DNA of 39,544 nucleotides, taken from NCBI GenBank assembly GCA_030699455.1, contig JAUYMN010000007.1, positions 1 through 39,544 of the forward strand, given 5' to 3'. This document shows positions 1 to 39,544 of this stretch, piece after piece; position 1 is the stretch's first letter, and each line of letters opens with the position of its first letter. The position numbers and the translations under genes were made by a program. Under the pieces are notes generated by a model, which did not search any database, was not told the DNA's origin, and worked only from the letters and a program-made list of their open reading frames with translations. This stretch comes from Nanobdellota archaeon (lineage in GTDB: Archaea > Nanobdellota > Nanobdellia > SCGC-AAA011-G17 > UBA489).

Positions 1-1052
1 TCTTCTGGAAACATTAGCAGGCTTCTTTTTCTTTCCCTGAAGAATAAATTTCTCATCTTTTTAATATTTAACTCATTTTGGTTTATATTTTCCTTTTCCA
101 GCACTTTTGAAATTATCTCACTTACATCCTTGTCTTGCGATTTTGTTTTTGAATCCAGCATTGGAATTTCCTTCGATTTAAGGTATTCAAGCTGGATTTT
201 CGTCAATTTTTTGTAGAATAGCTGTTTTCCTGCCAGATAATTTATTTCTATTAATTCAGGTATTTTATTTTTTAGCAGTAAAAGCACGCATTTATTCCAT
301 AAAAAGCTTTGATATGCAGATATTAACAGCCCTTTTTTTATTGGATTTATTGTCTTAAATGCAGATACATAATCTTCCGGACGTTTTAGCAATATGCCAA
401 TTAACTTCTTTTCTTCATGCAATTTTTCTGATTCATGTAAAAAATCATTTATTTTTTTCCACTTTTTCCAGTTCTTGTGTATAAAATTGTGTGCACTATT
501 TATCTCTTCAGATTTGTTATTTTTTGATGCTAGATATAATCTTAAGGCCGCTTCATAATCATCTTTCATCAGCCGTTTTGCAATAAAACCGCCAGTGCTT
601 AAATCTTCTCCAAATCTTTGGGAGTCAAAATAATTTGGAATTCCTATTTTCTTTATTTGCTCCAAATTTGACTTTATAATTTTAATATCTTCTTCATTTA
701 AATCTCTTAATTTTATTATAAATTTGTTTCCCCTGAGGTCCCCTGATTTGAGATGCCTATCGTAGTAGCCGATATGCTCCAGTGAGATATTTTCCAGCTG
801 AAAATTCCCTCTCGAACCTCGGTCAGTCTTTATTGAGATATATTGTGATGTTACTGCAATCTTGTCTTTGATTCCAGCATAAGAGATATATTTTGGCTGC
901 GTCTTGAATTTTCTCGCTATTGTCTTCTTTGCCGCTATCAAATCCATATTTGTTTTTTTTAGGATATAAATCGAATAATCTCCTTTCTTCTTTAATCTAA
1001 TTAAGGGTATTTCCTCTACTACAAAATCACTTGGAATTTGCTTTATTTTCAT
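1..1052 (-). CDS. truD: tRNA pseudouridine(13) synthase TruD, C-terminus cut off by the window edge
   Basis: TruD converts uridine 13 of certain tRNAs to pseudouridine. The reading frame runs from ATG at 1052 to the window edge, giving about 350 residues, so the C-terminus is missing; archaeal TruD proteins are usually 400 residues or more. Visible family motifs are AGIKDK near residues 59-64, which holds the catalytic Asp (D63 by this count), a glycine-rich stretch GDLRGNKF near 104-111, and NYFDSQRFG near 140-148, the TruD equivalent of NYFGxQRFG. The start is the first Met and is preceded by AT-rich DNA without a clear ribosome site. Its left neighbour is outside the window; on the right it follows a RecB-like nuclease gene on the same strand after a 36-bp gap. 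Family assignment is firm; the target position is taken from the family. Confidence 0.93.
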   Translation of the reverse strand, partial: MKIKQIPSDFVVEEIPLIRLKKKGDYSIYILKKTNMDLIAAKKTIARKFKTQPKYISYAGIKDKIAVTSQYISIKTDRGSRGNFQLENISLEHIGYYDRHLKSGDLRGNKFIIKLRDLNEEDIKIIKSNLEQIKKIGIPNYFDSQRFGEDLSTGGFIAKRLMKDDYEAALRLYLASKNNKSEEINSAHNFIHKNWKKWKKINDFLHESEKLHEEKKLIGILLKRPEDYVSAFKTINPIKKGLLISAYQSFLWNKCVLLLLKNKIPELIEINYLAGKQLFYKKLTKIQLEYLKSKEIPMLDSKTKSQDKDVSEIISKVLEKENINQNELNIKKMRNLFFRERKRSLLMFPE

Positions 1053-1088
1053 GATGAGAATTACTTCATTATAGCTTTTAAACGTTAT

Positions 1089-1910
1089 TTAATATCTAAA
1101 AAGGGACTCCTGCTTTTCCCTTGCTGGTTTTTTGGGTATATCATATATTCCTTGCCATGAAGGGCATATTGGCTTGAATTTGCACCAGTCACACAGCATT
1201 GAGACCTTTGGGGGAAAATCGGTGCATGATTCAATTGATTTTATCTTTTCTTTTATTTCTGATTTTAAAATTTCTAATTGTTTTTCTGTTCTCCTTGAAA
1301 CAACTTCTTTGTTGAATGCAAGAAAATTCCACACGAGCTTAACATCATTTACGTCTGAAAAATTATTTTTAACCCACAGAGAGTACATTGCAAGCTGTCT
1401 GTCTTCATCAAGCTCCTGTTGATTTTTCATTCTGCTTGTGGTTTTATAATCGTAAACATAATATGTCCCATCTGAATCTTTGCTTAATCTGTCTATTTTT
1501 ATTGAATAATCATTATTCCCATCCAAGCTTAAAATATCGCTTGTTTCAAGGCCAATTGTCTGAGTGTTGTTAAATGGCTTATGTGATTCATAATATCTTT
1601 CAATGTACCCGCTACCTTTCTTGGCATAATACTCCTTTGAAAATTCTTTTTTTACTATTAAGATATTGTCTGTCCACTTATCCTCCCAAAGTCTATTATA
1701 ATATCTGATTAATTCTTCTTTTGATAACGTTTTATTTGCCGTTAATTCGCTGTATAACTTTTCAAGTGTTTCATGAACCATTCTTCCCATAAAAGATTCC
1801 ACTGTGTCAGGGACGTCTATCTGTATCCTGTCTATGTACTGGAATTTGTATTTTTGCCTGCACTGTTCAAATGTGCTTAGCTTAGAATGTGAATAGAGTG
1901 TCATTTTCAT
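1089..1910 (-). CDS. RecB-family PD-(D/E)XK nuclease with Fe-S cysteines
   Basis: A 273-residue stand-alone RecB-like exonuclease domain (PF12705/Cas4-like superfamily). Residues 8-27 carry the typical opening (SKLSTFEQC), with His46 in GRMVHETLEKLY. The nuclease core is seen as KIDR around D140, then YDYKT with D154 and K156, then a QLAMYSLW segment near 172 (motif IV). Four cysteines, C17 near the N-terminus and C240, C243 and C249 near the C-terminus, match the split pattern that binds a 4Fe-4S cluster in Cas4 and AddB. No CRISPR array or cas gene is in the window, so a Cas4 role is not supported; DNA repair or end processing is more likely. Two Met codons lie at the start (MKM), and either may initiate. 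Confidence 0.9.
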   Translation of the reverse strand: MKMTLYSHSKLSTFEQCRQKYKFQYIDRIQIDVPDTVESFMGRMVHETLEKLYSELTANKTLSKEELIRYYNRLWEDKWTDNILIVKKEFSKEYYAKKGSGYIERYYESHKPFNNTQTIGLETSDILSLDGNNDYSIKIDRLSKDSDGTYYVYDYKTTSRMKNQQELDEDRQLAMYSLWVKNNFSDVNDVKLVWNFLAFNKEVVSRRTEKQLEILKSEIKEKIKSIESCTDFPPKVSMLCDWCKFKPICPSWQGIYDIPKKPAREKQESLFRY

Positions 1911-1993
1911 GTGTTTATGAGGGAGTATAAAAGTTTTATTGGGCAGATTGGTTTTTGAGGTAATTATATAAAGTTTTAATTATTTTATTATTT

Positions 1994-2764
1994 ATGGCAC
2001 ATGAAATTGATTTCAAGTTATATGGCGATGATTTACAAATAGTTGAAATAAGGCTGGATCATAATGAAGCTGTGAGAGCTGAAGCTGGAACCATGCTCTT
2101 CATGGAAGATGGAATTGAGATGCAGACTTCTACTGGGGGCGGTATCTGGAAAGGTGTTAAAAGAATGTTTACCGGAGAGGGGTTTTTCATTACAAGCTTC
2201 TTGAATAAGGGAGAAAGAAGACAACACGTTGCTTTTGGGGCGCCATACCCTGGAAAAATAATACCTCTCGACTTAAAAAAAATTGGTGGTGAATTTATCT
2301 GTCAAAGAGATTCCTTCTTATGCGCAGCTGAGGGAATAGATATCGATATAGCTTTCACAAAAAAATTGGGTGCTGGTTTCTTTGGTGGCGAAGGATTTAT
2401 TTTACAAAAATTAAGTGGTGATGGAAAAGCATTTGTTCATGCCGGCGGAACAATAATTGAAAAAGATTTAAAAGTTGGAGAAACTCTAAGAGTAGATACG
2501 GGTTGCATAGTTGGTTTTGTTCCAAGCATAGAATATGACATCAAGTTTGTTGGCGGATTTAAGAATGCACTATTTGGTGGCGAAGGCGTATTTTTAGCAT
2601 TACTTAGGGGTCCAGGAAAAGTTTATCTGCAGAGTCTGCCATTTTCAAGACTTGCTGACAGAATTGCAGCTGCAACATACAGAAATAGGGAGCAAAGTCC
2701 TGGTGTGGCAGGCATTGGCGGTGATATTTTGGGTGGGATTCTTGGGGGAGACAGAAAGTTCTAA
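1994..2764 (+). CDS. AIM24 / TIGR00266 family protein
   Basis: A 256-residue protein of the AIM24 family (PF01987, TIGR00266). The N-terminal pattern (EIDFKLYGDDLQIVEIRLDHNE, then EAGTMLFMEDGIEM) and the regularly spaced glycine-rich turns (GEGFF, GAGFFGGEGF, GGFKNALFGGEG) are typical of this beta-rich fold. The C-terminus ends in a glycine-rich tail. The biochemical role is unknown in prokaryotes; the name comes from a yeast mitochondrial protein. No signal peptide or membrane segment is seen. The start ATG has AT-rich DNA containing TATA-like sequence about 25 nt upstream and no strong SD, which fits leaderless expression. It stands alone between a divergent nuclease gene and a convergent secreted-protein gene. 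Confidence 0.87.
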   Translation: MAHEIDFKLYGDDLQIVEIRLDHNEAVRAEAGTMLFMEDGIEMQTSTGGGIWKGVKRMFTGEGFFITSFLNKGERRQHVAFGAPYPGKIIPLDLKKIGGEFICQRDSFLCAAEGIDIDIAFTKKLGAGFFGGEGFILQKLSGDGKAFVHAGGTIIEKDLKVGETLRVDTGCIVGFVPSIEYDIKFVGGFKNALFGGEGVFLALLRGPGKVYLQSLPFSRLADRIAAATYRNREQSPGVAGIGGDILGGILGGDRKF

Positions 2765-2784
2765 ATTTTGTGAGCCAAAAAGAT

Positions 2785-3327
2785 TTATTTTCTATATTTT
2801 TTAGCAAGCAATATAATAATGATGATTAGGATTATTATGCCACCGGCAATAATAATTAAAACAAGATTAGAGGTTTGTGATGCATAATTAGAGCCATGAT
2901 TTATTGGTAACTTTCCATCACCTAATTCTTCTAAATCTCCTTGTGCATCGGAGAATAGATTTGTTCTGCTGTATATACCGGTAGTTAATGCATTATCTTC
3001 ACCATTAGCATAAACAAGGTATTCCTTATTTTTTTCGAAGGGATATCCGCAACTTACACTGTCTCTTGCTGTGGTTAAGACAATATTTTTATAGTCAGCC
3101 CCTTTCCAGATTCTTGAAACTTCAAATGTAATTTCTACGGGATCGCCAGTACCAATAATAAGTCCAAATGGGGCATCAATATCAATAACCCTGCCAGCAA
3201 AAACAGCGGTAGACTGTTCAAGTGACTCCTGCGGAGGAGCTTTTGGAACATATGAACAAGCATTAACAATGGTTATGTTCAAAATAAGCAGGCTTCCAAT
3301 GAGGAACACCAATAAAAGTTTTTTCAT
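2785..3327 (-). CDS. Secreted membrane-anchored NTR/TIMP-like domain protein
   Basis: A 180-residue surface protein. Residues 1-23 form a hydrophobic signal sequence ending VNA, directly followed by Cys24. The mature part begins CSYVPKAPPQESLEQ, then AVFAGRVIDI, a pattern found in many small secreted proteins with an NTR (tissue-inhibitor-of-metalloproteinase-like) fold; Cys93 in SVSCGYPF is the likely disulfide partner. Residues 154-175 form a strongly hydrophobic C-terminal anchor followed by KKYRK. Function is not known; no enzyme motif is seen. The domain call is from pattern memory and would need a profile search. The upstream region is AT-rich with TATA-like sequence near 3342-3352 on this strand. 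Confidence 0.68.
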   Translation of the reverse strand: MKKLLLVFLIGSLLILNITIVNACSYVPKAPPQESLEQSTAVFAGRVIDIDAPFGLIIGTGDPVEITFEVSRIWKGADYKNIVLTTARDSVSCGYPFEKNKEYLVYANGEDNALTTGIYSRTNLFSDAQGDLEELGDGKLPINHGSNYASQTSNLVLIIIAGGIIILIIIIILLAKKYRK

Positions 3328-3394
3328 GTATTATACACCAAATAGTACTATATAAATATTAACATAATTTTATAATTCTCGCATGCAAGAGTTA

Positions 3395-3502
3395 TAAAAG
3401 TTATCTGGGGCGCCATGGAGGGAATTGAAACTAAGCCCTGTTAAGTGAGGGTGAGCGAAGCGAAAGTCTGCAAGACGACTTCAAAATTCCAAGGATTTTG
3501 AG
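3395..3502 (+). repeat. Boundary-element-like intergenic repeat ending GAG|TT
   Basis: This stretch holds GTGAGCGAAGCGAAAG followed by TCTGCAAGACGAC, which recurs almost unchanged in the element at 25768-25875. It ends TTTTGAG|TT, like the other boundary elements in the window. The bases after the junction (TTTTAAGT) recur after the GTAG|TT at 4449/4450, so the small membrane gene pair between them could be a unit of the same kind. No matching inverted arm was found, so this copy is only tentatively placed in the family. The rest of the gap up to 3688 is AT-rich, with a TATA-like sequence (ATATTTATTAA) near 3650-3660. Confidence 0.45.
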
Positions 3503-3688
3503 TTTTAAGTGCAATAATGCAGAAAAAATTATTTTACCCTACCAATAAAAAAATTAAAATTTTTTTCAATAAACAATAAAATGTTTGTTTTACTCACACA
3601 AATTTTTCTGATATTAAATATATTTCTGCAGATTAAAGCCCATAAAAGAAATATTTATTAACTGGTGTGACTTATTATTTTAAGGAAA

Positions 3689-3958
3689 ATGCATAAAATG
3701 GAAAATAATAATCAATTGATTTGGATGGTGATTGTTGTCTTTGCAGTCTTGCTGTTCAGCTTTTTTGGATTTATGGGGATGATGGGCGGATTTTACGGTG
3801 GCATGACTGGTGTTTTTGGAATGGGCTTGTTTGGATTGTTGTTTATGCTGTTAATAGTAATAGCATTGATATTCATTATTGTTTGGATGATAAAACAAAT
3901 ACAAGAACCAAATAGAAAAATTAATGCCGTACATAACAAAAAACAAAAAAGGAGGTGA
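3689..3958 (+). CDS. Small Gly/Met-rich membrane protein
   Basis: An 89-residue protein with two hydrophobic segments: one near residues 10-30 (IWMVIVVFAVLLFSFFGFMG) and one near 45-72. Between them lies a short loop rich in Gly and Met (MMGGFYGGMTGVFGMG). The tail is basic (KKQKRR). The family is not recognised. Its stop codon overlaps the Shine-Dalgarno site of the next gene, so the two are very probably one transcript. A second in-frame ATG three codons in could also be the start; an AAGGAAA stretch just before the first ATG is a weak ribosome site. The methionines could bind a soft metal, but this is only a guess from composition. Confidence 0.62.
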   Translation: MHKMENNNQLIWMVIVVFAVLLFSFFGFMGMMGGFYGGMTGVFGMGLFGLLFMLLIVIALIFIIVWMIKQIQEPNRKINAVHNKKQKRR

Positions 3959-3961
3959 AAA

Positions 3962-4225
3962 ATGACAAAGGATTTAGCTGTCTTAAGAGTGGCGAATACC
4001 TTAGCTGTTACAACTGCAGTAATTTACCTTGTCTGCATATTGGCTGTCTGGATTGCTCCGGTATTTACAATGTTTTTAGGAAATTATTTGTTTCATGGAA
4101 TTGATATAAGCAGATTAGTTGTTGCAAGAAATTTTGGATACTCTTTAATTACTTTGATTACTGGAACTATTGCAGGGTGGCTTACTGGTGCTTTGTTTGC
4201 CATATTTTACAACAGATTTAAATAG
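3962..4225 (+). CDS. DUF5676-like small membrane protein
   Basis: An 87-residue protein with two long hydrophobic segments (about 13-39 and 55-83). The layout, with the ending TGALFAIFYNRFK, resembles the DUF5676 family of small inner-membrane proteins, many of which sit near metal-handling genes. A textbook ribosome site (GGAGGTGA, 3951-3958) overlaps the stop of the upstream membrane gene and sets this start. The pair therefore looks translationally coupled. Function is unknown; the family call is from memory. Confidence 0.7.
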   Translation: MTKDLAVLRVANTLAVTTAVIYLVCILAVWIAPVFTMFLGNYLFHGIDISRLVVARNFGYSLITLITGTIAGWLTGALFAIFYNRFK

Positions 4226-4505
4226 TTTATCTGTTGGATAAATGTTTAATAGAGGTAGCTGGCCGAATGTTTAATGAACTGTTAAACCATTGCAGGATGG
4301 TATGTGTTCTTAATTCCGATAATTAAGCATAATTAATGTTAAGATCTTTTTCATATGTAGCGTTTGAAATTTGCGTCCGCAGAGTAATTTCAGGGGCTTT
4401 CGTCTCAATCAAGTGCGAAGCACAATCAAGAGCAATAACTCAGGGGTAGTTTTAAGTAAAAAGTCGAAAGTTTTATATATTAGTTATTATATATAGTTAT
4501 ATAAT
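4226..4505. other. Intergenic stretch with GAA-loop hairpin and promoter
   Basis: No gene is seen. The stretch contains a perfect small hairpin GTGC-GAA-GCAC (4413-4423) set in CAATCAAG...CAATCAAG, almost the same as the one at 39494-39504. A junction-like GTAG|TTTTAAGT lies at 4449/4450. The last 40 bases hold several overlapping TATA-like sequences before the next gene. Confidence 0.5.
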
Positions 4506-4772
4506 ATGACAAAAACAACAGTATTACATAGTCCAACATTGGAATCCGTGATTATGGTAGAAAAAGCTATACAGAAATATAGCCAAGAATGTGGTAAATA
4601 CCAGCTCTGGAAAAAATTACCGAAAAAAATGATGTACCAAACATTCCAGACAATATTGGATTACTTAGAAAATTCTGGAAAAATACTTATTGATAAAGAT
4701 GGCTGCGTTATTTGGACATACAACCCAGAAATGATAAGAAAGTTAATTTCTCAAGGAGTTAAACTAAGATGA
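4506..4772 (+). CDS. Winged-helix-like small protein, probable antitoxin
   Basis: An 88-residue basic protein. The pattern SPTLESVIMVEKAIQ, YQLWKKLPKKMMYQTFQ, then DYLENSGKILIDKDGCVIW is what a small winged-helix domain looks like, with the helix-turn-helix near 30-60 and the beta wing near 65-75. I recall similar archaeal proteins of unknown annotation but cannot name a family. Its TGA stop overlaps the ATG of the following RelE/ParE-like gene (ATGA), an arrangement usual for antitoxin-toxin pairs, so an antitoxin/autorepressor role is inferred from context. Several TATA-like boxes (TTTATATATTAG and repeats) end about 25 nt before the ATG. Confidence 0.62.
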   Translation: MTKTTVLHSPTLESVIMVEKAIQKYSQECGKYQLWKKLPKKMMYQTFQTILDYLENSGKILIDKDGCVIWTYNPEMIRKLISQGVKLR

Positions 4773-5107
4773 ACAATAAGCCCATCTACGTTACTTTTGG
4801 ATAGAAGAAGATTGAGAATGAATTTGAAATTTTGAAAGAAGGCAAATTTGAAGACAAACAATTATTTGATTTTATTGAAAGGGCAATAAAAGATTTGAAA
4901 ACAAATTCTACTTGCGGAACAAAAATTCCTAAGAAATTATGGCCGAAAGAATACATAAGAAAATTTGGAATAACTAATTTATGGAAATATGATATGCCTA
5001 ATGCTTGGAGATTGATTTATACAATTCAAACAAATGAAGTTATGATTCTGAATGTTATTCTGGAATGGTTCAGCCACAAAGAGTATGAAAGAAGGTTTAA
5101 GTATTGA
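4769..5107 (+). pseudogene. RelE/ParE-like toxin gene interrupted by an in-frame TAG
   Basis: The frame begins at an ATG that overlaps the stop of the upstream gene (ATGA) and reads MNNKPIYVTFG before a TAG at 4802-4804. It then continues without interruption for 101 codons (KKIENEFEILKEGKFEDKQ..., later IPKKLWPKEYIRKFGITNLW and WRLIYTIQ...ILEWFSHKEYERRF). The conserved Trp/Arg/Tyr-rich core and HKEYERRF ending are those of an archaeal RelE/ParE-superfamily toxin. The codon before KKIENEF would have been a sense codon (for example AAG or GAG). A shorter product could start at TTG 4832, but it would lose the first helix. I read it as an inactivated toxin; readthrough or a sequencing error are alternatives. 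TAG is used as a genuine stop elsewhere in the window. Confidence 0.72.
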
Positions 5108-5225
5108 TTTATTTTTCTGTTATAAAAATTCTGAATTTTAAATTGTGTTTGTCTTTAATTGTTTCTGAATAATCTTTATTTGTCGATTTGCCACCGCCTT
5201 TTTTGCTTCTTTTTCTAAACGAAGA

Positions 5226-5630
5226 TTAAATTTGTTTAAAATTGAGATGTTCTGTTAACTCTCTCATGTCTTCAGGTCTTCCTTCTAACTCACCATAATA
5301 CTTGCTGTCCATTTCTTGAAAGTATCCCATTACTCTTCCAATTACTTCTTTGTAATCTCTTAATCCTCCTTCCACACCATTTTTCCTCATATTCATATAG
5401 AATCCAAGAGCATATTTTACAACTCCTTCAGTCATTTCTCTTTTGGCAACATCATCTATTCTATTGAGTTCTGGCAATAGTCTCACCATATCTGATAATT
5501 CTCTTCTTATACCTTGTTCTAGGGTTTCTCCATTTTGCTCTCCTCTATGGAATAAGCCGTGTTCAACAAGACCTTCGCTAAAAGCAGTCAAACCTTCAAG
5601 CATTTTTTGATTAAATCCACATACTGGCAT
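5226..5630 (-). CDS. Hypothetical helical protein
   Basis: A 134-residue protein with no recognised family. It is predicted to be largely helical and soluble, with alternating charged and hydrophobic stretches (GIRRELSDMVRLLPELNR, KREMTEGVVKYALGFYMNMR, YKEVIGRVMGYFQEMDSKYYG) and no membrane segment. The start is well supported: AAGGAGAAA lies about 8 nt before the ATG, and a TATA-like ATTATATATAAG lies further upstream on the same strand. It is divergent from the tandem Lrp-type regulator. The style (short, SD-led, orphan) resembles the hypothetical gene at 16433-16918, but no sequence similarity is obvious. Confidence 0.62.
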   Translation of the reverse strand: MPVCGFNQKMLEGLTAFSEGLVEHGLFHRGEQNGETLEQGIRRELSDMVRLLPELNRIDDVAKREMTEGVVKYALGFYMNMRKNGVEGGLRDYKEVIGRVMGYFQEMDSKYYGELEGRPEDMRELTEHLNFKQI

Positions 5631-5718
5631 TTTATTTTTTCTCCTTGACTTAATTAATTATATTATGATATTATCTTATATATAATATGTGCCACTAAAA
5701 TCTTACAAAAACTAAATA

Positions 5719-5727
5719 TTTATATAA
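5719..5727 (+). promoter_or_regulatory. TATA box for the tandem Lrp gene
   Basis: TTTATATAA centred about 27 nt before the ATG at 5750. This spacing puts transcription start at or next to that ATG, which supports leaderless translation from 5750 rather than from the upstream TTG at 5741. Confidence 0.6.
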
Positions 5728-5749
5728 TAATTATGCTTATTTGTATAAT

Positions 5750-6724
5750 ATGGTAAACTTAGATGCATTTGATAAGAAAATATTGGAGATTTTGATAGAA
5801 AATTCCAGAGAACAAATAAGTACGATTGCCAAAAAAATTAGATTGAGCAGAGAAAATGTTCATTATAGGATTAATCGGTTAGTGAAACTAGGATTAATTA
5901 AAGAATTTAATACCATTCTCAATGAAGAAAGTTTAGGACTTTCTCATTATGTTGTTTTTTTAGAGCTTGTAAAGTTAGAAGAAGAAACAGAAAAACAAAT
6001 TATAGATTACCTAAAGAATAATCCTTTCATGAGTTGGATAGGAACATCTGCAGGAAAATGGAGTCTAGTTTTTGATATAGTTTTATGTGAAGAAAATTCA
6101 AATCTTGAAAAAACATTAAAAGATTTTCTTAAAAAGTTTGGAAACTTTGTGGATGATTATAAAGTTTTGAAGTTAAGTGAAAGTGAATATTTTGCTTCAA
6201 AATTAATTGAAAAAGAAAATAATTTTATTCCAATAAACAAAGGAAAGAATAAGATAAAGTTGGATAAAACCGATTATAAAATTCTTTCATTGCTAAATCA
6301 AAATTCTAGAAAAACGCTTGTAGATATTTCAACAAAAACAGATTTAACTCCTAATGGAGTGAATAACCGAATTAAGAAATTAATTGAAAATAATATTATC
6401 TCAGGATACACTATCTCAATTGATTGGAAAAAATTACATTATGAATGGTTTACGATACAAATAAAATTAACTAAGCATGATGAAGAGATTGAAGAAGAAA
6501 TAAAGAAGTTTTTTAGAAACCATAAAAAGATAGTTTTCTATTACAAATATTTAGGAGGAAGTTGGGATTTTGATATTGGTGTCTTAGTTCAAAATTCTAA
6601 TGAGCTTCGGGAGTTCATTAATGAGTATAGAAAAAGGTTTTCGGATAATTCTAAAATTTCTGATGTGTTTTTAGTATTAGAAGAAACAACAGGATATAAA
6701 ATGCCTTCTGGAGTTTTTAATTAA
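5750..6724 (+). CDS. Tandem Lrp/AsnC-family transcriptional regulator
   Basis: A 324-residue protein made of two Lrp/AsnC-like halves. Each half begins with a winged helix-turn-helix: LDAFDKKILEILIENSREQ...ENVHYRINRLVKLGLI near residues 3-55, and LDKTDYKILSLLNQNSRKT...NGVNNRIKKLIENNIISGY near 170-222. Each is followed by a RAM-like ligand/oligomer region (MSWIGTSAGKWSLVFDI in the first half; FYYKYLGGSWDFDIGVLV in the second). Normal Lrp proteins are about 150 residues, so this is a duplicated form, a type known in archaea. A single chain could provide both halves of a DNA-binding dimer. It lies divergent to an unknown gene; its targets are not evident. Confidence 0.86.
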   Translation: MVNLDAFDKKILEILIENSREQISTIAKKIRLSRENVHYRINRLVKLGLIKEFNTILNEESLGLSHYVVFLELVKLEEETEKQIIDYLKNNPFMSWIGTSAGKWSLVFDIVLCEENSNLEKTLKDFLKKFGNFVDDYKVLKLSESEYFASKLIEKENNFIPINKGKNKIKLDKTDYKILSLLNQNSRKTLVDISTKTDLTPNGVNNRIKKLIENNIISGYTISIDWKKLHYEWFTIQIKLTKHDEEIEEEIKKFFRNHKKIVFYYKYLGGSWDFDIGVLVQNSNELREFINEYRKRFSDNSKISDVFLVLEETTGYKMPSGVFN

Positions 6725-6728
6725 ATTT

Positions 6729-6761
6729 CTTGACTTCGTCAAGACAAAATGTGCGAAGCAC
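6729..6761. repeat. Two adjacent hairpins with TTC/GAA loops
   Basis: CTTGAC-TTC-GTCAAG (6729-6743) sits just after the stop of the Lrp gene, and GTGC-GAA-GCAC (6751-6761) follows 7 nt later. The first could help end transcription. Both belong to the recurring set of small perfect hairpins with a GAA (or TTC on the other strand) loop found only in the accessory regions of this window. Confidence 0.55.
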
Positions 6762-6880
6762 TAAGACGGCTCACTTTTTTTATTAACGACAATTTCTACA
6801 TTTTAGGGGTGGGTGGTCGGGGGTATTGAAGTGCCATCTTTACTAACTTTTACATTTCAGTTTTGGCTCACGATTGAGTT

Positions 6881-6945
6881 GAATTTCTGTTATATTCTCG
6901 AATGGAACGAAGTGTAGTGAGGGTGAGCGAACGAAGTGAGGAGAG
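6881..6945 (+). repeat. Boundary element left of the YrdC unit
   Basis: Begins GAATTTCTGTTATATTCTCG, matching the conserved box of the other elements (compare CATAATTCTTGTTATATTCC at 37264 and 39401). It is followed by GGAACGAAGTGTAGTGAGG and GAGCGAACGAAGTGAGGAGAG, and ends at the GAG|TT junction 6945/6946. A unit that would own this element should start with the reverse complement of the bases before it (near 6860-6880); I could not find such a start upstream, so the left-hand unit appears incomplete. Confidence 0.6.
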
Positions 6946-6959
6946 TTCAGAAAAAGCCC
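6946..6959 (+). repeat. Left inverted arm of the YrdC unit
   Basis: TTCAGAAAAAGCCC directly after the GAG|TT junction. It is perfectly complementary to GGGCTTTTTCTGAA at 7685-7698, just before the conserved box of the unit's own right-hand element. The arm touches the stop codon of the YrdC-like gene. Confidence 0.75.
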
Positions 6960-7618
6960 TAAAGTAACTTCATCTTTTTAAGTTCTATGTTAATTTTTTT
7001 AAACAATATTCCTTTCCTAATTATTTTTTTATCTACAATATCAAAAACAGTACTCCCTAGGTTTTTATTAGTTGTTGGGTCTACTGCCCCATATTTTGTT
7101 TTTCCGCAATCAATTATTAAATCAGAACTATTTTTTATTTCCTCTTCAACATCTCTGAGCAAGTAATGATTCCCGTTATTTGAAATGTTTGCGCTAGAAC
7201 CATACACAAGTTTTCCCCTATCCCATAAATATAATGCAATTTCATTACCCAAATTACCCATATTAATAAAAACCCCAATTTTATTCTTTAAAATAAGTTT
7301 AGTGGGCAATTTTTCCATCACTTTTGTTCTTCTTACCTTTCCAATTAACCCAATAGGATAAGGAAAGTTATCAAGAATTTCTGCTTTTTTCATTGAAATT
7401 ATTTCCTTAAAAATTGTATGGTTTCCCAGAACAACACATGGACGCCCAAGAGGTCTTTTTTTCATCCGTATAATCTTTTCTAAGGCATTCTTGGTTGTAC
7501 AGATCAAAGCATATCCCACATCAAATGGAAGTAAAACAATTCCGTCTTTAGTTAACACATCATAAATCTTTTGAACAAGGTTTTTCTCCGTAAAATCTTT
7601 TGTTTTAATCAACTCCAT
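6959..7618 (-). CDS. Divergent Sua5/YciO/YrdC-domain protein
   Basis: A 219-residue YrdC-like domain. The usual family makes threonylcarbamoyl-AMP for the t6A37 modification of tRNA. Family features seen are LPFDVGYALICT near residues 30-41 (the place of PTDTVYGL), the KKRPLGRPCVVL segment near 53-64, SSANISNNG near 141-149, and GSTVFDI near 188-194. The first motif departs from the consensus and a second cofactor-binding region looks shortened, so this may be a specialised carbamoyl-type enzyme or a degenerate paralogue rather than the cell's TsaC. A TATA-like GATTTATTAAATTG lies about 27 nt upstream of the ATG. It is the only gene in a unit bounded by inverted arms and boundary elements. 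Confidence 0.75.
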   Translation of the reverse strand: MELIKTKDFTEKNLVQKIYDVLTKDGIVLLPFDVGYALICTTKNALEKIIRMKKRPLGRPCVVLGNHTIFKEIISMKKAEILDNFPYPIGLIGKVRRTKVMEKLPTKLILKNKIGVFINMGNLGNEIALYLWDRGKLVYGSSANISNNGNHYLLRDVEEEIKNSSDLIIDCGKTKYGAVDPTTNKNLGSTVFDIVDKKIIRKGILFKKINIELKKMKLL

Positions 7619-7684
7619 AATTTAGATACAATCTTTTTCAATTTAATAAATCTTTCTTTTAAAATCTTGTTTGTAGTGTCAGAG

Positions 7685-7783
7685 GGGCTTTTTCTGAATT
7701 TTATATAATTGCTGTTATGTCTGGGTGAACATAGTGAAAGGGTGCAACCCGTCCCCGAGCACCGCAACGAAGTGAGTGAAGAG
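7685..7783 (+). repeat. Boundary element with inverted arm, right of the YrdC unit
   Basis: Opens with the right arm GGGCTTTTTCTGAA (7685-7698), then TATATAATTGCTGTTATGTC, the clearest copy of the conserved box. It continues with GTGAACATAGTGAAAG, GGGTGCAACCC (a hairpin) and CGCAACGAAGTGAGTGAAGAG, and ends at GAG|TT 7783/7784. The unit 6946-7783 is thus 838 bp with one gene and this 99-bp element. Confidence 0.75.
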
Positions 7784-7843
7784 TTAAAATCACTTTTCAG
7801 GGTGGGAAAATTAATCTGACGCGCGCGTTTTAGAAAAACTTAT

Positions 7844-8074
7844 ATGGCTAAGAAATATCAATTACTCATGGCAGAAACGATAAGTACAAACAAAATCTAT
7901 GAAACCCTTGTTGAACTAAAAAGGGAAGTAGATTTCATAAAGAATCATATGGTTGATGTAGATGTAATCTTAACGTCTGAAGAGAACATGGAATTAGATG
8001 AAAGTTTAAAAGAATTGGAAGAAGGAAAAACTTTCTCTCTTGAGGACATAAAGAAAGATAGAGAAAATGCTTGA
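7844..8074 (+). CDS. RelB-like antitoxin candidate
   Basis: A 76-residue acidic protein. A helical first half (ETLVELKREVDFIKNHM) is followed by the ending DESLKELEEGKTFSLEDIKKDRE, which resembles the C-terminal toxin-binding tail of archaeal RelB/VapB-type antitoxins. An internal ATG at 7868 could be the true start. Its TGA overlaps the ATG of a truncated toxin-like gene (ATGCTTGA), as in antitoxin-toxin pairs. The gene starts 60 bp after a GAG|TT junction, so it may be the content of the next cassette-like unit, whose right end is not recognisable. Confidence 0.65.
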   Translation: MAKKYQLLMAETISTNKIYETLVELKREVDFIKNHMVDVDVILTSEENMELDESLKELEEGKTFSLEDIKKDRENA

Positions 8075-8114
8075 GCTACAATTTTCTTCTCAGGCGAGAA
8101 AATATCTTCTTTAG
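8067..8114 (+). pseudogene. Truncated RelE-like toxin (N-terminus only)
   Basis: The frame reads MLELQFSSQARKYLL and then stops at TAG 8112-8114. This opening is typical of RelE toxins (FSSQARKFL). No continuation of the family is seen in any frame over the next 200 bases, so the toxin body is lost while its antitoxin gene remains. The gap up to 8325 holds no gene. It contains a hairpin CTTCTTTC-TTAG-AAAGAAAG near 8294-8313, of a type that recurs near 25968 and 37370. Confidence 0.55.
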
Positions 8115-8325
8115 GGGTGGTTCTTCATCAAGATTAAGGAAAACATGTAATTCTTCTAAAAATATTAGTTTTATATTAGAAAAAATAAATAGGCGTCCTG
8201 ACATTACAGAGTAAATCAGGACAGTTATTAACATTATACAACTTCTAAACTTTAAAAATCCTTCAGTTGCTCAATTTTCGCCTTTCGTGACGACTTCTTT
8301 CTTAGAAAGAAAGAAGATTTTTATA

Positions 8326-8664
8326 ATGGTATGCATTGGTTTGGTTATGGTTTATGTAGTTTACACAACTAAAAGTTTTGATAGAGAAACTGAAAAATTA
8401 TCAAAAGACGAACAAGAAAGAATACAAAAAATATTTTTGTAACTCAAAGAAAACCCTTATGTTGGCGACCAATTACAATACAGACATTTAAGAGAAAAGA
8501 GAGTAAAAGAAAAACGAGTTTATTATTTAGTGTATGATGACTTGTTAGCTGTTCTTGTTGTCGCAGTTAGTGGAAAGAAAAACCAGCAAGCAACAATAAA
8601 CCACATAATTGATAATTTTTATGAGTATAAAGAATATCTGGAAAAATTGCTAAGAGAAGATTAA
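8326..8664 (+). pseudogene. RelE/ParE-superfamily toxin gene with an in-frame TAA
   Basis: The frame from ATG 8326 (or 8347) reads TTKSFDRETEKLSKDEQERI and IQKIFL, then TAA at 8440-8442, then LKENPYVGDQLQYRHLREKR, VYYLVYDDLLAVLVVAVSGK and a helical C-terminus ending LLRED. Apart from this one stop the protein is complete. The position is normally Gln (CAA), so a single C-to-T change explains the break. Fold and motifs fit an mRNA-interferase-type toxin. It is arranged tail to tail with the 51-residue antitoxin-like gene on the other strand, the two stop codons sharing bases 8662-8663. Confidence 0.75.
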
Positions 8665-8816
8665 GCGACTTTTCTTATTCTGCCTTCTTTTACATCTTCT
8701 AAGCTGTCCTTGAACTGCCTAATCAAATCAAAATCTATTTTTTCTAATTGCCTAAGCTTCGCTATTTGATGCTTCATTCTTTCGTATTCCGTTTTTGGTA
8801 TTTCTATCATTTCCAT
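8661..8816 (-). CDS. Short antitoxin-like protein
   Basis: A 51-residue protein, MEMIEIPKTEYERMKHQIAK then LEKIDFDLIRQFKDSLEDVK and ending GRIRKVA. This is the usual form of small archaeal/bacterial RelB-like antitoxins, in which the SLEDVKEGRI(R)KVA tail is conserved. Its ATG overlaps the stop of the upstream 83-residue frame (ATGGAAATGA), suggesting coupled translation. In most genomes such a gene lies just upstream of a toxin like the one at 8326-8664; here it is convergent with that toxin and overlaps its end by four bases. Confidence 0.68.
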   Translation of the reverse strand: MEMIEIPKTEYERMKHQIAKLRQLEKIDFDLIRQFKDSLEDVKEGRIRKVA

Positions 8817-9058
8817 GCGTACTTAACAATCTCTGAGTTTTTAAGTTTTTTGCTGGTGCGGACGTTTTGTTTTGCCCAATTTTTAAACAACCCCCTTACA
8901 TATTTTGGAACTGGTTCAACAATATACTTTCCTGCATTCTGAGAAACGTCTATGGCTGGTATAGTTTTCTTCTCTATCTCTTCTAAGAAATCAAAAAGCT
9001 GTTCGGAATTAAATACAATATAAGAAAAAAAATAAATGATTATCGGATTGAAAAACAA
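8807..9058 (-). CDS. Hypothetical protein, possibly N-terminally altered
   Basis: An 83-residue frame. The first 17 residues are hydrophobic and look unlike the rest; from SEQLFDFLEEIEKKTIPAID to the end (VEPVPKYVRGLFKNWAKQNV...VKYAWK) it looks like a real, conserved soluble domain. The family is not recognised. The end overlaps the start of the antitoxin-like gene, so the two were probably co-expressed. The hydrophobic start may be an accidental extension into upstream DNA after a rearrangement, with the original start lost. Confidence 0.45.
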   Translation of the reverse strand: MFFNPIIIYFFSYIVFNSEQLFDFLEEIEKKTIPAIDVSQNAGKYIVEPVPKYVRGLFKNWAKQNVRTSKKLKNSEIVKYAWK

Positions 9059-9072
9059 ACCCAGAGTACTTG

Positions 9073-9204
9073 TTATTTCTGATAAGGCTCTTTATAAATC
9101 CAAACATAATCCTCTTTTTTCATCAGCTTATTTTCATCCTCCGCAAGTTGTTTGACAACGGTCTGGAAATCTACAATCTCTTTTTTAGATAAGTCACCGA
9201 AGGC
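9073..9204 (-). pseudogene. C-terminal remnant of an unidentified gene
   Basis: An open stretch of 43 codons after a stop reads AFGDLSKKEIVDFQTVVKQL, AEDENKLMKKEDYVWIYKEP, YQK and stop. It is protein-like in composition but has no start codon. I do not recognise the family. It is probably the tail of a gene whose front was lost. Confidence 0.3.
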
Positions 9205-9323
9205 TTATGATTAAACTTTAGTGCGAGGCTCAGCAGAAACCCTTACCTGACTCCAGTCAGGAGATTGAATGCGGAGTGAGCCGAGTCAAAAAGGTTTATT
9301 AATTAACAATCCTTTAGAAATAC
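9205..9323. other. Intergenic stretch with hairpin and promoter
   Basis: No gene is seen. It holds the perfect hairpin CCTGACT-CC-AGTCAGG (9246-9261) and, near 9218-9232, AAACTTTAGTGCGAGG, which resembles part of the boundary elements (AAATTTAGTGCAACG). A TATA-like TTTATTAATTA lies about 25-30 nt before the next ATG. Confidence 0.4.
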
Positions 9324-11177
9324 ATGATTTTTGATACTGACTATTGGAATTCCTTAAATAAAAGGGAAAAAGAGACAGTGACACTAAACCCAAAACAGCT
9401 TGGATATTCTTTGGGGGGAGACCCACTAAAAAATCTAAAAACAGGAATCTTTATGGGTACAAATGACATGGAGTTAACTTTCTTCAACTCCCCCGGAAAA
9501 GGTCAGCAAAAAAATACACCTGAATCATGGGGCAAAACTGAACGCCAGGAAATGAAAGAATTGGCAAGAGTCAACGAAGTAAATGTAACAACACATGCAA
9601 CTCCAAATATGGGGGGTGGAGGTGCATCATTTTCAGGATTTACAGGCAGGGATTTTTCAGATGAAGCACGCCAGAAAGCAGTTGATGAAATGGCAAGGGC
9701 TGCAGAATTCGCAGCAGATGTCGGAGGTGGCGGTCCGGTAGTTTTTCACATGGATGGTTTTCCACGCCCAGTGTTTTCTGCAGGATTTGTAGAAGGAGAA
9801 AAAAAAGAACACTTTAGGCAGTTTGAAGAAGAAAAAAAGAAAGCACCATTGTATTTTGTTGATTCACGTACTGGAAAAGTGCAGGCGGTGAGCCGTGAAC
9901 AGGAAGTTTTTATGCCACCGGAAAAAGATCCAAAGACAGGGGATTATAAGCTTAGCGAAGATGGATATCCTCTTGTCCGTCCGATGAATTTTGATGAGGT
10001 GGCAGATGAATATGAAAAATTGACTGAAGAAAAGAAAAAAGAAGTCAATTACAGTCCATTCAACTATTTTTACAAGCAATTAAAATTGGGGCAGACAGAG
10101 GAAATGGAGGCAAGAAGGGAAGAATACATGGAAAACGTAAACAGATTCAAGAATGCAAAAAAGAAATTTGAAGTTTTACTGAAGGAGTATGGGGGTGCCA
10201 AGAATGCAGAAAATCCCGATAGAGCTAAAAAAATATTTGTAAATATGCTGATAAACAGCCAAGCTGGAGGAGAAGCCGATGGCAATGAAGAAGCAAAGAA
10301 GATAAGGGAGAATCCAGAGGAATTTTTAAAAAACAAGCTAAAGCACTATGACAATGAAAAGACAATATTTGAAACAGGTGTTCTTGGCTATACACGTCAG
10401 ATAGAAAATGAGAGAGAAGAGATTAAAGCATATCAGGATATTACTTCATATGGTGTTGATAAAGAAGCAGATACTATTGCAGAATCAGCAATGCGCACAC
10501 TAAAAATAGAAGAAAAAAAGAAACTTGACAAGCCACTTTGGGTTGCACCGGAAAATTGGGCTGTTGAAATGTATGGCTCGCATCCAAGAGAATACAGGAA
10601 TATAATAACAAAGTCAAGGGAAAAGATGGCAGAAAAACTTCAAAAGACCAAAGGTTATTCAAAAAATGAAGCAAACAAGGTGGCGGAAGACCACATCCGC
10701 GGAACATTTGATATTGGCCACTTGAATATGTGGAAGAAATATTTTAAGGCAGAAGGCGGAAAAGATGAGGATAAAGAATTTGCAAAATGGGTCGAAAAAA
10801 ATGTTAGAGGATTAATAAAAGATAAAATAATTGGCCATGTCCATCTATCCGACAATTTTGGATACCATGATGAGCACATAGAATTAGGGGAAGGCAACGC
10901 TCCATTGCAGGAATTTTTCAAGATGATGAAGGAAGAAGGTTATGAAGGAAAATCAATAGCAGAGCCAGGCGGCCAAAGAGAAGGGCAGCTTCACAGGGTC
11001 TGGACATCAGCATTGGAATTAGGCGGTTCGCCAGTATACAGGATTGATTCAACATCACAGTCATGGACGGATATAGGCGGATCATATTTTGGAAGAACTC
11101 AGTCACCAACATTCATGGTAGGGGATTATGCACCATCTAAAGACTGGACATTATGGTCGGAAACACCGTTTGAATGA
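9324..11177 (+). CDS. AP-endonuclease/xylose-isomerase-like TIM-barrel protein with large insertion
   Basis: A 617-residue protein of the xylose-isomerase-like TIM-barrel (AP_endonuc_2) superfamily. Barrel strands with candidate metal ligands are THATPNMGG near 91-99, VVFHMDGFPRP near 139-149, VAPENWAVEMYG near 411-422, GTFDIGHLNMW near 460-470, GHVHLSDNFGYHDEH near 509-523, and SIAEPGG near 546-552. Barrels of this family are usually about 280 residues; here a lysine/glutamate-rich helical insertion runs from about 155 to 400, and the C-terminus is extended. Exact chemistry (DNA repair or sugar isomerisation) cannot be decided from sequence. Similar long versions occur in DPANN genomes as far as I recall. 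It is a single gene, followed without a gap by a convergent membrane-protein gene. Confidence 0.82.
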   Translation: MIFDTDYWNSLNKREKETVTLNPKQLGYSLGGDPLKNLKTGIFMGTNDMELTFFNSPGKGQQKNTPESWGKTERQEMKELARVNEVNVTTHATPNMGGGGASFSGFTGRDFSDEARQKAVDEMARAAEFAADVGGGGPVVFHMDGFPRPVFSAGFVEGEKKEHFRQFEEEKKKAPLYFVDSRTGKVQAVSREQEVFMPPEKDPKTGDYKLSEDGYPLVRPMNFDEVADEYEKLTEEKKKEVNYSPFNYFYKQLKLGQTEEMEARREEYMENVNRFKNAKKKFEVLLKEYGGAKNAENPDRAKKIFVNMLINSQAGGEADGNEEAKKIRENPEEFLKNKLKHYDNEKTIFETGVLGYTRQIENEREEIKAYQDITSYGVDKEADTIAESAMRTLKIEEKKKLDKPLWVAPENWAVEMYGSHPREYRNIITKSREKMAEKLQKTKGYSKNEANKVAEDHIRGTFDIGHLNMWKKYFKAEGGKDEDKEFAKWVEKNVRGLIKDKIIGHVHLSDNFGYHDEHIELGEGNAPLQEFFKMMKEEGYEGKSIAEPGGQREGQLHRVWTSALELGGSPVYRIDSTSQSWTDIGGSYFGRTQSPTFMVGDYAPSKDWTLWSETPFE

Positions 11178-11966
11178 CTAATTAAATCCAAGCCACCCTC
11201 TTATTCTTTTTGCAAATGATTTCAGCCCGCCTTCCATATTCATAAATGCAATAACTATTTTCTTTTCTGCCCTGTTTTTTCCAATCCTCACATCACGTGC
11301 AACACCTTTGATAATTTCAACTCTCTTTTCTTTCTTTTTTTCAAGGAATTCTTCTGCTGATTCAGACGGAGGTATTAACCATTTAAAGATATAAAAGAAT
11401 ACGACAACTGTCAGCAGAATAAACACTGAAGCAACAAGTGTATCTCTGTTAAATGGAATATCTGTATAAACTAAAACAATTGAAACAAATGACAAAAACA
11501 CAATAAAGATATTATTGCTTAATAAAAATGACATTCTTTCATCAATTGAATGGAAGAAATCAATAAACATAAGACTTAATGCAGTCAGTCCCAATATCAA
11601 AACAAATAAAGTCTTGTAATATGCAGCAGTTCCAAATCCGTCAAGGGCACTCAATCCATAATTTTCATAAACATAGCTTGCTAGGTGTGCCGTTACAAAC
11701 AGCAGAACAATACAGTTTGCATATGCAGTATTCCACCCAAGTTCCTCATCTTTATTTCTGCCAAAATAAGTTTGAATAAGGAATAAAGTCACAACAAGGG
11801 GAACAAGTATTTCAATGGTATTTTTTTTCTGTATTGTAGCCACAAACATCTCGATTGAACGCGGAACAATAACATTAGAGAAATACTCAACAAAGCCAGC
11901 TATTAACTCCTGATACCCTATGTTACTCACCTCTGGAAATGATAGGCATATTTTGTTTATAAGCAT
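11178..11966 (-). CDS. Multi-pass membrane protein of unknown function
   Basis: A 262-residue protein with about five hydrophobic segments (for example EILVPLVVTLFLIQ, ANCIVLLFVTAHLASYVY, LFVLILGLTALSLMFI, FIVFLSFVSIVLVY, VASVFILLTVVVFFYIFKWL). It ends in a basic, soluble tail of about 60 residues rich in Lys/Arg/Glu (SAEEFLEKKKEKRVEIIKGV...FAKRIRGWLGFN). No family is recognised. ATG 11966 is chosen because the TATA-like ATTTAAAT lies about 25 nt upstream; a longer frame from TTG 11999 would place the start inside that TATA box. It is divergent from a membrane-anchored winged-helix gene and shares its promoter region. Confidence 0.68.
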   Translation of the reverse strand: MLINKICLSFPEVSNIGYQELIAGFVEYFSNVIVPRSIEMFVATIQKKNTIEILVPLVVTLFLIQTYFGRNKDEELGWNTAYANCIVLLFVTAHLASYVYENYGLSALDGFGTAAYYKTLFVLILGLTALSLMFIDFFHSIDERMSFLLSNNIFIVFLSFVSIVLVYTDIPFNRDTLVASVFILLTVVVFFYIFKWLIPPSESAEEFLEKKKEKRVEIIKGVARDVRIGKNRAEKKIVIAFMNMEGGLKSFAKRIRGWLGFN

Positions 11967-11986
11967 TATTATTGTTTTAAGACAAC

Positions 11987-11994
11987 ATTTAAAT
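11987..11994. promoter_or_regulatory. Shared palindromic TATA box for divergent genes
   Basis: ATTTAAAT lies 25-32 nt before the ATG at 12019 and about 21-28 nt before the ATG at 11966. Being a palindrome, it can serve both directions, with each transcript starting at or beside its start codon. Confidence 0.55.
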
Positions 11995-12018
11995 ACCAAA
12001 AACCACCAGAATCATATA

Positions 12019-12522
12019 ATGAATCAAAAAAAAATAGGGGTAGTAATTCTTGCCTTGTCCATTATAGTGGGCGCATTATTGATAAATTTAATATCAGAAA
12101 CTAAATCAACGGGAAACGAAGCAGGATGCTTTCAAAATAAGGAGTGTGTTGCTACTACTGCAGTTCTTAACTCATCAAATCTTGGCATAGGGATTATATT
12201 TGCGTTATTCTCTCTGGCGATATATCTGATTATATTTAGTAGAGGCGATGAATTCTGGTTAAAAAAGCTTGAACAGCAAAAACAAAACATTTCAGAAGAA
12301 GAAAAATGGAAAATAATAGAGATGATGCTCGATAAAAATGAGTTTATGGTAATCAAAGCAATAAAAGAGCAGGATGGCATAACTCAATTCACACTCAGAT
12401 TAAGAACAGATCTTTCAAAATCCAAGCTTAGCGACATACTCACAAAATTTGAAAAAAGGGGATTAATAGAAAGACAGCCCAAGGGAAAAAGTCTTGCAGT
12501 ATTCTTAAAAAAGGCAATTTGA
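12019..12522 (+). CDS. Membrane-anchored winged-helix regulator
   Basis: A 167-residue protein with two N-terminal membrane segments (IGVVILALSIIVGALLINLI at about 6-25, GIGIIFALFSLAIYLIIF at about 53-70) and a cytoplasmic C-terminal winged helix (NEFMVIKAIKEQDGITQF, then KSKLSDILTKFEKRGLIE near 105-155). This fits archaeal MarR-like/DUF7343-type regulators tethered to the membrane. The short loop between the helices has two Cys (CFQNKEC) that could form a disulfide outside and sense redox state; that is inference. ATG 12019 is chosen for its distance to the TATA box. A DsbA-like gene follows. Confidence 0.75.
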   Translation: MNQKKIGVVILALSIIVGALLINLISETKSTGNEAGCFQNKECVATTAVLNSSNLGIGIIFALFSLAIYLIIFSRGDEFWLKKLEQQKQNISEEEKWKIIEMMLDKNEFMVIKAIKEQDGITQFTLRLRTDLSKSKLSDILTKFEKRGLIERQPKGKSLAVFLKKAI

Positions 12523-12660
12523 CCTTTAAGAACGGAAAAAAAAGTAATTCAGCCTTTTTTGGCAAAAACAAAGGAAATTACTCAAACAGTCTGACACATA
12601 CACATTAATAAATCAAAAACATAAAAAATACATTTATATCTATAATAGGAGAAGATAGAA

Positions 12661-13374
12661 ATGAAAAACGACAAAGGAAAAACAATAAAACTTGAGTTTA
12701 ATCAGCTCAGCCTGTGGAGAGCAGGAACAATAATCTTTGCTATTCTTTTCATATTATCCTTCTTTAACGGGAGTAATGCAGACGATGGTTCTGAGACTAT
12801 AGATCTACCGACCCAGGCTGCTGCTCCGAAAGCACAAAATCCAGTAGATATCAAGATTGGTGATGCTTACTTTGAAGGAAAAAAGAATGCTAAAGTCGAG
12901 ATTATTGAATTCTCAGATTTCCAGTGTCCATTCTGTGCAAGATTTTATACAGAAACATTGGGGCAAATAAGAGAAAAATATATTGACACAGGCAAGGCTT
13001 TATTAGTATACAAGCATTTGCCATTGCCATTCCATCCAGAGGCACAAAAAGCTGCAGAAGCGGCAGAGTGCGCGGGAAACCTTGGCGGTAATGAAGCTTT
13101 CTTTGCAATGCATGATAAAATCTTTGATAATCAGGCTGTTGATATTGGAGTAGGTGCACTAAAAAGATTTGCTGGAGAAATTGGATTGGATCAGTCTAAA
13201 TTTGATTCATGCCTTGATAATGGGGATACAGTTGACAAAATCAACGCACATCTAGCAGAAGCCAATAAGTATGGTGCGTCAGGAACACCAACATTTTTCA
13301 TAAATGGTGTTAAGGTTGTTGGAGCACAGCCCTATGCAGTCTTTGAGGCAGCGATAGAATCAGCTTTGAAATAA
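12661..13374 (+). CDS. Membrane-anchored DsbA-like thiol:disulfide oxidoreductase
   Basis: A 237-residue protein of the DsbA/Thioredoxin_4 family. One membrane segment near residues 21-36 anchors it, followed by a flexible linker rich in Ala/Pro/Asp. The active site is FSDFQCPFCARFY with C89 and C92; HLPLPFHPEAQKAAEAAECA and the GTPTFFING stretch holding the cis-proline are also typical. It should oxidise or shuffle disulfides in exported proteins. The start has a purine-rich GGAGAAGATAGAA just upstream. A hairpin followed by a T-run lies directly after the stop, and the next gene encodes a membrane protein with two cysteine pairs that could be its partner. Confidence 0.92.
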   Translation: MKNDKGKTIKLEFNQLSLWRAGTIIFAILFILSFFNGSNADDGSETIDLPTQAAAPKAQNPVDIKIGDAYFEGKKNAKVEIIEFSDFQCPFCARFYTETLGQIREKYIDTGKALLVYKHLPLPFHPEAQKAAEAAECAGNLGGNEAFFAMHDKIFDNQAVDIGVGALKRFAGEIGLDQSKFDSCLDNGDTVDKINAHLAEANKYGASGTPTFFINGVKVVGAQPYAVFEAAIESALK

Positions 13375-13394
13375 TGAAGCTTTGAAATAATAAG

Positions 13395-13423
13395 GCAGGG
13401 GATTTTTCCCTGCACTTTTTTTT
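13395..13423 (+). terminator. Hairpin with T-run after the DsbA-like gene
   Basis: GCAGGG (13395-13400) and CCCTGC (13408-13413) form a six-pair stem with a seven-base loop, followed by AC and eight T residues. The next ATG starts only four bases later, so its transcript must begin inside or right after this structure, or read through it. The stem is preceded by a short tandem duplication of GCTTTGAAATAAT. Confidence 0.6.
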
Positions 13424-13426
13424 AAA

Positions 13427-13951
13427 ATGAAATCAACAATAAAGATTTTTTTAAGATTTAGATATATTTTGTTGCTAATTACAACATCATTCTTGTTTTT
13501 TTCGCTAAGCATATTGCCAAAAAATTTTGATGCAATATTTTCACTTTCAAAAAGATTAAGCTTTGCAGAATACATGAAATTCATTATAGCATTGTATAAG
13601 GGAAGTTTAACAGATGCATACTTGCATTCCACAGTCATACTCATAATAATAAGCGTGCTGATAGGAATTGTAGTCTCATTAATAACTTTTAAGGTAATAG
13701 CAAATAGCAGGTTAATGGGGAACATAAGCAAATCAGGAGCCGCAGGAACATTTGTAGGAATGCTTGTTCCTGTATGTGCCCCATGCGGAATAGGCTTATT
13801 ATCACTGATTGGAATCGGAGGCGTGATAGCATACCTGCCATATCAGGGAACAGAACTGGGAATTCTTGCAATATTATTGTTGTTGTACTCGATTTACTCA
13901 TTAAGCAAGAGCATAAATGGATGTGCTTCCTGCAGGATAGAATTAAAATAA
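13427..13951 (+). CDS. Four-helix membrane protein with two CxxC pairs
   Basis: A 174-residue protein with about four hydrophobic segments (near 12-30, 68-90, 105-135 and 143-160). The third contains VPVCAPCGIGLLSLIGIGG with C117 and C120 inside or next to the membrane, and the C-terminus has a second pair, C166 and C169 (GCASCR). It follows a DsbA-like gene. By analogy with DsbB/VKOR-type recyclers, a role in passing electrons between DsbA and the membrane is attractive, but the sequence is not DsbB or VKOR as I know them. The start ATG follows a T-run directly. Confidence 0.7.
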   Translation: MKSTIKIFLRFRYILLLITTSFLFFSLSILPKNFDAIFSLSKRLSFAEYMKFIIALYKGSLTDAYLHSTVILIIISVLIGIVVSLITFKVIANSRLMGNISKSGAAGTFVGMLVPVCAPCGIGLLSLIGIGGVIAYLPYQGTELGILAILLLLYSIYSLSKSINGCASCRIELK

Positions 13952-14007
13952 AAAATCTACAACAAAAACTTTATATAAACCATCATTATCATTTCATACG
14001 ATAAAAC

Positions 14008-15474
14008 GTGAAGATTAATCTAAAAAGGGGTTCTAGCGAGATAAGTAAAGGAGAAATGTTTATACTCCTGACAGAGGAAGAAACAAAAAAAATAAGAAGT
14101 TCTCCGAAACACCCACATCAAAAAGAATTTGCTTCAAGAATAACAAACGGACAGTTTTCAGGCGAAGAAGAGCAAAGAGCAACACTCCACCTTAGAGACT
14201 TAAGACTACACACATTTGGGCTTGGAAAAGAAAAGGAATTATCAAAAGAAACATTAAGAAAAACAGCATCCCTCATAGCGGACTATTGCTTGTGCCTGAG
14301 AATCCCAGACATAAACATACTTCTTAATATTCCAAAAATATCGCCGAAAGATTCAGCAGAGGCTATTCTTGATGGAATTTTACTTGGGTCATACAGATTT
14401 GATAAGTACAAAGAGAAGGATGAAAAGATAGTAAAATTAAAGTCAGTTACTTTTCACACAACTTCAAAAGAAAAAAACATAGAAGAATCATTAAGAAACT
14501 CAGAGATAACATGCAATGCAGCAAATTATGTAAGGGATCTACAGACCGAAAATGCAGATGTTGCGACACCATTATATCTGGAAAAACATGCGAGGGAAAT
14601 TGCAAAAAAATACAGATTGAAGATAAAAGTTTTGGACGAAAAGGAACTAAAAAAAATAGGGGCAGGACTTATTCTTGCAGTGGCAAAGGGAAGCAGATAT
14701 CCCCCAAGAATGATAATACTCGAATATAATGGGAATCCAAAATCAAAAGATAAAACAGCAATTGTCGGCAAGGGAATAACTTTTGACTCCGGTGGCTTGA
14801 ATATAAAGCCAACAGGGCACATGGAAACAATGAAGGAAGACATGTCTGGATCGGCAGTGTGTTTGGGAACAATAAAAGCAGCAGCAGAATTAAAATTAAA
14901 ATCAAATTTGATTGCAGTATTATCATCAGCTGAAAATGCAATAGGCTCTGCTTCTTACAAGCCAGGGGATGTAGTAACATCCTTATCTGGAAAAACTGTC
15001 GAGATAGGAAACACAGATGCAGAAGGAAGATTGGTATTGGCAGATGCATTAACATATATTGAAAAAAATCTAAAGCCAGCGAGAATAATTGATATTGCAA
15101 CATTGACCGGTGCCGTAATCATAGCACTTGGTGATTACACGGCAGGCATGTGTGGCACAGATAAGGAAACAATGAAAAAATTATTCAGATCTGGAGAATC
15201 AACTTATGAAAGAGTTTGGGAGCTTCCGCTTCACAAGGAATATATTTCCGAAGTGAAAAGTGACATAGCAGATATGAACAACATTAATTATTCAAGAAAA
15301 GCCGGTGCAATAATGGGTGCTGCATTCCTCTCAAAATTTGTAGAGAATACACCATGGGTGCACATAGATATTGCAGGAACATCATGGCTTGACAATGGCC
15401 CAAGGTATTATTATCAAAAAGGTGCCACAGGCTATGGAGTAAGGCTATTAATTGATTTTCTTAAAAACAATTAG
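14008..15474 (+). CDS. pepA: Leucyl aminopeptidase (M17 family)
   Basis: A 488-residue cytosolic M17 metallo-aminopeptidase that removes N-terminal residues from peptides. The catalytic C-terminal domain is complete: VGKGITFDSGG with K255 and D260, K267 in NIKPTG, D278 in KEDMSGSA, and the signature NTDAEGRL with D337, E339 and R341. These are the two-metal ligands and catalytic residues of the family. The N-terminal domain (1-170) is divergent, as is usual. Translation appears to start at GTG 14008; a TATA box (TTTATATAA, about 13971-13979) lies about 30 nt upstream. A nucleotidyltransferase gene follows 37 bp later on the same strand. Confidence 0.95.
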   Translation: MKINLKRGSSEISKGEMFILLTEEETKKIRSSPKHPHQKEFASRITNGQFSGEEEQRATLHLRDLRLHTFGLGKEKELSKETLRKTASLIADYCLCLRIPDINILLNIPKISPKDSAEAILDGILLGSYRFDKYKEKDEKIVKLKSVTFHTTSKEKNIEESLRNSEITCNAANYVRDLQTENADVATPLYLEKHAREIAKKYRLKIKVLDEKELKKIGAGLILAVAKGSRYPPRMIILEYNGNPKSKDKTAIVGKGITFDSGGLNIKPTGHMETMKEDMSGSAVCLGTIKAAAELKLKSNLIAVLSSAENAIGSASYKPGDVVTSLSGKTVEIGNTDAEGRLVLADALTYIEKNLKPARIIDIATLTGAVIIALGDYTAGMCGTDKETMKKLFRSGESTYERVWELPLHKEYISEVKSDIADMNNINYSRKAGAIMGAAFLSKFVENTPWVHIDIAGTSWLDNGPRYYYQKGATGYGVRLLIDFLKNN

Positions 15475-15511
15475 TTTATAAATATCCTATAGTATCACAT
15501 CTAAAAAGAGA

Positions 15512-16333
15512 ATGAGATTTCCAATAAAAAAGAGGGATAATAAGAACATTTCTAACTTTCTTTACGAAGATTTAGAGATAGCTAGAAAATTTGCAAAGAT
15601 AATGCATCAGGAATTCGGTTCATTCATCACGTCAATGGTATTATTCGGTTCAGCAACAAAAAACATACCTAATCCAAAAAGAGATATAGACATTATAATT
15701 ATACTCGATGACACAAGAATTCAATTTACTCAGGAATTGGTGCAGACATATAGGATAATACTGGAAAAGGCAATTGCAAAAGTGGACCCAAGAAGACTGC
15801 ACATTCAGTCAATGAAATTAACTTCATTTTGGGAGTACGCAAGGGCAGGAGATCCAGTGGCAATTAATATCTTAAGATCTGGTGTTGCATTGATAGACAC
15901 AAATGTCTTTGATCCGTTGCAGGCATTGCTTGACCAAGGGAGAATAAGACCAACACAGGAATCTATCTGGACATATTACACACTTGCACCTGCATCATTG
16001 CACAGGTCAAAACAGCATATACTATCTGCAACAATTGATTTATATTGGGCGGCGATTGATGCAGCACATGCTACATTAATGTCAATGGGAGAAATTCCGC
16101 CATCCCCCGATCATGTTGCTGGAATGCTGGATGAAAAAATATCGCCACATCAGATATCAAAGAAGTCAATAGACACAATGAAAGAACTATATCAGCTGTT
16201 CAAGGGAATTGTCCATAGGGACATAAAGTCAATTGCAGGCAAGGATTATGATAAATACAGGCAAAAAACAGAAGCATTTGTTAAAGAAATGAAGGATTTT
16301 ATAGAAACACAGCACCATCATAAAAAACATTAA
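15512..16333 (+). CDS. Nucleotidyltransferase with HEPN-like C-terminal region
   Basis: A 273-residue protein. The N-terminal half has the minimal nucleotidyltransferase motif LFGSATKN...KRDIDIIIILDD, with G46, S47 and the metal-binding D58 and D60. The C-terminal half is all-helical (SATIDLYWAAIDAAHATLMS, later ELYQLFKGIVHRDIKSIAGK), resembling a HEPN domain; the Arg/His pair near 215 could stand for the HEPN RNase motif but does not match Rx4-6H cleanly. Fused MNT-HEPN proteins can be toxin/antitoxin-like or modify nucleic acids; this one sits among housekeeping genes, so the role is open. Confidence 0.8.
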   Translation: MRFPIKKRDNKNISNFLYEDLEIARKFAKIMHQEFGSFITSMVLFGSATKNIPNPKRDIDIIIILDDTRIQFTQELVQTYRIILEKAIAKVDPRRLHIQSMKLTSFWEYARAGDPVAINILRSGVALIDTNVFDPLQALLDQGRIRPTQESIWTYYTLAPASLHRSKQHILSATIDLYWAAIDAAHATLMSMGEIPPSPDHVAGMLDEKISPHQISKKSIDTMKELYQLFKGIVHRDIKSIAGKDYDKYRQKTEAFVKEMKDFIETQHHHKKH

Positions 16334-16417
16334 TTCCGATTTTTATATCAAAGTATCTATGCCAATTTAAATCTTTTTAGTGTACATAAACAATTGGCAA
16401 ATTTATAATAAAATAAG

Positions 16418-16438
16418 GAATGAGGTTTTACCTCATTC
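16418..16438 (-). terminator. Terminator hairpin of the hypothetical gene
   Basis: GAATGAGG-TTTTA-CCTCATTC, a perfect eight-pair stem beginning at the stop codon of the minus-strand gene. On the minus strand it is followed by a T-rich stretch (CTTATTTTATTATAAA). Confidence 0.65.
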
Positions 16439-16918
16439 AGTTTCATTAGGTCTATTGTAGCTATCAGACAATGCGCGCATTACTGAATCAGCATATGCAT
16501 CCTGTAATTTATTAGGATTAGGTTCAAGACCCAATTCATTAGCAATAGGCATAACTGATGGATTAAAGAAAATCGTGTTTCCAATATCAAGAACCGACTT
16601 CTCAAGATTTGCTCTTATAGCAGTTTCTTGTCTTAAAATTCCAGGAACTCCTCGCTCTCTTAATGCATCGGCCTGTAGCATTCCACTTTCATAATTCCTA
16701 ACTGTTTCTGCTAATTTACTAACATAAGGTGCTAGAAGACCTTCAAGAACCCATGGCTCTCCCGGCCTTACAAAATCATTAGTTACTCCAATAAGTTTCT
16801 GGGCACTTTCTTCAGGTGTTGAGGTTCTGCTAAGGATGTCATTACAAATCCCATCCATACCTTCAAGAGATCCCTTGTATAAATTAAGGGCAGTTGGTCT
16901 TTCTGTATTTTCATTCAT
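16433..16918 (-). CDS. Hypothetical protein
   Basis: A 161-residue soluble, acidic, mostly helical protein with no recognised domain and no signal or membrane segment. Stretches such as YKGSLEGMDGICNDILSR, LLAPYVSKLAETVRNYESG and NLEKSVLDIGNTIFFNPS look like a compact helical fold. A good ribosome site (GAGGAGAT, 7 bases before ATG) sets the start, and a hairpin terminator ends it, so it is a monocistronic gene. It lies convergent with the nucleotidyltransferase and divergent from thiI. Confidence 0.62.
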   Translation of the reverse strand: MNENTERPTALNLYKGSLEGMDGICNDILSRTSTPEESAQKLIGVTNDFVRPGEPWVLEGLLAPYVSKLAETVRNYESGMLQADALRERGVPGILRQETAIRANLEKSVLDIGNTIFFNPSVMPIANELGLEPNPNKLQDAYADSVMRALSDSYNRPNETE

Positions 16919-17075
16919 TTTTTTATCTCCTCTAAATTACTATCCAATTATCATATCATCCCATATATATAAATCTTTCTATTTGTAATCACTATAAAGT
17001 AATAACCAAAATAATTATAAACCACACATCATCAAACTGCTTAAGAGCAGATATATCCAAAAGGAACCTCTTAAA

Positions 17076-18233
17076 ATGAAATACACCCATATCGTAGTGC
17101 ATTATGCAGAAATAGCCATAAAGGGCAAAAACAGACCATTCTTTGAAAGAACATTGATAGAAAACATAGTACATGCTATCAAAGGATTAAAGGCAGGCAG
17201 AATAAAACGCCAGTATGGACGCATAATCATAGAACTGACAGATGAATCAAAAACAGACCTAATCATCTCAAAACTTGAAAATATTCCTGGAATAAGCTCA
17301 TTCTCACCAGGAGTCAAAGCATCACACGAAATTGAAGACGTAAACAAAAAATCATTAACATTAATTTCTAATCTTCAGATAAATTCATTCGCAGTAAAAG
17401 CAAAAAGATCCTTTAAAAAATTCAAGTTAAAATCAATGGAACTTGCGAAAGAGGTTGGATCATACATTGCACAAGAAATCAAAAAGCCAGTTGATTTAGT
17501 GTCACCAGACTGCAGGGTTTTTTTGGAAGTTGTAGAGAATGGTGTGTATATCTACACTAAAAAGATTAGTGGTATTGGTGGACTTCCAGTCAGAGTATCA
17601 GGAAAAGTAATGGTATTATTGTCTGGAGGAATAGACTCCCCAGTAGCATCCTACCTTACACTAAAAAGAGGCTGCAGTAATATATACATTCATTTTCATT
17701 CAGAGCCACACACAAATATTTCTTCAAGATTAAAGGTTCAAGAATTGGCAAAGCATCTATCGAGATACCAGGGTGAAACAAAGATATTTATGGTTCCATT
17801 GATTGATATTCAGAAAGAAGTCATGCTAAAAACAAACAAGGATTATAGAATAATATTGTATAGAAGGTTTATGTTTAAATTAGCAGAGATGCTGGCAAGA
17901 AAAGAGAATGCAAAGGCACTGGTTACAGGAGAAAACCTTGGGCAGGTTGCATCACAGACAATTGAAAACATTAGTGTGATACACAATTCAGTTTCAATGC
18001 CGATAATACAGCCATTAATAACGTATGACAAGCAGGAAATAATAAATTTAGCAGAAAAGATAGGCACCTATGAAATTTCAATACAGCCACATGATGATTG
18101 CTGCTCTTTATTTGTGCCAAAACACCCGGCAACAAAATCAGATTTGCAGTCAGTCTTAAAGGAAGAAGAAAAATTAGATGTTAAAAATCTTATTTATAAC
18201 ACATTAAAGAAGGTAGAAAAGATAAATATTTAG
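17076..18233 (+). CDS. thiI: tRNA 4-thiouridine synthase ThiI (no rhodanese domain)
   Basis: A 385-residue protein. Residues 1-60 are the N-terminal ferredoxin-like domain, 61-165 the THUMP RNA-binding domain, and from about 177 the PP-loop ATPase domain with LLSGGIDSPVAS (SGGIDS at 183-188). Later motifs are TGENLGQVASQT near 283-294 and HDDCCSLFVPKHPAT near 344-358. The enzyme adenylates U8 of tRNA and transfers sulfur to make s4U8. The C-terminal rhodanese domain of bacterial ThiI is absent, as in most archaea, so another sulfur carrier must serve; the adjacent cysteines in DDCC may take part. Its TAG stop shares bases with the stop of the convergent gene on the other strand. Confidence 0.94.
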   Translation: MKYTHIVVHYAEIAIKGKNRPFFERTLIENIVHAIKGLKAGRIKRQYGRIIIELTDESKTDLIISKLENIPGISSFSPGVKASHEIEDVNKKSLTLISNLQINSFAVKAKRSFKKFKLKSMELAKEVGSYIAQEIKKPVDLVSPDCRVFLEVVENGVYIYTKKISGIGGLPVRVSGKVMVLLSGGIDSPVASYLTLKRGCSNIYIHFHSEPHTNISSRLKVQELAKHLSRYQGETKIFMVPLIDIQKEVMLKTNKDYRIILYRRFMFKLAEMLARKENAKALVTGENLGQVASQTIENISVIHNSVSMPIIQPLITYDKQEIINLAEKIGTYEISIQPHDDCCSLFVPKHPATKSDLQSVLKEEEKLDVKNLIYNTLKKVEKINI

Positions 18234-20884
18234 TGGATACGCTTCTTCCCAGGTTTTATTTTCTTTGTATAAATAATGATTGCAGTGATGATTAAGATTG
18301 CAACAAGACCAGAAAGGAACCCAAAGACTGCTTTCTGTACGCCTAAAATAAAATCTTCCTTCCTAGAAGTTACAATTATATTGTCTCCATTATCTTCATT
18401 GTCATCCTTTGGCTTTTCAAGATTTACCGGGCTGACTTTTTTCTTAATTACTGGGCTAGGATCATAATTTCCATTGCTTTCGTCAGAACCACCTCCGCCT
18501 CCGCCACCGGAACCACCGTTAGAATCATCATTATCTTCACTGCTCATCACACCTTCTGTCAGTGTAAAAAATACAGCAGAGCGTGGTGCAAAGGTTTCTG
18601 TGAATGAAAAATCATCACTAACGCCCATAACTTCAACAACATTGCCATCAGAAGTATACCTTTTTAAAACATAATCTGTTCCTACATCCAGACCATAATC
18701 ATTAAAATCAACATTAGCATTTACAGTCTTTTGATTATCATTGTAATTTAAGAAGAAGAATCCAATATCTCCTTGATAGGATCTCCATACAGAATTAAGA
18801 ACTTCTTTTCCATGGACCCTATTTTGCTTGCTGTCTGGGCAGTTTGACGGATTCGTGCTATCATCAAAACAAAATTTCTTTACAACATTAGGAGAATCTG
18901 TTGGCAATTCTCTTAGTAATTCACCATAAGTTAAATAATCACGCACAGATTTTCTTAAAGAAATAATATCTTTGTAAAATTTAGCATAATTTGAGATAAT
19001 GCCTCCAAGCACTTCGTATCCAGGATGATTGCCAAGCTCATAGTTTAAACCAAGACCAAGCTCATAAGCTGCTTCTTGGACAGTTGGGACAGCACCAAGT
19101 ATAACGCCTTTTGCAAGAGTAAAGGTGACATCACCATAATTAGTATATCCATTAATAAGATAATTAACTTTCGGGTTGCTAATCATAACAGCATAGTCAT
19201 GATACACAGTAGGGAACAACGGAATGCTTACAGTATTTATATCATCCCCTATTACTGGAGGATCATAAATTCCAGATACACCAACAGTATCAGAAACACG
19301 AATATATTTCTCATCCTCACGTTCATAAAATGTAATATAGTTTGGATTAACTCCGCGTCCAGCATTTCTTACCTTTCCCATAAGCTCAGCATAACCATTG
19401 TAGATATAATTCCCACCCATACCCAACGGATGATAGTTATGTTCCTCATTAAAGTCTCCAAACCAAGATGCGTAAGGGTTATCAAAATAATTTCCACTTG
19501 CGCCGATAGCAATAAAATTATTACTTGCTAATCCAGCATAATTGCTTTGCCAGTCACTATTTGAAACATCTACGACAACAACATCTTCTGCGTCTGGTTC
19601 ATTATGAAAAGCACGCATCATATTGCCATTTCTGTCCAGCAACACTGTGTGTTCAAGAGCATTCCATTGGGGTATATTCTTATCTATTGCAAAGGTCAGT
19701 GAGTAAACTGTACTTTTTATCCCATAACCATTCAGCGAATTAAGAAAGTTTGGAAAATTATTCTTAGGGGTGTATTTTCCATAATCGGGATGATTGCTTC
19801 CAGTTGGATTATTTGTCCAAAACCATGCAAATATCATTTCATTATCTGCCCCATAAAACTCCTGTGCATCATTATATTTTTGAGCATGTTGCTGATAATT
19901 ATCATAATTCTGAAGGGCAGTAAGAGTTATCAAATCAAGATCCTTATGCCATTGAGGTACATCACTTCTGGTCTTCAGTTTCCCCCGTGAGAGCATTGGG
20001 GTTTGTTGAGCCCACTGGCGGTAAATTTTTGCTGCGTCATACCATTCTCCTTCATAAACACCAACAAGAAGATCATAAGGCAGTACTAAATCATTTCCAG
20101 AAGATGCACTCCCTTCAACATAATGACCAAATTCATGAGTAAAGCTGGCACCATCAGCATCCCAATCCTGTCTCTTAAGATATGTTCCATATGGATCATT
20201 GGTTGCCATATATAATCCATCACCATTTTCAGTATAATATGGAGAAAGCTGCATTTGTACGCCGTTGGATCTTCTGGACTTTGGCTCATTTATGGTGTTT
20301 GCAGGATTTCTGATAAGCCATCCAGTTTCAGTAGAATCCACAGCGTAGGTATTTTGAGTAGAGTCCTTTTTTATTTTGAATGGAAGTGTAATATAATCAA
20401 TGGAATGGCTGAGCATATTGTTATCAACATTTATTCTCCATCTGGAATTCTTTTCACTATCCTCTAAACTTATTGCTAAATCAATATCTGCAAATTCACC
20501 ATCTGCCAATTCACAACTATCCCATTTAAATGTTAATTTTTCAGTGGATCCCAGCTTATTTTTATCATAAGTTACTTTTTCACAGTTTGAGCCGACCGCA
20601 TATGAATCAGTGACAAAATCATTTTCTCCGCTAGGTTTTTTAACATCAAAAATTTTCATTTTCCACATTGTTGAACTATCAAATTCAAAAATATAATCAG
20701 TTTCTTTATTAGTAACACTCATAAGCTGCACGGCCTTACCTTCCATTTCAAATTTCAAAGAGAGATAATTATTTTCTATATATACCGCTTCCTTACTGTT
20801 TGAACCATCATCAATACCCTCAGTAGCAAAAACAAAACCACTCACAAGGACAATGAATACGGTAAACAAAAACGCTATTTTCAT
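18230..20884 (-). CDS. Large exported glycoside-hydrolase-like protein with C-terminal anchor
   Basis: An 884-residue surface protein. A signal peptide covers residues 1-20 (KIAFLFTVFIVLVSGFVFAT). The N-terminal 270 residues are beta-rich, and from about 280 a catalytic TIM-barrel-like region follows, opening with YRQWAQQTPMLSRGKLKTRS and continuing through MIFAWFWTNNPTGSNHPDYG and AIGASGNYFDNPYASWFGDF. I read it as a DUF6259-like glycosidase; candidate acidic residues are present but not assignable by eye. A C-terminal beta domain near 700-780 is followed by a Ser/Gly/Asp linker with a run of Gly, then a membrane helix (FGFLSGLVAILIITAIIIYT) and a basic tail. It may act on a host or neighbour cell's surface sugars. 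A TATA-like TTTATATATAC lies about 25 nt upstream. Confidence 0.75.
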   Translation of the reverse strand: MKIAFLFTVFIVLVSGFVFATEGIDDGSNSKEAVYIENNYLSLKFEMEGKAVQLMSVTNKETDYIFEFDSSTMWKMKIFDVKKPSGENDFVTDSYAVGSNCEKVTYDKNKLGSTEKLTFKWDSCELADGEFADIDLAISLEDSEKNSRWRINVDNNMLSHSIDYITLPFKIKKDSTQNTYAVDSTETGWLIRNPANTINEPKSRRSNGVQMQLSPYYTENGDGLYMATNDPYGTYLKRQDWDADGASFTHEFGHYVEGSASSGNDLVLPYDLLVGVYEGEWYDAAKIYRQWAQQTPMLSRGKLKTRSDVPQWHKDLDLITLTALQNYDNYQQHAQKYNDAQEFYGADNEMIFAWFWTNNPTGSNHPDYGKYTPKNNFPNFLNSLNGYGIKSTVYSLTFAIDKNIPQWNALEHTVLLDRNGNMMRAFHNEPDAEDVVVVDVSNSDWQSNYAGLASNNFIAIGASGNYFDNPYASWFGDFNEEHNYHPLGMGGNYIYNGYAELMGKVRNAGRGVNPNYITFYEREDEKYIRVSDTVGVSGIYDPPVIGDDINTVSIPLFPTVYHDYAVMISNPKVNYLINGYTNYGDVTFTLAKGVILGAVPTVQEAAYELGLGLNYELGNHPGYEVLGGIISNYAKFYKDIISLRKSVRDYLTYGELLRELPTDSPNVVKKFCFDDSTNPSNCPDSKQNRVHGKEVLNSVWRSYQGDIGFFFLNYNDNQKTVNANVDFNDYGLDVGTDYVLKRYTSDGNVVEVMGVSDDFSFTETFAPRSAVFFTLTEGVMSSEDNDDSNGGSGGGGGGGSDESNGNYDPSPVIKKKVSPVNLEKPKDDNEDNGDNIIVTSRKEDFILGVQKAVFGFLSGLVAILIITAIIIYTKKIKPGKKRIH

Positions 20885-21052
20885 ATATTAATAGCTTAAA
20901 AAAGTATATATAAACCTTATGAATTATTTTAACACTCTTATGTGATAGCATTTAAATGTGGGCAGGATTTCATAAGTAAGATTAAGTAGTTTAAAGTACG
21001 GTTAAACAAAATAATTTTGTGATACTGCACGCATTCAAAATCAACAGCAAAG

Positions 21053-21060
21053 CTTATAAA
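21053..21060 (+). promoter_or_regulatory. TATA box of the 16S rRNA gene
   Basis: CTTATAAA preceded by a purine-rich GCAAAG that could serve as the BRE. It would place transcription start near 21085, giving a leader of about 190 nt that includes the left strand of the pre-16S processing stem. Confidence 0.5.
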
Positions 21061-21206
21061 CCAAAAATCTGCAATTCTATCTACAACAATCCAGTGTGTG
21101 GAGATTAGTGTTGATAGGGGGAAATTATTCTCTCAATCGGTATAATTTTTCTACTACTGTATTTGTTTAGATGTTAACACATCGCAATGAATACTCAAAA
21201 AAGTAC

Positions 21207-21220
21207 GATGTAGGCATGAC
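21207..21220 (+). other. Pre-16S processing stem, left strand (partner 23622-23635)
   Basis: TAGGCATGAC at 21211-21220 is perfectly complementary to GTCATGCCTA at 23622-23631; four more pairs (three of them G-U) extend the stem outward to 14. Archaeal pre-16S transcripts form such a long-range stem flanking the rRNA, with a bulge-helix-bulge cut by the splicing endonuclease. The location on both sides of the gene, 58 nt before its 5' end and 45 nt after its 3' end, fits. Confidence 0.7.
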
Positions 21221-21993
21221 AGATGATAGATGATAGCGTATTAGAAAACTCAGTTAATTCCTAATATAGATCGTACAATTCCCGTTGATCCTGCGGGAGG
21301 TCGCTGCTATCGGGATTCGAATTAGGCATGCAAGTCAAGATCTCTTCGGAGGTCGGCGAAAGGCTCAGTAACACGTCGATAATCTGCCCTATGGTCTGGG
21401 ATACGCTCGGGAAACTGAGTATAATACCGGATATGAGAAAGTCACTGGAAAGTTCTTTCTCTGAAAGGTTACGCCATAGGATGAGTCGGCGGCTGATTAG
21501 GCTGTTGGTGAGGTAACGGCTCACCAAACCGATGATCAGTAGGGGGTATGAGAGTACTGTCCTCGAGAAGGGCACTGAGACAAGGGCCCTAGCCCTAAGG
21601 GGTGCAGCAGCCACGAAAACTTTACAATGCGCGAAAGCGCGATAGGGGAATCCCGAGTGCTTGCCTTACGGCAGGCTTTTGTTAAGTGTAAGGAGCTTGA
21701 CGAATAAGTGGTGGGTAATACTGGTGCCAGCCGCCGCGGTAACACCAGAGCCACTAGTGGGGGCCATTTTTATTGGGTCTAAAGCGTCCGTAGCCTGTCT
21801 GAAAAGTCCTTTGTGAAATTGTTCGGCTTAACCGAGCAGCGTGCAAGGGAAACTATCGGACTTGGGACCGGGAGACGATAAGAGTATACCTTGGGGAGCG
21901 GTTAAATGTTTTAATCCTTGGTAGACTACCGATAGCGAAGGCACTTATCGAGAACGGGTCTGACGGTCAGGGACGAAGGCTGGGGGAGCAAAC

Positions 21994-22824
21994 TAGCGCC
22001 AAGATAGCTTTATAAACAAAGAAGTTTAGGGGGTTACATGAGGATTAGACAACTCGTGAAACTTTCATCCTATCTTTTATCCGACGGAGGAATATCACCA
22101 AGAGGCAAAAATTCATACACAATATATTTCAGTAATAACGATGCTTCTTTGGTTGATAATTTTCAGATTCAACTTAAAAAATGTATTCACAAAGAGGGAT
22201 ACAAATCTTTAAGAAAAAATGGATCAACCTTCGTAAAAATACACTCAAAAAATTTAGCTAAGGAATTATTTAAAGTCTCTAAGTCATATAGGACAAAAGC
22301 TTGTAAAAACAATCCAATTTGTCCGCATATAAAAAATAAGAGACCAGCACACATCAATACAATATTGGTTGATGGAATTGAATATCCTGCTGCAGAAATA
22401 CCAGTTGAGTTATTAAAAAAAGATAAAACCCTTGCAAAAGATTTTTTAAGAATATATGCAAGTTGTGATGGAGGAGTTTCAGTTTCAGCTGCAAAAAATA
22501 AAAAAAATTCCATTTTTTTAGTAAGGAAAATTTTTATTGAAGTAGCACATCCTACATTGAAGCAGCAAATTTATACACTGCTCAAACATCTAAAATATAA
22601 CCCTAAGTGTTACAAAACAAGCATAAGATTAACTACAAAAGAAGATTTTATAAAGTTTCATAAAGAGATTGGTTTTATTAAAAAATCAAAAATATCAAAA
22701 CATTCAAAGAATTTTGTTGGTTATGAAAAAAATAAAGTTCTCAAGATGTTAATTGATTCTTATAATAATCCTCAAAATCTCCTAAATTTATTGTTGAAGA
22801 ATTAATCTTGGTCTAGGCTCAGAA
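21994..22824 (+). other. Archaeal-type 16S rRNA intron (about 831 nt)
   Basis: Joining ...GGGGGAGCAAAC to CGGATTAGATACCC restores the archaeal consensus exactly, which sets the boundaries to within one or two bases. The insertion corresponds to about E. coli position 781, a place where 16S introns are known in other archaea. Close to the ends, 21998-22005 can pair with 22805-22812 (eight pairs), and CTAG at 21993-21996 faces CTAG at 22813-22816. This is the stem expected of a bulge-helix-bulge intron cut by the tRNA splicing endonuclease. The exact bulges could not be resolved by eye. Confidence 0.88.
22038..22805 (+). CDS. LAGLIDADG homing endonuclease in the 16S intron
   Basis: A 255-residue protein with two LAGLIDADG motifs: LSSYLLSDGGI near residues 9-19 (Asp16) and FLRIYASCDGGV near 136-147 (Asp144). 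A double-motif monomer of this size fits a homing endonuclease that cuts intron-less 16S genes at the insertion site. The ATG is preceded by AGGGGGTTAC, a possible ribosome site. The stop codon lies at the first pairs of the closing intron stem. Base composition is much richer in A/T than the rRNA around it. The frame is intact, so the intron may still be mobile. Confidence 0.92.
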   Translation: MRIRQLVKLSSYLLSDGGISPRGKNSYTIYFSNNDASLVDNFQIQLKKCIHKEGYKSLRKNGSTFVKIHSKNLAKELFKVSKSYRTKACKNNPICPHIKNKRPAHINTILVDGIEYPAAEIPVELLKKDKTLAKDFLRIYASCDGGVSVSAAKNKKNSIFLVRKIFIEVAHPTLKQQIYTLLKHLKYNPKCYKTSIRLTTKEDFIKFHKEIGFIKKSKISKHSKNFVGYEKNKVLKMLIDSYNNPQNLLNLLLKN

Positions 22825-23749
22825 CGGATTAGATACCCGTGTAGTCCCAGCAGTAAACGCTGCCCATTATGTGTTGCGTATCCCACGAGGGTATGCAGTG
22901 CCGTAGCGAAGGCGTTAAATGGGCCACCTGGGTAGTACGGTCGCAAGACTGAAACTTTAAGGAATTGGCGGGGGAGCACTACAATCGGTGACGCGTGCGG
23001 TTTAATTTAACTCCACACAGAGAATCTCACCAGCAGCGACGGCAGTATGAAGGTCAGATTGAAGGTCTTACCTGACGAGCCGAGAGATGTTGCATGGCCG
23101 CCGTCAGCTCGTGCCGCAAGGTGTCCGGTTAAGTCCGGCAACGAGCAAGACCTGTACTTCTATTTGCTAACGAGTCCTCCGGGATGATCGAGCACAATAG
23201 CGGGACTGCCTTGGTAACAAGGAGGAAGGTGCAGGCAACGGTAGGTCTGTATGACTCGAATCTGCTGGGCTACACGCGCGCGGCAATGTCTAGTACAATT
23301 GGATGCAACTCCGAAAGGAGAAGCTAATCCCCGAAAGCTAGGCCTAGTACAGATTGAGGGTTGTAACTTACCCTCATGACGCTGGAATCGATAGTAATCG
23401 CTTGTCATCAGCAAGCGGTGAATACGTCCCTGTTCCTTGCACACACTGCCCGTCAAATCAACCGAGCAGGGTTTAAGTGAGGGTTGCATTACGGTGCGAT
23501 TCGAACTTAGATTCAGTGAGGTGGGTTAAGTCGTCACAAGGTATCCGTAGGGGAACCTGCGGATGGATCACCTCCTATTTTTTAAAAATGCTGAGAAATC
23601 TTTATGCTGTCAGTCAAAATTGTCATGCCTATGTTTATTTTTGTTTTTCTTTAGAAGAAGAGGCACTCTAAAAATAGTAGGAGTATTATTTTTTCTTCAT
23701 CTTTTCCAATTGATAAAACACCAATCTCCATAGAATCTTCATCAAATAA

Positions 23750-23953
23750 TTTTTTGATGCGATAATATCAATAGGAGTTATCTCTCACAATAAAATCCAA
23801 GGCATTTGTAAAACAATTAAAGAAATGAAAAGAGTACTAAAACTACAAGATTTTGTCTTCATCAATGTCCACAGAAACAGAAAATACACAAAAATAAATT
23901 CTAAGAAAGTATTGCCATTCGAAGTGGAAAGAAATTTATGTAAGATAACTTGA
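23750..23953 (+). pseudogene. Fragment of a class I SAM-dependent methyltransferase
   Basis: After a stop at 23747-23749 the frame reads FFDAIISIGVISHNKIQGIC, KTIKEMKRVLKLQDFVFINV, HRNRKYTKINSKK and ends at TGA 23951-23953. This is the motif-IV to post-motif region of methyltransferases (DAIIS...VIHH...I..TI.E..RVLK.GGFVFI.V). The SAM-binding front part and the C-terminal third are missing, and LQD replaces the usual PGG. It is a decayed remnant downstream of the 16S gene. Outside it, 23578-24158 holds the right strand of the 16S processing stem (23622-23635) and nothing else I can identify. Confidence 0.6.
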
Positions 23954-24158
23954 CCAAGAACTTGCGTTCTCCCGATGATGGAGAAAGGTGATTAGCATAT
24001 TACAATTTTGATAAATAAACATTAACAAAGGAATTTAAAAATTCTAAACATTTGGTTTGGTTCTGATAAACGTCACTTTGATCTCCTTGATAAATTAAAA
24101 TACTAGCATAAGTTAATTGCCTGTCGTGTTAGCCTCCAGCTTGCTGTGTCTGGGTTCT

Positions 24159-24923
24159 TCATTCAAAATAGTGTCGGAAAAAATCTAAAGTTTTATTGTA
24201 TACTTTGATTCTAGGCGAATTATCTTTTGGATCTTCCAAAGATCTGAAACTATGTCCTGTTTTATTTAGAACAAATAATTGATTTAAATGTTGGATTTTT
24301 TTCTCCACGGCTAGTGATGTCTTTAATGGAATAAATGGATCTTGTTCAGAATGACATATCAATATTGGACAATCAACATTTTCTAATTCAGTCAATACAT
24401 CAAAATCTAAGCTATCCAAAACTTCTGCGGAAACCGGTTTCCCAAATTTGGTTAATGTGCCTACGCAAGATTTTTCATAATCCCCATTTTGTTTATATCT
24501 GTCCAACACATCTACTCGTGGATTAAATGCAGGTGCCCATAAAGCTAAACCAACAATCTTTGATTTTATTTCTGGATTTCTTGAATAATTTAATATTGCA
24601 TATGTTGCGCCCAAACTAAAACCAACAATACCTATTTGTTCTATGCCTTGAGTATGAAAGAAATCTAACGCTTGATATGTGTCTTCTACCCAAGTTTGTA
24701 CTGTTACTCTTTCTAAATCTTTTCTATTTCCTCCCAATCCAGTTAGATTAAATCTTAATGTAGAAAATCCTTGCTTGTGAAGCAAGGGAATATAATCTCG
24801 AAACAATCCATAAGATTCATCCATATCTCCAAAAAATCCATTATATAATAATATTCCTTTTTTTGAAAATTGTGAATTCATCAATCCAGCACAATTTCCA
24901 AAATGTACATTTTTTTCTTTCAT
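24159..24923 (-). CDS. Alpha/beta hydrolase
   Basis: A 254-residue serine hydrolase of the alpha/beta fold. The nucleophile elbow is GFSLGA with Ser103, the acid is likely Asp195 in CHSEQDPFIP, and the base is His224 in NKTGHSF. An early GFFGDMDESYG turn (about 29-39) and LTGLGG near 60-65 match the oxyanion region of small esterase/acyl-hydrolase families. Substrate is unknown; no signal peptide is present, so it acts in the cytosol. To its right lies a boundary element (24994-25053). The bases before that element (AGTCCCTGAAAAT) should match the start of this gene's unit, but no such start was found on the left. Confidence 0.88.
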   Translation of the reverse strand: MKEKNVHFGNCAGLMNSQFSKKGILLYNGFFGDMDESYGLFRDYIPLLHKQGFSTLRFNLTGLGGNRKDLERVTVQTWVEDTYQALDFFHTQGIEQIGIVGFSLGATYAILNYSRNPEIKSKIVGLALWAPAFNPRVDVLDRYKQNGDYEKSCVGTLTKFGKPVSAEVLDSLDFDVLTELENVDCPILICHSEQDPFIPLKTSLAVEKKIQHLNQLFVLNKTGHSFRSLEDPKDNSPRIKVYNKTLDFFRHYFE

Positions 24924-24993
24924 AAACTATGAGATAGACATAAGTAATTAAAACTTTTGCCCATTTTAACGTCTTAGTCCCTGAAAATTATAG

Positions 24994-25053
24994 TGTATAA
25001 TTGTTGTTATGCTGGGGGGAGGGAGTGATAGCGACGAAAGCGCAACGTCTCAT
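24994..25053 (+). repeat. Boundary element between hydrolase and DUF3850 unit
   Basis: TGTATAATTGTTGTTATGCTG is a copy of the conserved box, followed by GAGTGATAGCGACGAAAGCGCAACGTCT. Unlike the other copies it ends CAT|TT instead of GAG|TT, and it is shorter at its right end, so it may have lost a few bases. Confidence 0.6.
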
Positions 25054-25055
25054 TT

Positions 25056-25073
25056 AACATTTGTAATTGTGCC
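25056..25073 (+). repeat. Left inverted arm of the DUF3850 unit
   Basis: AACATTTGTAATTGTGCC, perfectly complementary over 18 bases to GGCACAATTACAAATGTT at 25376-25393. The pair encloses exactly one gene with its promoter; the left arm lies three bases after the stop codon. Confidence 0.8.
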
Positions 25074-25076
25074 GTC

Positions 25077-25337
25077 CTACTTGAAAGCTATGATTTGATA
25101 ACCATATTTTTCAACATCTTCTTTTGACCAGAATGTAAAATTTTTAGTTTTGCCAACATAAGTAACTTCTTTTTCAATTTCTCTTCCAGTGTATTCTTTG
25201 GTTTCTGGGTTCCATTCTTGCAAAACTAAAATATCTTCTTCGTTGCATTCCCAATCGGCAAGACGAAGCTCATATGTTTTTTTACCATCAAGTATTTTTT
25301 GAAAATATTCTGGCCAAACTTTTTTTGTGTGTCTCAT
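25077..25337 (-). CDS. DUF3850 / ASCH-like small protein
   Basis: An 86-residue protein, HTKKVWPEYFQKILDGKKTY then ELRLADWECNEEDILVLQEW...TGREIEKEVTYVG. The H-x-K-x-W-P-E-Y-F, GKKTYELR and TGR signatures are those of DUF3850, a branch of the PUA/ASCH-like fold thought to bind RNA or modified bases. The start is taken at the Met before RHTKK because TTTATAAAG (about 25361-25369) lies 25-30 nt upstream; a longer frame to 25382 would run through this TATA box. It is the only gene in a 408-bp cassette-like unit. Confidence 0.78.
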   Translation of the reverse strand: MRHTKKVWPEYFQKILDGKKTYELRLADWECNEEDILVLQEWNPETKEYTGREIEKEVTYVGKTKNFTFWSKEDVEKYGYQIIAFK

Positions 25338-25375
25338 AAAAATATGGTTATCTCTTAACTTTATAAAATTTGCTA

Positions 25376-25461
25376 GGCACAATTACAAATGTTGTATAAT
25401 CTGCTGTTCTGCGTGGTTTTCCGAAGGAAAAAGTGCAACATCCCGAAGGGAAATTTCAGAG
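25376..25461 (+). repeat. Boundary element with inverted arm, right of the DUF3850 unit
   Basis: Opens with the right arm (25376-25393), then GTATAATCTGCTGTTCTGCG (box copy). Two hairpins with GAA loops follow: TTTTCC-GAA-GGAAAA (25417-25431) and TCCC-GAA-GGGA (25441-25451). It ends AAATTTCAGAG|TT at 25461/25462, the same ending as the elements on both sides of recQ. Confidence 0.75.
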
Positions 25462-25476
25462 TTATTTTTTAGCCCC
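25462..25476 (+). repeat. Left inverted arm of the small membrane protein unit
   Basis: TTATTTTTTAGCCCC directly after GAG|TT, complementary over 15 bases to GGGGCTAAAAAATAA at 25768-25782. Here the arm contains the stop codon and last codons of the gene, so the coding sequence has taken over part of the arm. Confidence 0.8.
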
Positions 25477-25722
25477 GTACTTCAACCATAATTTTTTGAA
25501 AAAAGGCAAAGATAATGTTGAGAGAACAAAGCCAGTTGTAGGAACAATAGAGTTGATAAATGGTTTCGGCAATTGAGCCATATAGAAAAATAATACAATT
25601 ACTGCATAAGTTAGAATTGCAATAATTATTTTTCTTGACCAGCTTGTTTCCCAAGCTTTGTCTAATTCAACTTTCTTATTCCTTTGCTCAATTGCGTTAA
25701 GCCTTTTTTCAAAATCACTCAT
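25462..25722 (-). CDS. Small two-helix membrane protein
   Basis: An 86-residue protein. An N-terminal charged helix (SDFEKRLNAIEQRNKKVELD) is followed by KAWETSWSRK and two membrane segments (IIIAILTYAVIVLFFYM and FINSIVPTTGFVLSTLSLPF), ending FKKLWLKYGAKK. The sequence style is that of a widespread small membrane family with the KAWETS motif, which I recall from many CPR bacteria; function is unknown. The TATA-like CTTAATAAAC lies about 27 nt upstream. It is the only gene in the unit 25462-25875. The family link to bacteria, if confirmed, would support transfer between domains. Confidence 0.72.
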   Translation of the reverse strand: MSDFEKRLNAIEQRNKKVELDKAWETSWSRKIIIAILTYAVIVLFFYMAQLPKPFINSIVPTTGFVLSTLSLPFFKKLWLKYGAKK

Positions 25723-25767
25723 AATGAAATTAGATTGGAGATTAAAGTTTATTAAGTTTTCTTTCTA

Positions 25768-25875
25768 GGGGCTAAAAAATAATTGAATATAATCGCTGTT
25801 ATGTCTGGGTGAGCGAATGCGAAAGTCTGCAAGACGACCCCGAGGATTTTTTCTCGTAGAGAAAAAACCGCAGAG
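25768..25875 (+). repeat. Boundary element with inverted arm, right of the membrane-protein unit
   Basis: Right arm GGGGCTAAAAAATAA (25768-25782), then ATATAATCGCTGTTATGTC (box), GTGAGCGAATGCGAAAG and TCTGCAAGACGAC (shared with 3395-3502). A hairpin TTTTTTCTC-GTA-GAGAAAAAA follows, and it ends CGCAGAG|TT at 25875/25876. Confidence 0.75.
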
Positions 25876-26030
25876 TTGTGAGAAGGCACTTTTATTAATT
25901 TTAAAGATGGCACTTCAGGACGGCGGGACGCTGTCTTATTTTATTAGAGATGTGTGCGTCCTCTTTGCTTCTTTATTTCTAAGAAAGAAGAGCGCTCAGA
26001 ATTTTGCTTCTTTTTCCAAAAGAAGATTTT

Positions 26031-26696
26031 TTATAATATGTTTATTATTTCTCCAATCTTGTTTTTTAAAGAATAAAGTTGAGGCGGTCTGTGTGGTGCA
26101 TCTTTTTTGATTGATTCTTTTTTTAAAATTCCTAAAGATAAAATCTTTTTCCTGAAATTTCTTTTATCAATCTTTTTTTCAAAAACAATTTCATAAATTT
26201 TCTGTAATTCTCCCAGTGAAAATTTTTTAGGAAGCAAAGAAAAAGCTATTGTTGTATACTCAAATTTCCACTTTAATCTTTTTATGGCATATTCCAAAAT
26301 TTCTTTATGGTCAAAAGCAAGAAGAGGAATTTTTGAAACAGAAAACAATTTTGCTTCTGAAACATCTGTTGACGCTTTTAGTTTTACTTTTTCTGAATTT
26401 ATTAAAGCAAAATAGGAAATAGTTATAACTCTTCCTCTTGGGTCTCTTTTTGGATTTCCAAAAGAATAAAGTTGCTCAAGATAAACATTTTTTACACCTG
26501 TTTCTTCGAATAATTCTCTTTTTGCAGAATCTTCCAAAGATTCATCAATTCTGACAAATCCACCAGGCAAGGCCCATTTATCCTTAAATGGTTCAACATT
26601 TCTTTTAACCAACAAAACTTTAAGAGAATTTTCTTTAATTGTAAAAATAACTAAATCTGTTGTTACAGAGGGCTGTTCAAAATCGCTTAGTTTCAT
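26031..26696 (-). CDS. NrtR-like Nudix protein with C-terminal winged helix
   Basis: A 221-residue protein. Residues 1-140 are a Nudix domain with an intact Nudix box (GFVRIDESLED...RELFEETGV, near 47-69). Residues 150-221 form a winged-helix-like tail (FSLGELQKIYEIVFEKKIDK, FRKKILSLGILKK). This is the build of NrtR, which regulates NAD synthesis and senses ADP-ribose-type ligands; in NrtR proteins the Nudix domain is often catalytically dead, but here the box residues are present. It follows nadM in the same direction, which supports the NAD link. TAGTGTATAAAATACAAC overlaps its own start codon and resembles half of the palindrome before the operon. The stretch 25876-26030 downstream of it holds no gene. 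Confidence 0.85.
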   Translation of the reverse strand: MKLSDFEQPSVTTDLVIFTIKENSLKVLLVKRNVEPFKDKWALPGGFVRIDESLEDSAKRELFEETGVKNVYLEQLYSFGNPKRDPRGRVITISYFALINSEKVKLKASTDVSEAKLFSVSKIPLLAFDHKEILEYAIKRLKWKFEYTTIAFSLLPKKFSLGELQKIYEIVFEKKIDKRNFRKKILSLGILKKESIKKDAPHRPPQLYSLKNKIGEIINIL

Positions 26697-26720
26697 AGTG
26701 TATAAAATACAACAATAATA

Positions 26721-27209
26721 TTAAAACCTTTCTTTTATGATTTTAAAAACTTCTTTGGGAACAAGCGTCTTAACTTCCTCAAATTTTTTCTCATAAATTA
26801 ATTTTTTAATATCTGTCCCAGAAATATCATCATACCTTTTAACTTTATTAATTTTTACCTTAACTCTTTCCCAAGGGACGCTATAATCTCTTCCTGAATA
26901 AATTTTTGTTGGAAGTTCTCCAACAATAGATAAAACACAACTAGAAAGAACAACATCCCATTGAGCGTTTTTTGAATATGGAGAATCTAAATCTATATTT
27001 GCTCCAACAAGAAGTTTTTTATTTTTCCCATAAATCTTTTTAATCATTTCTTTCCTTTCATCTAATGAAAAAGGGTTTTTCTTATCCTTTTTCCCAACAG
27101 AACCAATAAGGATAACTCCAGCATCACATTCTTTTAACATTTTATCAACTAAAAACTTATGCCCATTATGAAATGGTTGAAACCTTCCATGAACTAAACC
27201 AACTTTCAT
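26721..27209 (-). CDS. Nicotinamide-nucleotide adenylyltransferase (NadM type)
   Basis: A 162-residue archaeal-type NMN adenylyltransferase. GLVHGRFQPFHNGHKFLV (about 4-21) holds the H-x-G-H nucleotide-binding motif, and YDDISGTDIKKLI near 135-147 is the ISGTxIR-like motif that contacts ATP phosphates (Lys in place of Arg at one site). It joins NMN and ATP to NAD, or the nicotinate form. The ribosome site TGAGGTGA lies seven bases before ATG. The next gene on the same strand is an NrtR-like regulator, so enzyme and regulator are paired. A related cytidylyltransferase activity cannot be fully excluded. Confidence 0.88.
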   Translation of the reverse strand: MKVGLVHGRFQPFHNGHKFLVDKMLKECDAGVILIGSVGKKDKKNPFSLDERKEMIKKIYGKNKKLLVGANIDLDSPYSKNAQWDVVLSSCVLSIVGELPTKIYSGRDYSVPWERVKVKINKVKRYDDISGTDIKKLIYEKKFEEVKTLVPKEVFKIIKERF

Positions 27210-27258
27210 TTTTTCACCTCAAATAAGATAGAGAAAGCTAATTTAAAATCTTTGTGTT

Positions 27259-27588
27259 TTATCTGTGAGTAAATCGTATTGTTCTGTAAATTTGGCTTCT
27301 ATCGGTTTTAACTTTCATCTCTAAAGTTGGATTATCCTTAGATAACTCTTTAACTATTTCTAAATCCTGAATATTTGTCACCCTTAAATTTTCAATCTCT
27401 GTGTCTATACCTGCAGAACTTCTATAAATAACTGACTTATTATTACCTACTTCGCACTCAAATAAATAAACATCTCTACTTCCATCAAGATTATTATTTG
27501 AAATAGAACCAGGTCTATCTCCTGGATTTAAATTTCCTGCTTCAATCCATCCTTTTTTATTTGCATAAATTTCTAAGGTCAAACTCAT
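27259..27588 (-). CDS. Hypothetical beta-rich protein
   Basis: A 109-residue protein with no recognised family. It appears beta-rich, with alternating short strands (LTLEIYANKKGWIEAGNL, RDVYLFECEVGNNKSVIYRS, LEMKVKTDRSQIYRTIRF) and no membrane or signal segment. It lies in the same direction as, and 18 bp after, the radical SAM gene and 49 bp before nadM, so it is likely part of that operon. Function cannot be inferred beyond the context. Confidence 0.6.
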   Translation of the reverse strand: MSLTLEIYANKKGWIEAGNLNPGDRPGSISNNNLDGSRDVYLFECEVGNNKSVIYRSSAGIDTEIENLRVTNIQDLEIVKELSKDNPTLEMKVKTDRSQIYRTIRFTHR

Positions 27589-27606
27589 TTTTCATATTAA
27601 AAACAG

Positions 27607-28668
27607 CTATCTCTTTATTCCTTCAATTTTTATTATGTCTTCTCTTGTTTTAAGGGTGCTACCACCTAAAAGAGCATTACCACAAGTAACTAATCCATCT
27701 TCTTCATCAATAGATGGAACGAAAACCAAAACATCAAATCCCTCTCGCTTTAAATCTTCTTCAGGTTTTTTATAAGGTTTCCAAGAGTCATAACCTCCAA
27801 GAGTTACAATTCCATTTTCACGACAGGCATTATTATTATGAATTGGAGTTATTTTTGCCATAAACTTATCTCTATCAAATAAGGAGGCAACTTTCCCAGC
27901 ATCAATTTCAAAATTAGTGGAATAAGCAAAATTCAAACAATATTTCCTACTTACAGGTTCAGGCAATCCTTCGGCAATTTTTGCAAAATCCTCTAAGTAT
28001 AGCTGTTGGTCTCCAAACATCTGGGTTCTTTGTTCTTCATTAGTGGAGTTTATACTAAATTGTAGTCCTGCCTGTCCATTATATACTTCGTTTTTAATTC
28101 CGCACCATTCTTGAATTCTTTCTTCTAATTTTCTGAATTTTCTTGGTAAAGAAGTTGTTAAAACAGGATGCAATACTTCTATTCTCAAACCAGCATCTTC
28201 TTGAATTTGTCTCTTATTTCCATGAAGCCATCTTGAAAATTCAAAAACATTCTCGTTAAATATTGGATCTCCCATTCTTGCATAATGGAGATTTAGTCTT
28301 TCCGTATATTTAACTTCTGGAAATAAACTAAGAGCATTATAAAGTTGGTCTTGTAAATCTCCAAATGTGGCATTTCCTCTAAAATCTACATTTGGAACAT
28401 CACAAAAAGTGCATTTCATAGGGCACCCATATTGCGTGCTTACAGTAACAACCCACTTTTCACTTAAAGGCATACAATGAGTATTTGGAACGCCTTCAAT
28501 CTCTTTTGTATACCCTAAAAAATCAGCTTTAACATTATATCTTTTTCCATAATCTCCAATAGACAATGTTTCTAATTGCCCTTTTGCATAATTTCCTGTA
28601 AAGAGATAACCTGTCGGTATCGGAAACCTTTGGGCTATTCCTTTTTCTGTTGTTTGTTCTAGTTCCAT
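27607..28668 (-). CDS. Radical SAM protein, RlmN-like
   Basis: A 353-residue radical SAM enzyme. The cluster motif is STQYGCPMKCTFCDVP with Cys at about 81, 85 and 88 (CxxxCxxC). The context GCPMKCTFCD...GDLQDQL, followed by YARMGDPIFN and LQFSINSTNEEQR, parallels RlmN (GC...CTFC, GMGEP, LAISLHA), so an RlmN-like fold is likely. The N-terminal helical domain of RlmN is short here and the second RlmN cysteine is not evident, so methylation of rRNA A2503 is not assured. It heads a likely operon with an unknown gene, nadM and an NrtR-like gene; a TATA box and an overlapping palindrome lie just upstream. Confidence 0.82.
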   Translation of the reverse strand: MELEQTTEKGIAQRFPIPTGYLFTGNYAKGQLETLSIGDYGKRYNVKADFLGYTKEIEGVPNTHCMPLSEKWVVTVSTQYGCPMKCTFCDVPNVDFRGNATFGDLQDQLYNALSLFPEVKYTERLNLHYARMGDPIFNENVFEFSRWLHGNKRQIQEDAGLRIEVLHPVLTTSLPRKFRKLEERIQEWCGIKNEVYNGQAGLQFSINSTNEEQRTQMFGDQQLYLEDFAKIAEGLPEPVSRKYCLNFAYSTNFEIDAGKVASLFDRDKFMAKITPIHNNNACRENGIVTLGGYDSWKPYKKPEEDLKREGFDVLVFVPSIDEEDGLVTCGNALLGGSTLKTREDIIKIEGIKR

Positions 28669-28673
28669 GCTAT

Positions 28674-28692
28674 TAGTGTATAATATACACTA
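28674..28692. promoter_or_regulatory. Palindromic operator overlapping the operon promoter
   Basis: TAGTGTATA-A-TATACACTA, a perfect palindrome with nine-base arms, ending six bases before the start codon of the radical SAM gene and overlapping the TATA sequence (TTTATATAG, minus strand, about 28690-28698). Its position would block transcription when bound. A related but imperfect sequence (TAGTGTATAAAATACAAC) covers the start of the NrtR-like gene. A repressor of this operon, most simply the NrtR-like protein itself, is inferred. Confidence 0.6.
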
Positions 28693-28771
28693 TATAAACA
28701 TTTCTGTTTTTAATTATATAACTACGAAGCAGACTAATTGTCTGTAGGACTGAGGAGCCCCATATTAATCC

Positions 28772-28786
28772 AAAAACGAAGTTTTT
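28772..28786. repeat. Hairpin AAAAAC-GAA-GTTTTT
   Basis: A perfect six-pair hairpin with a GAA loop in the gap between the NAD-linked operon and the recombinase fragment; one of the recurring GAA-loop hairpins. A second hairpin CAGAC-TAATT-GTCTG lies near 28731-28745. Nothing else is identifiable in 28700-28840. Confidence 0.5.
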
Positions 28787-28840
28787 GCTATCTGTTTTTC
28801 TGAAAGAAAAACCAAGCACACATCTCCAAATTAATGAAGG

Positions 28841-29065
28841 GTGGTCGGAGGTTTTGAAAAAAATAAGTCTTTGTCCAAGGTATTAAGCAAAAATAAGATA
28901 AAAGAAATAATTAACGTAACCAAGAATATTAAACATAGGTGGATAATAAAGTTTCTGTATTCAACTGGAATCAGACTTCAGGAGTTAATTAATCTTAAGA
29001 GAGAAAATATTGATTTTGACATGAACGTATTATTCTATGCTCTCCAGACATCTGTTAATTTATGA
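28841..29065 (+). pseudogene. Tyrosine recombinase (XerA/integrase family) fragment
   Basis: A 74-codon frame from GTG reads LSKVLSKNKIKEIINVTKNI, KHRWIIKFLYSTGIRLQELI, NLKRENIDFDMN and soon loses similarity. This is the start of the catalytic domain of a tyrosine recombinase: KHR...LYSTGIRLQEL is box I with the catalytic Arg (R45 by this count). The N-terminal core-binding domain, the HxxR box and the Tyr nucleophile are all missing, so the protein cannot be active. The closest style is archaeal XerA-like enzymes. Integron integrases belong to the same superfamily; this fragment lacks the region that would tell them apart. The following 29066-29243 is AT-rich and empty. Confidence 0.75.
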
Positions 29066-29243
29066 ATTAGCTTTATGCAGACCTAAAAAACCCACATAAT
29101 CCACCGTATGCTTCTAAATCAAAATAAATCTTAAGATAGTCTAAAATGCTCATTCTAAACCTTTTTAAACGGCAAATTAGGCATTATCGACATGGATATA
29201 GTTAGAGACTCAAGCTAAGCAGGTTTTTATAGTTGTTTTCTAA

Positions 29244-30254
29244 GTGATTTTTATGAAAAATGCTAATGATGTTGGAAGGAAGAATGTAATGAGGGATAAA
29301 AACACGCCCGATCCGAAAGGATTTAATGAAGTGCATGGGTATGATTTTAACAAAGGCGTAGATTATGACAAAATAATGAATCAGATGGGAAGCACTGGAT
29401 TTCAGGCAACTCATTTGGACAAGGCTATAAAATTAATAAGAAAAATGAGAAGGGAAAAGTGTACAATCTATCTCGGATATACTTCAAATATGGTCAGTTC
29501 TGGATTAAGAGATGTTTTTAGATATTTGGTAGAACATAAACTTGTAGATGTAGTAGTAACCACTGGTGGTGGTGTTGAGGAGGACATAATAAAATGCATC
29601 AAGCCATTTTTAATTGGAGATTTTAATTCTTCAGGAAAAAAATTAAGAGAGAAAGGAATTAACAGGGCTGGAAATATTTTCATCCCAAACTCAAGATATT
29701 GCGAATTTGAAGATTTTATAAAACCAATATTAAAAAGCATGGCGGAAGAACAGGAAAAAAATAATGAAATCATTTCTGTCAGAAAGTTTATTCATAGGTT
29801 GGGCAGGGAAATTGATAACAAAGATTCAATAGCATACTGGGCTCAAAGGAATAACATCCCAATATATTGCCCGGCAATTACAGATGGATCAATTGGGGAT
29901 ATGCTGTACTTTTTTAGTTATAATTATCCAAATTTTAAGATAGATTGTGTTCAGGATATAAGGGAATTAAATGACATCACAATAACTGCAAAAAAAACCG
30001 GCTTGATTATCCTTGGTGCTGGAACTGTTAAGCATCATATACTAAACTCAAATATGATGAGAAATGGAGCTGATTATGCAGTTTATATTAACAATTCGCA
30101 GGAATTTGATGGGAGTGATTCAGGTGCAAGACCAGATGAAGCTGTTTCTTGGGGAAAAATAAGACCGGATTCGGAAGCTATTAAAATATTTGGAGATGCT
30201 ACAATACTATTCCCGCTGATAGTCGCCCAGACTTTTGCAAAAAATGTCAATTGA
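29244..30254 (+). CDS. dys: Deoxyhypusine synthase
   Basis: A 336-residue enzyme that transfers an aminobutyl group from spermidine to a lysine of aIF5A, the first step of hypusine formation; it is archaeal/eukaryotic in distribution. The catalytic Lys is K263 in LGAGTVKHHI. The NAD-binding and substrate segments TTGGGVEEDIIK (106-117), CPAITDGSIGDML (209-221), and YINNSQEFDGSDSGARPDEA (281-300) are all intact. Length matches the family. Either of two Met codons (residues 1 or 4) may be the start. The end overlaps the following methyltransferase gene by 11 bases, so the two are likely co-transcribed. Confidence 0.96.
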   Translation: MIFMKNANDVGRKNVMRDKNTPDPKGFNEVHGYDFNKGVDYDKIMNQMGSTGFQATHLDKAIKLIRKMRREKCTIYLGYTSNMVSSGLRDVFRYLVEHKLVDVVVTTGGGVEEDIIKCIKPFLIGDFNSSGKKLREKGINRAGNIFIPNSRYCEFEDFIKPILKSMAEEQEKNNEIISVRKFIHRLGREIDNKDSIAYWAQRNNIPIYCPAITDGSIGDMLYFFSYNYPNFKIDCVQDIRELNDITITAKKTGLIILGAGTVKHHILNSNMMRNGADYAVYINNSQEFDGSDSGARPDEAVSWGKIRPDSEAIKIFGDATILFPLIVAQTFAKNVN

Positions 30255-30786
30255 ATCTATTAAAGAAAAGATAGAAGAACTTGAAGGATTTAGGACAGAC
30301 TGGAATATTGACAGGGAGTCAATCGAGTGCATAATTGAAACAGTAAGGTATATGGATAATATTAGAGTTTTAGAGATTGGGACGTTTAATGGATACTCTG
30401 CATTATGGTTTAGCATGGTTGCAAATGAAGTTGTCACCTTGGAAATTGAAAAAGACAGGTATGAGGAATCTACAAAGAACCTCGAGTGCGCTGGAAATGT
30501 TGAAGTGTTATATGGGAATGCTGTGGAGACAATGTACAAACTAAAAGAAGATGGCAGAAAATTTAATGTTGTGCTAATTGATGGAAATAAATCGCAGTAC
30601 ATGGATTATTTAGATTTGGCTATGAATCTTCTGGATGAAAATTTTATAATATTTGTTGACAATACCATATCACATATAGACAAGCTGGGTAATTTCTTTG
30701 AATATTTAACAGAGCATACAAGCCTGGAATGGAAGGAAACAAATCTTGGTGAAGGCTTAATTGTTATTAAAAAGAAAAATTTATAA
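30244..30786 (+). CDS. SAM-dependent O-methyltransferase (class I)
   Basis: A 180-residue class I methyltransferase of the catechol-O-methyltransferase-like type (Methyltransf_24/3). Motif I is VLEIGTFNGYSALWF, followed by VVTLEIEKDRYEES (motif II acid), GNAVETM, and VVLIDGNKSQYMDYLDLAMN with the Asp/Asn metal or acceptor site. ATG 30244 is preferred over the upstream TTG. It overlaps the end of dys, which suggests co-expression, but a functional link with hypusine formation is unproven. The acceptor molecule is unknown. Confidence 0.85.
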   Translation: MSIESIKEKIEELEGFRTDWNIDRESIECIIETVRYMDNIRVLEIGTFNGYSALWFSMVANEVVTLEIEKDRYEESTKNLECAGNVEVLYGNAVETMYKLKEDGRKFNVVLIDGNKSQYMDYLDLAMNLLDENFIIFVDNTISHIDKLGNFFEYLTEHTSLEWKETNLGEGLIVIKKKNL

Positions 30787-30808
30787 TCAGGTGTTATTAC
30801 ATATTTGT

Positions 30809-31021
30809 ATGTGGAATAAATTAAAGAAGATGGAGAGGTGGCAGCAGATTCTCGTTTCTTTGATTATAGGAATTGCTGTTGTTTCTTTCTGGCGTGGTTT
30901 ATGGGGCTTATTTGATGTTTATGTTTCTCCTAGCAATCCCCTTATCAGGTTTTGGTTTTTGTTCTTGGCAGGATTTGTTGTGCTCGTAGGAACTCATCAT
31001 GCAGTTAAGGAATTTGGTTAG
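30809..31021 (+). CDS. Small two-helix membrane protein
   Basis: A 70-residue protein. A short basic N-terminus (WNKLKKMERWQQ) precedes two membrane helices (ILVSLIIGIAVVSFWRGLWGL and LIRFWFLFLAGFVVLVGTHH). The WRGLWGLFDVYV...PSNPL motif between them is typical of a small archaeal membrane family without assigned function. A TATA-like TTTATAATC lies about 28 nt before ATG 30809, supporting this start. It is a separate transcript from the methyltransferase that ends 22 bp upstream. The following gap 31022-31247 holds only AT-rich DNA with repeated GGCAA/TTGCC words. Confidence 0.68.
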   Translation: MWNKLKKMERWQQILVSLIIGIAVVSFWRGLWGLFDVYVSPSNPLIRFWFLFLAGFVVLVGTHHAVKEFG

Positions 31022-31247
31022 CTTAACCACTGCACGGCAATCTGCATTTTTTTGGCAACAATCTTCTGGCAATGAGAATTATGGCAATTTAGATATTGTG
31101 CAATAATCTGATTTTTTATTCATTGCCAAAAATAAAAAAGTTTAGCATGGCAGAATTTTAGCATATTTAAAATATATTTACCAATCATTCTTATAGTTTT
31201 TAAATACGCTAAGTAAAGCTTATATTTAATGAGTTTTTTTAAATTCT

Positions 31248-31841
31248 ATGCAATATGAGGACACATGGAATCCTTCCTATTCTGTTAGGAGGCTTCCTAT
31301 TGAATTAAGATCAGTTTTTTCTGATGTAGCAAGAGCCTTCCTAAATGAGCTTAAATCGACAGGAGCTAACGGTGTTGTTTTTGAGGATTCAAATGGTGTT
31401 GTTGGAAGAACCAGCAATAATCCAGGGTGGTATGTTGAGATGTATCACGATGAAAGATTTTATACAAAAAAATCTGATCGTAAAGAAACTTCAAATGGAA
31501 GAAAAAGGCCTATTTCTGGAAGACCAGACAAAACTGGAAAAAGTGTTGGAAAAAGACGTAGGCATAATTTCCACAGGATAAGGTTGATTAAAGCACTGAG
31601 AAGAATATCTGATGGAACGGATTATGATTGGGAGACAGATCGCAGACCATGTAAAGGATATTGCCCGCCAGGTACACCTTATGATTTAATTGCTCGCGAG
31701 AAAATATTGGAAATTTTATTATACGGAGAAGAAAGTGGGGATTTTGGGTATATGCCTCCTGATCCGAGAGTTGTAAGATTTTTTAAGACTGGAAGTTTAG
31801 ATGACTGCGTAGAAGAAATTACTGGTGAAGTTTCTTTTTAA
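31248..31841 (+). CDS. Hypothetical protein, basic centre
   Basis: A 197-residue protein with no recognised family. The front (RRLPIELRSVFSDVARAFLN...NGVVFEDSNGV) and end (DLIAREKILEILLYGEESGD...FFKTGSLDDCVEEITGEV) look folded; the centre near 75-110 is strongly basic and low in complexity (KKSDRKETSNGRKRPISGRP), likely flexible and nucleic-acid binding. Three Cys lie close together or near the end (PCKGYC, DDC). A TATA-like TTATATTTAATG lies about 25 nt before the start. It is convergent with a nuclease-like gene. Confidence 0.6.
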   Translation: MQYEDTWNPSYSVRRLPIELRSVFSDVARAFLNELKSTGANGVVFEDSNGVVGRTSNNPGWYVEMYHDERFYTKKSDRKETSNGRKRPISGRPDKTGKSVGKRRRHNFHRIRLIKALRRISDGTDYDWETDRRPCKGYCPPGTPYDLIAREKILEILLYGEESGDFGYMPPDPRVVRFFKTGSLDDCVEEITGEVSF

Positions 31842-31885
31842 TATTCAATTTTTTATGTTTGCCTAACAAAAAACTTATTGGTTAG

Positions 31886-32527
31886 TCAAAAGAAAAATTT
31901 TCTTTGTCTTGGTTCTGTAAATGGGCTATATTCTTCCAAACGATCTATTAAGCTTGATTCTTTCGGCAGATGTATTATTCCACCCCTCTTTTCAATAGTC
32001 ATAAATCTTCCATGTTTTAACTCAAATTCTTTTTTTATTTTGCTTCCATTTATGGTAACATATCTGTATTTTAAGGTGCTTTTTTGTCTGCTAGTTATCC
32101 TCTCTATTATTTTTTGGTTTTTCAGTTTGCTCTCAACAAATTCCCATGGTACAATCCAGACTTCTCTTTTATGTATAAATTGCTCAAGGTCTGCACCTCC
32201 TTCAATTTGATTTATATCAGTACCAAGATTATATGCCAACAATGCAAAATACAACTCAGGAGTGTCAATGTCTTCTCTAGATTGCCCCATAAATTCTTGG
32301 CAACAATAACGCCTTTTATAGCCACTTATCTGGTCATGCCTAACACTAAATACTGGTGGTCTTTCATTTATTTTTCCAGGAATACGTAATCCAGATTTCA
32401 GCTCAATGAAAGTATTTCCAGCATATAAGTCAATACCTCCATTTTTTGTTGCAGACAGGTCAAAAAGACTGCATAACCATCTTCTGTGACATAGTTCTAC
32501 GGGAACTGTGAAATTATGCGGTTTCAT
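31886..32527 (-). CDS. PD-(D/E)XK nuclease-like protein of unknown family
   Basis: A 213-residue protein. GGIDLYAGNTFIELKSGLRI near residues 30-49 has the order D-(x9)-E-x-K expected of the PD-(D/E)XK nuclease core (D33, E43, K45), with possible upstream acid and a helix after it. The rest (HDQISGYKRRYCC, REDIDTPELYFALLAYN, REVWIVPWEFVES) looks like the beta strands and helices of such a fold. I do not recognise the family; a restriction-enzyme or DNA-repair role is possible. No methyltransferase gene is adjacent. It is a single gene downstream of, and in the same direction as, the ABC operon, with 51 bp between. Confidence 0.6.
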   Translation of the reverse strand: MKPHNFTVPVELCHRRWLCSLFDLSATKNGGIDLYAGNTFIELKSGLRIPGKINERPPVFSVRHDQISGYKRRYCCQEFMGQSREDIDTPELYFALLAYNLGTDINQIEGGADLEQFIHKREVWIVPWEFVESKLKNQKIIERITSRQKSTLKYRYVTINGSKIKKEFELKHGRFMTIEKRGGIIHLPKESSLIDRLEEYSPFTEPRQRKFFF

Positions 32528-32578
32528 CCCATATTAAAGAATAAACTATTTTTTAGTTTAACGGTATTTGCTTATAAA

Positions 32579-33793
32579 TTATTCATATCTAAGAGCATCT
32601 ATGGGATTTAATTTAGATGCCCTATATGCAGGCAGTATTCCTGATAATATTCCAACAAACATCGCAAACAATAGGCTTCCAATCACCAAATTTAAGCTGA
32701 ACACCGGAGAAAAAAATCCATATCCACTATTTGCAATGAGCTGCCCTGCCTTGTAGGATATTAAATATCCTGCTGCTATTCCAAAAACACCACCAATAAA
32801 GCTTAGAAATGTTGCTTCAATTAAAAATATTAATAATATATGCTTGTTTTTTGAGCCGATTGCCTTGAACACGCCTATATCTTTTGTGCGCTCTAGTATG
32901 GATGTATACATTGTGTTTGCAATATTAACTGCCGCAACAAACATTGAGATTAAGGCTATCAGCAATACAACTGCAGTTATTGTATTCAGTATGGATGTAA
33001 ATGTTGCAATTACTTGCTCAAAAGTCTGAACAAAAAAATCTTCATTGCCTTTGCTTTGCCCCCTATGATTTCTTAGATTCTGCGCAACTGTCTCAGTTAC
33101 AGATGTAGGATCATACCCCGGAGATGACCTTGCCACTATAAATTGATAATTATTTGTGTCAAATAATTCCTCTAATGCTTGATTATTCATATAAATATTT
33201 GAATCGTCAATAGGGTTTCCAACTTCCTGGAAGAAACCTGCAACTTTCATCTCTTTTCCATTGACTGTTATTTTGTCTCTCAATTTTACCGGCTTTGAAA
33301 ATATCTTGTCATCCAAAAGATAATTATAGCCAAGTATTACTTTTGATTTCTCTCTTCCACTTAATTTATTTCCCTCAAGAATTTCAAGTGCATAAACCTC
33401 TTCAATCAACTCTTTATGTTCCCTAAAATCAGAGCCGATAGCATATACATATTTTTTTTTGTCGTCAAATTCAACTTCTGCACTTGCCATATACATTCCA
33501 GTGGCTTCTTTTATTCCATTTGATTTCTCTACTATCCTTAGGTCTGTTTTATCCAATCTTACATTAGAATCTGATGAAGGTGGTCCTAAACCAGTTCCTC
33601 TTGGCTGGATTATAAGCTTATCATCTCCCATACTTTGTGCTATCCCCTCAACGTATACAGTTATGCCATTTCCAAAACTAATCAATGCAGTTATAGCTCC
33701 AATGCTGATAAAAACTGACAAGATGGTAAGCAGGCTTCTAAGTTTCCTATTTTTTAGTCCCTTTAAGGAATATTTTAATAAATCCAACATCAC
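32579..33793 (-). CDS. MacB/FtsX-type ABC transporter permease, second copy
   Basis: A 404-residue permease of the MacB/LolC type. The order is one N-terminal membrane helix (LRSLLTILSVFISIGAITAL at about 18-37), a large outside domain (MacB_PCD, about 50-260), and three C-terminal helices forming the FtsX domain (near 275-300, 325-350, 365-390), ending with the typical AYRASKLNPIDALRYE. It overlaps its upstream partner gene by four bases. Together with that partner it forms a mechanotransmission-type transporter, which moves lipids, peptides or lipoproteins rather than simple solutes. Confidence 0.9.
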   Translation of the reverse strand: MMLDLLKYSLKGLKNRKLRSLLTILSVFISIGAITALISFGNGITVYVEGIAQSMGDDKLIIQPRGTGLGPPSSDSNVRLDKTDLRIVEKSNGIKEATGMYMASAEVEFDDKKKYVYAIGSDFREHKELIEEVYALEILEGNKLSGREKSKVILGYNYLLDDKIFSKPVKLRDKITVNGKEMKVAGFFQEVGNPIDDSNIYMNNQALEELFDTNNYQFIVARSSPGYDPTSVTETVAQNLRNHRGQSKGNEDFFVQTFEQVIATFTSILNTITAVVLLIALISMFVAAVNIANTMYTSILERTKDIGVFKAIGSKNKHILLIFLIEATFLSFIGGVFGIAAGYLISYKAGQLIANSGYGFFSPVFSLNLVIGSLLFAMFVGILSGILPAYRASKLNPIDALRYE

Positions 33794-35010
33794 TTTGCAT
33801 GCCTCAGCGCATCAACGGGCTTCAAATTTGCTGCCTGCATTGCAGGGAGTATTCCTGCAACAGAACCTATTACAAATGAAAATACTAATGTCCCTGTTAA
33901 TATTACTGGTGATATTTTGACATTTATGAGACTGGTGTTTAGCAGTATCCTGCCAAGGTATGCCATTCCATATGCAATACCACTTCCGACTGCAATTCCC
34001 AAGATTCCACCAACCATCCCCAATAATCCAGATTCAATCAGGAATATGGTAAATATATCACTTCTTTTTGCACCTATTGATTTCATAATCCCAATCTGTT
34101 TTGTCCTTTCCAATACTGATGTGTACATTGTATTTGCTATCCCTATGCCACCAATTATTATTGAGATTGCTGCTACTACATAAACAAATATCTGTATTGC
34201 TAATAATGTTGCATCCAAGTCCTTCAGTCCCTGTTCTGGTGATTCAACTGTGAAGTCTTCTTCTCCTTTGTCCACATCTCTTTCTTTTCTAAGGTATTTT
34301 TCAATGCGTTCCTTTACCAGCCCCATATCATTTCCGTTAACAACCTTGACTGCAATAACACTATAGGTATCTCCAATATTAAATAAATCAGTCATGTCAT
34401 CCTCATTTATCAAAATCAGATTATCTACGATGAAACTTCCTTTTTTCTCCAAAAATCCAACCACTTCATATTTTTTGCCGTTAACAAAAATATCATCTCT
34501 TAAATCAATAGGTTTTCCAAACCTGTCTGGTTTTCTGTAATTATTTCCAAGAACTACCTTACCCCTCTCTTTATCTTTAAGCATGCGCCCTTTTTCTGTT
34601 TCATATTGAGCTATTCTTTCTGTCTCCTTTCTTCTTTCTCCATCTGGCATACTTCCTGCAAACGCAAAGTCAGTTTTTCCATTAAATGATATCTTTGCAG
34701 ATTCTATCTTTCTTCCAAGTGCTATCTCTACACCGTTTATCTTTTCTATATCATTAACATAAGACTCAAATAATGGATTTATTACTCCTGCACCAGGAGG
34801 GCCATTCCCTGTTCCGGCAGCCTGTACAGATAGGATGTCCGTGCTTAACAGGCTGAACTGAGAGATTACAGCAACTCTTAGGCCTTCACCAAGTCCAATT
34901 AGTGAAACAACTGCGGCTATCCCAATGAGTATGCCCACCATAGTAAGCCAGCTCCTAAGTTTCCTATTTTTTAAAGAACGATAGGAAAGAAGGATATAAT
35001 CTTTTATCAT
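33790..35010 (-). CDS. MacB/FtsX-type ABC transporter permease, first copy
   Basis: A 406-residue permease with the same plan as its downstream neighbour: N-terminal helix (LRSWLTMVGILIGIAAVVSLI), an outside domain with NGPPGAGVINPLFES, and three C-terminal helices with the FtsX signature NTMYTSVLERTKQIGIMKSI and the end MQAANLKPVDALRHAK. It and the neighbour are clearly paralogues, probably forming a heterodimer. It overlaps both flanking genes by four bases (ATGA), so the operon is translationally coupled. Confidence 0.9.
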   Translation of the reverse strand: MIKDYILLSYRSLKNRKLRSWLTMVGILIGIAAVVSLIGLGEGLRVAVISQFSLLSTDILSVQAAGTGNGPPGAGVINPLFESYVNDIEKINGVEIALGRKIESAKISFNGKTDFAFAGSMPDGERRKETERIAQYETEKGRMLKDKERGKVVLGNNYRKPDRFGKPIDLRDDIFVNGKKYEVVGFLEKKGSFIVDNLILINEDDMTDLFNIGDTYSVIAVKVVNGNDMGLVKERIEKYLRKERDVDKGEEDFTVESPEQGLKDLDATLLAIQIFVYVVAAISIIIGGIGIANTMYTSVLERTKQIGIMKSIGAKRSDIFTIFLIESGLLGMVGGILGIAVGSGIAYGMAYLGRILLNTSLINVKISPVILTGTLVFSFVIGSVAGILPAMQAANLKPVDALRHAK

Positions 35011-35852
35011 CTTTTTCTGTATTTTCTAACGAAGAAGAATACAATTATAATGATTAAGATAACCAAAATTATGTTTAATGTATTATTTTTCTTGACTAAA
35101 CCAAGCTTTATAGCCTCATTCTCTGTCAGCAAGTCTAGTCTTAAATTAAAATTTTCTTCATAATCTACATTGTTTACAACATATTTAAGAAGAACGGGAA
35201 TATTTACCTCAGTTATTCCCTCCTCTACATAAACATCAAAATCTTCAGACTCCGTATCATCTGATTCAAGGTTTCCAAGATAAACATAGTCTGTTGTTGA
35301 TAACAACCTATAATCTCCTGAATCTAATAACTGCAATTCCAGTGCTTCAACATTCAAGCCACCAATATTTGCTATTTCAATAGTGAACTTTCCCCGTGTT
35401 TCATCTGTGATGATATTGCTGTCAACTATGTACGGCTTTAACGCAAGCTTTTTGTTTTCCACATCAACGTAAAACTGATCTTTTATTATCCACACAACAT
35501 CACCATGTGTAACTTTTAATTTTATTTCATGCTCTCCATCAGACGCATTTTGATCTATCTTTAGCTTATAATCAAAATAAATTGTATCCAGTCCTGAGCT
35601 TGTTCCCTCAATTCTCCCAATATTAACTACGGTATTCGAATACGCACTGAAAGGGTATTCTGGCAAAACCTCAACCTTAACGTCATATGCTGTATCTTTC
35701 CATAGATTTTCCATCTTAAATCTTAATTCTACTATATCTCCTGCCAACGCAGGGTCATCATCCTGCCCAATCATATCAATCCTTAAAGTCTGTGCAGAAG
35801 CCAGTGATGATAACAACAATACCGCCATCAATAATAAAATTAATTTTTTCAT
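35007..35852 (-). CDS. Exported S-layer-like (COG1361-type) protein with C-terminal anchor
   Basis: A 281-residue protein. Signal peptide at 1-20 (KLILLLMAVLLLSSLASAQ). The mature part is two or more beta-sandwich repeats of the CARDB/NEW3 type (LRIDMIGQDDDPALAGDIVE...GEHEIKLKVTHGDVVWIIKD...FTIEIANIGGLNVEALELQL). A C-terminal membrane helix (LNIILVILIIIIVFFFVRKY) and basic end anchor it. It sits inside the ABC operon between ATPase and permeases, each pair overlapping by four bases, so it probably serves as an outside partner of the transporter, in the place of a periplasmic adaptor. Confidence 0.82.
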   Translation of the reverse strand: MKKLILLLMAVLLLSSLASAQTLRIDMIGQDDDPALAGDIVELRFKMENLWKDTAYDVKVEVLPEYPFSAYSNTVVNIGRIEGTSSGLDTIYFDYKLKIDQNASDGEHEIKLKVTHGDVVWIIKDQFYVDVENKKLALKPYIVDSNIITDETRGKFTIEIANIGGLNVEALELQLLDSGDYRLLSTTDYVYLGNLESDDTESEDFDVYVEEGITEVNIPVLLKYVVNNVDYEENFNLRLDLLTENEAIKLGLVKKNNTLNIILVILIIIIVFFFVRKYRKR

Positions 35853-36550
35853 CTCTTTTTACCTCTTATCTTTTCTACCATCCCATCTTTTAAATATATA
35901 ACTCTTTCTGCATGATGGACCAGATTTAAGTCATGTGTAACCAAAACTACTGTTTTTCCCTGTCTCTTATGAATATTCTCAAGTTCTTTCATTACTTCTT
36001 CGCCAGTTTTTGAATCTAAATTTCCAGTTGGCTCATCTGCAAGGATTAACTCTGGATCATTTGCAAGTGCCCTTGATATTGCCACTCTTTGAGACTGCCC
36101 TCCAGAAAGTTCTGCAGGCTTGTGAGTCATGCGTTCTTTCAATCCAAACTTTGTAAGCAATTCTGTTGCTATGTGTTTTCTTCTTGCAGGAGGTATGTTC
36201 TGAAATAAAAGTGGTAGGGTTACATTCTCCAGCGCAGTTAGTGTAGGGATTAAATTAAATTGCTGGAAAATAAATCCTATCTTTTTCCCCCGTATTGTGG
36301 AGAGATTTGATTCTGACATTTCCGATATGTCCTTGTTGTCAAGATATACAGATCCTTTTGTAGGGATATCAAGGCAACCCACTATGTTCATCATTGTTGA
36401 TTTGCCTGAGCCGGAAGCGCCTACAACAGCAACAAATTCACCCCTTTCAATTTTTAGAGAAACATCTTTTAATGCATTGACTTTAACTGTCCCCATCTCG
36501 TATGTTTTCCATACATTCTTTAGTTCCAGGATGGGATTGCCTCTTTTCAT
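35849..36550 (-). CDS. ABC transporter ATPase, LolD/MacB type
   Basis: A 233-residue ATPase. Walker A is GASGSGKST (44-52), the signature is LSGGQSQRVA (about 143-152), Walker B is LILADEPT (about 164-171), followed by a D-loop (GNLDSKTG) and the switch His in LVTHDLN. It matches the LolD/MacB/FtsE branch that drives FtsX-type permeases. It is the first gene of a four-gene operon (ATPase, exported protein, two permeases). The start region is AT-rich (AATAATGATTACTAATCAATA) with a TATA-like stretch further upstream. Confidence 0.95.
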   Translation of the reverse strand: MKRGNPILELKNVWKTYEMGTVKVNALKDVSLKIERGEFVAVVGASGSGKSTMMNIVGCLDIPTKGSVYLDNKDISEMSESNLSTIRGKKIGFIFQQFNLIPTLTALENVTLPLLFQNIPPARRKHIATELLTKFGLKERMTHKPAELSGGQSQRVAISRALANDPELILADEPTGNLDSKTGEEVMKELENIHKRQGKTVVLVTHDLNLVHHAERVIYLKDGMVEKIRGKKR

Positions 36551-36628
36551 AATTTATTGATTAGTAATCATTATTTATAAATATAATCAAAAAATAAAGA
36601 AGTGCTTTGTAGCATTGCTATCAAAGCT

Positions 36629-37018
36629 TTATTCTGCAGACACTGAAAGCTTGCCTGGACCTGTGAATCTCAATAAGTTAAGAGATGCAATAGTGCCAAC
36701 TCTTATCAAAACATCAATCCACATCATCGAATTTTCTGTGTCTTTTATGTGCACGGTAAATATTGCAACTGCCATGATAATTATTAAAGGCCATACTGCA
36801 TATTCTACCTTTAGCCCAATAACTAATGCCAGTCCAAATATTATTTCAGAGAGTATTAGTATCCATCCAAAGAGAGTTGGTGCTGGGAATCCAAGGTCGT
36901 TGCCAAGCATTCCAATAATCCCGTCCGGCGCCATTATTTTCATTATTCCTGGCACAAGAAACAACAAGCCTAATACTACCCTAAGAAACGTTGTAGAGTA
37001 TCCATGATTATTATCCAT
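36629..37018 (-). CDS. DoxX-family membrane protein
   Basis: A 129-residue protein with four membrane segments and the DoxX pattern: FLRVVLGLLFLVPGIMKIMA at the start, LGFPAPTLFGWILILSEIIF, GLALVIGLKVEYAVWPLIII and a final helix after MMWIDVLIRVGT. DoxX proteins are linked to quinone or sulfur redox chemistry in some organisms; the role here is unknown. A good ribosome site (GGGAGGAT, six bases before ATG) sets the start. It is a single gene upstream of the ABC operon on the same strand. Confidence 0.85.
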   Translation of the reverse strand: MDNNHGYSTTFLRVVLGLLFLVPGIMKIMAPDGIIGMLGNDLGFPAPTLFGWILILSEIIFGLALVIGLKVEYAVWPLIIIMAVAIFTVHIKDTENSMMWIDVLIRVGTIASLNLLRFTGPGKLSVSAE

Positions 37019-37205
37019 TTTTATCCTCCCTTAAATTGATGATAATTTATTGATTTCTCTCTTTAAAAATGTTATATTTAATGATTCTGTAAAGTTAAAT
37101 AATGATTTATAAACAAAGATTATTTTTCCATACATAATTTCTTCTGAAACCTCATATTTGATACTTTTTTAAAAACAAATTCTTCCATCATTAGTTAACT
37201 TAACA

Positions 37206-37332
37206 GAGTCGAACGAAGTGTAATGAGACAAGCGAAGCGAAGAGTTTTGTGTTAGTAAAATTGCACATAATTCTTGTTATATTCCCTGAATGGCTGAAAT
37301 TTAGTGCAACGTCCTGGAGGAAAATTTCAGAG
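37206..37332 (+). repeat. Two boundary elements in tandem with no gene between
   Basis: The first ends GAACGAAGTGTAATGAGAC, AAGCGAAGCGAAGAG|TT at 37244/37245. The second runs 37261-37332 and is identical at 67 of 72 positions to 39398-39469 on the other side of recQ. It has TTGCAC...GTGCAA and CTGAAATTT...AAATTTCAG pairs and ends CAGAG|TT. Between the two lie only 16 bases (TTTTGTGTTAGTAAAA), with TTTT and AAAA as minimal arms: an 88-bp unit without a gene. The rest of 37019-37205 is AT-rich with no gene seen. Confidence 0.7.
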
Positions 37333-37363
37333 TTTGTCCCTCGCAGTTTTTTAGGAAGCCCCC
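37333..37363 (+). repeat. Left inverted arm of the recQ unit
   Basis: TTTGTCCCTCGC (37333-37344) pairs perfectly with GCGAGGGACAAA (39386-39397), and GGAAGCCCCC (37354-37363) with GGGGGCTTCC (39360-39369). Both pairs are in the proper nested order. Beyond the arm a hairpin CTTCTTTTTTTCT-AAAAAAGAAG lies near 37370-37392. Confidence 0.8.
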
Positions 37364-37404
37364 CTTTTGCTTCTTTTTTTCTAAAAAAGAAGACGGGCAG
37401 GACT

Positions 37405-37491
37405 TTAATTTAATCCTTGTTTTCTTAATCTTGAGCTAATTGCATTTGGTTGACGTTTTAAAATTTGAGCAATTTCATTGATAGAAACATT
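37405..37491 (-). pseudogene. Lost helix-turn-helix tail of RecQ behind an in-frame TAG
   Basis: Directly after the TAG stop of recQ (37492-37494) the same frame continues for 28 codons, NVSINEIAQILKRQPNAISS then RLRKQGLN, to TAA. This is a typical small DNA-binding tail (S-I-x-E-I-A...R...A-I-x-S-R-L-x-K) found after the HRDC domain in related helicases. A single base change (for example from AAG or GAG) explains the break. Confidence 0.65.
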
Positions 37492-39141
37492 CTAGAGATA
37501 TAATTTTTTTAATTTGTTATCTTCTTCTCCCCCCCAAGGTTCATAAGCATTTCGATATTTCTCTTTGATTTGTTCTAATCTTTCATGATAATTAGTTTTC
37601 ATATTATTTTTAACAGAATCTTTTTTTTGACTTCTCCTAATATTTCTTTCAGGAACAATGTTGTTTTCTCTTACATAATCATTTATTATTTTCAAAAAAG
37701 ATTCTCCAAAATCCTTTAATTTTTGTTGTCCAACACCATTAATTCTCAAGAATTCATGTTCATTTTTTGGAAAGTAGGACGACATTTCCCTCAAAGAAAC
37801 ATCCCCAAATATAATGAAGGGGGGAACGTTTCTTTCATCAGCAATTTGTTTTCTTAGAGTTCGAAGTTTTTCAAATAAGTTTTTATCATAAGTAATTTTC
37901 TCTTTTACATCTTCAAGAATTAAACTCTTATCTCTAATATCAACTTTTATCTCTGGAATATTTAAGCAAACGTCACATCCACTACAATTATTTTCTGGAA
38001 AAGATTCTCCAAAATATCCTAAGATGTCTTTTCTTCTACATGAGGTATTTTCGCAGTATATCATCATTTTATTCAATTTATCTAATGCACTACTTCTAAT
38101 TGTATCTTCTTGAATTTGGTCAATAAAAAACTCGTGCTTTCTTTTATCTCCTTTTGAATAAAACAAAACACAATCACTTGAAAGCCCATCTCGTCCAGCT
38201 CTCCCTATCTCTTGATAATATCCTTCTATTGATTTTGAGAAAGTATGGTGAATTATTAATCTAACATCAGGTTTATCTATTCCCATACCAAAAGCAATTG
38301 TAGCTACAATAATATTTATTTGGTCTTTAGTAAATAACTCTTGATTTTGTTTTCTTATATTATTAGGAAGTCCAGCATGGTAGGGGAGAGCTTTAAGTCC
38401 ATTTTCTTTTAATTGCCGAGCAATATTCTCTGTATCTTTACGAGAAAAGCAATAAATAATAATAGATTCATTTTTATGTCTTTTAATCAAGCTCAAGATT
38501 TTATTGAAAGTATTCTTTTTTTGAGTTACTATTAGATTCAGATTTTTTCTGTTAAAACTAGAAATAAAAATTTGTGGATTTACTAAAGATAACTGTTTTA
38601 CAATATCTTCCCTTACTTTTAATGTTGCTGTTGCAGTTAAGGCAATTACTGGAGTGTTTGGAAAAAGTTTTTTTAAAAACTTTAAATTTCTGTAATCCGG
38701 TCTAAAATCATGTCCCCATTCCGAAATACAATGTGCCTCATCAATTGCGATTAAGCTTATCTGAAGCGTTGTTAAAAATATTTTAAACTCTTCCAGTGCC
38801 AATCTTTCTGGAGCAATATACAGAATTTTAACTTCCTTTTCTTGAATTTTTTTCTTAATGTTCTCAATTTCATTAAAAGAAAGAGTGGAGTTGATGTATT
38901 CTGCACTTATTCCATTTGTTTTTAAATTGTCTACTTGGTCTTTCATCAAAGAAATAAGTGGTGAAATTACAATTGTCAATCCTTCAAGTTTAAGAGCTGG
39001 AATTTGATAACAAAGCGATTTTCCTCCTCCTGTAGGCATTAAAACAAGCGAATCTTTTTTTTGAAGAGCATTGTTAATAATATCTAATTGCATAGGTCTA
39101 AATTCTTCATACCCAAAATATTTTTTTAATAATAATTCCAT
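37492..39141 (-). CDS. recQ: RecQ-family ATP-dependent DNA helicase
   Basis: A 549-residue 3'-5' helicase for repair and recombination. Q motif and Walker A: FGYEEFRPMQ and LMPTGGGKSLCYQ (34-46); DEAH box at 134-137 with the RecQ aromatic loop HCISEWGHDFRPDY; motif VI QEIGRAGRDG. A zinc-binding region has four Cys (YCENTSC...CSGCDVC). The winged-helix RQC part is shortened and followed by an HRDC domain near 425-500. The protein ends at TAG within what looks like a further DNA-binding tail. RecQ is rare in archaea and common in bacteria, which points to transfer. It is the only gene in the largest cassette-like unit; a TATA-like region lies 30-50 nt upstream. Confidence 0.93.
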   Translation of the reverse strand: MELLLKKYFGYEEFRPMQLDIINNALQKKDSLVLMPTGGGKSLCYQIPALKLEGLTIVISPLISLMKDQVDNLKTNGISAEYINSTLSFNEIENIKKKIQEKEVKILYIAPERLALEEFKIFLTTLQISLIAIDEAHCISEWGHDFRPDYRNLKFLKKLFPNTPVIALTATATLKVREDIVKQLSLVNPQIFISSFNRKNLNLIVTQKKNTFNKILSLIKRHKNESIIIYCFSRKDTENIARQLKENGLKALPYHAGLPNNIRKQNQELFTKDQINIIVATIAFGMGIDKPDVRLIIHHTFSKSIEGYYQEIGRAGRDGLSSDCVLFYSKGDKRKHEFFIDQIQEDTIRSSALDKLNKMMIYCENTSCRRKDILGYFGESFPENNCSGCDVCLNIPEIKVDIRDKSLILEDVKEKITYDKNLFEKLRTLRKQIADERNVPPFIIFGDVSLREMSSYFPKNEHEFLRINGVGQQKLKDFGESFLKIINDYVRENNIVPERNIRRSQKKDSVKNNMKTNYHERLEQIKEKYRNAYEPWGGEEDNKLKKLYL

Positions 39142-39385
39142 TTTTTATGTTTGCTCTTGATTATAATAAAATTATGCGGGTATAGATATAAAGTTTTTGT
39201 TGTTTTCGTCATGCCCAAATAAATAGAAAAATTTTGGTGAGTGATAACGAACCTCTTAACCGTTGTTAGACGAAATTTTTAATTTCATTGTGGGTTTCGC
39301 TGGTCGGTTAAGAGAAGTTTTTCTGCGAGGCAAAGCCGAGACTATCTTTCCGAAGGACTGGGGGCTTCCGTTTTTTAGTAAATTA
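39142..39385. other. Promoter side of the recQ unit with a long inverted repeat
   Basis: No gene is seen. Next to the AT-rich promoter, CTCTTAACCG (39253-39262) pairs with CGGTTAAGAG (39305-39314). Inside the loop GTTAGAC occurs, which fits the GTTRRRY core of classical integron sites, though its partner is not clear. The second part of the right arm (39360-39369) is also here. Confidence 0.45.
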
Positions 39386-39469
39386 GCGAGGGACAAATTG
39401 CACATAATTCTTGTTATATTCCCTGTAGGGCTGAAATTTAGTGCAACGTTCCGAAGGAAAATTTCAGAG
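39386..39469 (+). repeat. Boundary element with inverted arm, right of the recQ unit
   Basis: Arm GCGAGGGACAAA (39386-39397) followed by 72 bases almost identical to those left of recQ, including CATAATTCTTGTTATATTCC. The hairpin TTCC-GAA-GGAA (39449-39459) sits inside the larger stem CTGAAATTT/AAATTTCAG. It ends CAGAG|TT at 39469/39470. A next unit begins TTGAGAAAAAGACCGTTCC and runs out of the window; it contains GTAC-GAA-GTAC (39494-39504). Confidence 0.75.
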
Positions 39470-39544
39470 TTGAGAAAAAGACCGTTCCATCAAGTACGAA
39501 GTACAATCAAAGAACAGAATCGAAGGGTAGGATTAATCACTCCA

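Follow-up and report, generated by a model that had tools for sequence, protein, structure and literature searches.

The window, the whole 39,544-nucleotide stretch of DNA analyzed here, is contig C4 and includes an archaeal 16S rRNA gene. The archaeal assembly to which it belongs totals 770 kb, with 82.7% completeness. The window contains a unit in which one minus-strand gene for a YrdC-like protein is enclosed by complementary arms, together with three sister units. The features are listed below in the order of their coordinates.

6740..6883, minus strand: remnant of the neighbouring cassette with its arm TCGTGAGCC; 92/101 match to locus L096, far end approximate
6884..7708, minus strand: whole YrdC cassette between two G/A^TT cores; left end matched, right end by analogy
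6889..6897, minus strand: R''-like core GAATATAAC, identical to the R'' of related cassettes
6898..6945, minus strand: diverged counterpart of a structured element of ~50 nt, at the equivalent position between arm and R''
6946-6959: left arm, TTCAGAAAAAGCCC on the plus strand; lies on the 3' side of the gene in canonical orientation and pairs exactly with 7685-7698
6959..7618, minus strand: YrdC/YciO-like protein, 219 aa (P0001); PF01300, 51.1 bits, E = 1.5e-13
7685-7698: complementary arm GGGCTTTTTCTGAA; gene-5' side in canonical orientation, exact reverse complement of 6946-6959
7699..7708, minus strand: R'-like start of the cassette, TTATATAAAA, adjoining the arm
7704..7723: box, a junction at which the YrdC cassette start (up to 7708) meets the R'' core of its neighbour
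25001..25399, minus strand: sister cassette with a DUF3850/ASCH gene; 18-nt arms at 25056-25073 and 25376-25393
25400..25792, minus strand: sister cassette with an 86-aa ORF; 15-nt arms at 25462-25476 and 25768-25782
37271..39407, minus strand: sister cassette with a RecQ helicase gene; 12-nt arms at 37333-37344 and 39386-39397

The arms, the single minus-strand gene and the box described in the original prediction proved to be real. Both arms are 14 nt long and match exactly, and the box TATAATTGCTGTTATGTCTG at 7704-7723 has a single other copy in the window, at 25788 with 1 mismatch (0/100 in shuffles). A GAG|TT stands directly before the left arm and again near 7783. GAGTT occurs 81 times on the two strands of the window, and an anchored exact arm of at least 12 nt was found at three of these sites only, 25462 (15 nt), 6946 (14 nt) and 37333 (12 nt); random positions gave arms of this length in 4 of 3000 cases. 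The predicted independence of the YrdC unit as a cassette sharing the design of the other sites was borne out.

Each window cassette holds one gene and no transposase, and the cassette with the 86-aa ORF has an 83% identical counterpart in another locus (L048). The recognisable junctions in the window are all of a minimal form, R''-N5-TTAT, without the attC hairpin or body, and their boundary G is often an A. Several other features were observed in the window. At the start of the RecQ cassette (39230-39320), pieces resembling a long attC, TCTAACAACGGTTAAGAGG and CTTCTCTTAACCG, occur in an unusual order. At 37242-37264, two cassette signals enclose a very short segment (GAG|TTTTGTGTTAGTAAAA|TTGC), perhaps a cassette now devoid of its gene. 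A tyrosine recombinase fragment at 28841-29065 is truncated and open for 75 residues only. The 16S rRNA match (21278-23576) extends over ~2.3 kb against a model of 1478 positions and holds a LAGLIDADG-type ORF (22038-22805); this excess length, together with the ORF inside, probably reflects an intron with a homing endonuclease.

GAG|TT had been proposed as the boundary of the unit. Comparisons of the same cassette in different contexts, and the junction of the YrdC cassette with its neighbour, ruled it out as the crossover and placed the boundary instead at G/A^TT cores, which lie farther out than the arms (by ~60 nt on the left and 10 nt on the right). At the left end, the neighbouring cassette agrees with L096 at 92 of 101 positions from 6883 downwards, as opposed to 9 of 40 on the YrdC side. 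Because this match breaks off at 6883, the YrdC cassette was taken to run from 6884 to 7708, its right end being placed between 7708 and 7709 by analogy with the same-cassette comparisons elsewhere. Read on the minus strand, which is the canonical direction, the cassette displays a TTATAT..AA start, an arm, the gene, the complementary arm, a folded element of ~50 nt and R''. Both this direction and the integron-type layout had been missed in the original anatomy. The ~50-nt element of the YrdC cassette is too diverged to be scored by our element model. Given this divergence and the minimal junctions, the place of the YrdC cassette in the family rests on its arms, its cores and the neighbour junction.

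Related loci disclosed the complete anatomy. Where the same cassette occurs in different contexts, homology on the gene strand begins exactly at GTTATATTCAA; the end after R'' leads into a typical attC body, for example ATATAAC AAGGATTATGAGG ... CTTCTCATAATCCTGAC GTTAGCT, whose L''/L' stem is missing from the minimal sites of the window. A conserved tail, once assigned to the downstream end of the cassette, was relocated by this context comparison and sits between the gene and R''. Cassettes bounded by G^TT with complementary R''/R' ends, as in integrons, were present. The R'' of a cassette is an exact complement of its own start over 9 nt in 30 of 50 cases, a set that includes related cassettes (mean of 5000 shuffles 16.7, maximum 25); with one row per distinct end pair, 7.42 of 9 positions are complementary versus 6.59 (sd 0.18). 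Anchored arms of at least 7 nt were detected at 53 of 93 testable sites, compared with 19 of 892 when arms were swapped between sites, and the exact test found no anchored arm at the other 40. The longest ORF follows the canonical direction at 48 of the 53 armed sites. Identical arms surround unrelated genes, which indicates that the arms belong to the frame of the cassette and not to the gene.

The stems of the ~50-nt element covary, with 48 double-change cells versus 17.6 in shuffled alignments and 2-11 in slid controls. This covariation was scored on a structure named from the sequences; RNAalifold, owing to gaps, returned one helix only. In a purely descriptive comparison of folding, the circle junction exceeded the array junction in stability in 28 of 28 cases, by a mean of 13 kcal/mol, largely as a consequence of the arms. 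By inspection, sites in the bacterial loci (L064-L152) start with long attC bodies, and about half of the sites in archaeal loci show a graded shortening that leaves as little as four or five bases. One cassette end, TTTTTGGATTACTGATAAATTCGACC following GAG, is common to many genomes, mostly without an exact matching arm (L034, L040, L046, L051, L061, L077, L125, L134, L141, L146, L154).

The product of the YrdC-like gene belongs by sequence to the fold family of the YrdC/Sua5/YciO superfamily and preserves the KxR and SxN motifs. Unlike typical members, it has P-T-[DE]-T changed to PFDV, and with TIGR00057 it scores 53.8 bits, far below the equivalog cut-off of 123.2, so that it could not be assigned as a Sua5/TsaC t6A synthase. 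The closest solved proteins are Smu.1377c (3l7v) and YciO (1k7j). Retention of KxR and SxN with loss of P-T-[DE]-T makes a YciO/Smu.1377c-like accessory enzyme the likelier role, and the protein is probably of this kind and not a standard t6A synthase. The original prediction had likewise suggested an accessory gene, in agreement with its divergence and its distribution: it is missing from the syntenic place in four congeners and has no match at E<=1e-10 in any other genome of the class (378 genomes), and the idea that it might occupy the same place in all relatives can be dismissed. A second, canonical TsaC/Sua5 gene, which an accessory role had led one to look for, was not found in the genome (~83% complete), where the window gene is the sole PF01300 match; of the two findings that the original prediction had named as refuting it, this one was thus made and a shared place in all relatives was not. 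Among the congeners, one of four has a canonical gene of this family; the other three (G002, G003, G004) show no YrdC/Sua5 family match whatever, despite 92-98% completeness.

One search for the system, with a 25-base query taken from the tails of sister sites and up to 3 mismatches allowed, recovered 31 of the 284 genomes searched in the same class; the reversed control recovered none. The exact IUPAC form of the tail matched 91 stretches among GTDB genomes. On the archaeal side the hosts were Woese-, Pace-, Nano- and Aenigmarchaeota, and on the bacterial side many lineages of CPR besides a few other bins; viral contigs gave no match, and the site was also unmatched by similarity in viral, plasmid and phage collections. 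The box pattern, searched in 99 relatives, gave mostly chance matches. The records are without exception assemblies, in many cases MAGs, and some bacterial labels may be binning errors. Such errors cannot account for the whole spread, since closed chromosomes of archaea (CP010426, CP061211), a chromosome record (CP010425) and CPR contigs of 100-400 kb are among the places where sites occur.

The distribution is patchy at close range. The element model found 11 copies on seven contigs of the genome studied here, zero in four congeners and four confamilials, and copies in 27 of the 61 genomes searched overall; the four congeners lack the accessory integrase described below as well as the elements. 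At long range, three CPR genomes share with a pacearchaeon (L039, whose contig is also that of L149) a cassette for a 171-aa protein at 91-94% identity, and two archaea share one for a 345-aa protein with an Uhrbacterium at 89-90%. The simplest reading of these matches is a transfer of cassettes between archaea and CPR bacteria, direction aside, and near-identical cassettes in DPANN archaea and CPR bacteria point to a gene-trading platform of two domains.

Ten related loci represent complete platforms, in which an integrase gene is divergent from the array, with 63-221 bp from its start codon to the first cassette. The attI-like gap at the head of the array ends in junctions such as GGATAAAAACCA|GTTATATTCAA, and the relative direction of the integrase is constant in nearly all integrase-holding loci. 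In an alignment of 25 integrases, the catalytic R, HxxR, H and Y are invariant and no IntI-specific insert was seen. The insert is also missing from the one enzyme compared directly with IntI, that of L107, whose best match is IntI4 (2a3v) in two stretches separated by 26 residues versus 69. No genome of 284 exceeded the cut-off of the IntI model TIGR02249; the integrases do pass that of NF040815, the XerA_Arch model, and align collinearly with 4a8e. In the genome studied here, contig C14 encodes the XerA that is syntenic within the genus, with 67-71% identity to the enzyme of the congeners. The enzyme on C28 is accessory, sharing 36-39% identity with the XerA of the congeners and 49-55% with integrases at other archaeal arrays; it is intact and accompanied on C28 by just one element, of fitting orientation. 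The boundaries, the complementary ends, the arms, the position and orientation of the integrase and the patchy cross-domain distribution can all be read directly from the sequences.

We therefore consider it very likely that the YrdC unit belongs, as a gene cassette, to a system of site-specific recombination that resembles integrons and is common to DPANN archaea and CPR bacteria. In the proposed mechanism, a canonical cassette (on the minus strand here) would have the form ^TTATATTCAA - armA - gene - armB - ~50-nt structured element - R'' - attC body - G^. The tyrosine recombinase at the head of the array, transcribed away from the cassettes, would excise a cassette as a circle, and the circle would insert at an attI-like or attC junction via a cut at G/A^TT. 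In the circle the two cassette ends meet, and R''/R' and the matching arms could form one long cruciform; in the array, one of the two halves comes from the next cassette, which breaks this extended pairing. A cruciform possible only in the circle would favour the insertion of circles, and the YrdC gene would have arrived in the genome by such an insertion. We infer the circles, excision and transfer, as well as strand use, the acting integrase and the role of the arms.

The window sites lack the attC body, so their current mobility is doubtful, and the YrdC copy may be locked in place. One rival account treats the window as a relic array (CALIN-like), its cassettes brought long ago by the same system and now immobile, with attC bodies deleted down to R''-N5-TTAT. 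Every recognisable junction in the window is minimal, the shortening seen by inspection affects about half of the archaeal sites and leaves the bacterial ones long, and the integrase fragment at 28841-29065 is truncated. However, an intact accessory integrase lies beside an element on C28, and minimal sites could still serve as Xer-type duplex cores. We give the relic account an even chance; as to origin, it is compatible with the integron-like system. The minimal box, with its arm-6 bp-arm layout, could also be taken as a duplex dif-like core (ATATAA-6 bp-TTAT) at which the housekeeping XerA moves genes, as in pdif modules, and folding would then be irrelevant. Although the scores above the XerA_Arch cut-off agree with this, we regard it as unlikely in view of the long attC bodies, complementary cassette ends and array-head integrases of related loci, and of the congeners that have an orthologous XerA and no elements.

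A single gene enclosed by perfectly inverted arms might suggest a transposon with terminal inverted repeats and YrdC as passenger. The arms are nevertheless unlike between cassettes of one genome, the homology boundaries lie outside them at G/A^TT, and the one-gene window cassettes carry no transposase; the arms were accordingly rejected as terminal inverted repeats, and a transposon is highly improbable. Structured repeats scattered next to unrelated genes and lacking mobility (REP-like, or the 3' ends of RNAs) would fit the structured and dispersed ~50-nt element, but hardly a cassette 91-94% identical in two domains with sharp boundaries, the integrase linkage or the complementary cassette ends, and this explanation appears equally implausible.

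Compared with known integrons (IntI, attI, attC; for archaeal ones PMC9668308), the integron-like system shares tandem one-gene cassettes with a G^TT boundary, complementary R''/R' ends, a long L''/L' stem in full sites, a divergent tyrosine recombinase with an attI-like junction, accessory genes and cross-domain spread. In contrast to them, its integrase is without the IntI-specific insert, its cassettes have long cassette-specific arms and a conserved structured element of ~50 nt beside R'', and the system is common to CPR and DPANN, with a site unmatched by similarity in plasmid and phage collections. With archaeal XerA/dif it has in common integrases within the XerA_Arch model that are collinear with 4a8e; it differs in the linkage of these enzymes to cassette arrays and, in the genome studied here, in a C28 enzyme distinct from the syntenic XerA. 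In open-access literature we found no description of integrons in CPR. A broader proposal, whose odds we consider evenly balanced, is that this represents a distinct integron class in ultra-small prokaryotes, in which Xer-type integrases work without the IntI domain, the arms complete a composite hairpin only in the excised circle and thereby bias toward insertion, and CPR and DPANN exchange genes.

Archaeal attC clusters have mostly turned up without an integrase, six IntIs having been reported versus 539 attCs (PMC9668308, Ghaly et al. 2022). A Xer-type integrase without the IntI insert would escape IntI models and could be the missing enzyme of these lineages. Through these integrases, the need for the IntI insert in folded-site recombination becomes testable. 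CPR bacteria and DPANN archaea, with their very small genomes, would gain a common and searchable platform for gene exchange.

Follow-up and report, generated by a model that had tools for sequence, protein, structure and literature searches.

Adjacent gene cassettes in a DPANN archaeon suggest an integron-like platform served by an XerA-like recombinase

Two neighboring units in the genome of a Nanobdellota archaeon, one with a DUF3850 gene and the other with a membrane-protein gene, are best explained as gene cassettes that lie side by side in an integron-like platform of DPANN archaea, which would be run by a dedicated XerA-like tyrosine recombinase; we put the probability of this reading at roughly 80%. 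Both the type of recombinase and the build of the DNA ends appear to differ from those of all integrons described to date, and in the open-access literature we found no published description of integrons in Woesearchaeota or Pacearchaeota, or of XerA cassette systems. The units lie on contig JAUYMN010000007.1 of assembly GCA_030699455.1 (positions 1–39,544, forward strand), a single 39.5-kb contig (C4) of a 770-kb DPANN draft genome that is 83% complete; this whole stretch of 39,544 nt is referred to as the window. Every genome behind the analysis is metagenome-assembled.

The two cassettes and their surroundings

The units are delimited by dif-like core sites, and all sites in the window are on the plus strand. 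Core site 1 (24993–25014) has a left half ending in TATAA, the 6-nt center TTGTTG (25001–25006), and the right half TTATGCTG (HMM match 24990–25051, E = 1e-5). Core site 2 (25392–25414) has a left half ending in GTATAA, a 7-nt center, TCTGCTG (25400–25406), and a degenerate right half, TTCTGCGT, without TTA (HMM match 25394–25467). Core site 3 (25785–25806) reads GAATATAA-TCGCTG-TTATGTCT. Limits taken from these cores place cassette 1 at 25007–25406 (400 bp) and cassette 2 at 25407–25798 (392 bp), both in plus orientation with the gene on the minus strand. The crossover for cassette 1 is inferred from half-site statistics (see below), and the limits of cassette 2 also draw on homology with G018:C66.

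The gene of cassette 1 (25077–25337) encodes an 86-aa DUF3850/ASCH-like protein, an assignment already made in the initial annotation and borne out by a match to Pfam family PF12961 (65.3 bits). Cassette 2 carries a gene for a small membrane protein, also of 86 aa (25462–25722), which has homologues but no match in Pfam or NCBIfam. Each cassette has its own pair of complementary arms: AACATTTGTAATTGTGCC (25056–25073) and GGCACAATTACAAATGTT (25376–25393) in cassette 1, complementary at 18 of 18 positions, and TTATTTTTTAGCCCC (25462–25476) and GGGGCTAAAAAATAA (25768–25782) in cassette 2, 15 nt long, 100% complementary, and both identical in locus L013. As first noted from the letters, the stop codon of the second gene (25462–25464, minus strand) lies inside the arm. 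The body of cassette 2 (25407–25461, plus strand) consists of hairpin 1 (TTTTCCGAAGGAAAA), the conserved AGTGCAAC (25432–25439), a remnant of hairpin 2, and AG at the arm. A third cassette body (25799–25875, plus strand) begins right of core site 3; an arm search found no right arm for it in the window, and this cassette is truncated or decayed.

The initial annotation had described two tandem single-gene units around a common boundary element, each with perfect arms that differ from those of its neighbor, and this description stands. Its limits do not: the units of 408 and 414 bp each extended from the first arm through the second and included the right-hand element, and we moved the limits away from the arm edges because the exchange point sits within the dif-like core of each element. 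The junction once placed at 25461/25462 is an outer arm edge, and the cassette boundary is 25406/25407.

None of 20 first-order Markov shuffles of the window gave an 18-nt arm pair, and pairs of at least 15 nt occurred on average 0.75 times per shuffled window. Both arm pairs (18 and 15 nt) are placed exactly at the edges of shared elements, as are those of two more units in the window. Further cassettes in plus orientation carry a Sua5/YrdC-like gene (cassette 6890–7714; gene 6959–7618, minus strand; 14-nt arms 6946–6959/7685–7698) and a RecQ-like helicase gene (cassette 37277–39413; gene 37492–39141, minus strand; 12-nt arms 37333–37344/39386–39397). The window also contains a lone element of the same type (3424–3517, plus strand, TAA-GCCCTG-TTAAGTGA) and a truncated tyrosine recombinase fragment (28841–29065, plus strand; PF00589, 37 bits).

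Because their half-sites match poorly (TTATGCTG vs. TTATACAA in cassette 1, TTCTGCGT vs. TTATATTC in cassette 2), cassettes 1 and 2 may be remnants that no longer move. The array in this stretch is probably in decay, given the degenerate half-sites, the 7-nt center of core site 2, the third cassette without a right arm, and a recombinase present nearby only as a fragment.

A second perfect inverted repeat is nested inside each cassette, one of 15 nt in cassette 1 (25097–25111/25338–25352), in exact register with the outer arms, and one of 14 nt in cassette 2 (25494–25507/25701–25714). The 15-mer TGAAGTGCCATCTTT occurs beside cassette elements at 6827–6841 and 25903–25917, on opposite strands, and a GGGTGGTCGGGGG motif lies close to one of the copies. 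Since these copies adjoin elements and similar text is found in L048, L053, and L080, some cassettes may have a terminal module in common. The archaeal 16S rRNA gene of the window (21278–23576) contains an intron of about 0.8 kb (21993–22820) that encodes a LAGLIDADG protein (22038–22805); the 16S genes of G002, G003, and G006 are uninterrupted at this position.

Cassette ends and the point of exchange

A cassette opens with a start half-site (TTAxxxxx), followed by two hairpins around the conserved AGTGCAACG and an arm specific to that cassette; then come the gene (usually one), a second arm complementary to the first, and the opposite half-site (xxxxxTAA) with the 6-nt center. At each core within an array (xxxxxTAA-N6-TTAxxxxx), the end half-site of a cassette meets the start half-site of the following cassette. 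The two half-sites of a cassette match at a mean of 3.43 of 5 variable positions, with 35% perfect (n = 49) compared to 5% of random pairs, whereas agreement between the two halves of one array site is at chance level (2.12 of 5, vs. 2.10 for random pairs). Because half-sites covary within the cassette (permutation p < 0.0002) and not within the array site, we place the exchange inside the 6-nt center, where the recombinase would exchange strands. Arms, too, are complementary inside their own cassette and specific to it: perfect pairing over at least 13 nt was found for 17 of 54 pairs of neighboring elements, vs. 11 of 9210 mismatched pairs. Covariation was scored from matched and mismatched pairs, as a MAFFT alignment of the joined ends places the arms badly.

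Homologous cassettes in L042, L048, and L079 (twice) keep the left hairpin 2 and cease to resemble one another at a few to about 24 nt from the right arm. Assigning the element on the right (plus) to the gene was discarded, as in these cassettes it is left hairpin 2 that stays with the gene. An exchange at the arm edge AA|TTG, which we favored initially, was dropped as well: the halves flanking N6 belong to different cassettes, and element types such as TTATATTCCCCGAAGGGCTGAAATTT... are found behind differing 15-nt left parts, from which they assort independently. The hairpin-1 segment varies even between close homologous cassettes (window and G018; L048 and L079), and these differences mark a second apparent breakpoint at AGYGCAACG, of which the model gives no account. 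Site orientation is constant within arrays of several genomes. Gene orientation inside cassettes is mixed (16 antisense, 14 sense), and on this count the rule that genes face away from the recombinase was discarded. Conserved terminal regions of about 95 and 160 bp enclose different genes in L042 (962–1508), L048 (568–1330), and L079 (9304–10054 and 14885–15560), as if genes had been swapped within one cassette frame.

Joining the two ends of a cassette, as in a circle, gives a sequence that folds into four parts around a four-way junction: an arm stem, a half-site hairpin whose loop is N6, hairpin 1, and hairpin 2. This fold is cleanest in L043, L044, L046, and L136 (−24 to −32 kcal/mol with DNA parameters). 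Halves of hairpin 2 match over at least 7 nt in 50% of cases within an element, against 8% when taken from different elements, and the folds of element bodies are more stable than those of dinucleotide shuffles (median z = −1.5). In homologous cassettes of L042 and L048, the arms TTCTGGGCTTGCC and TTCGGGGCTCGCC each have perfect partners, which amounts to two compensatory double changes. In IMEX such as the CTX phage, the single-stranded genome folds into a dif-like site for a Xer enzyme. The four-way fold of the joined cassette ends may be a preferred or regulatory substrate of the recombinase, which would explain the covariation of half-sites and arms; this covariation could also come from the manufacture of cassettes or from conversion between arms, rather than from selection for a folded substrate.

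The recombinase and the distribution of cassettes

The draft genome encodes XerA on C14 and, on C28, a second enzyme of 271 aa that is 38% identical to XerA and lies 1 kb from an element. About 28 of 103 genomes encode relatives of the C28 enzyme (about 50–60% identity). Array-type recombinases (10 rows, element in the same locus) are split from an XerA set (10 rows) by a branch with 99/95 support. Six of 30 array-type recombinase genes have an element within 1.5 kb (E < 0.001), always upstream and on the same strand, whereas the 15 genes for XerA or other recombinases have none; most array-type loci have no significant element within that distance, for which short contigs or divergent sites may account.

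About 130–200 nt upstream of the recombinase is an attI-like core, with an outer half of cassette type and a conserved recombinase-side half (TTTAACGAA, ATATACGAA). A strict pattern for this site, built on the same data, matches 10 of 28 array-type loci, vs. one spurious match in 16 others. Its flank is conserved between C28 and C24 of the draft genome (91% over 114 nt), and in relatives the array terminates at the attI-like site upstream of the recombinase gene. Cassettes would be cut out as circles and then inserted either at this site or between other cassettes. An array-type recombinase split into two frames adjoins an intact element in L086/L038 (1886–2777), from its reading frames apparently a dead integrase with a surviving array.

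Compared with IntI 2A3V, the array-type enzyme aligns as two blocks, with 12 residues replacing 56 (182–237), and the spacing from GKGxKDR to LRHSFAT is 65–69 residues in 26 array-type enzymes, 67–69 in XerA, and about 110 in 2A3V. The array-type enzyme scores 197 bits with the IntI model TIGR02249, below its cut-off of 265. With the XerA model NF040815 (cut-off 220), the enzyme of the draft genome scores 223 bits and that of G018 scores 214.

We searched 257 Gb of GTDB genomes with a pattern drawn from the element (TATAATNNCTGTTA, 14–44 nt, AGYGCAACG), which matched 18 stretches. Those with full anatomy belong to Woesearchaeota, Pacearchaeota, and other DPANN bins. The sole exception is a 3.5-kb contig binned as Lokiarchaeota (L043, JAEORV010000350.1), which bears clear cassettes and represents either mis-binning or transfer out of DPANN. 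A match in Omnitrophota (L045) was rejected as chance, as were four in viral contigs, none with the anatomy. Within the same order, a similar, slightly looser pattern matches 10 of 103 genomes, across families (a few of the matches being chance), and an iterated profile recovers about 90 elements among the collected loci (94 at E < 0.02). Cassette genes are diverse and include those for a ParE-like toxin, GTP cyclohydrolase II, HisG, a hydrolase, a methyltransferase, and a nucleotidyltransferase.

Cassette 2 recurs with identical arms in G018, from another family of the order (87% at the amino acid level), and is absent from eight genomes of the same genus or family. Homology to G018:C66 begins at 25432 and spans 25432–25801 (87%), its limits falling exactly at AGTGCAAC and CTGTTA. 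Distant homologues of the membrane-protein gene (48–68%) have no arms. A 79% homologue of the DUF3850 gene, without arms, is present in the same-genus genome G002, where DNA similarity corresponds to 25078–25371 of the window and ends within about 5 nt of both arms. L153 (G064:C21, about 1498–1755) may hold a divergent cassette type: its DUF3850 homologue (77% aa) sits between the copies of another inverted repeat, near-perfect and 20 nt long (TTAAAAACCTTGTTCTATGA). G002 lacks, at the syntenic position, a 4.7-kb cassette-bearing block of C24; no simple empty site for the window cassettes was found in the genus, where the region is rearranged.

The initial annotation had argued for an array rather than independent transpositions, which is now strongly supported: neighbors have elements in common and these all point one way, every cassette has arms of its own, one cassette reappears in another family with its arms unchanged, and relatives have a recombinase and attI-like site at the array end. 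It also named what would speak against it, namely the two genes occurring together without the elements, or arms not kept with a gene elsewhere. The outcome is mixed and does not refute it. No case of both genes together without elements was found; the arms are kept with the close homologue of the membrane-protein gene in G018 and not around its distant homologues, and no DUF3850 gene elsewhere has them, as expected if a chromosomal gene was captured here.

Alternative explanations and significance

The units could instead be double-stranded dif modules, in which the chromosomal XerA or a paralogue would recombine dif-like sites in duplex form, in the manner of Acinetobacter, with arms and hairpins as accessory or host-factor features and no use of single-strand folding. 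We think this unlikely, although the core TAA-N6-TTA equals the geometry of the P. abyssi dif (ATATAA-TCGGCC-TTATAT), the recombinase is XerA-like, and Xer enzymes act on duplex DNA. Duplex recognition leaves the covariation of a cassette's two half-sites and arms without explanation. The dif modules of Acinetobacter plasmids (PMC6449649, PMC13141974) likewise have Xer-type sites with 6-nt spacers on either side of their genes, and neighboring modules have sites in common, but theirs are inversely oriented, conserved pdif sites used by host XerCD, whereas DPANN sites have one direct orientation per array and variable halves, and a dedicated recombinase and attI-like site belong to the system. 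Archaeal XerA/dif (Cortez et al., 2010, PMC2958812) shares the enzyme superfamily, the NF040815 model, and the TAA-N6-TTA core; in place of a single conserved 28-bp dif near the terminus, the DPANN system has many sites per genome, on several contigs, with variable, cassette-specific half-sites and a separate recombinase group.

A canonical archaeal integron remnant (CALIN), with IntI-driven cassettes and ordinary attC hairpins, is improbable. Such cassettes have been reported for 75 archaeal genomes, and canonical attCs have been reported from Nanoarchaeota (PMC9668308). The array logic, the cassette-specific complementary ends, and the attI-like site would fit, and the exchange point G^TTA resembles the G^TT of R'. 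However, recombinases beside the arrays lack the IntI insertion and fall below the TIGR02249 cut-off, and there is no IntI among the three PF00589 matches of the 83% complete genome. Only 6 nt separate the equivalents of R'' and R', which come from different cassettes, with the hairpin body outside rather than between R boxes as in an R''-L''-stem-L'-R' hairpin. The attC-like part of the initial annotation is not supported: the conserved core is a compact dif-like site with the hairpin body beside it, and the recombinase is an XerA-like enzyme without I2. With integrons (archaeal ones in Ghaly et al., 2022, PMC9668308), which use IntI, attI, and attC, the DPANN system shares arrays of mostly single-gene cassettes, a recombinase beside the end attachment site, cassette ends complementary within the cassette (p < 0.0002 here), and exchange at G^TT(A); it differs in its enzyme, in having 6 nt between the halves of its core, and in the 12–18 nt arms that flank the cassette gene.

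It is very improbable that the elements are promoter or terminator hairpins between ordinary genes. Some elements have a TATA-like ATTATA at their edge, on the minus strand, and the arms could pair in mRNA, but element orientation is constant while gene orientation is mixed, and the half-site statistics and cross-family cassette identity would be unexpected. A promoter reading of TATAAT(N3)TGTT alone was discarded as too frequent by chance. Least probable are transposons or MITEs inserted side by side, as the perfect inverted repeats that flank a gene differ among units and pair only inside a unit, with no constant terminal repeat, and neighbors have common boundaries in arrays of conserved orientation.

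Judged by its genes and sites, the cassette system is integron-like in its working yet falls outside integrons as defined by IntI and attC, because its recombinase is XerA-like without the integron-specific I2 insertion. The odds seem about even that it is a second, independently evolved kind of integron, in which cassettes are captured by an I2-less, XerA-derived recombinase and their ends, once joined, form a four-way single-stranded structure with cassette-specific arms; capture and recognition of folded DNA would then have arisen at least twice. IMEX elements such as the CTX phage (PMC7790495) are alike in that single-stranded DNA can fold to offer a Xer enzyme a dif-like site, and differ in that DPANN cassettes have no phage genes and follow one another in series, many different ones to an array.

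An I2 helix is considered necessary for cassette capture and single-strand recombination, with causality unproven (PMC7790495), and an I2-less Xer-type cassette platform with covariation for folded ends makes that necessity testable. The system also bears on the origin of gene cassettes, since arms mark both ends of captured genes: for the DUF3850 cassette, the similarity of an armless chromosomal homologue from the same genus halts a few bases from the arms, which bears on how cassettes are made. If the reading is true, genome-reduced DPANN archaea would have a gene-exchange system that lies outside the design of tools based on attC and IntI.
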